The notes under the pieces: model-generated
The model's input: only the letters and a program-made list of their open reading frames with translations
Database searches by the model: none
What the model was told of the DNA's origin: nothing
Translations under genes and position numbers: made by a program
Source: Ashinkailepas kermadecensis
Taxonomy: Eukaryota > Arthropoda > Thecostraca > Neolepadidae
NCBI GenBank assembly: GCA_034440615.1
Contig: JAOTOM010003194.1
Coordinates: 62,001-126,000, forward strand
Direction of reading: 5' to 3'
Length of the DNA stretch: 64,000 nt
Part shown: positions 1-64,000 of the stretch, one piece after another
Numbering within the stretch: the first letter of the stretch is position 1
Layout of the letters: each line of letters opens with the position of its first letter

Positions 1-53
1 AGACGGCCCGGGGGCCCGGTGCAGGGTGCTCGGGCCCGGCCAGCGAGCGGAGT

Positions 54-83
54 TGGACTTGGACTTGGACTTGGACTTGGACA
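54..83. repeat. (TTGGAC)n microsatellite
   Basis: Five head-to-tail copies of a TTGGAC hexamer can be read directly. No gene is attached to it. The following sequence to about 1270 is AT/GC-mixed with no recognisable coding region. Confidence 0.85.
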
Positions 84-84
84 A

Positions 85-1270
85 GTAGAAGCTTACATTC
101 TTTCGTTACAAAGCTTTCAATATTTTCCCATCCGACCAGGCAACAAGACGTCCGACCAGATCCCGGCCACCTTCTCCCTCCCCTCTCATATGCAATTGAA
201 ACACCGCCGAACCCGACCCGCAGTACGTGTCGCGTTCAAAGGCGGCATGAAAAAAAACACCATCAGCCTCGCATCTGGGCCAAAACAGAAGGTTGGGTCC
301 CCATCCAGGTGTGAGGTCGTTGGCCCGGTGAAAGTTATAGACCACGGCAGACCGTCCTGACGGCCATAGGCATTTCACAACATACACGGCCTAAAGGGAA
401 TACAAAAATGCACTCCCACGAATCAAGAAAAACAGCACAATCCTGAGCCCTGGGAGTGGCCAAAAGAGTGGAGGAGACGGGTCAAATCGAAGAAAACTGG
501 AAGGCACTGAGAAAACGTTCGCTCTGGGACCCTCTCGCTCGATCTCGCTCTCGCTCGGGGACACTCACTCTGGCAGTCTCTCACGCACGGACGGAGCTCA
601 GGCAGCGTCGAGACGACCGAAGAGGCCCGCCGAGCAACAAACATGTCAGTGCCATCGGTCTGCCATGACTTCCTTCTTCCAAACCGGCATATTTCCAATC
701 ACAGCTACTTCCCCCTCAACCTAATTCACTGTTGAATGGAGCGACACGTATTAAATGGGGGGGGGGCAATTAGACAATGTGATGTGTGCGGTATGTGTGA
801 CACGGCCGGCGGCGTCTACGTCGCACGCCGAGTATAGAAGGTCAGAGTATGTAGGTATGCATGAGGAAGAAGTATGTCGCGTGCAAGAATGGAGAGGTGG
901 GAGATTGCGAGTAGTGTGTATGTAAGCAGTGCGTGGGCGTAATGTGATGCGGTGTATATAAATATAAATATATTAGATTATGCATAGAAATACTGTGGTG
1001 GCGTTAGCAGAGACACGGAGCAGTTACCCAGCCATTGACGGGCAGGATTAGCGGTGGTAGGGAATACTTGTGATAAAGAAAGGTGGCATAGCTTGAAATA
1101 ACGAGCAGGGGTACTATGTACACATCGGATCCTCACATCCTCTTCGGATCCACCTTGGGCTGGCGACAGGTCGCATATAATGTATGCATGTATGTGCATG
1201 TATCTGTATGTATTTGTACGTGATGTATCTTTGTATGATGGAGAGTTTGGCGCGTAAATCGGCTCCGAAA
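85..1270. other. non-coding stretch, nothing recognised
   Basis: Open frames here are short and have no recognisable motif. A G9 run occurs near 758. Around 1180-1230 there is a TATGTATG-like low-complexity patch. I see no promoter or RNA gene that I can support. Confidence 0.5.
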
Positions 1271-1304
1271 AATGGCGGACACGCCGTGCGTCGGCGCCGC
1301 GCAG

Positions 1305-1472
1305 CTGGAGCAGCTGCGACGCATCAGCTGGGCGCGCGTGCTCTGCTACAACGTCGACACCATCTCCGTCGTCCAGCCGGACGCCTTCGTCGCCGAGTCG
1401 GAGACCAACAAGCTGACGCCCTGCGACGACATTTCCGCCGTTGGCCTGGGCTTCTGGCGCAGTGACACCTGA
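1305..1472 (+). CDS. heme peroxidase C-terminal exon, plus strand
   Basis: The translation carries the typical end of animal heme peroxidases: an QLEQLRRISWARVLCYN block, then an ISVVQPDAF block, a PCDDI turn and a terminal W followed by a TGA stop. In the family these close the catalytic domain. A 3' splice site is likely at the CAG before CTGGAG (phase 0). The exon is on the opposite strand to the other peroxidase exons in the window. The last minus-strand exon (5270-5439) ends in phase 1, so the two do not join cleanly. It may be the last exon of a second, tail-to-tail peroxidase gene lying mostly left of the window. Alternatively it is the missing last exon of the minus-strand gene, inverted in the genome or by misassembly. 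The start is uncertain; the product family is secure. Confidence 0.8.
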   Translation: MEQLRRISWARVLCYNVDTISVVQPDAFVAESETNKLTPCDDISAVGLGFWRSDT

Positions 1473-1569
1473 GCGGCGGCGGGGGGCGGGGGGGTGAATG
1501 GCGTCCAGATGTGCGACTGGTGGAAGAATGCATGGGGAGGCGAAGGGACACGCCAAAGAGGAGTGCAGA

Positions 1570-1830
1570 ATGTATGAATGTACGGAGACTCGAAGGGAAC
1601 GCGTGGGAAGCCAACGATGGGTGCGGGGATGCGGAAATGTACGGAGACGCGAAGGAAACGCGTGGGGAACCAACGATGGGTGCAGGAATGTGGGAATTTT
1701 ACGGAGACGCGAAGGAAACGCGAGGGGAGCCAACGATGGGTGCAGGAATGTGGGAATGTATGCGGAGGCGAAGGAATGCGCGAGGGTAGCCAGCGATGGG
1801 TGCAGGAACGCAGGAATGCATGGAATCCAG
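1570..1830. repeat. about 60-bp tandem repeat
   Basis: About four imperfect copies of a unit contain ACGGAGACGCGAAGGAAACG and GCCAACGATGGGTGCAGGAA. Overlapping long frames on both strands are by-products of the repeat. Confidence 0.8.
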
Positions 1831-2184
1831 GAGGAATGCATGGAATTCGTGAGGGGTGCAGGCATGGGAGACACAAGAATATGCAGGGGGAGCCAATGAG
1901 GGTGGAGGGATGCGTGAAGGAAGGGGATACGTGATACGAAAGAGAATGTGAAGTGAAGTGGAGACTGTGCCAAGCAGCCGAAAGTAATGTCTGCTTGACA
2001 CCGGGGTACGTGGACAGTGCGTGTGGTATGTTCGTATTTAAGAAACTGACTGAGAAAGAGAGAGATGTAGAAAAGCTATCAGGCACAACATAAGGCATGG
2101 GAAAACGGTGGCAGGTATGAGGTAAGTATAGAGGAGACGAAGCCGCGCTGCGGCATTCATGAAAGGCAGTGTGAAGAAGGAACA

Positions 2185-2300
2185 GTACATGGACAGGAAG
2201 CTGTGAGAGGAAGAACATAAACGGGAAGCTGGGCGAGGAAGCATATGATCAGGAAGCTTGGCGATGAAAGACATGATCGGGAAGCTGGGTGAGGAAGACC
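2185..2300. repeat. about 34-bp tandem repeat
   Basis: Three to four degenerate copies carry the core GGGAAGCTGGGCGAGGAAG. No gene is visible. Confidence 0.65.
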
Positions 2301-2309
2301 GACAGCAAT

Positions 2310-3975
2310 AGACCTGGTGCAGAGCAGTGTCTGGTGCAGAGCGGCGGGTAAAGAGGAAACGTTAGTTATGTCTAGATGTAGTGATCCAGGTCTAGATGTT
2401 GATGCCAGAGCTCGGACTTGTCACTGCACACTGGTGATGAGGGGATTCCAGAGTTCGGGCTTGAGACAGAAGCGGCACCGAGATACACAGAGGACGGGCA
2501 TGATCAGCTGTCTGTTGCAGCTGTCTGCTGCGGCTTTCTGTTCCAGCTGTCTGCTGCAGCTGGTGCTGCAGCGATACGTAGCACTGGTTGCATGTGCATG
2601 CTGTGACGCGATAAAAAAAAACGGGGCATACTTTGAAAGGTTCGGAAGGCAATAATTGCATGAAGAGTTAATTAATTGCATGCTATTTATATGGAAGGCA
2701 ATAATTACATTGGCAGTTCGTACGCTTCGAATGAGCTGGAATGCGCCTGAAATCTCGCTTCATTTTGCGAAAACGATGTGGGCAGGTTGAATAGTGAATT
2801 GTTTGTGCTGTTGACAAGTTTCTCACGGTTGGCACAACACGTGGGAACAGCACGTCGCTTTTTCTACGACTTTTTTTCGCAGACGACTCGCATAATTTCA
2901 CAACGCATGGTGAACAAACCTCTCGCATACGTCGTTCATTTCCTCAGCGATTCTATATTATAAATCATACCACACTATGTAACGATGCAATTGACGACAT
3001 TTTCACAGCACAACTAATGTATCCAGACACACGCCCACAATAGCAACCAGCGCCAGGGGACTCTAAGCAAGATCACGCAATCAAGATTCAGCAAGCAAGA
3101 TGAACAACGTAGTGATAATGTCGCGAACTATTGCAATGGTGACAATAATATAAAGTCTCTTGCTCGTGCCTATTAATGCATTACTCTCGAACAGTATCCT
3201 TAAATAACTCCCCGGAATGCAGCCGATGCATTTTTACACGCGCCGAGTACCACCCTGATGCCTATGTCAGCATTGAATTTCCACAGATGCCAACGTAACT
3301 GGTATTTGGGACTGGAACATGTGTCGTTGATTATGATATATGATACAGCATTACGGTTTCGTCGAGCAGGGCAGCTACAAACATACGTCCAAGATTGAGA
3401 GGTGGTCGTCTCTGAACAGCTTCGTTGCAAATGCAGCCTGCGTTTATCTTTTGGACAATGTCCCGCTCTAAAAGCGAGTGCCAACAAGCTTCAGGTCAAC
3501 CTTCGCAACCAACGACAGGCATGCTAAGCAAACAAAGCTGCCAAAGTTTGTTTGTATCGTTAAATCAATGGATAACCGGAGCACTGGGGCACAAATTGTT
3601 CCAAATGTCGCGTGAAAGGGGGGGAATCTCACTGTTAATGCTCCTATCCGCGACAGCCAATCGCAGCCGCCCGCCTATCCGCCAATCACCGATGCACGCC
3701 TACCCGCACCGACCAATAGCAGCGCGTTCAGTATTTCGCATTGAATTACCACATTGTCGTTGTCAATGTGGCCGGTGTGCATGTCATGGAGCCGGCTCCT
3801 CCCAGTACGACAGGTCGACGACAGGTAGCGTTACACTGCCGCACGGTTGTGGAAGGTTGTTGCTAGATGGCAGCAGCAGCGGCCGCGGCTGTACTTCCCT
3901 CACGTTGTCCGAGGTGTCGCAGAGCACGCGAGCCAAGTTTGTTTTCCGCAGCTGTTGCAGCTGCTCTGGAAACGT
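2310..3975. other. non-coding stretch, nothing recognised
   Basis: I read both strands for peroxidase, transposase or RT motifs and found none. This is where the last minus-strand peroxidase exon would be expected, and no such exon is visible. Confidence 0.5.
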
Positions 3976-3984
3976 CGGTCCGCC

Positions 3985-4262
3985 ACGTCAGATCACGTCA
4001 TGTCAGGTCACGTCACGTCAGGTAGCGTCATGCCAGGTCATGTCAGGTCACGTCAGTTTACGTCACGTCATATCACGTTACGTCAGGTCAGGTCACGTCA
4101 CGTCACGCCAGGTCATGCCACGTCATGCCAGGTCGCGTCAGGTAATGTCAGGTCACGTCAGGTCACGTCAGGTCACGTCAGGTCACGTCAGGTCACGTCA
4201 GGTCACGTTAAGTCAGGCCATGTCAGGTCAGGTCACGTCATGTCCGGTCACGTCTTGTCAGG
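3985..4262. repeat. 10-bp GGTCACGTCA minisatellite
   Basis: Some 27 near-perfect decamers, most clearly uninterrupted at about 4150-4210. The unit contains CACGTCA (CRE/E-box-like), but the array is low complexity and a regulatory role is not shown. Confidence 0.9.
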
Positions 4263-4744
4263 CTGGCTCCAGCTGGACCAAGTCCGATCAATTTTGTTCG
4301 GCATTCACTGCAGTTCGAATTCGGTGTGAAAATAGTGGCTGACAACCCGCATCACGTGGTAGCAAATAATGCCTAAATGCGTGGAAGAAAATGTATAACA
4401 TGAAATGGCAAAAATGTAAAATGAAGTACCCTAGCTCCGATTGGTCTGAGAATGAACAGTGCACCAAATGACGCATTGTCATTTGCGGCTCGGACTGGTT
4501 CTGAGAAACTTAATGCTGAAATATGCATCGGTGGTACATACATCTCTGTCTGGCGGCGCGCGAAGTTGCAACATCACCTCGGTGGTGATCCCACTCACAC
4601 ATAGTGGACGTATCGTGGCACAACATACACATACCCCGTCAGCTGGGGTCGGCACGACCCAGGGCCCGCCCTCCAGTGCGGCACGAGCCGAAATGATTCC
4701 GAGAGTAACATTCAGAGATTAGCATTCAGGGAACCCATCGCTCT

Positions 4745-4905
4745 GGACCCATCACCCAGCTCAACCATCCAGCTCAACCATCGCTCATGCCCCATCACTC
4801 AACCCAACCATCCAGCTCAACCATCGCTCAGGCATCACTCAACTCAACCATCCAGCTCAACCATCCAGCTCGGCCATCCAGCTCAACCATCGACCAGGCC
4901 CTATC
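4745..4905. repeat. CCATCCAGCTCAA minisatellite, degenerate block
   Basis: Imperfect 13-bp units (CCATCCAGCTCAA and variants such as CCATCGCTCAGG). A SINE separates this block from the cleaner block at 5073-5228. That arrangement suggests the SINE inserted into an existing array. Confidence 0.85.
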
Positions 4906-4924
4906 ACTCACCTCAAGCGGTGGT

Positions 4925-5072
4925 TGTTGGTTTTACGACACGTCGACTGTTGAGTCATGTAGCGTCGGCAATATCTCACGCCGATTGGACGCGGGCGAAA
5001 AGTAGCGGCATGCGAGACTCAAACCCACAATCATTCGATTGTGAGACGGGCAACCTACCCCTGGACTACTCG
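4925..5072 (-). repeat. tRNA-derived SINE, copy 1
   Basis: Read on the minus strand, it starts with a pol III A-box-like segment (AGTCCAGGGGTAGGTTGC) and a B-box (GGGTTTGAGTCTC). A body of the form TCGCCCGCGTCCAATCGGCG followed by GATATTGCCGACGCTAC comes after. The body matches the copy at 42290-42470. The acceptor stem does not pair, so it is a SINE and not a working tRNA gene. Confidence 0.7.
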
Positions 5073-5228
5073 TCCCCACGTCCATCTCAGCCATCAAGCT
5101 CAACCATCCAGCTCAACCATCCAGCTCAACCATCCAGCTCAACCATCCAGCTCAACCATCCAGCTCAACCATCCAGCTCAACCATCCAGCTCAACCATCC
5201 AGCTCAACCATCCAGCTCAACCATCGCT
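5073..5228. repeat. CCATCCAGCTCAA minisatellite, clean block
   Basis: About eleven nearly perfect 13-bp units. The array ends about 40 bp from the 5' splice site of the peroxidase exon at 5270-5439, on its intron side. Confidence 0.9.
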
Positions 5229-5269
5229 CCGGCCCCGCCAAAGCCCCACTCGTCAGATCGTTCACGCAC

Positions 5270-5439
5270 CGGGAGTGAAGCGCAGCCGCGGGTCGGCCGT
5301 CTCGTACCAGAACCGGTCGCCGGTCTTCAGCCGCACGAATTGGTCAGTCAGCAGGCAGGCGAAGGTCGGCCCGACCACGGCGCTATCTATCGGCGCCGCC
5401 AGCAACCAGCCCACGTACAAGTCGACGTGGTCCACCGAT
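5270..5439 (-). CDS. peroxidase exon, DLYVG to FWYE block
   Basis: The exon opens after GACAG (phase 2, completing an Arg codon with the 14.5k exon) and ends at a GTGCGT donor in phase 1. It encodes VDHVDLYVGWLL, VGPTFACLLTDQF and TGDRFWYE, which in the family sit just before the C-terminal QxRKxSLARVxCDN block. That following block is not on this strand downstream. Confidence 0.9.
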
Positions 5440-5930
5440 CTGTCGAGGCGCACGCGGTCAGGCGAGCGGGCGATTTACCACTTGCTACTCGGTGAACGGA
5501 AGCGATTTGAAGAGAACAGCGAACGCGCCTCCGAATGGTCGATCGCGTTTTTGTAAGCTGCTTTCACCGCTACTTGCATTCTATCTCCATCTGCATTGCG
5601 ACGCCCTCAGCTCCCGGATTCACTAGTGTAGTGATTCTTATTTTGTATTCTCATATTATTATGATATTCCATGGAGTATTCAGTGCTATCTGCTCGACCA
5701 TATCCAGAGCCATTGATTACTCCGCCGTGCCTGTTTTGGCGTGATTGACTGCCTGTCGCCGCAGTTCCATTTTTCATTTTCGCGGGGCGACACCCGTCGC
5801 TCTTTTCTTTTCTTGGGGTGACACCCGTCACCCCGCGTGGATTTGTTTCATCCGATCGTATTTCTGTTCCCTGTGTTTCTGTGTCGTTTCGTTTCTTTAA
5901 GTTACATTAGGTAGGGCTTTTTTCCCCGCG

Positions 5931-7500
5931 ATGGGGAAAAAACGCAAAAAGGAAACCGACCCATGCTCGCCACCGGACTCCGAGACGGAATTTTCGCCGT
6001 TGACCACACCTGACGACCATCGCGCTACCCCGGACTCTGCACATAATACCACCATAGATGACCCGCGCCGGACAATCCCTTTGGACGACGCCATGGACGC
6101 CCTTTGTCTCTCACCGACCCCCGCTGATACCAAGACCTCGCCTCGCAATTCCGACCAGACCATCACTCTCCACGCCACAGACCCAAGCCCTAACCAGACC
6201 ACGCCATCCCAACCTGATCCCATCGAACCCTACCTCGACAGTACTGGCTCTTTCATAGTAATCAAGCCTGTCGAGGAATCCGTCTCCTTCCGCCGTATTA
6301 ACGTTTTCTGGCCGACCAAACAACTGATCCTGATATCGAAGCCCGACTCCATCTGCTTCTGGCCGACTCCATCTGCTCCTTACCTGATCCTGATATCGAA
6401 GCCCCTGCCAACGGAACCCTTGTCATCAAAACCCAAACCCGAGCCCAGACCAAAGCCCTCCTCCGTACCACCACATTTTGTGGTAAATCCGTCACCATTA
6501 CCCTACACTCCAACCGCAACTCCACCAAGGGCACCGTCTTCGCGCCGGAGCTCCGCTTCATGTCCGAAGCGGATATCCAGGCGGAGCTCAGGCCGGAGGG
6601 GGTGACCCACGTCCATCGAATCACCTCCTTTAAAGACGGACAGAAACGTGATACAAGCCTCCTTGTCCTCACATTCAACTCCACCACTCTTCCAAAGTCT
6701 CTCCTCGCCGGCTACATCCGATACCAAGTCCGAGTATTCATTCCCAATCCCCTCCGCTGTTTCAATTGTCAGCGTTTCGGGCATGGGAGTAAAACGTGTC
6801 GCCAAACCGCCCGATGCCCTAAATGCGGAGAAACACCTCATCCTAATTCTACCTGCTCCAAGCCTGCCCACTGCCTCAGCTGTAATACATCTGATCACCT
6901 TACCACTTCCAACCTCTGCCCAGTCTGGCGACGGGAGAAAGAGGTTTGTGCCGTCAAGGCCACGACCGGGGTATCCTACCCCCAGGCCCGGCGATCTGTC
7001 GAGGCCACCTCCCCTCCACCAAAACGTACGCACAGGCGACCAGCATTTCTCCACCCACCCCTCGCGTCAACACCACCTCCACTTCGATGCAAACCGACTT
7101 AATTCCAGGTCTAGCTCCACTAAAAAAACTTGCATCACTCACCACACCGACACAAAACACCTCGACTGCCAACACACAGACCAATCCGGCTTCCAACAAA
7201 CAGACCACTACAGGCAGACGGGACAGGCCTCGCAGTCATTCGGCTGCGGGGGAAACGCGCACCACCCACCGACCGAGCCCGGTAAGACCGGCGCTGGCCG
7301 GCAACCACGTGACCCGACCGACTCCCAGCCGGCGGGCATCCCCCGCGGCAGTGGTGGGCCGCAGTGAGCCGGCCGTCAAGGTCACCGGTCGACCGGACGG
7401 CCTTGGTGCGTCCACAGCCGTCGTCCGTAGCCAACCCACGTGTCCGCCGGAGTTACACCCTTGGCTCCGGCATGCACCAAAAGGTGCAGACAAACATTAA
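5931..7500 (+). pseudogene. Jockey ORF1 (Gag-like, CCHC zinc knuckles), frameshifted
   Basis: ORF1 of Jockey-type elements makes an RNA-binding, Gag-like chaperone. The frame starts at an ATG (MGKKRKK) and runs as an acidic, Pro/Ser-rich N-terminus to about 6540. It then continues in another frame from about 6560, with three Cys-rich knuckles (CFNCQRFGHGSKTC, CPKCGETPHPNSTC, CLSCNTSDH) at about 6757-6900. A second shift near 7020 moves it to the frame that stops at 7500. A small duplication of about 55 bp (two copies of CTGATCCTGATATCGAAGCC at 6325-6410) probably caused part of the disruption. Assignment is firm; exact frame joins are inferred. Confidence 0.75.
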
Positions 7501-10411
7501 CACTTTCTTCCCGATGTCCACACTATTGCAATGGAATTGCCGCAGTCTGATCTCCAAATGGGCTGAAATGAAAGTTTGTTTTCAGTATTCTCACACCTAT
7601 TCTCATAGCACTACAAGAAACATGGTTTTTACCGATTGATACATACAACTTTAACCTTTCCAATTATTCACTGTATCGTCACGATGAGGTCCGTGGATCA
7701 CATCGAAGTGGCGGTACAGCACTTTACATAAACAATGATTTCACACATACACAAATTACACTTAATACACAATTACAAGCCGTAGCTTGTACACTACGTT
7801 TACATAGTAGAAATATAGATGTATGTTCCATCTATATTCCACCACAAACCGACAACACAAATATTCTGACACATTTAGAAAATCTTATAGGACATTTCAA
7901 GAACCCTTTCATATTACTCGGAGACTTTAATGCACACAGCCCAGCCTGGGATCAAGCACGTACACAAAGAGACACTCGCGGTCACATCATTGAACAAATT
8001 TTAGACCGGCATAATTTAGTAATACTTAACACCGGAGAGCCAACCTTTTTCACCTTGGACATAATACAGCAACAGCCATTGATTTATCCATTTGTTCCCC
8101 CACCCTGGCAAACGACTTTGATTGGACCATAGAAACCGACATCCACGACAGCGACCACTATCCCATCAAACTGACACCCACTTTTTCAACGGCAACTGAC
8201 ACCACGCCCAGTTTTATTCCCCGCTAGAAGATTTCAAAGGCCGATTGAACAACATTTCAGGAGCTTTCCTATTTGCAGTACAACCCCAACATTTCTCCCG
8301 TCGAAAACATCAACTCAATTACAAATACACTTTTCGAGGCAGCTTCCACGACTATTACACTTACAAAACCATTCACAAGAAGGAAACCAGTACCTTGGTG
8401 GTGTCAAGAAATTTCAAAAGCCATAGCGATAAGAAAAAAAGCATTTATAAATTATCTACGACATCCCAATTAAGAAAATTTATACATACGTAACCGCGAA
8501 CGTGCGAGGACACGCCGCATCATTCGCGATGCGAAGCGACATTCATGGGCCATATATTTACAGCAGCTGACATTTCGAACACCAATGAGTAAAATATGGC
8601 AATTTATCCGACGCTTGTCCGGACGCTCCCCATTTAAATCTCTACCGGCCCTCAAAATCCACAATCTCACCATTACAGACCCACAAACCATAGTAAATAC
8701 CATAGCTGATACCATAGCCCATAATAGCTCCGATGTAAACTACCGACCTAATTTTCTACCAAATGCGCAACAAGCTTTTCACACCAATCTCGAACTCTTC
8801 CAATCAGACAATACCGAGGACTACAATACTTCCTTTCAACTTTTCGAACTGCAGAATGCCATTTCCTCCGCCGGTAACACTTCAGTAGGGCCTGACAAAT
8901 TACATTATTCCTTCTTTCGACATTTATCTGACCACACCAAACAATGCATCTTAGACACATTTAATTCATTATGGGCAAATCACATCTTTCCAGAAACATG
9001 GAAAGAAGCAATCATCATTCCCATTCCAAAACCCGGCAAAGATCACAGTAACCCCAATAATTTTCGACCAATTGCCCTTACTAGTTGCTTGGGGAAACTT
9101 CTGGAAAGAATGATTAGCAAAAGACTGACCTGGCACCTGGGGACACAACTTCTCTTTTATCTCCATTCCAATGTGGTTTTCGTCATGGACGCAGCACAGT
9201 CGATCATCTTATCAGATTAGAAACGGACATCCGCCTAGGCTACAAGAAACATCAACACACTGTCGCAGTATTTTTGGATATCAGTAAAGCTTACGATATG
9301 GTTTTCAAACCAGCACTCCTCTTCAAAATTCAACAACTCGGCATAAAAGGACACTTAGCACATTATTTAATAGGTTTCTTATCTGGTTCGCGTAAATTCA
9401 ACATCAGGTGCCGGTCAGCCATTTCTGATCCTCATTTACTCCAAAACGGCCTACCACAAGGAAGTTGCATTTCACCAGTTTTATTTAACATCATCATTGA
9501 CGACCTTTTCACCGACATGCCTGCAAATATATCGTATTCCCTATTCGCCGACGATAGTGCAATTTGGTGCTCGGACCAAAATTATTAAAATTGTTTGATT
9601 CGGCTTCAAAACGCTCTAAACAGGATACACCAATGGTCCCTGAAGTACGGATTCAATTTTTCTGCCCCCAAATCTGCAACAATGATTTTTAGCAAATGCA
9701 CTCCCTGCCCGAACCCAGATAAACAGCTTCACCTTGGCACGGATAATAGTAAACGGATCGGAAACTCTCGGGCGGCACTTTGATGTTTGCGACCACCGAC
9801 CGATACTAGCGACATCTATCGGACGATCGGATAAATAATCCTGGATAGGTGATGCGAAGGACACCCCATCGAAAAAGCTTGACGGGATGGAGAAATATAG
9901 CTGAATCGGCCTTCTACCACGCGTCGTTTGAAAAAAAAACTGCGCCCTCGGCGCCAGCCGGGGACGCATACTCCAGTAGCCGCCATCCCTTCGGCCGCCG
10001 TATAAAACCATGAAGCTCGTGACCAACTAACCTGTGCCGATTAACTGATGGAAGCGGAGTGTCATGAGAGCCGGCAGAAAAACAAGGGAGAGCACCTGCC
10101 CCCCCCCCACCTCCAATTCCAACCGTATATGCCTGCGACTCGTCTGGGACAGGCCAATTCCATTCCGATGCCCCCCCCCCACACAAAAAGGCTGCTGATT
10201 GGCCAAAGACCGATTGGCTGATTGGCCCTGGCAGTCACATTTCCCCCTGAGGCATATTCTTTGACAAACGAGGGGACCCTGAGCAGGCATAGGAGCACAT
10301 TATGAACATTGATTGGGCCGAGGGGCCCCGGAACAGCCATTGGAGTCCTCTGAGGAACTGTCAGGGGCCTCCTGCATGACCCCATTGCAGCTGCCACGTC
10401 TCCCATGTCAA

Positions 10412-11308
10412 CCCTCGCACGCCCGGGTGGGTGGGTAAATACCTACCCCCCCTCCCATGACGTTTCGCACCATGCCCAAAAACGGTTTCCACTAGAGCTC
10501 TGAAATTTACAGTACCTTAAGCTACATCAATTTGACACATCCTCTAAAATTAGCAGGTCAAGCTCATGTCAGGTCAATGACCTACAACACTTTTAGTGGC
10601 AGCATATCGGACCAAACTGCGGAAAATCTCACATATTGTGACAATATAGATACACGATCGATCAACAGATTGCATATCGTTCTCAATAACCATTGCACAC
10701 TTTGAAGCATACCTTACCATAATAACCCTAACAAGGTCATCATAGGTCTCCGACCGACTTCACCTGAAAATTGACTTTGACCTTTGAAATCACATCACAA
10801 ATTTCTCGAAAAAAAACCTATACAATTGTCAGTACCATGCGTTGGATACATATTTGGTGTGGCGAATGTCAGGTGCAGGTCATCCTAGGTCAGTGACCTA
10901 TGCAGTGCCGATAACATGTGTGATAATATGGTAAACTGGCTTCATTTGCCTCCGGTTTATCAAATTTTGAACAGTCACCTCAGGTTATTATAGGTCAAGG
11001 ACTAAATTGATCTACAAATCAGTTTTGGCCGTGCAGTAGAATAATAATTGTGCACTATAGTTATTGAAGTCTTTGTGCCGCCTGCGCTATCAATTTGTTT
11101 TTGTTTGACGTGATATGACGTTGACCTCGGATCAAAAAATGACTGAACCAATTCCTTCTTCTTCTTAGAACCACCCAATCCATCTGATGCCGTTATGAAT
11201 ATGGGGAGGGGTAGGTAACCTACCCACCTCCCCGGCCGGAGGGTAGGTAACACCCCCCCCCCCTCCCCGGCCGGACGAAGTTTGCGCGGAGCATCGGCCG
11301 TGCGAGGG
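10412..11308. repeat. G/C-tipped non-coding repeat with AGGTCA-rich core
   Basis: Both ends carry the inverted tip CCCTCGCACGSCC followed by GGTAGGTA/TACCTACC and long C/G runs. The core has repeated GGTCA/TGACC words. A similar tip (GCCGTGCGAGGGTTG) lies at 22350. I found no target-site duplication, so the limits are tentative. Confidence 0.45.
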
Positions 11309-11554
11309 CTATGGTCGTCGGCGGCGGGCTGCTAGTGGGTGAGGCAGCTAGATTAGGTGCCGCGACCCATCGGAATAACGACGCCATGCGAGTACTGGTT
11401 TGCAAATGTTCAATTTTGGGCACCCATAATGCGATATTATTGGAAATGATTTCAATTTAAAAAACAAGCTATTGACCCATCTCCATAAAAAAAACTCAGA
11501 AGTTCTATAATATTGTATTCTTCTGAAATATGTTGCTACGGCAACCTGATGAGA

Positions 11555-11714
11555 ACCGAATCAGACAATTACTATGCTTCAGGGTGGCCAGAAGGGCCCT
11601 GTAGTCCTGCAGCAGCTCCTCACTCCTAGCAGGACCTATGTTATTTACTCCTACCTGCACTACAACTGCCCTACACTGGTGCTCACTGGTGGCCTGTGTC
11701 ACCACTGGCACCAA
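11555..11714 (-). pseudogene. SGNH-hydrolase-like fragment
   Basis: A minus-strand frame reads VVVQVGVNNIGPARSEELLQ followed by DYRALLATLK. This resembles the block around the Gly-x-Asn-Asp of SGNH/GDSL esterase domains found in some animal retroelements, here with Asn-Asn. No complete domain surrounds it. It lies within the inverted-repeat element. Confidence 0.35.
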
Positions 11715-14215
11715 GTATTTGCCCTTGGCACCAGGCTTGGTGATTCACCGATCCTTTCACTTACAACCTTTCAAAATATTCAGCCATGTACCTTAGGTAA
11801 AGATTGCAATATTTTATGTCAGACAATTCCTCCTTCGGACTGCTCCTCAGCCTCAAATCGGACATCCTCCAGCGAAAACCCTTAGTTTCAGAGCTGCATA
11901 TGCAGGTGAAAATTGGTACATTTACGGCGCTCACTTTGACCAATGCTTCAAGCCAAGCAAAAGCTCAAACAGACTAAATACCACTGATTCAGATTTTCTC
12001 GTGATTTAGAGTAAATAACTGGGCAATGCAATGGAGAATTACATGCTTTACTTGATACAACACATAAGTTGCTCCCAAAAACACACACAACGCGCCATAA
12101 ACGTAGTACACCACGCCATGCGTTTAAATGTTCGCTGAAACAAAGAAATGAAGGTAGAGATGTTTTAATTAATTCCTTACCGCCACAGAGTTCTATGCAG
12201 CAGAATCACGGTTCCCTAGCTTCTCCAAAAAGTGGAAATTGGCCGAAACTAAACCACGCTTTACTCTCCAACGCGGGAATGTGCTGCTGGAATCAAACAA
12301 TATCCTATCCAGGATTAGCTTCGGCCTCCAACCGCTAGGTGGCAATAGCCCGTCCTTGGTCGCCGATTCCGGGGAGTTTCCTATCCGTTTACTATTATCC
12401 GTGGCCTTGGACAAAATGACATACCTTTTGTACGACCATTTAAATTTATCGGTATAACCTTTGATCGTCGGCTTTCCATGCATCAACACATGAAACACAT
12501 ACAGAACAAATGTTTTAGCCGCCTAAATTTATTTCGCTGCATTACTTCAACCCCTTTAGGAGCCGATCGTCACACTCTTTTACAATTATATAAATCCTTA
12601 GTACTCCCAATCATTGAATATGGCTCCGTAGTTTATGCTGGCGCCAGCCCATCCTCCTTACACATTTTAGACACCATTCAAAATAAATTTCTCCGTATCG
12701 CACTTGGTGCAATGACCACTTCACCCATTATTTATCTACAAGCAGAATCGGGAATTCCTCCGCTAGCTCTCCGTAGAATACAGCAAACACTTAGGTACGT
12801 CTCCAAAATTCAATTTCACGCAAACCACCCCACACACTCGTCATTACGAATTCTCCCAAATTTACATCATGATTATTTAGGTCCAGCCGAAAGGCGAACT
12901 GGTCTCACCATAGCTTCTCGGGTAAAAACATTTTCTGAACAACTTCACTTCACTATTCCACCCATTACTTCTCTTTCTCCACCAACTACACCACCGTGGC
13001 AGATAGCCAAACGACACATTTTCTATCTTACCACGACTCCAAAATCCCAGCTTTGTCCGGAATATATAAAACAAAAATTTTACCAAATTCGGTCTCGTTA
13101 TTACCATGTTCCTTTCGTTTTTACAGACGGTTCGAAAGATGCTAACCTTACAGGAAATGCCGTAGTTTCTGGAACATTCAAAAAACAACATCGATTGCCA
13201 AACGGAACTTCAATTTTCATCGCTGAATTACATGCCATCCTCATTGCCCTCCGTTATGTTCGCAACCGTTTTCTCTGTCACCCCATGCGCAGCGTCATCA
13301 TTTGTTCCGACTCCAAATCTGTTTTACAATCTCTTTCGTCACTTTCTTTTTCCCATCATTGCCATATTTATATTTATGAATCACTACAAACACTACATCT
13401 GATGGGCGTGAAGGTCCGTTTCCTGTGGGTGCCCAGTCACTGTGGCATCCCAGGAAACGAGGAAGCAGATCATCTCGCAAAAGAATCATTAGTAATACCA
13501 CATATCACAGAAATCGCACCACATTTTGACGCCATCAAATCAACAATACGACAGAAAATTCGGTATTTATGGAACGAAACTTGGACGTAAAACACAAACC
13601 ATACACAATTACGGAACATTAAGCCAGTCGTCGATATCCGGACACCATCATTTCACATCAACCGCCACGAAGAGAAAGTCTTATCGCGCATCCGCATAGG
13701 ACATACCTACCTCACACATAAATTTATTTATTCTGCTTCACCTCGACCTTCATGCCCATCATGTAACACTCATATTACAGTCCCACATATATTACTACAC
13801 TGCCCACAATACCATGGCCCTAGAAAACAACTTATCGATTACTGCCACACACACAACATTCCATTCTCCTTGCCCTCATTGTTGGGGGACGATCACCCAT
13901 TTCTTATCACGCTACTTTTTAATTTTCTACGAGAAACCAAATTGTTCCAGGATTTATAAACTAACTTTTGCGATTTAATTATTTATCCATTTGATATCAA
14001 CGGCGCGAAATGGCCCGAGTAGGCCGAAGCGCCTAATCCAGCAAAACAAACAATATGATATTCCATGCCTTACGACGCACCTCCAAAATAGCACGCATGA
14101 TGTGGTATATGTTAGAATATATAGTGGTGATCTGTTTTATCTTGGCATATATTGTGGTGACCTTTGATAACTTAACATATTTTAGTGAATTTTTAGCCGA
14201 TGTTTTAAAATGTAC

Positions 14216-14251
14216 ATATAGATATATAGATATATAGATATATAGATATAT

Positions 14252-14313
<62 letters not shown>
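14216..14313. repeat. (TA)n / ATAGAT microsatellite
   Basis: About five GATATATA units run into more than thirty TA dinucleotides just after the Jockey element, in the peroxidase intron. Confidence 0.95.
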
Positions 14314-14319
<6 letters not shown>

Positions 14320-14440
14320 ATGTACGTCTTGGTATATTTCACAGCATTATATCGCTCCTACTATAGGACTCATGCCGTCTGCTTATGCCTCAACTCAAGC
14401 TTACACCTCACACGTCTCCACGGGTCCGGCGTCGCCTCAC

Positions 14441-14646
14441 CTGTACACAGTCTGCAGCTGGTCCACCTGGCCGGGCTGGCGCACCAGCCGGCGCAGGTGT
14501 GCGAAGCTGGCGGCCGACGGCAGGCCGCACGCGCGCCGCCACACGTTGTAGGCCGGCAGGCCGTGGTCGCGGCCACGCTGCACGTTTATTGCGCCCAGGT
14601 GGAGCCCGACCGGCGCCCCGTCGGCCTCGAACAGGTGCGCCGTAAT
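14441..14646 (-). CDS. peroxidase exon, NVQRGRDHG block
   Basis: The exon opens after CACCAG (phase 0) and closes at TACAG/GTGAGG (phase 2); its 206 bp fits both. It encodes [10 protein letters not shown], then [16 protein letters not shown] and CGLPSAASF. The Asn of the QRGRDHG motif is the family residue that hydrogen-bonds the proximal heme His. Confidence 0.93.
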
Positions 14647-15270
14647 CTGGTGACAGGTGGTACGTGGTCTGCTGACAGGTGGGCCGTGGTCTGTTGACAA
14701 GCGGACCGTGGTCTATTGACAGGTGGTCCGTGGTCTGTTGGCAGGCGGACTGCGGTCTGTTGACAGGCGGACCGAAGTCTGTTGACATGCGGACCGTGGT
14801 CTGTTAACATGCGGACCGTGGTCTGTTGACAGGCGGACCGTGGTCTGTTGACAGATGATCCGTGATCTGTTGACATGTGGAGGTTCTGTTGACAGATGAA
14901 CCGTGGTCTGTTGACAGGTGTGTCGGTTTGTTGAACGGTGGGGCATGGTCTATTGGCAGGTGGTCCGTGGTCTGTTGACAGGCATGCCGTGGTATGTTGA
15001 CATGTGTGTCCTGGTATGTTGACAGGTGTGTCATGGTCTGTTGATAGGTGAGGATGGTCTGTTGACAGGCATGCTGTGGTATGTTGACATGTGTGGCATG
15101 GTATGTTGACAGGCTTGTCGTGGTCTGCTGACATGTGGGTGTGGTCTGTCGCCAGGTGAGTCAGGCTGTGCTGCCAGATGGTTAGCGGTCTGCTGACAGG
15201 TGATCCCTGGTCTGTTGACGCATGGGTTCAGGATAGATTGGCTGTGGTCTGTTGACAGGTGGGCGCGGTC
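14647..15270. repeat. about 22-bp minisatellite abutting a 3' splice site
   Basis: About 27 units of the type GGACCGTGGTCTGTTGACAGGC. On the minus strand each reads CAGACCACGGTCCRCCTGTC. That resembles the adjoining acceptor and exon start (CAG then ATTACGGCGCACCTGTT). The array starts directly at the exon edge and may have grown from it. Confidence 0.9.
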
Positions 15271-15442
15271 TGTTGGCGAACCGACCGTGACCAGTCAGTA
15301 AATGGTCAACGACCATTTACGACAACAAAAATTCAGCATGACAAGGGCACTACGACCGGGAACTTCTCCACCAAAAAAGCACCACCACACAACAAGCAGC
15401 ACCAGCTCCACCAGCTCGCGACGCGACATGACCTGTGCTGAC

Positions 15443-15625
15443 CTGGGAGGTCAGGTGACCGTCGACGGCTCTGCTGCTCGAGCTCAGCTGGCCGCGCACC
15501 AGGTTGTCCAGCTGGGTCGGCTGGTACAGCCGCGTCGGGTTGAAGTAGAAGCGGTGCAGCTGCGTGAAGCTCTTCGTCTTGCCGAACGGGCCCAGCAGTT
15601 TGATCAGGCCTTGAGACGACGTGAG
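15443..15625 (-). CDS. peroxidase exon, FYFNPTRLY block
   Basis: It encodes GLIKLLGPFGKTKSF, FYFNPTRLYQPTQLDNLV and AVDGHLTSQ, and ends at a GTCAGC donor in phase 0 that fits the next exon. The start is a problem. The frame and family spacing favour a start near 15625, but the only AG there (CTCAAG) is out of phase with the upstream exon. The next in-phase AG is before 15577 and would drop eleven residues. A one-base loss at the acceptor, or an assembly error, is possible. Confidence 0.8.
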
Positions 15626-15629
15626 CCAT

Positions 15630-16330
15630 GGTATCAAGGCAATGGTGATGGAAGATAATATAAAGCCGCCCAGTTGGGAACACGGGGTCGGGTGGCACCC
15701 AGGGTGTTGATTTCTGAGATGTTTTTTTTTTTTTTGGGGGGGGGGCGCAAAATAAATGAAGGCAATGGGCAACCCTAAAAACCAAAACAAATCAAACCAA
15801 ACCAAACCAATCCAAACTAAACCGAACCTGCTCGAGCCTAACTTAACGTAACCTGCCAAAACCTAACCAACCTACCTAACACAGCATAGCCTATCATTGC
15901 CTAACTCACAGAGGCTTCATAACACAAAACCTATGAACGTTCGCTTGCCAAAGCCTACGGATATTCGACTGTTTCTTATGACTGCATACAAAATGAACGT
16001 CCCTGCTTCGTCCCGGCAAAGCGTGAAAGATGATCATATTCCTCCACTGAAGCCGATAGGTATCCATCTTTGAGTGAAATACCGTTTGATATTCCACTTT
16101 TATTAGTGGACGGCCTTGTTTTTGCTGATTAGTGGATGATTTTTCTGGTCTTTATGTAACAACGTATGCGCCCAACAATTTGGTTGTTATCGTCTTCGTC
16201 ATTCGTCACTCGGAAGTGGCCCAGTCAAACCCAATGCACGCTCCTCAATGTCACGTAGTGCAAACAACTTCACTGAAGATACCCACAACGGCTGTCCGTG
16301 TGGGGAGCAGGTGCATACCTTCCTTGGCAT
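15630..16330. other. intron sequence, no gene
   Basis: It holds a T15G10 run near 15720. From 15780 to 15905 it is an AACC/CCTAA-rich degenerate stretch. Nothing codes. Confidence 0.5.
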
Positions 16331-16332
16331 GA

Positions 16333-16512
16333 CATGTCTTGTACCTGGATCTGATTATTATGTCACACACCTGAGTCTGGCTACTACGTCACACACCTAG
16401 ATCTGACTATTACCTCACACACCTGGATCCGCCTATGACGCCACACACCTGGATCGGGCTATGACGTCGCACACCTGGATCGGGCTATGACGTCACACAC
16501 CTGGATCTGACT
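16333..16512. repeat. 26-bp tandem repeat made from a 5' splice junction
   Basis: On the minus strand the exon end CAGATCCAG/GTGTGTGACGTCATAG repeats about seven times into the intron, with slowly decaying copies. Each carries its own AG/GTGTG donor-like site. Confidence 0.9.
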
Positions 16513-16637
16513 GTGTCCGAAGCGGAAAGCGGCCGTGGCGAACACGTTGACTATGGCGGGGTCGATAGCATCCGAGTAGCCGGTGAAGTAGCCGCTGGTG
16601 GCGGGCGTCAGGCCGGCTACGGTAGCCAGTTCGGCAC
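16501..16637 (-). CDS. peroxidase exon, proximal heme His
   Basis: It opens after CCTCAG in phase 1 and ends at ATCCAG/GTGTGT in phase 0 (137 bp, consistent). It encodes AELATVAGLTPATSGYFTGY, then DPAIVNVFATAAFRFGHSQ. The FGHS His is the proximal heme ligand in this family. The first copy of the 26-bp array overlaps its end. Confidence 0.93.
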
Positions 16638-17084
16638 CTGAGGTAGCCGCAGACAGTCATGGTCGGGGCGGTGTAGCAGGGTGGGAAAGCAGTCATGGTG
16701 GTCTTCTTTTTGAACTCGCCAGGAACGAATTAAGGATGGAGAGGACAGGTCGCGACAAAAAAAAGTACACTGGAAGTCCACAAAAACAACGTACATACAC
16801 CACGGAATGTAGGAGGGCCAGCTACTGTAAGAGGACCGGTTGCCCGCCTACCTGGGAGACATTAGAGGGGCGATGTCCTCCAACAATACCAAGAGAATAC
16901 GTATGGGTGTCGCCACGGCAATTGGTGGGGGGATGCCTCGTGATATTTAACATCATGCATGTGGCATTACATGGAAAACTCTACATATAAACCCTCTGCT
17001 ACCCTCTATCCAACAAGAAAAGGACAGACAATTTGCATGCACTCGGCTTCAACCATGAACCAAAAGCCAGGCGAGAGCGTCCAT

Positions 17085-17480
17085 CTCGTAATCTTTTCCC
17101 AGTATTCACCTACTCGTATCCCCGTTGGATGACCTTAGGGAGAGCATGCTTACCGAGCAGCAGGAGGTACTTGTTGGTCGTGATCCCGGTACTCGTATTC
17201 CAGTGGGATGCCCCGAGGGAGAGCATGTCTACCGAGTAGCAGGAGGTACTCGTTGGCCATGATCCCAGAATTCGTAACCCAGTTGGATGTCCTGAGGGAC
17301 AGCATGCCTACCGAGCAACAGTGGTAGGCACTCATTGGCCGTGATCACAGCATTCACAGTATCTATTCATCCACAGTATCCATCCACAATATAGTAACTA
17401 TTCTATCGGTATTTCAGTGGGATGTCCTGAGCGAGAGCACGCCTACCGAGCAGCAGCGGCAGGTACTCGCTGGCCGTGAT
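17085..17480. repeat. about 87-bp tandem copies of an exon end plus donor
   Basis: Four copies (about 17085, 17172, 17260 and 17405 onward). Each has GGGAGAGCATG-like sequence, then CTACCGAGCAGCAG, then GGTACTCGTTGGCC. Read on the minus strand, each restates the end of the neighbouring peroxidase exon (EYLPLLLG) with the CTCG/GTAG donor and the start of the intron. Confidence 0.9.
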
Positions 17481-17644
17481 GTGCTGAACCATTGCCACGG
17501 TGATGCGGCGACTCTCCTGGAACAGCCGCTCGTCGTCCCATTGCGGGTTGAGCTCGGCCAGCTCTGCCGCCACCAGGTTGTGCTGGCGCACCCACAGGGT
17601 GTGGGCGACCGTCAGCGAGATCTGCTCGTTCACTCGCGAGTCGC
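17447..17644 (-). CDS. peroxidase exon, SRVNEQ and RQHN blocks
   Basis: It opens after CGGCAG, phase 1, completing Gly with the 18.65k exon, and ends at CTCG/GTAGGC, phase 1 (198 bp). It encodes DSRVNEQISLTVAHTLWVRQ and continues HNLVAAEL..NPQWDDERLFQE..ITASEYLPLLLG. The R-x-x-E pair corresponds to the catalytic Arg and heme-linked Glu of animal peroxidases. Confidence 0.95.
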
Positions 17645-17670
17645 CTGCCGGCGGGCCGCCGCGCCGCGAA

Positions 17671-17795
17671 GTAGGTCAGTGGTCGCCGTGGCTCCAGTGG
17701 GGGTTCGGCCACGGCGGGGGTCAGGGGTCACTATAGCTCCGGTGGGGGTTTGGCCGTGATGTGGGTCAGGAGCCATCATGGCGCCGGTGGAGGTT
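17671..17795. repeat. about 50-bp tandem repeat beside a 3' splice site
   Basis: Three degenerate units contain CCGTGGCTCCAGTGGGGGTT or GGTGGGGGTTTGGCC. They lie just upstream, in transcription, of the exon at 17447-17644. Confidence 0.7.
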
Positions 17796-18152
17796 CGGCC
17801 TTCGGCAAAGAGCAAGTGCTCTTCAGAGGTCAAGGGTCAGGGTGTCGCCGGAGACGTGGAGCAGCGGGAAGGCTTTGAGGATCATTCAGCTATATGATTA
17901 TAAAGCAGCAGGTACAATAGTTGTTCAGCCCTGCATAGATTGGACAGCGTTGAGGGTTTTCCCAAGTCACATAGGAAGCCACAGTTCCCCCGCAGACACT
18001 GAATACACCATATGACTGCTCTGTGCTGCGGAGTTGCCCTACCGATGTGATGTGGGTACTGCGCTTCTGCCGTGATTCAACATGAGTGGGCTCCGTCACA
18101 ATCAACATCCAGCAGCCAGTCGCCATGTGTGGAGCGCATAGCGTCGTGGCGA

Positions 18153-18236
18153 GGTACAACGTCGTGGCGAGGTATGACGTCGTGACGAGGTATGACGTCG
18201 TGACGAGGTATGACGTCGTGACGAGGTATAACGTCT
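18153..18236. repeat. 18-bp tandem repeat
   Basis: Four to five copies of GAGGTATGACGTCGTGAC within the intron. Each unit contains GACGTC. Confidence 0.9.
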
Positions 18237-18534
18237 TCTCGTCGCCATTCCCTGGTCCCTGTGCGTCACACAGTAGGGTTTTGTTCTTCGGCTACCCTGT
18301 GCTGCATAAAGCAGTTGACTCAAGTACAGGAAGATGTTCGACAGCGTCAAGAAGCTGCAGTGTTTCCGCGCTGGGTGCCATGGTTATATCCCGACAGATA
18401 TCTGCAAAATAAAAAATAGGAAACATTCGGGTCAACTGCCACTGCTTGCAACCTTCATTAAAATAAGCTGAACCAGTCCTGAGTGCCGACACTGCACTAT
18501 GCCAAACACGGTGGAAGGCCTTTCGTGTACATAG

Positions 18535-18600
18535 CAGATCGGCTGCCGGGTGGCCACCGATCGGCTACCGGATGGTCGCCACTTGGCTACCGCATCTGAC
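18535..18600. repeat. about 22-bp repeat beside a 5' splice site
   Basis: Three copies of the type TCGGCTACCGGATGGTCGCCAC end next to the GTGAGG donor of the 18606-18708 exon. Confidence 0.65.
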
Positions 18601-18605
18601 CTCAC

Positions 18606-18708
18606 CCGAGCGGAAGCAGTACCGGTCGACGGCTATCGAGGCGTTCCGGTTGCAGCCGTCGTCAGGGTCGGCGCTGATCGGCAGCAGCTCGCGGCCGTCT
18701 GACGTTGT
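18606..18708 (-). CDS. peroxidase exon, GRELLP and PDDGCNR blocks
   Basis: It opens after TTCTGCAG in phase 0 and ends at TCGG/GTGAGG in phase 1. It encodes TTSDGRELLPIS, ADPDDGCNR and DRYCFRSG. It follows the SFIDGSNIYG exon 23 kb upstream, across the gypsy element. Confidence 0.93.
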
Positions 18709-18710
18709 CT

Positions 18711-18922
18711 GCAGAAGCGGGCGGCGACAAATCAGCGGATAGCAGCCCGCCGACAGCCAATGGGAGCGATTGTCACTCGGCCACCAAAGACAGGCGGCGA
18801 CCAATCAGCAGAGAGCACCCCGCCGACGGAAAATCGGAGCGATTGTCACTCGGCCACCAAAGGCAGGCGGCGACCAATCAGCAGAGAGCACCTCGTCGTC
18901 GGCCAATGGGATCGATTGTCTC
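18711..18922. repeat. about 72-bp tandem repeat beside a 3' splice site
   Basis: Three copies contain GCGGCGACCAATCAGCAGAG and GAGCGATTGTCACTCGGCCA. The unit includes the pyrimidine-rich acceptor region (on the minus strand GTCGCCGCC), so it may derive from the exon border. Confidence 0.85.
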
Positions 18923-19079
18923 TCAGCTACACGTTCTTGGTTGGATGCGTGACATCGACAAGACGATGGCAATATCGATCGCAGGTCAGTATTGAACTTG
19001 GAAGATGACGCATGCGTCCTTGCCAAGCATGAATTGCATGGATATCTGAGCAAAAACGAATTACCCACAGTTGTGATAA

Positions 19080-19276
19080 TGTAGTCGCTGAGTCCGAATT
19101 GCAAACACGGCTGACAGCTTTCAAGTCCAACCCGCCCGGGCGTACCGCACGTCCGGTCACCGTTAGCTTTATTCTCACACTCCCGCGGCCGGGATCTTTT
19201 GGCGCGAAGCAACAAGCCAATCGGAATGCACGCGTCGCCTTGGCGACGCGCGGGACCATGACGTCACCCGTCTACA
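19080..19276 (-). repeat. 3' LTR of the gypsy element
   Basis: Read on the minus strand it runs TGTAGACGGGTGACGTCATG to CAGCGACTACA. It matches the LTR at 40220-40417. No clear polypurine tract is visible next to it. Confidence 0.9.
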
Positions 19277-19736
19277 CTCTATAAACCTTGAAAAAAAGGA
19301 GTGCACACGCACTCAACGCACATGACCTAGACATGACACCGGAGCGAAATGGCACACGATGTATCGCCACGCTGTTCGAACTATCGTTACAAGTGGTCGT
19401 CAGCAGCATGGCAACGGGTTTATCCGCAACACAAAGACTGATGTCACGACTGCGCAAGACCGTCGCAAGTCTTAATAGGGTACGTACTAGATTTCAGCAC
19501 AAGGCATCTAGCACTCGCCATAGGCGCCCAAACGACTGAAGCGTTCCACAATCCGCACATACATTACACAGTTTCACAATGTGGTGTAGACCCGAAACAG
19601 ACCGCCCATCCACTAACGCATCCCCGGCGGGATCCTCATTTCCGCCCAACGCTAGTTATAACAATTGGTACACTAGCATCGTATTCTAACATCGCGCAAC
19701 CTCACATCATACACGCGTTTACACTGTAACTAACGA

Positions 19737-20387
19737 CTATTCTAACAACACCCAACCAGGAGCTCGCTTAACCCGACTCGATCGTCGCAACACAGTTGGC
19801 GGTACACTCGGGGGAAGTCCAGGCCCGGGGTCACCTGTCTCTGACCCTACTCCCTCCACGGATGGGACAACATCAGGGCTTTCTATTCCTAAGCTAACCG
19901 TAGTGCCCGTCAACGCCGATTCTGTCCTGACAGCGGGGCACCCATCCCCTTTTTCCCTCTGAACGGAAGTTGCTTGGGTGGGACCCAGATCGCCGCTGTT
20001 ACTGTCGTCACCACCAGCCGCTAACGCATCCGCGCCGAGATCTCCACTTTCCCCAACGACGCGAGTTCCGAGAGCGGTGCTTCCGGAGGAAGGATGTGAA
20101 TCCACTTCGCCTCCAGATTCCAGCACGCCAGGTCGGAATATGCCACATCGAACAAGTGGTGCGGGTGACCCAACCCCGGACGCCGGGGCGAGCGGCTCAC
20201 CGACGCCCTGCCTCTCATCATCCACACTTAAGCCACGTCCTGCTGGTGTATCTGTTACACCAGCTGCACATCCAGGCACTGCATCCCTGGTCACCTCAGC
20301 GGTCGTTGGTTGCAGTCTGTTATGATGCACTAGAATCGTCTTTCTGCTCCCATGCAGACGTATCCGATAATTTACATCACCCACTCG
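19737..20387 (-). pseudogene. gypsy pol 3' end (integrase C-terminus), cut off by hAT
   Basis: The frame continues RVGDVNYRIRL and ILVHHNRLQP, the usual integrase C-terminal fold in gypsy elements, then a low-complexity Gly/Ser/Pro tail ending RRSSRVKRAPGW. The upstream part of the frame is at 26484-26518 beyond the hAT element and then at 35343 beyond the second insert. The joined reading is continuous across both. Confidence 0.85.
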
Positions 20388-20404
20388 CAGTGGTTTCCGC
20401 ATGC

Positions 20405-20560
20405 GATAGGATGAGCGATAAACGATAAACGATAATTATCGCTGTTAAGTAAATCGGTTATCGTTATCGTTTATCGCTAAATTTTCAAAATTATCGCTCA
20501 TCCACTTATCGCAAGTTCCAAAAATTATGAACGATAAACGATAAAATGTAAAACGGGATG
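20405..20560. repeat. hAT left subterminal AACGATAA array
   Basis: Repeated CGATAAACGATAA and TTATCGTTATCG words lie just inside the left end. In hAT elements such subterminal motifs are transposase binding sites by family knowledge; that use here is inferred. Confidence 0.7.
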
Positions 20561-20714
20561 ATGGAAAAATGGAAGACGATCGACAGTGTATGCCGCGCGA
20601 CAGTGTGTGTGCGCAACCTGTTGCCATCTGCTAAGTGTACAGATCTGTCAGACGGCCGACGGGTGGTATAAATTTGCGCGGCGGGCCGGGCAGAGGTCAG
20701 TCACAGGGGGGTCC

Positions 20715-21107
20715 ACTCCCGCATATCTGGCAACTATCCAAATCTTCAGGTTAAAATAAGCCTATTTTCAAAGTTAATCGTCATTGAGATAATTGGATTA
20801 TTTCATTATCATTTGAAAATAGCATTCTGTACTCAGTGTAAAGAACTTGAAATAACATGTAGTTATTGATTGAGGCTTATTTTCAAAAACCTTTAAGAAC
20901 TGGCATTGTTCTACACTCCCGCATATCTGGCAACTATGCATATCTTCAAGTTAATATTAGCCTATCTTCAAAGTTAATCATAATTGAGATAATTTTATTA
21001 TTTCATTATCGTTTGAAAATAAAATTGTTTACTCAGTATAAAGAATTTGAAATAAGATTTTGTAGTTATTGATTGAGGCTTATTTACATAAAACCTTTAA
21101 GAACTGG
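20715..21107. repeat. 200-bp tandem duplication
   Basis: Two copies with a 200-bp period begin ACTCCCGCATATCTGGCAAC (20715 and 20915) and end AAAACCTTTAAGAACTGG. They sit between the hAT left end and its transposase. Nothing codes. Confidence 0.9.
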
Positions 21108-21835
21108 TAGGGACGATGGACATACGAGGGTTTGTCAAAAGCATATTCCTCGCGCCGCAAAACAGACGACGTTACGCATGACGTACGAGGGTTTATCGAA
21201 AGTGGTTGCGTCGAAAATATAATTACTTCTGCCGGTATGTCGGTACTTACGGAGTGACAGAATATATGTACTTCCACTGTGCTAAGCGTTGTCTTGGACA
21301 TTGGCGAATATTGGGATATACAATAAGTAGGTACCTATTGAAGACAATGTGTTAAAGTAGCCTATAATTGGTCTGTAGCTGGGCCAGATGTCTCAAGCAC
21401 CGAACCATCATCCAACAAAGCGGCGGACTGAATGCGTCCACGGCGCTGAGTGTACAAGCGGCCGCTGAGTGTACTGCGCTTTTGCGGCGCTTGGTCATCT
21501 TGGTGAGTCGGAATCAGTGCCCCTCAGCGACGGGGCTGCATGGCAGCTGGGGTTTGCATGGTGCCAGGTATGCAACACCAGCATCTGTACGCGTCCATTT
21601 CTTGTAAACACTAATGCTATTTGTACTCTGTTTTGGACCTTGATTTTGGACGTGAAAATAGGTCAGGGGCGGACTCCGTGCCACTGAAAATCGCGTATAT
21701 TCTGGACGAATTCGGCAGTAAAGCGAACAATATGCATGTGAGCGCAACAATTGAGCACTGAAAACGTTCCTTGGAATGTTAGCTATCGGTTGGTACCAAT
21801 TGTATCATCGTATCTCTGCTGGGTCACGAGATATA

Positions 21836-22140
21836 CAGGGTCAAAGGTCAGAGGTCACGAAGTCGATTTTCAAAAGGGGGCCGATTACCCCATTTTGAGG
21901 TCTAGGGGATACTTTTGGGTGCTGAATTCGAATTCAGCGTCAAAAATGACCCTAGGAAGGTCGGTGACCCCATATCAGGTCACCAAGTGCCAAAGGTGAC
22001 ATCCTAGCCTCCAGAGGTCATCCAAGGTCACGCGAGATCACCGAAGGTCATGTCATGTCAAGTCAGGTCACCGAAGTGTGACTGAGGTCAAACGAGGTCA
22101 AAAGGTCACGAGGTCACGGCGCTTAAGTAGAGGTCAAGTC
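21836..22140. repeat. AGGTCA half-site cluster
   Basis: About a dozen AGGTCA or GGTCA words in 300 bp, including GGGTCAAAGGTCA, a perfect direct repeat with one-base spacing. AGGTCA is the half-site of many nuclear receptors. The cluster lies inside the hAT element. Whether any receptor binds is unknown. Confidence 0.6.
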
Positions 22141-22544
22141 TGATTTGGACCAAATCTGGCGTGACATGGTGCCACTGATGACGTCATAGCTCCGTGACCT
22201 GACATGACCCAACCAATTTTTTCACCAAAAGTTGTGCAAAAGATGCAGCTTCAGGTATGCAAAAAACGGCGGCGCTGCGCGCCGCCGTTTTTGCGCGTTT
22301 TTTTAAGAAAAAACCTTAGGGGGTGTAGGTACCTACCCCCCCCAGCCGTGCGAGGGTTGCACACTGGCGGCGGAAGGGGCCTGGGGGCAGTGGGACCGGG
22401 ACAATGCTCCCCGAGGGATCATGCGACTGTGCATACAAATATGTGTTTAAAGTGCCCTATGATGGGTTTCAGTGGCGAACTGTCCCTCCCTCCCCCCCCC
22501 CACCCCTAGTAAAACAATGTAGTCATAACACTTTAACCCCAATG

Positions 22545-22706
22545 CAGGCGCGGATACAGGGGGGCCCGGCCCCCAAATTACTTGGGTGAATTAATAAAAT
22601 TCCTTAATTAACTGCGTTTATGGCGCTCCGCATGTGAATTTTGGCGCACCGCACATAAAAAAAATTGCCGCCCTCCCCCCAATTTTTTGGTCTGGATCCG
22701 CCACTG
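22545..22706. mobile_element. 162-bp hAT-type MITE
   Basis: A perfect 8-bp duplication, CCCCAATG (22537-22544 and 22707-22714), flanks ends CAGGCGCGGATACAGG and CTGGATCCGCCACTG. The ends resemble the MITE at 54660-55027. Confidence 0.9.
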
Positions 22707-23531
22707 CCCCAATGCGCCTATCAATTCACGCGTTCATGTCTGATCTGCTTAGATCTATTTCTTGCCGGATAATCTGATGTCCATCATTGAAGGCAGAACG
22801 TCACAAAGTGAAACTGTATCGAACTGCAATTATTTACTCGTTTTTCTCGTTACCGCCATTTACAGCAGGCTCAGGACTCAAACACATTACCCGCACAAGC
22901 CAGAATAAACCAGGAGTGTTGTCTGCAATGAAATTTGTGTAATTGCATAAAAATGTAATACAATACTCCAACACTGGACCTAGATAAACATAAATTTGCG
23001 CACACAGATAGGCCAAGGGGCCATATAATAGCTCCACTGAAATGGTGAAAATTTGACAAAAAATGAGGAAACATTTCCAATTTCTACGTCTCGAGAGGGT
23101 TAAATTATACTCTTCATCCCTTATTCTCCTCTCAAAAATGAACTTGCTCCAGAAAGTCAAACTCAGCATCAAAAAACTACGCCAACTTGGCTCAGGTTTC
23201 CGTCTTTGGCTACTCCCGAAATAAGAACGTGCTCGTTGCGTCACTGATCTAATTATCATAAAATATTTAAATTATGGAGATTTCAAACTACATTACACAA
23301 ATTACAAACAAGCCTGATACCGATATTAATAGGATTAAGAATTACAAAGCTAAACTTGTCATAATTACGGCGCGCCTACAACGCATTACGTCTCTTGCCA
23401 ATTGGCGTATTTTCACAGTGGAGGTACCGAGCGGCATAATGTCACGTGGATAGTCAGCTGACGTAACATTCGGCCAGAAAAACGAGAATAGCCCACCGTA
23501 TTACTCTAACCACCGTGGTCAGTCATTCACC

Positions 23532-26170
23532 ATGAGCGGCAGAAAATCACGCATGGACGAGTACTTCGCTTCCCAGGACCAGAGGGAGCGCCGCCAGTCT
23601 GGGGAGTCAGCCATGTCCATCGGGAGCGAGACCAGCGACGATTTCATCATGTCCCCGCCCACCTCCCGCCCCTCCAGCAGCCAGGGCCTCAGGGAGGAGC
23701 CCCGCCCCTCCAGCGCCAGCAGTGACAGGGAGAGGGAGGAGAGCCAGGAGAGCCAGGGGAGTCAGGAGATTGGCAAGCACCTGGGCAGGGGCTGCAAGCA
23801 GGCAGACTTTGATGAGGTCAACATGTCCCTGAGGCCCTACCAGAAGTTCTTCAAGCTCCACAAAATTGAGGATCCAAGGCCCAAGCTGGGTCATCCTGGG
23901 AAGACCATCTTCTCCTGCCTGGCCATCTGCAACATCTGCTCAACTGGTGGGGTCAAGAAGACCTATGTCAAGTTCACCTCAGAGAGCAGGGGCAACCTCA
24001 GAGTCCACCTCAAGGGCAGGGGTCATGGTCCAAAGGTCCTGCAGGAGTATGATGAGATCAAGGCGGCCACCAGCAAGAAGGGCCAGAAGGTTGGCACCAA
24101 GGACACCAAGCACCAGCTGACCTTCAAGCAGGCCCAGGAGATGTCCAAGAAGTTCACCCAGGAGAGGGGCCGACAGGCTTGGGTCAAGTGGTTGACCAGC
24201 CTCTGCCTAGCACCCAGCATCTCTTCCCACCCAGCCACCCGCCAGTTGATGGACATCTTCAGGCCAGAGTTCCAGCTGCCCTCCCACACTGCCATCACCA
24301 ACACTGTGGAGGACCAGGCCAAGAACATCAAGAAGGAGCTCATCTTCGTCCTGAAGGAGGTGAGCTATGTGGCGACCACAGCCGACAGCTGGAGCGCACA
24401 CCACCGCGCTTTCCTGGGGTGCACTGTGCACTGGATAGATGTCAAGACTCTGTCCAGAAAGCATGGCACACTTGCCTGCAAGGAGCTGAAGGGCAAGCAG
24501 ACCAAGGAGCTCCTGGCCACAGAGCTGTACAAGATCAACAGCGAGTTTGGCATCACCAGGAAGATCGCCGCCACAACTACCGACAATGGCACCAACTACT
24601 GCGCCGCATTCAACTACTATGGCGGCAACCCAGCTGACCCTCCTTTCCTGGCACCAGAGCATCAGGATCCTGATGGCGGCGGCGTGGACATAGTCGATGT
24701 CTATGCACTCCTGACTGAGGAGGAGGAGGTAGAGGACCTGCCCCAGCTGCCCATCCAGAGGAGGTGCGCCGCCCACACCTTGAACCTGCTGGCGACATCT
24801 GATGTGTCCAAGGTGGTTGGCTGGAACCATGGCAGTGCCACAGGCAGGCAGGGAAGGCAGCCATTCACCAAGGCAGCTGCCAAGGCCCAGGCCCTGTGGA
24901 ACCTCCACAACAGTTCCTCTGTGGTGGCCAACAGGATCAAGGAAGTGCTGGGGAGAAAGCTGAAGACTCCTTGCCCAACCAGGTAAAAAATCGCACATTT
25001 AAAAAAATCGCACATTTAAAAAAATCAACTAGATAGAGTTTGAATTTACATCTATTACAGTTGGAATTTACATCTATTTAAGTTTGCAAATTTAATAGTT
25101 GACATATATTTAAATAGAAATGATGCAAAAGTTTTATTTGAACTTGTAATAGTTATTACTTATTAGTTACTAAATTTAAATAAGAGCTGTACCTAAAACA
25201 CTGTTTTAACTCTGTGTAGGTGGAACAGCTTCTACGACGCAACCAAGTGCCTCCTGGAGACCGCCCTCAAGGACACAGACACCATGGAGGCCATCAACGA
25301 CGTCCTCAAGACTGAGTCAGGGAGCAGGGAGGCGCCGCCACCTTCCAGGAGGAGGACAAGGAGGTCTTGGAGGAGTACTGCCAGGTCATGAGGCCGGTCT
25401 CCATCTGCTTGGACCGGGTCCAGGCTGAGGCCAATGCCTACATGGGCATCCTCCTGCCCTACCTCATGCTGCTCAAGTTGGAGCTGCAGAGGCTGAAGGC
25501 TGAGGCCACCCTGAGGTATGCCCTCCCCTTGGTGGACGCCCTCCTGGACCAGCCGGGGTCCATCCATGGCTTCAACAAAAGGTTCCAGCACCTGTTCAAG
25601 GAGGAGGACCTCCTGATGGCCACCCTGACCCACCCCAACCATGGCCCCATCAGGCTCAAGCATGTGGCCCCAGACCTTGAGGAGTCCACCAAGGAGAAGC
25701 TGGTCAGGGAGCTCATCAACACCATCACTCCTGATGCCCTCCCCTCCAGCCAGGGCACAGCAGCGGAGGTAGAGGACGACGCTGACGACCCCTTTGCCTT
25801 CCAGGACGCCCCCATGGTCATGGAGGGCAGCCCCAACATGGAGGAGCTCATCAGGAAGGAGCTGCAGACCTGGGCCAGGAGCAAGGAAGCTGAGGTGAAG
25901 CCAGAGCACTTCCCCAGCCTGCACAGGGACAAGTGGATCGCACTGTTCATCAAGTACAACACCCCCCTGCCCAGCTCTGCCGCTGTGGAGCGCATGTTCA
26001 GCACGGCCGGGGATGTCCTGAGGCCCAAGCGCGCCAGCATGACCAGCGACAAGTTTCAGCAGCTGGTCTTCACCAAGGGCAACATGGCCCTCCTGGAGGT
26101 TATCTTGAAGAGGGAGAAGAGGGAGGCCAACACTGACACAGAGCATGAGACAGATGCTGAGCTTGACTAA
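23532..26170 (+). pseudogene. hAT transposase (BED finger), two exons, one frameshift
   Basis: Exon 1 (23532-24982) starts MSGRKSRMDEYF after an acidic, Ser-rich lead-in. A BED-like finger (CNIC .. HLKGRGH) follows at about residues 135-170. The RNase-H-like core follows (TTADSWSAHH, TTTDNGTNY, RRCAAHTLNLLA). The intron 24983-25219 has GTAAAA and TGTAG ends and rejoins the typical hAT CPTRWNSFYD junction. Exon 2 runs to 26170 and includes the C-terminal dimerisation block (PLPSSAAVERMFSTAGDVL). A one-base-type shift near 25325 breaks the frame before EEYCQVMRP, so this copy probably makes no full enzyme. The family catalyses cut-and-paste transposition with 8-bp duplications, as seen here. 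Confidence 0.9.
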
Positions 26171-26254
26171 AATGTGTTTTTTGTCCTTTTTTTGACTTGT
26201 ATGATACAGTATATACTGCAAATAAACTTTAAGTACACTTATTTAAGCTTTATT

Positions 26255-26475
26255 TCTTATCGCTTTTGTTATCGCTGTTAAAAAACAATTATCGTTATCG
26301 TTTTATCGTTTATCGTTTCGTTATCGCTGTTAAAAAAAAACAATTATCGTTATCGTTTTATCGCTATCGCTGTTAATTTTGTGAAATTTTTTTTTATCGT
26401 TTATCGTTTATCGTTATCGCAAACCTTTCTTATCGTTTTATCGTTATCGCAGGTCCGAAAATTAGTTATCGCGGA
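26255..26475. repeat. hAT right subterminal TTATCG array
   Basis: More than a dozen TTATCG words in runs such as ATTATCGTTATCG mirror the left-end array. Confidence 0.8.
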
Positions 26476-28120
26476 AAGCACTGCCCACTCGGCTTAGGAC
26501 TGTTGCCGGCTTCCACGATAGGAGCCCATCCTAACGTTGGAGCGGACATTGGGACACCGGGCCAGATAAAAAGAAAACATCATGCCAAGACCTGTTTTCA
26601 TTGTCAGTCTATCCGACGCATTTCAGACGATTATTCGCCGCGCTAGTCGACGCGCATCGGTATTTGTTCGCTTGAAAAGTAGTTCTAAATATTACTATAT
26701 TTCAAACATGAAGATGAAGATGAAAGAGCGTTAAATCAAGCTATTTTGGTACATATACTTGTAAGTGACTTATGGATGGCAGGATTGGTTTTTGCATGTT
26801 TGATAGTTTTATTTCAAATGTGAACTCAAGTTCATGCGGCGTTCTTCCAGCGACGGTAGCGGGGATGGTGAGATTGGATGAAGGTGAGATAAAGCAATTA
26901 TTTTTTTTAACGCAGAATTTGAATTAAATGCGCTGGCTGGTCTCTTAGTCCGGAACACTATTGAGCACTATTGAGCATCAACTCCACGGCCCGGGTGCTA
27001 GTAAAAATTAGCAAGGGCGAGGCCACGAACCCAGGCTGTTGTTACCGGTGATACGTTGGTACCTACCTACTTACCTACCTACGCCATTCTTTAAATCATA
27101 CAATAATTTTATAAACTTACGTGGTACTTGTTCATAAGGACTGAGCTAGAAAGTAGTGTGTAGAGAATGTAGACATTTTTGTGGTTCCTGAGTTTAATGC
27201 AAAGTGAATATCGTTCATTACAAGTTGATTGACATGAACATTGGAAATTGTTATATATTGTTATATGTTATTGTATATTGTTGATTATATTGCTGAATAA
27301 ATGTCTAAATGCAGCCCTTTTAATAAACCTGAATGCAGCCCTTTTTCCAAAAGCACTATGCTTATGACAAGGTCAGTGGGTATAACTTGTAATGGGAAAG
27401 CTGGTGAATGGAAAATTAAAGTGGTGTGTGAGATATTGATATGACAACCATGCACTTTGGGTCAGGACAAAGTTTTTTTCTGATGTTTTTGACCTCACTG
27501 GTATATTGTGGAATTCCTCAAGACCTTTTATGATCTAAAATGGGTAGGTGCAGCTATCAACAATCAATTATCCATAGATGTAGATTGACAGGATCAATAA
27601 TCCATGGATGAATATAATGTGATCATATGATGAATATGATGTTAGGTGTATGGCAAAGCAAGCCAATATCCATAGCTGAAGTGTGACATAATGCAGCATC
27701 CATGGGGGTTGGGTAAACCACAAAATATGTCATTTCCCACCTAATATTGATTTTTAAAAAAGTACAATTAAGCAAACATTAACCATTAGAGCCAGTCAAA
27801 ATATTGATGGAGACAGCCCAATTTTAAAGTGGAATATGCTAGATCAGATCATTTCCTAGTTTGTGTGCCACATCTGAAGTTCTGTCCATGTTCTGGAAAT
27901 GTTTAATTTAATTTTTTAAAAATATGCTGTCTGCCAGCACTGGTTGCTCACACACCATTGATGCCTTTCATGGTCAGGCATAAGTGGTGTACCTATTATC
28001 TTGTTGATGCACATGCACCAACAAATCTGCTGTGTACATGTAACAATTTAAATAATTAATTATTTCCAATTTTGTTTTTGTAACAATCTTATTTGGGACA
28101 CATGAAGAGAGCACTCTTAA

Positions 28121-29053
28121 CACGCGCACTGGAGGGGGGGGGCGAAATCCGCCCACCCCTCCGGTTTTTCGCAAATAACTGCAGATTTTACCGGTCGATA
28201 TACGCGATTTTCGGTGTACCTGCTTAAAAATGAACGGCGCGTCGTTTAAAGCAAGAAAAATGGAAATCGCCCGAAATTTTTTTTTTCAAGTTAGGGGCCG
28301 CTGAAGTCAAAAAATGTTATAGCGCCAGACCACAAAAATCGGCGCAGATGCGCTCCCAGTATACTGACAAAAGGGAAGTGTTCTAGGCAACACTAGGGAC
28401 TTGTTTGATGCATATTGATATGCTGTATAGTTTCAAGGTCATGTTAGGTCACCAAGGTCAAGTCAGGTCAAGTCCATGACAGGTTAATGGAACCAAACTT
28501 GATCAACTGGAATGTTGCCATAAATGCACTACTGGTTGTCATTTGTACTGTTTGTCATTGCGTTTCCATACTTTATTCATGTACTTCACTCCCTTCTTCA
28601 CGAAGCCGATTGCTCCGAGCTGCCCGACGGAGCAGTCGGGCGGGCGGCCGGTTCCGGTAACTGGAACAGGTAACTGACCTGATAAAGTGGTGCTATATAG
28701 GTGACCTGAGGTCAAATGTTGGGTCTAGCATCTGGATTGCATCATTAGTAATGTCCAAAACATCATTGATGCCCATTTTTGAGCATTTAAACACAATCAC
28801 AGCGATCCATAAGGATGACAATCCAAGCCACGCAAAACCGGAAAATTTTGCCAATCTGACCTCATTTGACCTTGAAGATATTGACCTAAGGTCACGAAAA
28901 TTGCACACAATAGAGTTCACTACCGTGCCCATCCACCCTGCGCATTTCGTTCCTACAGCTTTACCAGGAGCCGAGATCTTAGGGGGGGGGGGGCGGAATC
29001 CGCCCCCCCCCCTTCCAGTGCGCGTAATTCTCAGAGGCCCTCCAGGGCGCGTG
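28121..29053. mobile_element. TTAA-flanked MITE (piggyBac/Kolobok-type duplication)
   Basis: TTAA at 28117-28120 and 29054-29057 flanks inverted ends CACGCGCACTGGAGGG and CCCTCCAGGGCGCGTG (one mismatch in sixteen). Runs of G and C follow inside both ends. The core has AGGTCA-type words. No transposase is encoded. Confidence 0.75.
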
Positions 29054-29059
29054 TTAATG

Positions 29060-31470
29060 GCTAAAATGGCCAAGGTCATATAGTTTCTGTACTGTAGATT
29101 TGGATTTTAGATTATTAACCAGATTTAGATAAGAATGCATGAATACCAAGTTTATTGATGTGATTAAGATGAAGTGACTGCTTGTTTTTATTGCAAATGT
29201 TTGCTTTTCACTCTGTGACCTAAATATTACCAAAAAGGGCTTTGATGAGTAATATATAGTGATGTTAATGGAATATTTTCCAAAGAAATCTAATATTCTA
29301 CCCTAACCTCCTCTTTAAAAAAAATGAAATGTTTAATGAGTAAATCCTCAAATTTCAGCATGAAAATTAACCTAGCGTAATCTAGACTGCTCTACAGAAA
29401 CAAAGCATGCCATTAACTTATTTTGTGAATGATCTAAGTTGCAATAGTACTGCAAAATGTTGGTTGTGCATATGTGGTATGTGATGTGAATATGATTGTG
29501 GGTAAATTTCATCTTGTCAAAAAAGCTTACCCAAAATGTTGGATGCTTCTCTGAAAATACCAGCATAGAGTGAGAAATATGAAGGTGCCAGAAATAATAT
29601 GGTTCGTGTAATGGAACTTTTCTGAAGAAAGAAAATCATACAGTCTGTATCCACAAATAGTTGTTGGAAGATTTAATCGTTGCAATAATTTGTTTTTGAA
29701 AATGTCAATCTTCTGAAAACCCCGATGAGTTGCAAACCTTGGAATTGAAATTAAAATCTCCTTATTTTCAGATTCTGAATATCATTCTTATAAAATGTAT
29801 AAATCAGCTTCTTTAGGGCTGGTGTTATGTGGTCATCTGTGCTGTTCGCTACTAGGTGTTCCTTGGAGCAGGCAACAGTAGCCAACAGATAGTTTGTCAA
29901 GGCCATGAATAACATTGGTATATGCATGCTTGTTTCTCAGAAATTGTACATGCTATGTAAATTGTGTATTTAAAAGACATGCTGCACTATCAGCCTTGTG
30001 GTGCTTGGAAACCAATGATGCCATTCATGGTCATGCCATGCTGTTTACAATCTACCTGGAATCAGTGAACAGCCAAGATAGTTTATCAATGATAGCCCAA
30101 CCAGTACCAAAATGTCCAACACTAATAGGTGACTCAGGCTATTCCGCTCATCTTGTCTCTGGTTTGAGTATGGATTGTCACATTCTGGTGATTTTAAAAA
30201 TTCCACACTAAGATGTAAAAACCTAGTCCCTACAGGTGGCCTGGGCTCTCATTCCACTTGCTGTGTGCATGGTATTGACCAAAATAATTTATGACCTGAT
30301 GTGTCTACCTGGGAGCAAGCAGGTCCACAAGGTGTGGCAATTTTAGCAAAGTCCTGTCAGTGTGTAAATAGTTGGTAACTGTTGCCATGTGGAGTCTTGT
30401 TGTTGCCCTTTTGATGCTGTCTGTAGATCGTGAATGTCAGTCAGTGCATTTATGGGGAAAACTGGTGCTTTTAGGAAGCAGGCAATTTCTGTGTGCTCCA
30501 GTAGACATCTTGGCTTGTACGTTTTGGTGGCACAATTCTGTTGGGTGTGATGATTATTATACAGTGGCCAACTACAGCATGCATATTTCTGCAGCATAGT
30601 TAGCAGACTGGGGAGCAAGTGTACGTTAAGACAACCAAGTCATGCCTGCTCATCTAATACTCAGGACTTGATTACGAAATGGGTCATAAGGATATTTGAT
30701 TTCATATAAGAATGTTTTATGTATGTGGTGGATGATAATGATGGGCTTACTGACTGGCTATATAAGTCCTGAAGGTTTGATCGATTTTCTAAAGCAGCAA
30801 AATAATATAATTGCTTACATTGTACTAAAAAGGCATCATTAACCTAGATAACATTAACAATTGGGAGCTTATTTATTGTATCTTGCTATTTACTTTATCA
30901 GACATATTTCCATGATCTTGGTGAATGTTAACATACATATAACATGTATCACTATTGCTTAAGCAATGCAATAAGAAACTGGAATTGCAGCTGAAATCCA
31001 GCTCCTAGATTATAACATGCCGGATCATCCTCTAACTTCCATTACATGTAACAGGATACAGTAATGCCGTGCCAGCCCGTCATAGCGAAATCTAAATTGG
31101 CGACTGCTTAACATGGTAAATGGGCGCTAAATGACCTTTGGATTCGACGCGCCCCTAAACACCAATTCACCACTGCTGCTTAACATGGTGACATTAATGT
31201 GCACATTTTGCTGCCAAAGAACACCTCCAAACCAATGTGGATGTTTTGTTTTGCAATCAGTTTTTTTTTTTTGGGGGGGGGGGAGCATTGGTAAAGTTTC
31301 TCAATAAGACACTTTTTTAGTTATAACTTAACTTAATATCATATGTGTACTTTCTAACTCTGTTTTTATCACAATTTTTGTGTGATAAACTAGCTATCTG
31401 ACTTTATAAGTGAGCCTGATTAGTACATGCACTGAACTATCTGATGACATCCTAATTAATTAATGCATTT
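29060..31470. other. AT-rich non-coding part of the 8.8-kb insert
   Basis: No motif-bearing frame is seen. A T11G10 run lies near 31260. Confidence 0.5.
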
Positions 31471-31481
31471 TACTTTTCCAG

Positions 31482-31694
31482 ATGAGTACCATAACCGCAC
31501 TTCGGTTTTATGGAACGTCTCACTCTTCAGGTTTTGATGTTCAAGGCCCTTCGTTTCCCTGTTTTAGAGAAACGCACATGCATTTACGCATTCAGATTCC
31601 GAACATAGACCCGAGGCTGTGTGAGGGGCAGACTATTGAGGACCTCTTGAAATACAGCACACTGTATTATCCCAAGTTGAGGAGAGGTGTGTGA
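31482..31694 (+). CDS. unassigned open frame or exon
   Basis: A 70-codon frame follows a good acceptor (TTACTTTTCCAG then ATGAGTACC). It contains the non-repetitive segment RIQIPNIDPRLCEGQTIEDL, then LKYSTLYYPKLRRG, and ends at a possible GTGTGTGAG donor. Its composition looks protein-like, but I do not recognise a family. It may be an exon carried by the insert. Confidence 0.3.
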   Translation: MSTITALRFYGTSHSSGFDVQGPSFPCFRETHMHLRIQIPNIDPRLCEGQTIEDLLKYSTLYYPKLRRGV

Positions 31695-32344
31695 GTGCCA
31701 CTGGAGATAGGAATGTGGTAGAGGACAGCTCACTGCATGTGAGGAAGTGTTGTGCCGATACCCATTTTAGGAAGGAGTCTGAGGGACCATATGCCCAGGT
31801 TCAGCGGCACCATGGGATTGAGCTGGTTGTGCAGATTGCGTTTGGGATGCGTGTCGGCGAAGCGTTTCGGGAGATGGACTGCTACTGAAGCCATCAGCAA
31901 GCGGTAGTTTGATTGCTGTTGCTCGCCTGGCAGTAACAGTTGCTTCATATCCCGTAGCAACATTGCAGCCGGCCTCGCAGCAAGAGCTGACGCTGGCGCC
32001 AGAGCAAAAGCTGTTGGCGGGCCCCAGTAACAGGAACTGCAGCTGCGAGCCGCGCAGTCATGTACGTGTGTATGTATAAAGTATTTTGATCGTGGTGATA
32101 TATTTTGAGTAAGACATTTGTATTCAATGTTGCTGCTCTGCTTGGCTTTGATGCTCTAAAGGTTGTTGCAAGCCTTGTGAACCTCGGATGTCACGGACAG
32201 CTGACCTTCAATGATAACCAATTGGAGGCGTTGCGAGTGAAGCTTACTTTTGTGAAACTTTTGTCTAGAGTTAGCAATTCCAAAGCTCACATAACTGTAA
32301 AAGAAAGGCGGCCTTCACCAGACAGTGATGGCAGCCTTACCTTA

Positions 32345-33345
32345 TCGAGAGCTGCCGGGAGTGTCGCCGCCCCAGCAGCAGAACCTGCCGCTGACCCAGC
32401 AACAAGGACTGCTGCTGCCTGCCCCGCAACATGGCTTGCTGCCGGCCCCGCAGCAAGATCTGCCGCCGGCCCCGCAGCAAGACCTGCCGCCGGCCCCGCA
32501 GCTACTGTCGCTGGCCCCGCAGCAAGACACGCCGTCGGCCTCGTGGCAGGATATGCCGCCGGCCCCGCAGCAAGGACCGCTACCGCCTGCCCCGCTGCAA
32601 GACCTGCCAACGGCTTTGCAGCAAGGACTGCTATTGTGGGTCTCGCAGCACCCGCAGCTAGACTTGCTGCTGGCCCCGAGACAGCACCTGCCACAGACCT
32701 TTCATCAGCACCTGCCGCCCTGTCCCGCAAGAATATTTACAGCCACTGGCTCCGCAGCAAGATCTGTCACCGGTCCGTTAGCACCCACAGCACGGCCTGC
32801 TGCCGTCTGCCCCTCAGCAAGGACTGCTGCCGCTGGCCCCGCAGCACGACCTGCAGCCGGCCTCACGGCAAGGCCTGCCACGCAGCAGACTGCTGACGCC
32901 GGCCCCGCAGCAAGACCTGCAGCCGGCCCTACAGCAAGACCTGCAGCCGGCCCATCAGCAAGGCCTACAGCTGGCCCCGCAACAGAATCTGCCATCGGCC
33001 TTACAGCAAGAACCACTGCCGCGGGTCTCGCAGCACCCGCACCTAGGTACCTGCTGTTGACTCCGCAGCAACACCTGCCACCGATCTGTCAGCAGCACCT
33101 GCCGCCGGTCCCGCAAGAATGTCTACAGCCACTGGCTCCGCAGCAAGATCTGTCGCCAGCTCGGCAGCACCCACAGCACTGCCTGCTGCCGCCTGCCGTG
33201 CTGCCGCCTGCCCTGCAGCAAGGACTGCTGCCGCCAGCCCCGCAGCAAGATTCGCCGCCAGCCCCGCAGCAAGACTCGCCGTCGGCCCCGCAGGAAGATT
33301 CGCCGCCGATCCCGCAGCAAGACTCTCCGTCGGCCCCGCAGTAAG
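32345..33345. repeat. 24-bp GC-rich minisatellite
   Basis: More than thirty imperfect copies of CCGGCCCCGCAGCAAGACCT-type units. All frames stay open because of the repeat: PAPQQDLP repeats in one, Ala/Gly-rich in the others. Two partly homologous blocks (32.4-32.7k and 32.9-33.3k) suggest a larger duplication. I see no sign that it is a gene. Confidence 0.9.
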
Positions 33346-33479
33346 ACCTACCGCTGAACACCCAGCAAAGCCTAGTGTCTTGTGGAGTGGATCGTAGGTC
33401 GTTGTGGAATGACTGTGTGCACGACCAAGGAACAGGGCTCATTACAGTGGTGATCACAGCGAAGCTGATGTGACGCTAT

Positions 33480-35340
33480 TGACGCATTTGTATGTTTCTT
33501 CCACGTTGTGCGTTTCCAATTTCATCGTGTCGCATTTATGGTGTCATGTATAATCATATGTGCATGACGCTACATCAATACATACCGAAATGTACGGCGT
33601 AAGTTGTTTTTCTACGTGCAAAATGATGCATGCCGCCCTAGAATAGCGATCTTGCATCCCCCAAGATCATTACACTTCATGTGCCAATTCGTTGAAGAAA
33701 TGGTGCATCGAGTGTATATTTGACATGATCTAACAGTCACCAGTCCTTTGTACAGGTCATGTTCGAAAGATAATTGACCATACCGTAAACAAATTGAAGT
33801 CGGCGCAAAAATCTGCGAGATAAGCAATGACATCGTAAATAGGGCAACACAAATTATATTGCTCCCGTAACAAGTCATGTCAGTTATTTACGTGCAAATT
33901 ATTGAACCTGCAGCGTGCTGACACTAAATCCAGCAGGTTTCAAGGCGGTCAATTTTATCTTCAAGAGAGGTCACCTCCAGAAAAGTTCAACCAGTCGTTA
34001 CGCCTTAACGGATAAAGATATTTTAATGACACTTTCAGCATTTGCTTATATTTAGGGACGCAACAAGACGCACTAGAGGATTTTCCGTTTTTGATTACTT
34101 ATTAGTTTTCCATATTTGCCCATTGGAGTTAAAATCGAAGATTCTGGCTAAAGTAAGCATTTTTTATTGGAGCAAGTTGCCTTCGACCAATGTTTTTCGG
34201 TCCGCTCTACCCATTAGAAAAGGAAAATTAAAGAACACTTGAAAACTCAACATTGTGAAATTAAAAAAATATATATTTTTGAATTTTGGGTGGCCAAAAA
34301 TTGTATGGTCCTCATTGATTTCGCTTTCCTTTTCTGATTCCAAATAACTTTAGTTTTTCAAAATCTCCCTCAAAATGAACTCCCCAGAGCCAAAAGCATG
34401 ATGTAAGTCGTGAAAGCCTAGGCCTGTGACGTCACTTTTTGTGGAATTATTTTTGGTGGGGGGGGGGGGGGGTGTCTGGCCCTACTCGTCGAGCGCTTTC
34501 CGATGGCACCTCTTTCGTTTTCGTGCGATGCTTAGTTTGGAGATTAGACGAGGGGGTCCCTATCGACCCCTCTCGAGACGGGGTATGAGGATAAGACCGG
34601 AAAGACGGGGAGGGTTGAGACATTGCCTGAGGTGACCTCAAGGCTGAATTATGTACGTAATAAACTAATGACGATTTATTGGCAGAACCTAAATGCTTCG
34701 AACTTTTATCTCAGTCCATTAGAAGGACAGTGCCAGAAACGCCGATGGCAGTGCATAATATTGGGAATCGGTGGATATTAAACCAAAAAAACCCGAGCCT
34801 AATTATATCCGAAGCTAACAAAAAATTGTTCCGACATGTTCCCAATTAAATGCAGATTTTTATCTGGGGTGGACAAATTTCGAACCATCTACCAATTTTT
34901 CATAAACAATGTAGCTTTGTAAATTTCACTTATTTTGACAGCATGTGAAAAATTTTAAAACCTCAAAACCCGAGTCAAATTTTTTGAAAAAAGTTTTTTT
35001 CTTTCTGTTGCTTACTCTCTGGGGTCTCGGCAACACGATCCGAAGTGGACATTTTATGAGTCACGGCGTGGTTTTAACGTAGGTTCGCAAAGAGACCGGT
35101 AGTTCCAATTGTGTGAACTGCACAGGCCCGTATATATGCTGCTTAAAGTGTCTAATGTATCAATATTAAGTTCGCAGTGGATTGTAATGGACGATAACTG
35201 ATCTAAGGCAATTTCTCCATTCGTTAAGCACTGAAATTATGGCACAAATAAACAACAAAATGCATAACATTTGAGCATGCGTTAATAGTAGCAATAACAG
35301 CCACCAGAGGCGCTGCCATCGATATCCGCATTAGTTCCCT
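33480..35340. other. non-coding right part of the 8.8-kb insert
   Basis: No recognisable gene. A G14 run is at about 34460. The last 80 bp contain CAGAGGCGCTGCCATC next to the junction. Confidence 0.5.
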
Positions 35341-35342
35341 AT

Positions 35343-38300
35343 CGAGGGGCGGACAAACTTATAATACTGACCTCTCGGCACGACAATCTTATACAACAGG
35401 ACCTGATCGCCAGCCTGAAAGGTATGCTCGCTCAGCTTCTTTTCGTAGGCTCTCTTGTTGCGCGCGTGTCGCCTATTCGACGCAGCGATCCCAAACTCTC
35501 TCGCTTTGCGCAGACTGGTACACAGGTTGTCCACGTACTCGGACACCGTCCGAGATTTCGCCACCGTAGGCGCGTGCAGATTCGCTTCCGCTGGGAGCCG
35601 GGGCTCTCGAGCGAACATGAGAAAGTAGGGCGAATAGCCGAGCGACGAATGCACCTGGGACCGATACCAGAGCATCAACAGCGGCAGATGAACATCCCAT
35701 TCCGAATGATTGTCATCTAGATATCTCGCCAACATCGTGGTGATAGTCCGCATTATCCTTTCGACCTTTGAGTTACCTTCGGGGTGGTACGCGGAGATCC
35801 GTGATTTTTCAATGCCGAGGATACGGCAGGTTTCCGTCATGACTGACCCTACAAAATTCGCGGCGCAATCGGAGTGCAAGCGCCGTGGACAGCCGAACCG
35901 AGCGACAAACTCGTTCACAATGGTTGTCGCCACTGTCGTCGCTTTCATATCCGGAAGAGGATACACCTCACACCAGCGGGTGAAGTGATCACACACAACC
36001 AACAGATGCTTGTTCCCGCTTCCGGTAATCGGCAGACCGGTCAAAAAGTCAATGGAAATCGTATCAAAAGGATCATCCGAGTAGAGCTCACCAAGGGATG
36101 CACGTGGCCGCGGGATCGGTTGACTGTGTAAGGTGCACTTCTGGCACTTGTGACAAAACTCCTCGGTTTCAGCCGACATCTGACTCCACCAGAACCGAAT
36201 CCTCGCCTGGGCCAACAATTTCTCGGCCCCAAAATGTCCTCCTGTTGGACCAGCATGAAGCGAGGTTAGTACTCCCGGCACCAGCTGCCTTGGAACCACC
36301 AGCTGCAACCGCTCGCTCTCACCAGCGCGTGGCTTGTACATTCGATACAAAATGCCATCAATCAACTGCAGTCGTCTCCACTGCTTAAACAGTGGCCTAG
36401 AGGAACCTGACACCGTGGTTCGTCGCGGCTTAACTCCAGCCGACAAATGTTTCCCAATTTCACTTATGCTAGGGTCCTTATCCTGTTCCTGTCGCAGATA
36501 ACTCAAGGACCAGGAGGAAGCATCCACCTCGCGAACTGACTCAGCTACTTCGCCGGTCTGTGTCTCCGCATCCACTCTGTCTGCCGGACGCCTACTCAGC
36601 GCGTCCGCCACCGGATTCTGCACACCCGGGCGAAACACTATCTCATAATCAAACTCGGACAAGATCTCAAACCAACGAGCGAGCATGCCGGAAGGCTGCT
36701 TGAAGTTTATGAGCCATTGCAGGCTGGCGTGGTCGGTACGAATCCTAAACTTACGGCCCAACAAATAGTGCCTAAACTGCTGCACGAACAGAACGCACGC
36801 TAGCAACTCTTTACGAGTTGTACTGTAATTACGTTGAGACTTGGACAACTTCCGACTCGCATACGCCAGCGGTTTCTCTTCGCCATCCTGTTCCTGCAGG
36901 AGAACGGCTCCAGCACTCAGGTCCGAACAATCACAGTCCAGAATGAACATACCAGCGTCCGCGCCGAACCTGGGCAGCGAAATCAGAGGCGAAGTCGACA
37001 GCGCCACCTTCAGTGCTTCGAACGATGCTAGCGCCTCCTCTGACCAACTAATCTTTACGTCTTTCCCCGTCAGCGAAAACGGCGGCGCTGCCATCTCAGC
37101 GAACGATCGCACATACTTCCGAAAGAACGATGCTAGCCCTAGAAAACTACTCAACTCTTTTTGGGTGCGTGGGGTGGGCCACTCAGCCAGCTGCCGGATC
37201 TTTTCAGGGTCAGCAGACAAGCCCTCGGGGGTCAATACATGACCCAGAAATGTTACTTCCGTTCGGAACAACTCGCACTTTCCCGGATTCAACGTAAGAC
37301 CTGCCTGCTGTAGCCTTTCCAACACAGCATCCAGCTTAGTCAGGACATCATCAAAGTCTGCTCCATGCACTATGACGTCATCAAAATAGTTCACGCACGA
37401 CAGGGGACGCAAATCACTTAAAACTATATCCAGCAGACGCGCACACGTAGACGGGGCCGACTTGCACCCGAATGGCATACGAACAAACCGATGTGCACCG
37501 AATGGAGTCACAATCGTAGTCTTATCTCTATCCCGTTCATCAATGCTTACCTGAAAATACGCATTATTCAAATCTAGGACACACCACATCTTCGATCCTG
37601 CCAAGATCTCAATAGTGTCGTCAATCCTCGGAATCGGATATGACGAGTGCGTCGTCACGGCACTCAACTGTCTCATGTCAGCGCACATCCTGTACTGCCC
37701 AGACTTCTTCCTTACCAAACATATAGGGGAAGCCCAACCCCCTCCATCAGACTCCTCGAGAACTCCTTGTTCTACTAATGTCTCGATTTGCGCCCTCACC
37801 TCGTTCCGCAAATGGGGTGGTACACGCCGGGCCGCCTGACTCACAGGCGCATGGTCACCAGTATCAATCGTATGTGTCGTCACCGTGGTGTGGCCCAAAT
37901 GACCATCAAACATAGACTTATGTTTGTCAATAACTCGTCTGACCGCCTCCTTCTGTGCGTCTGACAATGGGGACTTACTCAGGTCAATATGCCCACTTGG
38001 TTCTACGTATTTCGAAGCTGGCTCGCCGTCACTACCCCAGGAGTACAAGCTGTGCTCGCCGAACCCCACCTCAAGTTCGCCAATTTCTGAGCGTCTAGGA
38101 ATGCTAATTGGCTCCGTCGTAATATTACGGACGACAAATGGGACAGAACTCCCTACTACATCGACCACTGCTGGAACAAACTCGAGACCACAAATGTTCA
38201 ACGACGGCTCCACTACAGCTGAGCCTATGTAGTCACAACTGGGCACTCATGCCCTCAGAACTGTTTCCTCACCCGGTGCAATTATGACACTACTCGACAT

Positions 38301-38921
38301 CACCAAACGACCAACTGACACGGCCTCCGCCGACACCGAGCGAACTGACTCAGCCGGGGTTAATATCAATCTCCTTCTCTTCATATCAATCACGCATGGA
38401 CAAGCTCGCAGAAAGTCAAGCCCCAGTAGGCACGGCACATCTATGTGGTCCGACACGAAAACACTCATGTTCACTGGCATTCCGTCAACATGGAAGCACA
38501 GAGTGGCTTTGCCTGCCAGTGGCAGCTCATCTCGTGACGCCGTCTTGGCCCGCACTGCAGTCTTACGTAACCTCGGGGAATTTGGCAAAAGGTCGAACGC
38601 TGCTTGGTTCAGAATACTAATGTTGCTGCCTGTGTCCAGCAGACACTTACAGTCGACTCCCGAAATCTTAGCCGCAAATGTCATGTCCTCGTTCAGTGGA
38701 ACCCATCGGTCACCTGGGTCACCGTCGGTTATGTTCGCTTCCCTCTCGGTTTCTCTCCAGGTCCCTTTGTCCCTTCCGGAATCACATCCTCTCAGCCCAT
38801 TCCTCACGGCCTTTGACTGGGTCCGGGTCCCCTCATGGCCCCTCGGGTGGACCCGCGGAAGTTTCCCAAATACCTCCCACACACTTCTGGCACATGCCCC
38901 TGACAACCGCATTTCGGGCAC
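35343..38921 (-). pseudogene. gypsy pol: protease, RT, RNase H, integrase
   Basis: Pol makes and inserts the element's DNA copy. The aspartic protease is at about 38680 (LLDTGSNISIL). RT follows (WCVLDLNNAYFQ, RMPFGCKSAPST, YFDD at about 37395). RNase H starts near 36950 (DCDCSDLSAG). The integrase has an HHCC finger (GGHFGAEKLL .. CHKCQKC) and core residues in IDFLTGLP, HSDCAANF and a later KVERI. The frame is continuous except for one in-frame TGA (38247-38249) between protease and RT. It is cut at 35343 by the 8.8-kb insert and continues at 26518, then at 20387. It overlaps gag in a shifted frame, as usual for the family. Confidence 0.92.
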
Positions 38922-39647
38922 CTAACATCTCGCTTGTCACAGTTATACCTCATGTGACCAGGCTGGCCACAGGCGTAACACTCGCGCGGCCTACGCACAG
39001 GTCCACTGGACCCGAGTCCAGTCTAGACTTGGAGCTCTAATTCGGCTATCCTCTTCTCTAACCGAGCAACAGCTGACGCTTCAGGCTGGGCCCCCCTTGC
39101 AGCCATCTGGCGCACCGGCTGCATCACGTGCCGAGCGGCACTGCACACGTGACGTACTTGTTCCACTGCATCCTCAAAAGTACTCGCTCCCGACGCGACA
39201 ACAGGCGAGTACAGGTCGCCTGGAAGTGCCGACAGGAAATGGTTGTATAGCAAGACCCTCCAATGCCTGTCCTGGGAATGCTTGAGACACCATCTTCTTA
39301 AGCCGTATCACAAACGCATCTAGCGACTGGGTTGGGTCGTACCCGATATCCACAAGGGCCACATGGTGGTCCACAGAGCTACCACTGCTGAAACTCCCCT
39401 TCAGGCCGAGCTCAACCTCACTATAAGACTCCTTCTGTCGGGCACCAAGGGCATCGAACGCATCCCTTGCGATTCCTGTTAGACACAATGGCAACATATC
39501 CAACTTCCGGCTCTCGTCCCAATCATGAAGCCTACTGAACCTCTCAGAGTCGTCCAAAAATATCTGCACCGAGCCACCTCCGTCGAAGCTTGGCATACCA
39601 ACCATAGCAAACCTTGGCTCCATTCTGCTAGTTCCAATGGGCTTCAA
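38804..39647 (-). pseudogene. gypsy gag with CCHC knuckle, frameshifted
   Basis: The first frame (39647 down to about 39250) has FLDDSERFSRLHDW and LTGIARDAFDALG, typical of gypsy capsid. A shift near 39250 leads into LYNHFLSALPGDL and a stop at about 39023. The same frame then reads the nucleocapsid knuckle CYACGQPGHMRYNC and a second CPKCGCQGHVPEVC. Gag forms the particle and packages RNA. At least one frameshift and one stop disable it. Confidence 0.8.
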
Positions 39648-40202
39648 CTACAGACTTGTGAACACGGCTTATACTAGTCACTCGACACTTCCACTATCCA
39701 AACGCGTCTGGCTCGACTGAATCACGCCACGCGCCTCATTAAACCGACATATATGCCTCGCCTTGACAAGGCACGCACGGTTCCGACGCTGAGAATCGCA
39801 CGCAGGAGTTGCGAGTCAGTCCTGCGTAGGGCCTTAGCCATGTCCTCGAGATGTCACGTTGCTACGCGGAGTCGTTACGTCATCTCAATCAGCTGGCGCG
39901 CAGACGAGTACTGGAGACGCCTGCTAGTCTGTCGTTGCTAGGCGACCGCAGCACTCACCAGAACCTGTATCTGGCAGGGCAGCCATCTTGCTCGCGACCC
40001 CCAAACTCATCACTTGCACGCAATCCTTCTGTGCAAGTGGCTGCACTCACGTGTCACACCGAGCCAAGTCATAAGTCACTACACACCGTTACGACAGGAT
40101 TCCGACGACGCGAATCCGCTCCTCAGTTCTCAGTCCGCCACAACACTCCATCGAGTCATCTGGCTTCCGTCGTGCGAGTCAGACGATCCGAAAGCTGTCA
40201 AT

Positions 40203-40219
40203 CCGACCGCTGCCACCAA
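40203..40219 (-). promoter_or_regulatory. probable gypsy primer-binding site
   Basis: Just inside the 5' LTR on the minus strand, the sequence TTGGTGGCAGCGGTCGG sits where the tRNA primer pairs in this family. The matching tRNA is not identified. Confidence 0.5.
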
Positions 40220-40417
40220 TGTAGTCGCTGGGTCCGAATTGCAAACACGTCCGACAGCTTTCAAGTCCAACCCGCCCGGGCGTACCGCACGTCCGGTCAC
40301 CGTCAGCTTTATTCTCACACTCCCGCGGCCGGGGGTCTTTTGGCGCGAAGCAACAAGCCAATCGGAATGCACGCGTCGCCTTGGCGACGCGCGGGACCAT
40401 GACGTCACCCGTCTACA
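40220..40417 (-). repeat. 5' LTR of the gypsy element
   Basis: 198 bp, read on the minus strand from TGTAGACGGGTGACGTCATG. It matches the LTR at 19080-19276 apart from five substitutions and one indel. Confidence 0.92.
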
Positions 40418-40424
40418 ATAATAT

Positions 40425-41450
40425 CTTTTGTCTCGCTTGTCCATGAATAATGAAAACCATGTATCATGCATGAATGGATTATAAACTGACATGCTCTCTG
40501 AAATTTGACAGCCAATCATCGGCCTTTGATCCACACTCTATTTTGCCACACTATTAGTTTATGCAACTAACTGCAGAGAGCAGCCTATCTTTTCCTTTCT
40601 CTGAAGGGATTGGTGTTGTCTTCCGACGTGCGTGAAAGTGTACCCGAAGGTCGCAAGGTGTACAATTTTGAGATGTGTACATGCAACCAGCAAACCCAAG
40701 TGGGACACATCTGGGGCGAAAATAATTCCATTTTTCAACAAAGATTCTATTCACTGATCGCTAAGTGCATGACATAATTTAGCATAATTTCCCGGCCCAA
40801 AACACACATTTTGATTAACCCACGTGCAGTGCATGTTTTGGTGTACTTACACTCAAGAGGCTTTGGCTCTTCCTGTGCTACACAAGAAAGCTCCTTCTTT
40901 ATGTCGGTTCAGAGAACGCTGGTCACACCATACACTCATCTAGGTTCTCCAGGTCACATCAACAGCCATGGTAGTTCTGAATCACCAAAATAAAAACAGC
41001 TGCACTGCAGAGTTCTGACCACATGCAAGCGTACGTCTCTTCTAGGCTCCATAAGAAACTGCAATTTTTGACCGTTGTAGCCGAAGCTGCAGTTTATCTG
41101 GGTCTTCTAAAAATATGTTGTTCAACTGGTTTACTTGCGAATCTGCCACTGCCCTGGCTCACAAAAAAAAACTGCGCTCCCTCAGTCACAGAAGCTGTGG
41201 TTCCCCGTGAGCTGGGAAAGGCTGCGGTTCGCTATATGCTGCAGAAGATGCCGCTGTTCTAACTGGGTTAGATAACGAGCTTACGGTTCCCCAGGTCATG
41301 CAAGAAGCCGTCGAACCACTGAGTCCCATACGACCTGCAGTTCAACTGGCACACATACGAAGACATGGTTCTCCTGGAGGATATGACTCCCCATGTTGCA
41401 GAAGATGCTGCCGGTTGCACTGTTCCCTGGATGGCCGGTCCGCCGACAGC
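40425..41450. other. peroxidase intron, no gene
   Basis: Between the gypsy element and the next exon I see no motif-bearing frame. Confidence 0.5.
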
Positions 41451-41582
41451 GTGGTTACCTGGACGGCAAGTTTGACGCAGGTGTGGTTACCCACACGGCC
41501 AGTCTGCCGGCGGTGTGGTTACCTGGACGGCCAGTCTGTCGGCTGTGTGGTTACCTGGACGGCCAGTCTGCCGGCGGTGTGG
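41450..41582. repeat. about 32-bp tandem copies of a 5' splice junction
   Basis: Four copies contain GTGTGGTTACCTGGACGGCC. On the minus strand each reads GGCCGTCCAG/GTAACCACAC, restating the end of the 41555-41662 exon with its donor. Confidence 0.9.
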
Positions 41583-41662
41583 CTACGGAGCGAGCTGAGC
41601 TGCTCGTCGCTGGACCCGTAGATGTTGGAGCCGTCGATGAAGGACGTGATCTGGTTCGTCTG
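41555..41662 (-). CDS. peroxidase exon, SFIDGSNIYGSS block
   Basis: It opens after GTTAG, reads QTNQITSFIDGSNIYGSS then DEQLSSLRSHTAGRLAVQ, and ends at GTCCAG/GTAACC in phase 0 (108 bp). It joins in frame with TTSDGRELLP at 18708. The block is a hallmark of animal peroxidases. Confidence 0.92.
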
Positions 41663-42289
41663 CTAACGTGGACCTAGCGACACACGAAGGGGAGGTACAA
41701 GCGACCGAAAGCAAGATTGATATTTTCCTGTCACATCATATTACATGATAGGTGAACATCTCATGTGATGGTATACTAGTAGCATGTGCATGACAAATAA
41801 ACATGATTTAGTGGCCTGGCGTTCATCGGTCAATTCTTTATTGTGTTTTTGGGCGCATGTAGTCTGATATATTGAGATCACCTGATGCTGATGGATCCGG
41901 GTGGACGGAAGATATTCTCCCAGGCTGAATCTACTCAATGTATCACTCGATCACAAAATTCCACTCCAGTATGTAAACTTTCACCGCGATTTTAGCGTGC
42001 CGTCAATGGTCCGGCAGAGCTTCGTTCAGTCGCTACTGAAGTGCCGTACCCGTTTACATGTGTGTTATAAACCCGAATTTGCATGGATCGCTCTGGAGTA
42101 TTTCCGGACCGGAAAGCACAGGGAACGTTCAGACATGTGGAGCTTAGTTCAAAGCTCAGAGTGCTAAATCCTGTTGAAAGATGTACAAGCATTTGGATAG
42201 GGATGCCAAAACCTTCATGTGATTTGAGAGATATTAGTGCTCGCTTCAGGCAAGGAGGGGGCAAGAATTTCCGTCGTCCATTGGCAACA

Positions 42290-42475
42290 AAAACTTTGGG
42301 CTCTTTTACAGCGCATTCGCCTCCTAAGTCACGCGGCATCGCCAACCTCTCGCGCCCATTGGTCGCGGGTGAACTCGGCACTCAGGCCAGTAGTGGGGTT
42401 TGAACCCGCGACCCTGCGATCACGCCCAACCGTATTACATGCCTGTAACCGCATGTCGAATCTTTTACCGCAAAC
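42290..42475 (-). repeat. tRNA-derived SINE, copy 2
   Basis: The minus strand reads a B-box (GGGTTCAAACCCC) followed by TTCACCCGCGACCAATGGGC and TTGGCGATGCCGCGTGACTT. This matches the body of copy 1 at 4925-5072. The A-box region is more decayed. Confidence 0.7.
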
Positions 42476-42631
42476 CACTCCGTCATAACCCGCTATCGCA
42501 ACCCGACGTCAGCACAGGTCAGGCACGCGCCACGTCTCGAAGCGGCGACTCCTCAGGTCGAGAGCGTGACGAACTGTAGTAACTGTTGGCCGGTGGGCTG
42601 CTGGGGCTCCGCGAGCACCACAGCGGGGGGC

Positions 42632-42731
42632 GGGGATGGCCGAGTGGTTAAGGTGTTGAGCTCTGGACGCCAAAGGTCCTGGGTTCAACACTCGCACCAC
42701 TCGGGACATTACCAACGAAGTCATTCCATTC
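42632..42731 (+). repeat. tRNA(Ser/Leu)-like SINE touching a peroxidase exon
   Basis: The sequence has GATGGCCGAGTGGTTAAGG (A-box) and GGGTTCAACAC (B-box), then a short tail CATTACCAACGAAGTC and ATTCCATTCC. It does not fold to a full tRNA. It directly abuts the peroxidase exon ending CLDFVR, where no clean donor remains. Confidence 0.65.
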
Positions 42732-42873
42732 CGCACGAAGTCCAGACAGCTGACGTTGACGGCGAACACTGGGTCGTCGGTGCTGACCAGCAGCGGCATG
42801 CACTCGGGGTGCAGCAGGCTGGGGTCGCGCTCGATCTCGGCGCCGCAGCAGCGGATGGCGGAGCCGTCCCGCG
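42732..42873 (-). CDS. peroxidase exon, CC..HPEC..DDP block
   Basis: It opens after TGCGTGCAG and encodes DGSAIRCCGAEIERD, LLHPECMPLLVSTDDPVF and VSCLDFVR, matching the region after the distal-His segment in animal peroxidases. Its downstream border is obscured by the SINE at 42632-42731. The short stretch linking it to QTNQITSF is not identified. Confidence 0.88.
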
Positions 42874-42883
42874 CTGCACGCAG

Positions 42884-42955
42884 CAGATGGCAGCACCAGC
42901 CAAAAAGGTGGCAGCACCAGTAAAAAAGGTGGCAGCACCAGTCGAAAAGGGACCA
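42884..42955. repeat. 21-bp repeat beside a 3' splice site
   Basis: Three copies of GGTGGCAGCACCAGTAAAAAA. On the minus strand these give CTGGTGCTGCCACCTTTTT tracts ending next to the acceptor of the 42.8k exon. Confidence 0.85.
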
Positions 42956-43224
42956 GCATTAGACAAACTGGCTCCGGCGCCAACAGCAGTTCGTCTGCTC
43001 TCTGCAGGAACGACGTCTGCTCTCACTAGGTTTGGATATCGGTCCCCTGGCTACTAAGCTCTGTGGTATACAGGATCCCATGCAGTGGGTGTGGAAAGGC
43101 TTATATTCGTGAGACTCTTCAACCACGTGTCCAGGAACACAGGGCCGATCTTAAATATCACAGGATGTCGAGCGCTTTGGTAGTTCACGGGGAGAAGGAG
43201 GGGTACCTTCCGCGATGGGATGGT

Positions 43225-43914
43225 GAATTTAGCTGAAAATTTGTGGTTGAAGATTGTGATATTGTGGAATCTCTAAGCAAGCAATTCTCATCAGTCTTTA
43301 CTAAAGAGAATTCTGATAGAATAGAAACAACTGAATCGTATGCCATGACAGGTGATAGGCTGGAGTATCTTACAATAACTACAGAAGCTGTAGAAAAGCT
43401 GTTGCAGAATATAAAACCTAATAAAGCTTCTGGACCAGATTATATATATGCTAGGGTTTCAGTAGAGTGTGCTAAAGCTTTAGCAGTTCCCCTAGGTATA
43501 ATTTTCAGGCGGTCTATGGAATATTCTGAAATGCCTGAACATTGGAGAAATGCAAATGTAGTACCAATTTTCAAAAAGGGAAGTATGAAGTGTGTAGGGA
43601 ACTACAGGCCAGTCAGTTTGACCTCAATAGTTTGCAAGGTACTAGAAAATCTGGTTAAGCAGAATGTTCAAATTCATCTTGATAGGCACAATCTTTTAAG
43701 GGATACTCAACATTGATTTCGATCTCTAAGGTCTTGTTTAACTAACCTTTTGGAGTTCATGGAGTATGTTACTAAAGAAGTAGACAATCAAAGTAGGCTA
43801 GATGTTGTGTACTTGGACTTTAGCAAAGCTTTTGATAAAGTTCCACATGGGAGGCTAATTCATCAACTACAGCAACATGGGATTGTTGGAAAAGTTATAG
43901 GTTGGATTGAAGCA
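43225..43914 (+). pseudogene. CR1-like retrotransposon RT, 5' part
   Basis: It encodes IKPNKASGPDYI, VVPIFKKGSMKCVGNYRPVS, and after a stop near 43714 also VYLDFSKAFDKVPHGRL and a GWIEA end. The frame is cut at GWIEA by the 43915-49542 insertion and resumes at AWLRGRKQRV. One internal TGA shows decay. Confidence 0.9.
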
Positions 43915-46249
43915 ACCTTGCCAACCTTGCCTCGGTCGACCAGTTGCCGGTATCTCTCCATCTACCCAACCGTCGGAGGCTCCGGCTGGCGGTATTTCCT
44001 CGGGCTTGGCCAGGCTCCGATCGAGTACAAAGGTTATCGCCCAAATTCCCAAGGCAGCTCGCTCGGTAGTCGCCGACTCGCTGTCCAATCGGCTGAACGA
44101 GGCACTGAACGACCCTACCCCACAATCCTGGTGGATGTTTCTATCATTTGCCTTCACTGCGCTGCGTGCCCCGGACGCCGCAAGGAGCGAGGGACCCCGC
44201 CTCACCGCCGCCTCACACATAAAACGACAGATCGCCGAGATGGACAGCATGGCCACGCAGCCAGCACCCGAGCAGCGGAATGCCGCCACTCAGCGCGTCA
44301 CAACTACCGACTCGATCGCGCGCCGAGTTCGCGCTAAATGTGCAGATGGAGACATCCGCGCGGCCCTCCGTGTCTTAACATCTAGTGACACGTTCGCAGA
44401 GCCGACAGACGAGGTCATTGCCGCCTTACGCTGCAAACACCCGCCAGCACCGGACGACGAGGAACTTCCTCCCCCGCCCACTGTCTCTGACCCGTCACCG
44501 CTAACCGTCACGGAGGAGCAGGTAGAGGACGCCATCTCCACCATGCCACCGGGCTCTTCGGCGGGCCTTGACGGAATACGGCCACTCCACCTGCGTCAGC
44601 TGCTGTCCCGAGAGGCAGCAGAGTCTGGACGTCGCCTCCTCAAATCGCTCACTGCTCTAACTAACCTAGTGTTGGGAGGCTGCGTCCCGGAGTGCGGACG
44701 TGACGCGCTGTTCGGAGCATCGCTTTGTGCGCTACGGAAGAAAGACGACGGACTACGACCAATAGCTGTTGGTAGTGTATACCGCCGTCTGCCTGGGCGC
44801 ATGGGCGCGCGGCATATCTCTAGCCACCTCGGAGCAGAACTCCGCCCCATCCAACTCGGAGTCGGCACGCCGCTGGGGTGCGAGGCCGCCGTGCACGCGG
44901 CTCGCGAATATATCGCGACCACCGTCACCGACTCCTTCAACCCCCATGTCCTGGTCAAGGTGGATGTCAGGAACGCGTTCAACACGGTCCGCCGCGACGT
45001 CATCCTAGCGCGCATACGAGAACGCTGTCCCGAGATCTACCCGATGGCACGTCAAGCCTACGGTGCGCCGACTCTCCTCCACATCGGCGATCAGACGGTG
45101 ATGTCGTGCAGTGGCGTTCAACAAGGCGATCCCCTCGGTCCTGCTGCATTCGCTCTCGCTGTTGATCCCTGTGCTCGGGCCATGCGGTCAGTTCTGAACG
45201 TATGGTACCTCGACGACGCCACGCTCGCCGGCCCGGTAGACACTGTCGTAACTGATCTCCGTTCGCTAGCCTCGGCTCTGCCAGGGATCGGTCTTCAGCT
45301 GAACCCCGCCAAGTGCGAGGTAGCATTTCTTGGCGCCCTATCTTCTTCAGTTCGCGACTCAGCTATGGGTGAAATACGTGACGCACTGCCAGAGATAGTA
45401 GAGACTCCTCTGGACGCCCTCACGCTCCTCGGTTCACCGTTGTGCGACGCCGGACTCACCGCTGCCACCAACATCGCCTCAGAGACCATCGCACGTCTGT
45501 GCGCCCGCCTTCACCAGTTAGACAGCCACACCGCTGTCTTCTTCCTTGTCCACCACGTGTCAGCACCACGTTTGTCATACTTATTGCGCTCAGCACCCCT
45601 GTACAAGGAGCCTGACCCCCTAAGAAAGATCGATGAGCTGGTTCGCGAGACACTGGTAACGGTTTCCAACGTCGATGTCAGTGGTACGGCGTGGAAGCAG
45701 GCAACGCTTCCGCTCAGACTGGGCGGCCTCGGGGTGCGCTCTGTCGAGGCCTTGGCGCTGCCGTGTTACGTGGCCTCACTGAGCGGAGCTCTTCCGCTGG
45801 TCCGCAGTATATGTCCAGGCCTCTCGGACAGCGACGCGCCGTCTTCGCTACAGTCAGCGGTGCAGCGTTTCACGGAGCTGACAGGGGTCAAAGAGCTACC
45901 AGACGCGACATCTGCCAGTAGTCAGCGCGCATGGGACAGCCTGGGCGCCACCGTGATTCGCGACCAGCTGATGGGCGTAGCCAACCAGGTGCACCGCGCG
46001 CGCCTACTCGCTGCCACTCAGCCGCATACCGCCGCCTGGCTGCAAGCTGTCCCTGTGCCCAACCTCGGTCTTCACCTGGACGACGAGACAATCCGTGTGG
46101 CGGTGGCGCTTCGCCTAGGGGCTGCAGTGTGCGAACCACATCGCTGTCGTCAATGCAACCGCCCGGTTAACCGGCTTGGACACCACGGACTATCCTGCCT
46201 CAAGAGCGTTGGCCGTCTCCCACGTCACACACACCTGAATGACTTGTGA
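43915..46249 (+). pseudogene. non-LTR reverse transcriptase with zinc motif, one frameshift at its end
   Basis: The frame opens at the insertion edge with no ATG. It has an IPKAARSVVADSLSNRL region, then an RT: GSSAGLDGIRPLHL (about 44556), RKKDDGLRPIAVGSVY, VKVDVRNAFNTV, GVQQGDPLGPAAFAL, and WYLDDATLAG (about 45200). A thumb follows, then a Cys/His finger CRQCNRPVNRLGHHGLSC at about 46147. It stops at 46247-46249. A one-base shift there would continue directly into the endonuclease frame. Domain order (RT, zinc, restriction-like endonuclease) fits the early-branching, R2-like group of site-preferring non-LTR elements. Clade is not certain. Confidence 0.85.
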
Positions 46250-49200
46250 AACGAGGCCTCTCAAGTGCGGGAATCCCTGCCATCCTGGAGCCGGTGGGTC
46301 TCGACCGGGGCGACGGCAAGCGGCCAGATGGGCTTACGCTGTTCCCATACAGTGGAGGAAGGTGTCTGACATGGGACGTTACTTGTGTAGACACCTTCGC
46401 CGATACCGTACTGGTGCAATCGGCGCTAGAGCCCGGGTCTGCGGCTCGTGCGGCAGAAGCTCGCAAACGCCGCCACTATGCCGACCTCTGCTCGCGGTAC
46501 AGGTTCGAGCCCTTAGCCGTTGAGACAACCGGCGTTCTAGGACCCGCTGTCTCAGAATTTCTGCGGGAGCTCGGGCGTCACATAACGGCCCGCACCGGCG
46601 AACGCCGCGAGACAGCGTGGCTGCGGCAACGCATTTCCGCCGCAATCGCGCGGGGCAACGCGGCTTCTGTGCTCGCCACAGCCCTGCCCACAGACAGATC
46701 TTCGGCTGGCCGCATAGTTGCACCAATTTCGAGAACTGGCTCAGACTCCCGTAAAGCTGTGGTTGAAACGTTTGCCGCGTGTCGCAGCGACAGTCTGATT
46801 GACGACGACGGCGGCGGCGGCGACGGCGACAGAGGTGGTGACAGCGCCAGAGGTGATGGCAGCGGCAGCCGTGGCGGCGGTAGAGGCGGTGACAGCGGCA
46901 GCGGCGGCGGTAACGGCCGCAGAGGTGATGGCAGCGGCAGCAGCGATGGCAGCCGTGGCGGCGGTGGTAGCGGCGGCGACGGAGACGGGAGCGGAGGCAG
47001 AGGAAGTGGCTATGGCGGCAGCAGTGACGGTGACAGTGACTTCGACAGCGGTGGCTACGACAGTGGCAGCGGCGGTGGTGGTGGCGGCAGCAGTGGTAGC
47101 GTCAACCAGCTGCGCGGCCTCATCGAGCTAAGGAACATAGGCAACGCATGCTTTATGAACTCTGTGCCCCAGTGCCAGAGCAACACGCGTGTGCTGCACG
47201 ACTCCTTCCTGTGCGACCAGTACACGTCCGACATCAACATCACAACATCGGCCATGAAGGGAGCACTCGTGAAGTCGTTCGCAACACTCATGCGCGACCT
47301 GTGGCGGCCCTCCGACAAGTTGAACCGGGTGGTCAGCATGACGCCCTCGAAGTCGCAGGACGGTGACGAGGCGACTTGGCGTGGCATCGATCTGCTCTGC
47401 GACCGGCTCCTGCTGTGGCCTTGCTGCACGCAGCTGGCCACGTGGTTCTGCTGCCTGATGAGGAAGCTGGCCTCTCGGAGACACACCGACGACCTCGACC
47501 AGCTCGTGATCGACCGCGTTGATAAGCTGTTCAGGGCGCTTTCTCTGCCGGCCGTTCGCCGCTTTGTCTTCCGAGTGGTTACCCTGATGCTGCTGGGTTC
47601 CCAAAACTCACCTGGAGTCTTCCATAAGGTGCTGCCCCACCTGCCGTCGCTGCTGGACCAGCTGAGACAGGAGGCCAGCCCGCACGGCGACGATTGCGCA
47701 CAGCTGGCCGACGTGGCCTACACACTGATGAGGCTCCACCCGACACTGACCGCACACCATCCGACGCCGGCGCTCTCGCTACAGAGCCGTACCCGACCGT
47801 CCCAGGCCGCATGGTCCCACCCGTCCGGTCCCGGTCCGGGTCCTGACCCCGGCCCCGACATCGACCTCGGCTGTGACGTGAGCCACACCGCCATGTCGTC
47901 GCCACCACCGCCGAGGCGAGGTCTCAAAAACCTCGGCAACACGTGCTATATCAACGTTGTGCTGCAGGCGCTCTTCCACTCAGAACAGTTCCGCTACGGA
48001 GTGATGACGTCACGGCCCAGTCCGTGCCAGCACCACCTGGCGGCACTGCAGCGGGTGTTCGCGTTCCTGGCCTTCTCGGAGCGGCCCGCCTTCTCACCGT
48101 CGGCCTTCACACGCACCGCACTGCCGCCCTGGCTGGAGGCGGGCCGCCAGCAAGACTGCTCGGAGCTGCTCAGGTACCTTTTGGACGCGCTTCACGAAGA
48201 GATGTCCGTGGCTCCACCTGGCGTTGGTCAACCACAGCCGCATACGTCCTCCAAGGCTTCGCAGTCACCGCGGCCTCAACTGGCGCCGTCGCTGGCGGAC
48301 GGTGGTCAGCAGACACGACCTCCGTTTGCCCTACCTGCCGCAACTCGGGACGACAGTGCACTAACGCGCCCGTCCGCCGGCCTCAAATGTCGGCCTCGAT
48401 GGTCGAGCGGCGGCGCAGCCCCGTGTGACGCTCGGCTCGCCGGACAGTGCGGCGCGCTCCAAGCCAACCTCAGCGGGGGTCGTACTTCCCAGGAACCACC
48501 ACCGTCCCGCCGTGGTGGTGATGTCCTGTCCGGCGACTCTCGACAGCCGACGGTCGGCGGCGGTCGTGCCACTGTCCCGCCGCCGCTACCAGCTCCGACT
48601 CTGGTGCAGCGTCTGTTGGCCGGCAGTGCCGAGACGACCTGCACGTGCTGCACGTGCGGCTCTGTGTCGCGCCACCTGGACAGCATCACCGACCTGCACT
48701 TGGCCGTGCCGGACTCTCTGCCGTCTCAACCTCGTGCCGACCTCCAGGTGTCTGATCTGCTAGGGCAGTATCTGGCAGCCGAGCGGCTGTCCGGCGAGAA
48801 CCAATACCACTGTCAGCGGTGCTCTGAACTGCGCGACGCCGACCGACAGCTGCAAATGCTACAGCCGCCGCACTACTTAGTCATCTCGCTGGTGCGCTTC
48901 CTGTTCGAGCGTGGCACGGGCGTGCGCCGCAAGGTGCTGACACCCGTGGCGCTGACGGAGCAGCTGTGGGTGCCGGTGCGCGGCCGGCCGGCCGTCCAGT
49001 TCCGGCTGTATGCACTGGTGGTGCACCGCGGCGGCTCGCTGGACGCCGGCCACTACTACTGCGTGGCGAGGTCATCCGACGCCACCGGCCCGGACGCCGC
49101 GCCGTCCGTCTGGTGCCGCCTCGACGACAACTACGTGACACCGCTGTCGGTCGGTCACCTGGACGCCTGGGGTGGCCGCGGCGGCGCCGGCACGCCAACC

Positions 49201-49455
49201 GACGCGCCCTACATGCTCTTCTATCGGCGGTGCGACGGCGACGCGGCGAGTCCGCCACAGTCGCGGCACGAGCAGCTGCCGGCGTCGCTGTGGCTCGAGG
49301 TACAGAGCGACAACGGCGCGTACCGGCGCGGTAGCCGACCGGCGACCGGTGCCGGCTGGACGGTCGGTGGGCCCCGTGACGGCGACGACCCGCCGCCCCA
49401 GTCGACTGGCTGCGGCGGCGGTCAGAACGCTCCTGCGCCGAACTTCGCGTGCTGA
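46250..49455 (+). CDS. open frame: restriction-like endonuclease fused to USP deubiquitinase
   Basis: One frame of about 1069 codons, uninterrupted to TGA at 49453-49455. Residues 1-160 are a PD-(D/E)XK-type endonuclease (RPDGLTLFPY, TWDVTCVDT, then LRQRISAAIARGNAASVL) that nicks target DNA in such elements. Residues 185-285 are Gly/Asp/Ser-rich from a GGC-type microsatellite. Residues 286-365 are a USP2/8-like N-terminal box with several odd substitutions. Residues 380-555 resemble the USP35/38 helical region. From about 560 comes a full USP core: Cys box NLGNTCYINVVLQALF, QQDCSELLRYLLDALHEE, zinc pairs CTCCTCG and CQRC, His box LDAGHYYCVARS, WCRLDDNYVT and YMLFYRR. USPs remove ubiquitin from proteins. 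All catalytic-type residues are present. It is intronless. Expression as a protein is unknown, since the upstream RT is one frame away. Confidence 0.85.
46800..47100. repeat. GGC/GGT-rich trinucleotide repeat
   Basis: Codons for Gly, Asp, Ser and Arg alternate in about 100 residues. The repeat separates the endonuclease from the USP parts and is in frame with both. Confidence 0.9.
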
Positions 49456-49542
49456 CGCGGCAGGATCGCTACTGGGCGCGACCGCTCGCCGATTGTAATA
49501 CATGGGCTGTTGTTCATATTGTTATACATCACCATTGCAGCC

Positions 49543-50838
49543 ATTGAAGCATGGTTGAGGGGAAGGAAACAAAGGGTAGTGTTAAATGGATGTAAATCTG
49601 ATTGGAAGTATGTTCTGAGTGGAGTACCACAGGGCTCTGTTCTAGAGCCAATTCTCTTTATCACCTTTGTGAATAACATTGAGGTAGGGCTGAGGAATAG
49701 AGTGTTCAAATTTGCGGATGACATCAAGCTGGTAGGGGTGGCAAACAGTTATGATCAATCTAGAAATATTCAACTAGACTTGGAGGATCTAAAAAAGTGG
49801 GCTGATCCATGGCAGATGTCTTTCAACTATGACAAGTGTAAGGTTATGCATCTGGGGTCTGGAGGTCAGATTTTCAGATATACAATGGGAGGGAGGGAAC
49901 TGGATGTTATTGAAGAGGAAAGGGACTTAGGTGTGTTGGTTTCAAAAGACCTTAAAGCAGAAAAGCAATGTAGCTCAGCTAGGAACAGGGCACTCAGAAT
50001 GCTGGGACTCATTAATAGAAGTGTGATGAATAAGAGCAAGGAAGTCATGAAAAAACTGTACTTAGCATACGTGCGACCCCACTTGCAATATTCTGTACAA
50101 GCTTGGAGCCCCTACCTACAAAAAGATAGACAAGTTAGAGAGAGTGCAGCGCAAAGCAACTAGACTCATCAATGGAGTAGGTAACGTGGAATATGGAGAA
50201 AGGCTTGTGGCATTAGATATGTGCTCACTCAAGCATAGGAGATTAAGGGGGGACATGATTTAAATGTACAAAATTGTTAAAGGACTAGATCAGGTCAATT
50301 TAAATGGCGCTCTTCAGTTTAGAGTATCACATAGGGGTCATCAATTCATGTTAGACAAGTTGAGGTGTAGGACAGTTCAGCGACAACAGGTCTTCAGTCA
50401 AAAGGTTGTTGATCAGTGGAATGGGCTGCCTGCTGATGTTGTGGGAAGTTCCTCATTGAATGTATTTAAAAGTATGGTGGATAAATTTTTAGACAGGAAA
50501 ATCTTGTTTTTGAGTTATAATTTGTGATGGATGGGGTGAGATGTATGTTAAGTAAGTGTGCACGGCACAGACCCCTTTAGGCAGGCATGGATGCAGTTTG
50601 GAAATTATTGATAAGGCATTCAATCCACATGTGTTAAGAGAGATCAGGGGAATAGGGCTGGAAAGATAGGGTAGATAGGCATTGATAGGTGTGTGGGATA
50701 TTACAGGACTGGTTCTTCAGGATGTACGATGGTTGGGGAAGGTCTTTTTACCAGGCTTATATTATCTTCCATTTACAGACTTGACTGGATGGGCCCTTGG
50801 GTCTCTTATTAAGTCTAAACGCTTTATAACTTTACATA
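49543..50838 (+). pseudogene. CR1-like retrotransposon RT, 3' part and tail
   Basis: It resumes the frame cut at 43914 with AWLRGRKQRVVLNG, GVPQGSVLEPILFI, KFADDIKLVG, WADPWQMSFNYDKCKVMHLG, ERDLGVLVSKDLK and YVRPHLQYSVQAWSP. Frameshifts near 50110 and 50262 precede a C-terminal RRQQVFSQKVVDQWNGLP-like end stopping at 50525. The 3' UTR ends in a TGGGCCCTTGGGTCTCTTATT motif and a TATGACTT-type repeat. Similar tails lie at 51049-51101 and, inverted, near 59680. Confidence 0.85.
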
Positions 50839-51048
50839 GGGTGTACCTAGCAGTGAATTCAGCACCTTCCTTTGGGATGTGATACTGATGAGATTGTCTA
50901 TGGTAGCACAATGGGAGTGTTATGCAATAGCAAGTGAATTGGTGCTAGATAGGCTGCGATATAGAGTTTCCTAGGAACTTGAAGTAATGGATTGATTGGG
51001 GTGAGAGTATGTACATTTCTAGTACCTTTTCAAGATAGGCTTAACCCA

Positions 51049-51101
51049 GATGGGCCCCTGTGGCTCTTATTCAGCCTTAGCACTTTATGACTTTATGACT
51101 T
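51049..51101 (+). repeat. CR1-like 3' tail remnant
   Basis: ATGGGCCCCTGTGGCTCTTATT followed by CACTTTATGACTTTATGACT repeats the tail of the preceding element. It marks a second, heavily truncated copy. Confidence 0.7.
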
Positions 51102-51302
51102 GATGATGGTGCCTGTGAAATAACCCAATTAAAGGACAAGTTTAGGAGGAAGGCTGTAGAGGCCGCATTTATCGATACCGAGGATTGCATCAACCGAGGA
51201 TTGTGTGTTTCATCTCCTACTTACTCAGCAGGATGATGTATTAATACTTGATGTATACCCTATACCCTACTTGATGTATTAATTACGAACTGTCCCGCTT
51301 TT

Positions 51303-53530
51303 GTGAAACGTTGCGTAACCCAATTTTGTCATTTTTGTCCACATACTTCTATCCGTGCCTTGATCAGTGTACCTCGCTTTCGCCCGCGCCGATCAGCTGT
51401 TCGGTCTCGCTGTCTCCACCGGGTCGACCAAGCTGCACTTCATGCTCACCTTATTAATGCTGACTGGTATAATGTGTTTTCATCACCGACTGCCACTCAG
51501 AAGTGGGACTGTTTTATCAGTGTATTTCCACCGATTTTTGACGCACAGGCCCCGGTCAGAGCCGTGTCCATTAGCAATCCCAGCGCCCCTCCAGTCACCG
51601 ACCCCACCAAAGATCTAATGTCTCGCCGTCGCGTGGCGTTGGCTGAACACGGTCACAGGTCACCAGAATATGTCGTCACAAACAGAGCGGTACGGTCCGC
51701 CATACGCTGTACACCCGCAATGACATTAAGCGGCGCATCCAGGAGGACGGACGTCGATCGATGTGGCAGCACATCAGATCCACCGTCAGTGGTGGGAAGC
51801 CCGTCCGTAAGGTGCGCGACGCCACACCCGATGAACTGAACAATTATTTCGTTGGCATTAGTCCGCGTGTTACGAATGAGGTGAGAGAGTTGGGAGAGAT
51901 GCCAGAACCAGCATGCCGTCTACCACATGTTGGCGCCTGTACGTTTTGTGTGGCACCTCTGACGTTGTCAGAGCTGAGGACCGTCATTCTGGGGATGAGT
52001 GGCTCGTCGGCTTGCGGCGAGGACGGGGTCAGCATACACATGGTGCGCCTGGCTTTGACGCGATCGGCACGGTACTCCTGCATTTGGTCAACTCCAGCAT
52101 TTCCTTTTCTGATGTTCCTCGATCCTGAAAGCACTCCCTCGTTCAACCTATCTTTAAGTCGGGCGATCCTACCAGCCCTCCCAACTACCGTCCTATTTCC
52201 ATAGTTCCTGTCATTGCCAAAATTGTAGAGCGTGCCATTCACCAGCAGCTCTAAAATTACATGTCCCAAAACCACCTCCTGTCCTCAGCCCAGCACGGTT
52301 TCCGTCCACGCCACTCGATAGAAACCGCGCTGACTTCCATGTCCGATCATATCCTATCCGCCAATGACCGAGGTGAGTTATCCCTTCTTTGCCTGCTGGA
52401 TTTGAGCAAATGCTTTGATGTGATTGATCACTCAGGGCTCTTGACTAAATTAAGCATCCACGGTATCGACACTTCTTGGTTCTCTGCATACCTTTGCGAT
52501 CATACCCAGAGTGTCAGCCTCACTGACAATCTGGGCAATCTCAAAAAGTATACTCCGCTTCCCAACGGCATTGGTGTCTTTCAGGGATCTGCTCTCGGCC
52601 CGCTCCTCTACTGCATCTTCGCCAACGACCTCAGTCTGTTCGTTGAAGGTGCAGTGGTAGTCCAATATGCGGACGACACCCAAATTTTGGTTAGTGGTAA
52701 GATATCGGAATTTCGAAACATCGTCACGAGGATGGAATATGTTTTGGCTTCTCTTGACTCTTGGTTTCGTGCAAACGGCCTCAGAGTAAATGCCGGAAAG
52801 ACTCAACTGATGCTGCTGGGAAGTCAGAAAAAAATTTGCGCCACCCCCCCCCGAAATTACCGTAAAAATTCGCGATCACGATCTAACTCCCATCTCGGAA
52901 GCTAAAAATACCGGATTAATCTTTGACCGTTCTCTCAGCTGGGACTCCCAAGTCTCCACCAGCACTAGGCGCTGCTTCGGTACTTTGAGTGGTCTGTCGC
53001 ATCTGAGGAGTTACATGCCGTTCGCTGTCATCTCCGCTTTAGTCAATGCCTTGGTACTCTCGCATATCCAGTATTGTATTTCGGTGTACGGTGATGGAAC
53101 GCAAAATAATCTGTCTCGCATACAAAACATTATTAACTATACAGCAAAGTAATTTTCGGCCGCAGAAAAAAATTGATCATGTATCGGATCTGCTGGAGAA
53201 ATTGGGCTGGCTGAGCGCGCGGGACCTCGTTCAGTACCACACGCTGACCTTGCTGCGCAAGGTGCGTCGCCTGGGTGAACTAGTCACTAGCCTGTGAATT
53301 TGTTCTCCAGACACGTGACAGGACCACCCGGCAAGACAGCGATCTGCACGTGCCCAGATCGCCATGTCGACCAGATGATCAGATCGACATGGGCAAGCGA
53401 CGTTTTTGTAGTCGCGCGGCTAGACAATACAATGCCTTGCAGCCCGATCTGACGCGGCTACCTATCCCCCTGTTTGGACCGCACCTGAAGCGTCACCTGC
53501 GTAGGAACCCGGACTGTGGAGGCACTTAGC
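51303..53530 (+). pseudogene. second non-LTR retrotransposon RT (L2/Crack-like), decayed
   Basis: Pieces in three frames read in order. NRAVRSAI and MWQHIRSTVSGGKPV come first, then TPDELNNYFVGIS (about 51825), SACGEDGVSIHMVRLAL, and SSAQHGFRPRHSIETAL (52282). LLCLLDLSKCFDVIDH, FQGSALGPLLYCIFANDL and VQYADDTQILVSG (about 52660) follow, then VLESLGWL-like and LYHTL-like ends near 53190. Several frameshifts and a TAA at 52254 show it is dead. Clade assignment is by general resemblance only. Confidence 0.8.
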
Positions 53531-54159
53531 GCCCATTTTATGTGTCTGCTTTTATGACTGCTTGCAGACAATATCTGAATATAGGATAATTTTGCCGACC
53601 TGTTATATTTGTATGACGTGAGGCTGTAATAGCCACGAGTTAATTGTGTATGGCCTTCATACATGTCTGTCCGTCTGATTAGTTATAGCCATTGTTTTTG
53701 ATGACGAACAAGTCATAATTAATGGTAGGATACTGTACTAAACGTTTACTTTTTCCGATTTTCTACTGTGAGACAATCTTTCCAAGAATAATTTTCCACT
53801 CTGATACCAATGTTCAATGCGGGTTTGAAACACTGGGCTGCATACACTAATACAGTGTGTCGAAGTCCGCGATTTGAGGCGTCGAGCCTAGGATTTAAAA
53901 AAAAACTATTTCATATTGATATATCACCCAAGTTCTTAGCACTGTAGTCGTCAATATCGGATGCTGGGCCTATTTCGAGGTAAGAAATCAGCTGAATGCG
54001 GGTCCATTTCTATTGCATATCACACAGTCTACACATATAACTTATTTTATGTACATCTTGATGACTAGCTTGGCGAATTTGGACACCCCGCATTAGCAAT
54101 TGTCAAGGCTACTTTCCAAGTCAACAGACTCCATTCCCACTGGCGATGGGAAAGCAATG
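53531..54159. other. AT-rich spacer, nothing recognised
   Basis: No motif-bearing frame is seen between the non-LTR element and the pogo element. Confidence 0.5.
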
Positions 54160-54643
54160 TAGGGGAGACCGGGGCCATTTGTCACACGGGTTAGTTGTCA
54201 CAGAGCTTATATCTCGGCCGCTAGATGCCAGAGAGATCGAAGCTCGTGCCACACGGAAGCTTTTGTTTACGCGGGGCCGCCATTGTTATTGCGTCACCGT
54301 TCGCCGACAAGTACGGACCTGAGGGTGAGTTGAACGATTTTTACATTGATTTCATGGATTTTTTGCGTCACTTGTGATCTCCCTGGTGTTCACATTTTTC
54401 ATTTGAAATCAATCATTGTTTGATTACTTTGAAGAGTGGTGTGTCCTTGTTTTATGATGAAAACTACGAAGCAATTCGATGCGTTGACGATGGGCTGGGA
54501 ACATGATACAACAAGAAGTGGGTGTGGGGTGTGTTGTCACAAACCGGTGCGGGTCATGTTGTCACACTGTGACAACATGCCCCACACGTTGCGGCCCCCC
54601 TAAACTGGTGGGCATTTGAGAGCCCTGCCGGTTTCCCCACCAG

Positions 54644-55392
54644 CAGTGGCGTAGCCAGCACTGGCGGATCCAGGGGGAGGGGGAAAAAGGGGCTTTAGCC
54701 CCCCCCCCCCAATCAAATCTGGGGGGGCTAACAGTATGTTTTAGCCCCCCAACAAACAAAAAACAAAAACTAGCTAATCCAGCAACTTTTCGCGAAAAAA
54801 AATTATAGGGGGGTGAGAAGCAGCAACTTTTCATCGCGAAAATTTTGAGGGGGGTGGGGGTGGTAAGCAGCAACTTTTCGCGAAAATTTCGACGGGGGTG
54901 GGAAGCAGTAACTTTTCTTCGCGAAAATTTCGAGGGGGGTGGGAAGCAGCAACTTTTATTCGCGAAAAGTCCTGGAGACCCGGTTTAGCCCCTCCCCCCC
55001 CAAACCGAGTGTCTAGATCCGCCAGTGGTAGCCAGGGGGTGCCAATGCCATTGGGCCATGCCACCCCCTTTGGCCCAAATTATTCGATAATGACCTCTTG
55101 AGCGGCGTAGGCATGGCCCCCCTTGGGCCGAAAATTTCGAGGAGCAACAACTTTTCAGAAGCAACAACTTTTCTTGAAAATTTCGAGAGGGTGGGAAAGA
55201 GCAACTTTTCTTCGTGAAAATTTCGAGGGGGTTGGGAAGCAGCAACTTTTCTTGAAAATTTCGAGGGGAGGGGGTGGGAAGCAGCAACTTTCTAGAAAAT
55301 TTGGAGGGGGTAGGAAGCGACATTTCGGAAGGGCCGCGGGATGGAAAAAATCGTCTCATGGCCCCCCTTGACGGATTTCTGGCTATGTCACT
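54644..55392. mobile_element. hAT-type MITE inside the pogo element
   Basis: Ends CAGTGGCGTAGCCAG and CTGGCTATGTCACTG are inverted with two mismatches. The flanks CCCACCAG and CTCACCAG form an 8-bp duplication with one mismatch. The interior has several copies of AAAATTTCGAGGGGGGTGGG and AGCAGCAACTTTTC. Confidence 0.8.
54660..55027. mobile_element. hAT-type MITE nested in the MITE
   Basis: A perfect 8-bp duplication, GTAGCCAG, lies next to ends CACTGGCGGATCCAGG and CTAGATCCGCCAGTG. The ends are related to the MITE at 22545-22706. Confidence 0.88.
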
Positions 55393-55439
55393 GCTCACCA
55401 GTCATCGATACTGTGCCCACCAATGCCAAAAATTGAACT

Positions 55440-55755
55440 AGTCGTTTTCTCAGCTTATGTATTATTTCTTCCCATCTACCTGCCCTTGCCCAGCCTTAGT
55501 CTGCCTCTACCTTGTCTTTCCCTACCTTGTCTTGTCTTGTTCTGTCCTTCCCCTGACCTGTCCCTGCCTGCCTCCGCCCTGCCCCTGCCATGTCCCTGCC
55601 CTGCCCTTGCCATGTCCCTGCCCCGCCCCTGCCCTGCCCTGTCCTGCCCCTGCCTTGCCCTTGCCCCTGCTCTGTTCGTGCCCTGCCACTGCCCTGCCAC
55701 TGTCCTACCCCTACCCTGCCCCTGTCCTGCACCTGCTCTGTCCCTGCCCTGCCTC
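55440..55755. repeat. CCCTGCC-type low-complexity repeat
   Basis: Runs of CTGCCCTGCCCCTGCC variants keep several frames open. They look non-coding and precede the transposase. Confidence 0.85.
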
Positions 55756-55873
55756 AGATTTCAATGGGATATCCCGTGATTGATATTTGGAAATACCGGA
55801 ATCCTGGGATTGACCGGAAATACCGGAACCCCTCAAGTAAACCTAAAATATGTCTGTTTCAGCCTGACCAAGA

Positions 55874-57720
55874 TGGTGCGATCGAGAAAAAGAAAAACGG
55901 ACAGAGGCCAACTCCATATGACGTAATTATGAGGGCTGTGCGTCAGGTGAAGTTGAAGAGTAAAACAATACGAAAGACAGCCTCAGATTTCAACATAAAC
56001 TATCGTACCCTCTCAAGATACTGTCATAAGATGTCATGGAACGAAATTGCTGGCACTTCGGGAGCGACTCCGTCACCACAACGTGAAAGAGTTGGATACG
56101 CTCAACCACGAAGGGTTTTCACAGATGAAAGTGAACGTCAGCTTGTCCAGTACATTACGTTTGCTGCTGACATCTACTTCGGTTTGTCTCCACGCGAAGT
56201 CCGAAAACTAGCCTATAGTGTAGCGGTAGCAAACCAACTCAAAGTACCTCAATCATGGACGGACACTGAAGCAGCGGGAGCTGACTGGTTTGCTTCATTT
56301 ATTAAACGTCACCCAACACTGTCGATCAGGAAGCCGGAGGCTACAAGCCTGGCTCGGGCAAGCGCCTTCAACAAGACGACAGTCGGTGCCTTCTTTGATA
56401 ATCTGTCCAAAGTCATGGAAAGGCACAGATACGGACCTGAAAGCATGTGGAACATGGACGAAACAGGAATTACCACTGTACAAAAACCTGATCACGTGGT
56501 TGCACGGAAAGGAGCAAAGCAAGTTGGAAGCGTCACGTCCGCCGAGAGGGGAGAACTTGTCACTGTGGCGGGATGTGTTTCTGCAACAGGAACCACAATT
56601 CCCCCTACTTGGTGTTCCCACGGGTGCATTTCAAAGAGTACATGTTGCGTGGTGCACCTGTCGGATCGTCTGGCGGAACCAATTCTTCCGGACGGATGAA
56701 CGAAGAGAACTTTGTTTCGTTCTTGAAACACTTCGTTCGACACACACGGTGCAGTATCGAGCACCCGTGTTTACTGGTTCTCGATAACCACGGTTCTCAT
56801 CTCAACATAGATGGTCTTGACTATGCCAAAGCTCACGGCGTGACGATGCTAAGCTTTCCGCCGCACACTAGCCATCGCTTACAGCCGCTGGACAGATCGG
56901 TGTACGGCCCGCTCAAGCACTATGTGAATGTTGCATGCGATGCCTGGATGTTAAACCACCCTGGAGCTACAATGACAATCTACGACATCCCAGATATCGT
57001 AGCAACAGCATGGCCTAAGGCTACAACGCCAACAAACATCCAGGCCGGCTTCAAGGCCACAGGAATCTTCCCCTTCGATCGGGAAATTTTCGCAGATGCC
57101 GATTTCCGACCGACGTACGCAACAGACCGACCAGAGCCGAGCCCTGCGGCTGAGGTCACGGGAGACCCAGCTCCAACTGCTACAGCAGAGGCCACGGGAG
57201 ACCAAGATCAAAGTGCTACAGGAGAAGGTACGGCGGGACCAGCTGCAAGTGCTGAAGCAGAGGGCATGGGGGCTCTCTGTCAAAGTCCTGCTGCTCCAGC
57301 AGATGGTCCCAGCACATCGAGCCAGGGTCTATCTCAGGCCCCGGAGAGTGTTCGCCCTTTTCCGAAAGCAGGAAAGCGCAAAACGAGCGCAAGGAGGAAG
57401 GCAACAACCCAGATCCTGACAGATACTCCAGTCAAAAAAGCTCTGGAGAACCAGAAGGCCTCTGGTAAAAGTACAAAGGGCGGCAAGCGGCTCTTTACGG
57501 AGAAGAAACCTGCAGGGAAGAAAACAAAATAAGAAGAGAAGAGTCTCTGTATCTTCCGATTCGTCGGAATACTCTACCTTCTGCCTGGTCTGCACAGAGT
57601 CATTGTCGAACTCGAAGGCAAAAGAAAAATGGGTTCAGTGCATGACATGTGACATGTGGGCGCATGATGCGTGCACACAGGGTGACATGATGTATATATG
57701 TCACAATTGTGAGTCGGAAT
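55874..57720 (+). pseudogene. pogo/Tigger transposase with PHD-like finger, frameshifted
   Basis: An ATG at 55874 starts [11 protein letters not shown]. After a small shift the HTH follows ([19 protein letters not shown]), then a CENP-B-type region and the DDE core: MWNMDETGI (Asp, about 56451), LLVLDNHGSHLN (Asp, about 56777) and PPHTSHRLQPLDRSVYGPLK. The linker is Thr/Ala/Glu-rich. A one-base shift near 56600 splits the core. After a stop at 57530-57532 a shifted frame (57543-57722) reads FCLVC, WVQCMTCDMWAHDAC and YICHNCES, a Cys4-His-Cys3 PHD-like finger. Transposases of this family cut and paste at TA sites, matching the flanks. Three shifts make this copy inactive. Confidence 0.88.
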
Positions 57721-57786
57721 AGAAACCGCTGTGAGTCATCTGACTCAGATTTAAGTGACTGAAGTTTAAGTCATAACTTAAATACC

Positions 57787-58035
57787 TACTGCTGTCTCAC
57801 CCAGCATGTACCGCTGTCTCACCCAGCATGTACCGCTGTCTCACACAGCATGTAACACTGTCTTTCATTATGTACTGCTGTCTCACCCAGCATGTACTGA
57901 TTCCTCACCCAGCATGTACTGCTGTCTCATCCAACATGTACTGCTGTCTCATCCAACATGTACTGATGTCTCATCCAACATGTACTGCTGTCTCATCCAA
58001 CATGTACTGCTGTCTCACATGGCATGTACTGAGGT
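57787..58035. repeat. about 22-bp CAGCATGTACTGCTGTCTCA minisatellite
   Basis: Eleven imperfect units lie between the transposase and the right end of the pogo element. Confidence 0.9.
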
Positions 58036-58701
58036 ACATCTTGATTTTTTATTTGATTTGATTCAGAAATACATTTTTATTTTTGTACACAGAATTCATC
58101 TTTGCAAAATTTGAAAGCTTTAATATCGTTTGAAATTGATTGATGTAGCGGAAATGACTCACCAAGCTTTGGAAAGTATTGAAGGACACATGTGTCAGAT
58201 TTCGCCATCCTAACCGTAATAATAGCTGATATGGTGGGCGTGTGGGGGGGGGGGCGATTTAACTTCCATTCTGCTCGTTCTGCTTGTTCTGCTTAGACAC
58301 CCCTCCATGGCGCATGTTAAGATATTGTCATCAGAAGACAGAAATTTGAAAATTACATACGCGCCAATTAACGTGAAAGAAGTAAACGTCCTCAGACTTA
58401 ATAAAATAGGAAAACAAAACACATCAAATATCAATATTCGTCCATAGGAATAACCCGTGACAACTAACCCAGGGGTAAGTGACAACTTACCCAGACACGG
58501 GGCACATTGTCACACTTTTCTTTGGTCTCTTTGCTCGTTTATAGCAAAGCCAAAATGCAACGTGGAGCAATACAAATTTTTCTCAGCACAGACAAATCTC
58601 CAACCTTTTGTGTCGTACTTAAAGAAATCAAATTGGGTGAGACATTTAGGCGTAAGAAATTGACAAATGAAAACTGAGACAATATGCCCCGGTCTCCCCT
58701 A

Positions 58702-59025
58702 CACGGTCACTGATTGGTGGAAGGGGTGTTCGCATGTTACAGACTAACAGGGTTGATGTGGTCCTGATTTTCTGAGGAGGCATATGCGTCGCCATGGGGC
58801 GTGATAACCATTGTAAGTTAAATATCTGTATGTATTTGTTTTCAAACATTAGGAAAAATTTAGGACAGATGTCTGATTCTTCAAAGCCTCGAAGACCTGA
58901 AGACAGCGACCGAGGGCATGTCAATATCAACTGGACTAAATTCATTTTCACACTGATTGAGAATTTGGTGCAGATAACATTACCCCGACAAAATGTTTAA
59001 AGGTGCACTCCAATGGAGATTAGCC
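58702..59025. other. spacer, nothing recognised
   Basis: No motif-bearing frame is seen. Confidence 0.45.
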
Positions 59026-59029
59026 AACA

Positions 59030-59650
59030 CATGAAAGTTGAATGGATAAAAGGCTGTAAATGATATGAGTCAAACAGATAAAAAGCTGAAAGAACAAAGT
59101 CAAAGATTGAATAAACAAAAAGTCAAAGATTGGAAAACCAACGGGATAAACGTGAAGTGGGATACAATGAAAGGGAATAAGTCCCAAAGACGAAACTTAA
59201 AAGAATACATTAGAAGAAGTAAAGTTGAATAAATATAAGTTCAAAGCATTGAAGTTCAATACACACAATCAAATTGATCGAGTCAAAGAATCCAACTGAT
59301 AAAGTCAATGGGAAGTCAAATGGAAGGAAGCAAACAGACTAAAAGAAAAATTATAGGGCAAACCAACAAAAAGGCAAAAGCAGAAAAACAGAAATGGAAA
59401 TCTAAAAGTCAAAAGAATAAAAGTCCAGAGATACAAAATGGAACGAATAAAAAGTCAAAGGAATTCACATTGAAAGAATAGGTCAAAATAATAGGTCGGA
59501 AAAATGGAAGTTGAAAGAATAAAAATTGAGAAAAAAATTGAAGTAACCACTTAGAAGAATACACCTAAAATAATTGAAATTGAAAGAATGCAGGTTGAAA
59601 GTCAAAAGATGAAAGAATATAAGTAGAAAAGAACAAAATTTGACAAGAAT
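59030..59650. repeat. degenerate AAAGAATAAAAGTC-type purine-rich repeat
   Basis: Loose copies of GAAAGAATAAAAGTC dominate. It is probably the decayed left arm of the array at 60065-61400, from which the CR1 fragment now separates it. Confidence 0.75.
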
Positions 59651-59654
59651 AAAA

Positions 59655-60064
59655 GTTAACAGAATAGTTAAAATCATAAAGTCATAAAGTGTTTAGACTT
59701 AATAAGAGCCACAATGGCCCATCAAGTTTAGCCCTATAAAGGGAAGTTACCATAACCCTGGCAAAAGACACTCATCACCCCAACTAACACCGCATCCTTA
59801 ATTCCAAAGAATCCATCCAGCATCATCCAACCCACCCATCAATGCCTATCTATCTTACCTATCCAACCCTATTCACTCGAAACCACGTAACACATGTGGT
59901 TTGAGTGTCCTACCAATAATTTTCAAACTCCATGTTGAATATTACTCTATTGATCACTACTGTTAGCCATCCCCACCAACTTCATGTCATCATCAAATCT
60001 GAACACCCTATGCATAAGCCCTATCGCAATGCTATTCACAAAAAGGGTAAAGAGAAGGGCCCCA
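59655..60064 (-). pseudogene. inverted CR1-like 3' fragment
   Basis: The minus strand reads VNSIAIGLMHRVFRFDDDMK and LVGMANS (about 59965-60050), the same RT region as at 49670-49750 with FDDD for FADD. A long deletion leads to a GGGCCATTGTGGCTCTTATT tail and ATGACTTTATGA repeat near 59670. It splits the purine-rich repeat. Confidence 0.8.
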
Positions 60065-61400
60065 GGTGTAAAACTTGAAATGTATAGAATGTGGACAGAA
60101 TACAATTCAAGAATAATTCCTTTAAAAAATAATAATAAGGTCGAAAAGGATGCAAGTTGGAAAGGTTAAAAGATGAAATGAGTACAAGTAAAATATGAAG
60201 AAAATTGAAAAGAATAAAATTAGAAAGATTAAAATTTGAAAAGAATAAAAGTAAAAAGGAAAGAAGGTGAAAAGTATGAAAGTTGGAAATAATACAAGTT
60301 GAAAACAATAAAAGCCACAAAGAATAAAATCTGCAAAGAATGAAAGCTTCATGGAATAAAAGCCACAAGGAATAAAAGCTGCAAGGAATAAAAGCCACAA
60401 AGAATAAAAGCCACAAAGAATAAAAGCCACAAGGAATAAAAGCCACAAAGAATAAAAGCTGCAAAGAATAAAAGCTGCAAAGAATAAAAGCGCAAAGAAT
60501 AAAAGCAGCAAAGAATAAAAGTCGCAAAGAATAAAAGCGACAAAGAATAGAAGCCGCAAAGAATAAAAAGCCGCAAAGAATAAAAGCCGCAAATAATCAA
60601 AGCCACAAAGAATAAATGCCGCAAAGAATAAAAGCCGCAAGGAATAAAAGCCACAAAGAATAAAAGCGACAGAGAATAAAAGCCGCAAAGAATAAAAGCC
60701 ACAAAGAATAAAAGCCACAAGGAATAAAAGCTGCAGAGAATAAAAGCAGCAAAGAATAAAAGTCGCAAAGAATAAAAGCGCCAAAGAATAAAAGCCACAA
60801 AGAATAAAAGCCACAAAGAATAAAAGCCGCAAAGAATAAAAGCGACAGAGAATAAAAGCTGCAAAGAATAAAAGCCGCAAAGAATAAAAGCCGCAAAGAA
60901 TAAAAGCCGCAAAGAATAAAAGCCGCAAAGAATAAAAGCTGCAAAGAATAAAGCTGCAAAGAAAAGAGCCACAAAGAATAAAGCCACACAGTATAAAAGC
61001 CAACAAGAATAAAAGCAGACAAGAATGAAAGCCAAAAAGAATAAAACCCAAAAAGAATAAAACCCAAAAAGAATAAAAGTCAAGGAAAATAAAAATTGAG
61101 AAGAATAAAAGTCTAAAAGAAGAACAGTTGAAAAGAATCAAAGTCGAAAAGAGTGAAAAGGATAAAAGTGAAAAGGGCAAAAGTAAAACAAATATGAAAA
61201 GCATAAGTCAAAAGAATTAGTAAAATGTATAAGTGAAAAGCATAAGTCAAAAGCATCAGTCAAAATAAGAAATGAAAAGAATACTTCAAAAGAATAAGTC
61301 AAAAGAATAGAAGTAAAAAAATACAAGTGAAAAGAACACGAGTTGAAAGAATGCAAGCCAAAAGAACAAGTTGGAAGAATAAAAGTCGGGAGAATAGATG
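60065..61400. repeat. 16-bp AAAGAATAAAAGCCGC satellite
   Basis: Some 60 units; the cleanest are at about 60360-60960 with GCCGCAAAGAATAAAA. All six frames are affected; the long minus-strand Phe/Leu-rich frames are by-products. Confidence 0.92.
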
Positions 61401-61404
61401 AAAA

Positions 61405-62780
61405 TATTCCAATTTTGACATACCTAGTACCTATCACCAACGATATCATCAGCTATATTGCCAAATTACCCACCTGAAATGTCCAAATGTAGGTAGGTAC
61501 CCCACACACTTCCTATCCCTACTTCCATTTTATGTTATTACATGCTGTTGCCGTACTTTACTGCCATGAACACAAGGACATTTCAACAGATATAGGTACA
61601 TAAAAAGCAATTACGCGCAATTATTTTCATTTCGAACTCAGTGCCCTGGATTCACCGTCAAATCAGCATGCTACTAACATTACCTGACGCGTAAGCTACT
61701 TCAGTGATGGCCGAACAAAAAAGTGATGGCGATATCAATCGTAAGTTTTATTTTGGAAACACCCACTTTTTAAACCATTAAAGTTTAAATCATTAAGCAT
61801 TAGTTCGAAGTTTTGATATTTACTGATCAATTTGGACTTAAGATCAATTCGGAATAATACAACCCTGAACTAATTTAGAGTCATATTAATGAACTTCGAT
61901 GTTAGCAGCAAGAATCCTGTCACCACTATTTCCACCAGAACGAAAACTTACACACGTATGACCGATTTCGAGTTCACACAAATTCACACACACACACCAC
62001 AAATATTATGTTTTCATGACAATTGAGGTCCATCATAAAACTTCATCAGCTGACTGAGAAAGGTCTAAATGTGAGTTCTGATTGGTCAAAATACCGAGGT
62101 CCAGCGATCGGGCCTCGGTATACACCACCGGACCTCGGTATTCCGTTGTGTAAACTCATTTTGTCCTCGGTAGTCACGGCTCACAAGTGCACACACACTA
62201 TTTTCGTCCTCGGGGTCTATATCTACAATATCCAGTAATGTAATGAGCCCAATATCTAGTATTTCAGACTGTCCACCGACCCTTAGCGGTTGCCTGAGGC
62301 TACAGTCTGGGCCCGCCAGCTGCTAGCGGCTAGCTGTGGTTGTATTCATTTAATGTTCCAACATGTCAATTTGCGCCCAATGTAACCCACCGAGAAGTTG
62401 TTGAAATCGGGGCGAAGTGGCCAAGGTGGGTGGGTGGTGGTTTAGCTTCTCGCTTCTCCACAAACAACAAGAACAGACACGGTCAGCGCGGTAGGCAAGC
62501 TCCCCGCCCCAACTGGCCCCTGGATTGTCCCTCATCAGTCAACACGTGACTTCACCAGATTCAACAGCGCACTAGGCAGTAAGTCCCCATGTACATTTTT
62601 AGCACCACATGCTGCAATGCACTCAAAAGCGATACTTACAATGATCAAAGCAGGTTTCCCCAGAACGAATCAGTACACCAGACGTTCACATCGTTGTGAT
62701 GAAACGAACGTCTGGTGTCACGAACCTCCTCTGGTTCTGACCGAAAGACATAAATGATGTTATATCGGTCACTCATTCAA
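61405..62780. other. non-coding stretch with two inverted-repeat motifs
   Basis: No gene recognised. ATACCGAGG and CCTCGGTAT pair near 62090-62125, and a third CCTCGGTAT follows at 62144. A perfect 13-bp hairpin is at 62675-62718. Confidence 0.5.
62675..62718. repeat. perfect 13-bp inverted repeat
   Basis: ACACCAGACGTTC and GAACGTCTGGTGT are separated by 18 bp. The stem could form a hairpin. No terminator-like T run follows. Confidence 0.85.
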
Positions 62781-62839
62781 TAGAAGTTCTATTACGCATG
62801 CTATGTGTATGATGGCGCCTGCGAAAGTAATAAGCGTAC

Positions 62840-64000
62840 TCTTGACGCGGTACAGCATGCGTCTCAGAGGATCGTCACCGAGGCGTTTAGAACTACGCAG
62901 ATTGTTAGCCTACTCGCAGAGTCGAACGAACCTTCCCTGGCGTTAAGAGATGAAATGCTCGGCCTATGATACGCATGCAGATTACGGCAGTTCGCCACCC
63001 ACCCCACCTACGACACGGTGTTCTCGCGCCATATTCTGGCACTGTTTCGTGGTGGCAGATGTGTGGTAGCTTTGCCGTTCTGTGTACGAATCCGTGCTCT
63101 CTTTGAGGAGAGTGGTGTAGGAATCCGTCGGGTGATGCGTATGCAGAAACTAGCAGTACCGTCCTGGAATCTGCTCTCCCCTGTAGTTGACTTATCGCTC
63201 ACAGAAATGCGCAAAAATGATGTAACACCTGAACTTTTCCGCATGAAAATACTGGAGCAATTGGATTCATATGAAGGATTTACACCAATATTTACTGATG
63301 GATCCAGGACCAGCACTGGAACAGGATGTGCTTTTTATGTGGTTCTTCCGTTAGATATTTTACCCTGCCTGTGCATGCTTCAGTGTATACCTGTGAGTTG
63401 ATAGCAATAACTAAAGCGCTTTCTTTCATCGAGGTATCACAAGCTGTTTCATTGGTCATACTGTCTGACTCTCTCAGCAGCCTTTTGGCACTTACCGCAT
63501 TTTACCCTACCGACACTCTACTGATTGACATTCTGATACGGCTCACTACTCTGTAACGAAACAGAAAAAGCATTTATTTGTGCTGGGTTCCGAGCCATGT
63601 TGGAATTTATGGAAATAAGCGAGCGGATTCCGCAGCGAAATGGGCAGTTCAGAGGCCCCAACATGCGTTCTCCCACTTCCCACCAGGGTCCACATCTCTG
63701 GAATCACATCGTATATGAATGCTAAGTGGTAGAAGAGTTCGGACGCACAGTCGAACAATAAGCTACATTCAATAAAACCTCACCTTGGAGACTGGTCATC
63801 ATGCTATCTCAGATCCAAGAGTGACGAGGCGACTCTATGTAGATTGCGAACTGGCCACACACACGCTACTCACCAATACCTCCTCTGCGGGAAAGAGAAA
63901 CTGAAGTCCCCCCGCTGTCTGGAAGCCCTTACGGTGCGACATGTTTGTTTTCTCGTGCAAACACTTTTCGAGGGAGCGAAGGTTTTTTTACGGAAATCGG
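62840..64000 (+). pseudogene. Jockey/I-like retrotransposon 3' end (RNase H, Cys/His tail)
   Basis: In shifting frames: LAVPSWNLLSP, then RNase H with PIFTDGSRTSTGTG (about 63286), CELIAITKALSFIE, VILSDSLSSLLAL and WVPSHVGIYGNKRADSAAK (about 63582). A CRLRTGHTHATHQYLLC and LTVRHVC-like tail follows. At least three frameshifts. It runs off the window's right edge. RT motifs lie upstream of it only as weak remnants. Confidence 0.8.

Follow-up and report, generated by a model that had tools for sequence, protein, structure and literature searches.

How a deubiquitinase comes to lie inside a non-LTR retrotransposon, and what it may do there, is the question raised by a locus in the genome of Ashinkailepas kermadecensis. 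Proteases of ubiquitin-like systems have already been noted in non-LTR elements, and to our knowledge their purpose there is open. In the window, which is the whole stretch of 64,000 nucleotides analyzed, the earlier note had described an RT, a restriction-like endonuclease (RLE), a Gly-rich run and USP-type domains in one orientation, enclosed by one perfect 9-bp duplication and splitting a CR1-like RT whose halves rejoin. All of these domains are found within the duplication on the + strand (Table 1), and the duplicated word, ATTGAAGCA, is absent elsewhere in the window. Taken alone, the duplication is poor evidence of insertion because two or more such 9-bp words occur in 21 of 100 shuffles. 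CR1-like paralogues, on the other hand, argue strongly and independently for insertion at the duplication: the joined flanks (184 nt) are 98–99% identical to all 40 CR1-like copies scored out of 2068 candidates, 39 of which match over the full length and one as far as base 183, and the split repeat is thereby matched by intact relatives. The window copy itself lacks approximately 1 kb of the 5' end of its family, stops approximately 30–170 nt short of the family 3' ends, and carries a frame break near 46243–46249, between RT and RLE. The window gave no Rfam match at gathering thresholds and no tRNA with ARAGORN.

Table 1. Features of the inserted element and its target in the window.
Feature	Positions	Strand	Basis
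CR1-like target repeat, 5' half	43237..43914	+	Joined-flank match to paralogues
Target-site duplication, left copy (ATTGAAGCA, 9 bp)	43906..43914	+	CR1-like paralogues match joined flanks
Inserted retrotransposon copy, both ends short relative to family	43915..49542	+	Comparison with family copies
Open frame, stop to stop: rest of N-terminal part, RT, knuckle	43901..46249	+	RVT_1 1.7e-14
RVT_1 domain, catalytic box YLDD	44735..45325	+	Residues 279-475; best PDB matches are R2 proteins
CCHC zinc knuckle, C-x2-C-x8-H-x4-C	46145..46198	+	Read from translation
Restriction-like endonuclease, RPDG..WD core	46243..46797	+	
Gly/Ser/Asp-rich linker	46798..47103	+	
Remnant of USP2-like N-terminal box, ends after CAG	47104..47358	+	Sequence matches; donor in five USP2-like loci
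Seven intronless exons, judged captured from host USP35/38, with host stop codon	47359..49455	+	Host exon matches
UCH (USP) catalytic domain	47917..49224	+	Domain match; conserved residues; fold match USP35
Catalytic residues	Cys 47944-47946, His 49051-49053, Asp 49123-49128	+	Residue conservation
3' UTR judged captured from host USP35/38	49456..49542	+	Host homology unbroken beyond stop codon
Target-site duplication, right copy, 9 bp	49543..49551	+	CR1-like paralogues match joined flanks
CR1-like target repeat, 3' half	49543..50527	+	RVT_1 1.4e-12; joined-flank match

The first of the two long frames, whose initial codons belong to the target, encodes an RT of the non-LTR type (RVT_1, 1.7e-14; best PDB match R2, 3.4e-8). 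The CCHC knuckle and then the RLE follow downstream of the RT, as in RLE-type non-LTR elements; for RLE LINEs, a knuckle spacing of CX2-3CX7-8HX4C is given in the available part of PMC5678591. The second frame (46243–49455) contains UCH (2.7e-46) and Usp38-like_N (4.7e-16) matches and comprises USP sequence of two kinds: what is left of a USP2/15-like N-terminal box, and a USP35/38 part. The latter is of the USP35/38 type by sequence (PDB match 5txk, USP35, 3.5e-58), tree position, catalytic Cys, His and Asp, and fold (E 1.2e-33 against USP35 for the catalytic domain), and deubiquitinase activity is predicted. In the N-terminal part, Pfam detected a PHD finger (6.6e-6) and no Ulp1 domain, the C-terminal domain being UCH.

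The combination is not peculiar to this locus. A genome search for the RLE–USP junction, which the earlier note had proposed, gave 41 matches at 40 places, the window included; this is a lower bound, with 40 of 307 candidates scored. The matches are 93–100% identical, save one fragment at 88%, and all 20 copies that were fetched whole run through the USP to its end. Other copies thus carry the USP, rather than ending before the Gly-rich run and leaving it confined to one locus, the outcome that the earlier note had set against its own reading. The reading that the assembly is chimeric, or that two insertions lie next to each other, has nothing beyond the unusual combination in its favor and has a negligible chance of being correct, given that the identical junction recurs on many contigs, at 40 places, and that every whole copy matches through the end of the USP. 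Three copies (L020, L022 and L024) retain a single open frame (2027, 2029 and 2027 aa, respectively), which encodes, in this order, PHD finger, RT, CCHC knuckle, R2-like RLE, Gly-rich run and USP.

The copies also bear the signature of target-primed integration, namely variable 5' truncation, a shared 3' region and target-site duplications. Ten of the 20 are 5'-truncated, each at a different point, while eight share a common 5' start, and the exact 3' end differs among copies by tens of bases. Direct repeats of at least 9 nt flank 11 of 21 copies, compared with 30 of 420 mismatched flank pairs; the other 10 have no flanking repeat of that length. The duplications measure 9–12 bp, and they and the flanks differ between copies, with no single target seen. 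The insertion at this locus belongs to an RLE-type non-LTR retrotransposon present in many copies, and the single frame of this family closes with an intronless host USP35/38. The unit with a deubiquitinase that had been described from this locus is therefore real, although it is not isolated but one member of a wider USP-bearing RLE group.

The source of the USP was traced to the host's own genome, where a spliced USP35/38 gene, which the earlier note had suggested looking for, is present. Seven of its exons match the element at 87–93% DNA identity (73–89% aa) with six introns absent, and the match extends beyond the stop codon into the 3' UTR. The captured portion runs from the fifth matched coding exon through the last, the numbering including only coding exons matched by P0001. 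In the UCH tree, the element USP is sister to host USP35/38 with a support of 1.00; this tree kept 49 of 60 rows (those with more than 60% of columns), with host references in its USP35/38 and USP2 parts only, the names USP8 and USP30 being taken from PDB matches. Judged from these matches, the element USP derives from the host's own USP35/38 message, as the earlier note had supposed for the 3' side of the element. A processed pseudogene of USP35/38 was considered separately and ruled out, since the sequence is mobilized within a multicopy unit, three copies of which keep a single open frame.

The join coincides precisely with the beginning of a host exon (in the host, intron ...TTCCCAG/GACGGTGAC; element ...AAGTCGCAG/GACGGTGAC, the slash marking the boundary), and the end of the preceding host exon is missing from the element. 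Its exact string was found in 27 of 28 distinct loci (L009–L036) and in the window; a search of L036 did not find it. At the same site, a splice donor is retained by all five USP2-like loci examined in this genome (...TCGCAG/GTGCAG or GTGAAG). Of these loci, several of which contain internal stop codons, C2601 and C2253 have an RLE-part match listed nearby, and C2929, C4628 and C4607 have none listed. Before the join, no homology to the host was detected except chance words of 9–11 nt. Because the join coincides with an exact host exon start and with the CAG/GT donor of the USP2-like loci, exon capture via splicing is likely. The earlier note had also allowed for template jumping, in which the RT would start on a spliced USP35/38 mRNA and jump, without splicing, to element RNA in its USP2-like part. 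Non-LTR enzymes are known for 5' jumps, and a jump from host mRNA would also yield a spliced part with the host 3' UTR; however, a random jump would, by rough estimate, give the exon boundary in about 1/100 of cases and the donor site in less than 1/100, and template jumping, which fits the join worse than splicing does, is considered quite unlikely. Under the splicing route, an ancestral element copy would have lain in sense upstream of the captured exon, probably in the preceding intron, with its USP2-like coding sequence supplying the CAG/GT donor and the chimeric message ending at the host 3' UTR. With phase 0 to either side of the join, this chimera would have been in frame, translated, and then retrotransposed as a new master. 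The parent insertion was not seen: in 23 kb of the host gene (C2072:43001-66000), blastn with the L024 element matched the captured exons and partial copies of exons, and nothing else.

Whether the captured enzyme is maintained was assessed from its residues and substitution pattern. All 29 rows retain the catalytic Cys and His together with Asp962, and Asp961 is present in 27 (one Ala, one gap). For the catalytic region, dN/dS between subfamilies A and C is 0.33 (p 5.7e-5 against neutrality), where rows were assigned visually to subfamilies by percent identity (19 to A, 8 to B and 2 to C) and the C consensus comprises two loci only; the value for the RLE is 0.14. By this measure the catalytic region is under constraint. 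The same constraint would be expected if in-frame capture gave only some indirect benefit. The USP2-like box has a dN/dS of 1.98, calculated from approximately 11 changes, with no constraint visible. This remnant indicates that USP-derived sequence in such elements can degenerate, and P0061 carries a USP35/38-linker-like stretch with no UCH behind it; both would suit a passive cargo acquired by 3' transduction, in frame by chance and without benefit. Such a cargo is nevertheless very improbable in view of the constraint on the catalytic region, the variety of USP classes carried by related elements, and the distribution of USPs among RLE proteins, as follows.

A USP is present in 39 of 124 RLE-bearing proteins, and these 39 are found among the 44 with at least 150 residues after the RLE. 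Another 72 end within 60 residues of the RLE, some possibly cut by contig ends; RLE proteins without a USP are thus common, and the group as a whole does not need one. Many of the proteins compared come from metagenome contigs, in which mis-joins or cuts are possible. The related elements carry USP2-, USP8-, USP30-, USP35/38- and other USP-class domains, and these classes conflict with the RT-RLE tree. That tree contains 65 of 121 rows (the 30 rows assigned to a USP class and 35 of the 91 lacking one), P0004, P0043 and P0097 being excluded for too little RT-RLE length. It requires at least 17 class changes among classed rows, and a single origin is rejected for three USP classes (AU p 3.6e-6, 1.8e-4 and 9.8e-5). 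When USP-less rows are counted as a group, 26 changes are needed against a shuffled mean of 28.6, with 8 of 200 shuffles giving as few, so the USP label is only weakly clustered on the tree. Several partial proteins, P0014, P0019 and P0105 (USP35/38), P0051 and P0087 (USP2), P0059 and P0055, were classed by box motif or pairwise similarity rather than by tree. Five of the 14 other proteins with USP35/38 cargo start it at residues 395–398 of P0001 and nine elsewhere; for most of these cargoes, a start at a host exon start is not clear.

The nearest named proteins are from Amphibalanus amphitrite. Five of its annotated proteins, compared here as protein sequences (P0103, P0032, P0043, P0097 and P0008), bear an RLE of the same RT-RLE family (56–77% identity over the RLE), with UCH in four of the five. 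Their database names (SLACS protein, which is merely the name of P0103, and USP2, USP8, USP37 or USP38) follow the cargo as for ordinary genes, and fusion, copies and origin are unstated there. On a broader reading, considered slightly more likely than not, a whole group of RLE retrotransposons in barnacles and their marine kin uses host USP genes as exchangeable cassettes, landing in or near them, gaining their exons through splicing, exchanging an old USP for a new one and swapping cassettes among RT lineages, with at least five USP classes taken.

A possible function was proposed on the same comparisons. The host USP35/38, likely spliced in, would probably act in cis and remove ubiquitin from the element's own RT protein, sparing it from destruction. 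The normal substrates of USP2-, USP8-, USP30- and USP35/38-class enzymes differ, and the predicted benefit would thus be independent of any single host substrate; what the varied classes share is that each tethers a deubiquitinase to the protein of the element itself. Alternatively, the enzyme might act in trans on host proteins of chromatin, DNA repair or defence, either in the cytoplasm or where the element inserts. The range of host proteins on which USPs act is wide, and the PHD finger could bring the protein to chromatin, but one common host target is harder to see for classes with such different normal substrates, and action in trans is regarded as a less likely, though appreciable, alternative to protection in cis.

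Other non-LTR elements carry related enzymes. According to the accessible part of PMC4640811, NeSL and Utopia retrotransposons of the RLE group likewise encode a single protein that unites RT, zinc finger and RLE and has N-terminal zinc fingers, and some members carry a Ulp1-like cysteine protease, an enzyme of a ubiquitin-like system. That protease is N-terminal, whereas the present element has no such N-terminal domain and carries a USP, of another family, at its C-terminus, traceable to one host gene including its 3' UTR. Insertion in the CRE, R2, R4 and NeSL clades is described there as mostly target-specific; in contrast, the copies here sit in unrelated flanks. R2 provides the nearest solved structures to the RT and RLE by sequence and fold, and the present element differs from it in showing no single target, in its added PHD finger and USP, and in its 9–12 bp duplications. 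OTU-bearing non-LTR elements also exist and share a deubiquitinase-type cysteine protease, although the OTU family is unrelated to the USPs. SVA and L1 transcripts are known to capture exons, chimeric RNA formed by splicing or read-through being retrotransposed; a retrotransposed chimeric RNA is common to both cases, but the captured exon there is usually cargo, whereas here a whole catalytic domain joined the element's protein. In the open-access literature (excluding bioRxiv and most subscription journals), no USP in a retrotransposon was reported among the matches listed, as far as their text was available.

The element thus points to exon capture as a likely way for retrotransposons to gain new protein domains. 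One host gene is identifiable as the source of its cargo, a single splice event is the probable route, constraint followed, and related elements repeatedly carry enzymes of this class; because origin, constraint and recurrence are all traceable, the reason why such elements carry these proteases becomes directly testable. If host USP genes do serve as exchangeable cassettes, host ubiquitination would be a main brake on these retrotransposons, and the removal of ubiquitin in cis would be their standing answer to it.

The block is enclosed by one perfect 9-bp duplication, as the earlier note had stated: the word ATTGAAGCA stands on both sides of it, with no third occurrence in the whole window. 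Joining the flanks likewise makes the CR1-like repeat described there as split continuous, and the resulting 184 nt are 98-99% identical to genomic CR1-like copies in all 40 scored out of 2068 candidates (end to end in 39), so the insertion is a clean one. The two frames of the window copy overlap out of register, so that the copy is broken between them. It also ends early at its 3′ side, since the family extends ~30-170 nt further; at this end point, ATT is common to element and target.

Features of the insertion and of the surrounding window
Feature	Coordinates	Remarks
9-bp word, 5′ side	43906-43914	
RT frame	43901-46249	inside insertion
Second frame: endonuclease, Gly-rich run, USP	46243-49455	inside insertion
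9-bp word, 3′ side	49543-49551	
Further RT-like open frames	51252-53152 (+)	motifs such as LLCLLDLSKCFD and QYADDTQ
Long A-rich array	60143-61309	13-, 16-, 32-bp units (GAATAAAA-like), strong AT skew
Tandem array	14631-15219	22/44/66-bp units
Tandem array	3984-4262	10-bp units
Tandem array	32365-33368	24-bp units

The RT-like frames just downstream of the insertion probably represent a second, unrelated non-LTR element.

The window unit is a member of a mobile family rather than a single event. Further copies of the endonuclease-USP junction, which the earlier note had proposed to seek, were recovered: region 46700-47500 gave 41 matches at 40 places in the 907.7-Mb genome, the window's own counted, and this is a lower bound (at least 40 places) because 40 of 307 candidates were scored. 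The matches are 93-100% identical, save one fragment at 88%. In all 20 copies fetched (10 kb each), the match covers the rest of the USP and extends past it; ten copies are 5′-truncated at ten different points (element positions 608 to 2816), and eight of the others share a 5′ start that lies ~1 kb further upstream than the end of the window copy. Flanking direct repeats of at least 9 nt (9-12 nt) occur in 11/21 copies versus 30/420 mismatched flank pairs; at locus L009 a second repeat lies at the boundary, and the longest one, which may be chance, is located within the tail. A single open frame is present in L020 (2027 aa), L022 (2029 aa) and L024 (2027 aa). The 3′ flanks of L011 and L025 have >100 nt in common past the usual 3′ tail, which may reflect 3′ transduction or local duplication. 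As its 3′ flank shows, L013 is also inserted in a CR1-like repeat, at a site different from the window's, with the duplication AGGAAAATC.

With an RT, a knuckle, the RLE fold and target-primed features, the element is an RLE non-LTR retrotransposon and works like one. Site-specific insertion is described as usual in four of the five RLE clades (PMC4640811); none was seen among copies of the window family. The nearest precedent is NeSL/Utopia, whose cysteine protease is Ulp1-like and N-terminal (PMC4640811), whereas the cargo of the window family is a C-terminal USP from a known host gene. A literature search, with many journals outside its scope, found no report of a C-terminal USP of host-gene origin in a retrotransposon.

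The host USP35/38 gene, with introns, was located elsewhere in the genome (contig C2072, 23 kb read) with the N-terminal part of P0001, the Amphibalanus amphitrite USP35-like protein, as query, a part absent from the element. Capture of USP mRNA at the element's 3′ side, suggested earlier, is borne out: seven host exons match (73-89% aa, 87-93% DNA), the six introns between them are missing, and the match runs through the same stop codon into ~118 nt of 3′ UTR. Residues 244-710 of P0001 are 47-55% identical to element copies. The UCH tree groups the window USP and the host gene as sisters (support 1.00), so capture probably took place within the lineage of this host, later than its divergence from Amphibalanus. 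Partial duplicates (9074-9134 and 9430-9493) of the host-gene exon 9252-9409 lie beside that exon (L040, on C2072).

The captured part is directly preceded by a stretch (~80 residues) of a USP2-like N-terminal box, which aligns with element proteins whose USP is USP2-like, such as P0032, P0041 and P0048. The element reads AAGTCGCAG/GACGGTGACGAGG across the join, which is present in the window and in 27 of 28 distinct loci (L009-L036); on the host side, the intron ends in TTCCCAG and the exon starts with GACGGTGACGAGG. The end of the preceding host exon is missing from the element. At the same position, USP2-like loci of this genome (L043-L047) read TCGCAG/GTGCAG in four cases and TCGCAG/GTGAAG in one. 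The join thus reads as a CAG/GT donor on the element side and an exon start on the host side, each of them in phase 0. A transcript in which element and USP35/38 were spliced together accounts for donor and exon start alike, whereas template jumping, in which a random jump produced the join, would need to land on each of them by chance. For the window family, splicing is well supported as the route. Another 14 proteins have a USP35/38-like part. In five of them (P0003, P0009, P0010, P0014, P0019; RLE not shown for P0009) the similarity to P0001 starts at residue 395-398, which adjoins the homologous exon start, and in the other nine it starts at different positions (391 to 444); the linker is poor in information, and splicing is only possible for these proteins. 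The box EINLGNSCY immediately before the USP35/38 domain in P0005, P0007, P0008 and P0011 is, judged by eye, a leftover of the same kind as the window's USP2-like box.

The first two protein searches yielded 143 proteins, 124 with an RLE. A UCH domain is present in 39 of these 124; 72 stop within 60 residues after the RLE, in some perhaps because of contig ends. At least 150 residues follow the RLE in 44 proteins: 39 have a UCH domain, and the other five have no Pfam domain after the RLE. One of these five, P0061, retains a stretch like the USP35/38 linker and lacks the catalytic domain; a motif like DPLDDPELARYL is common to the UCH-less long tails of P0061, P0076, P0083 and P0122. By PDB match, the cargo is of class USP2 in P0032 (3.2e-109), USP8 in P0039 (2e-90), USP30 in P0073 (4.5e-48) and USP35 in the window, that of P0031 is intermediate between USP15 and USP8, and the match of P0097 is weak. 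Element USPs occupy approximately six places in the UCH tree, with USP2-class cargo grouping with the A. amphitrite USP2-like protein P0145 (100/100; 87% identity to P0032). The RT-RLE tree requires at least 17 changes of USP class among classed rows, and of the four classes tested for a single origin, three rejected it. Related elements carry other N-terminal domains of DNA-binding type, namely zf-C4 in P0107 (3.4e-8) and SAP in P0132 (4.9e-6).

The catalytic Cys and His are retained in 29/29 rows, as is Asp962, and Asp961 in 27/29. Comparing the consensus of subfamily A (19 rows) with that of subfamily C (2 rows) gives dN/dS values of 0.14 in the RLE, 0.33 in the UCH region and 0.40 across the entire USP35/38 part, and neutrality is rejected for UCH (p 5.7e-5) and RLE (p 3.8e-5); no constraint is visible in the USP2 box in this comparison (1.98, from ~11 changes). 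The intact catalytic residues and the low UCH ratio indicate that the captured enzyme is under constraint. Most simply, the predicted substrate of a deubiquitinase joined to the RT-RLE protein would be that very protein. The captured USP classes differ in their normal substrates. Because one enzyme class recurs despite these differences, a benefit in cis that would be independent of the substrate is favoured.
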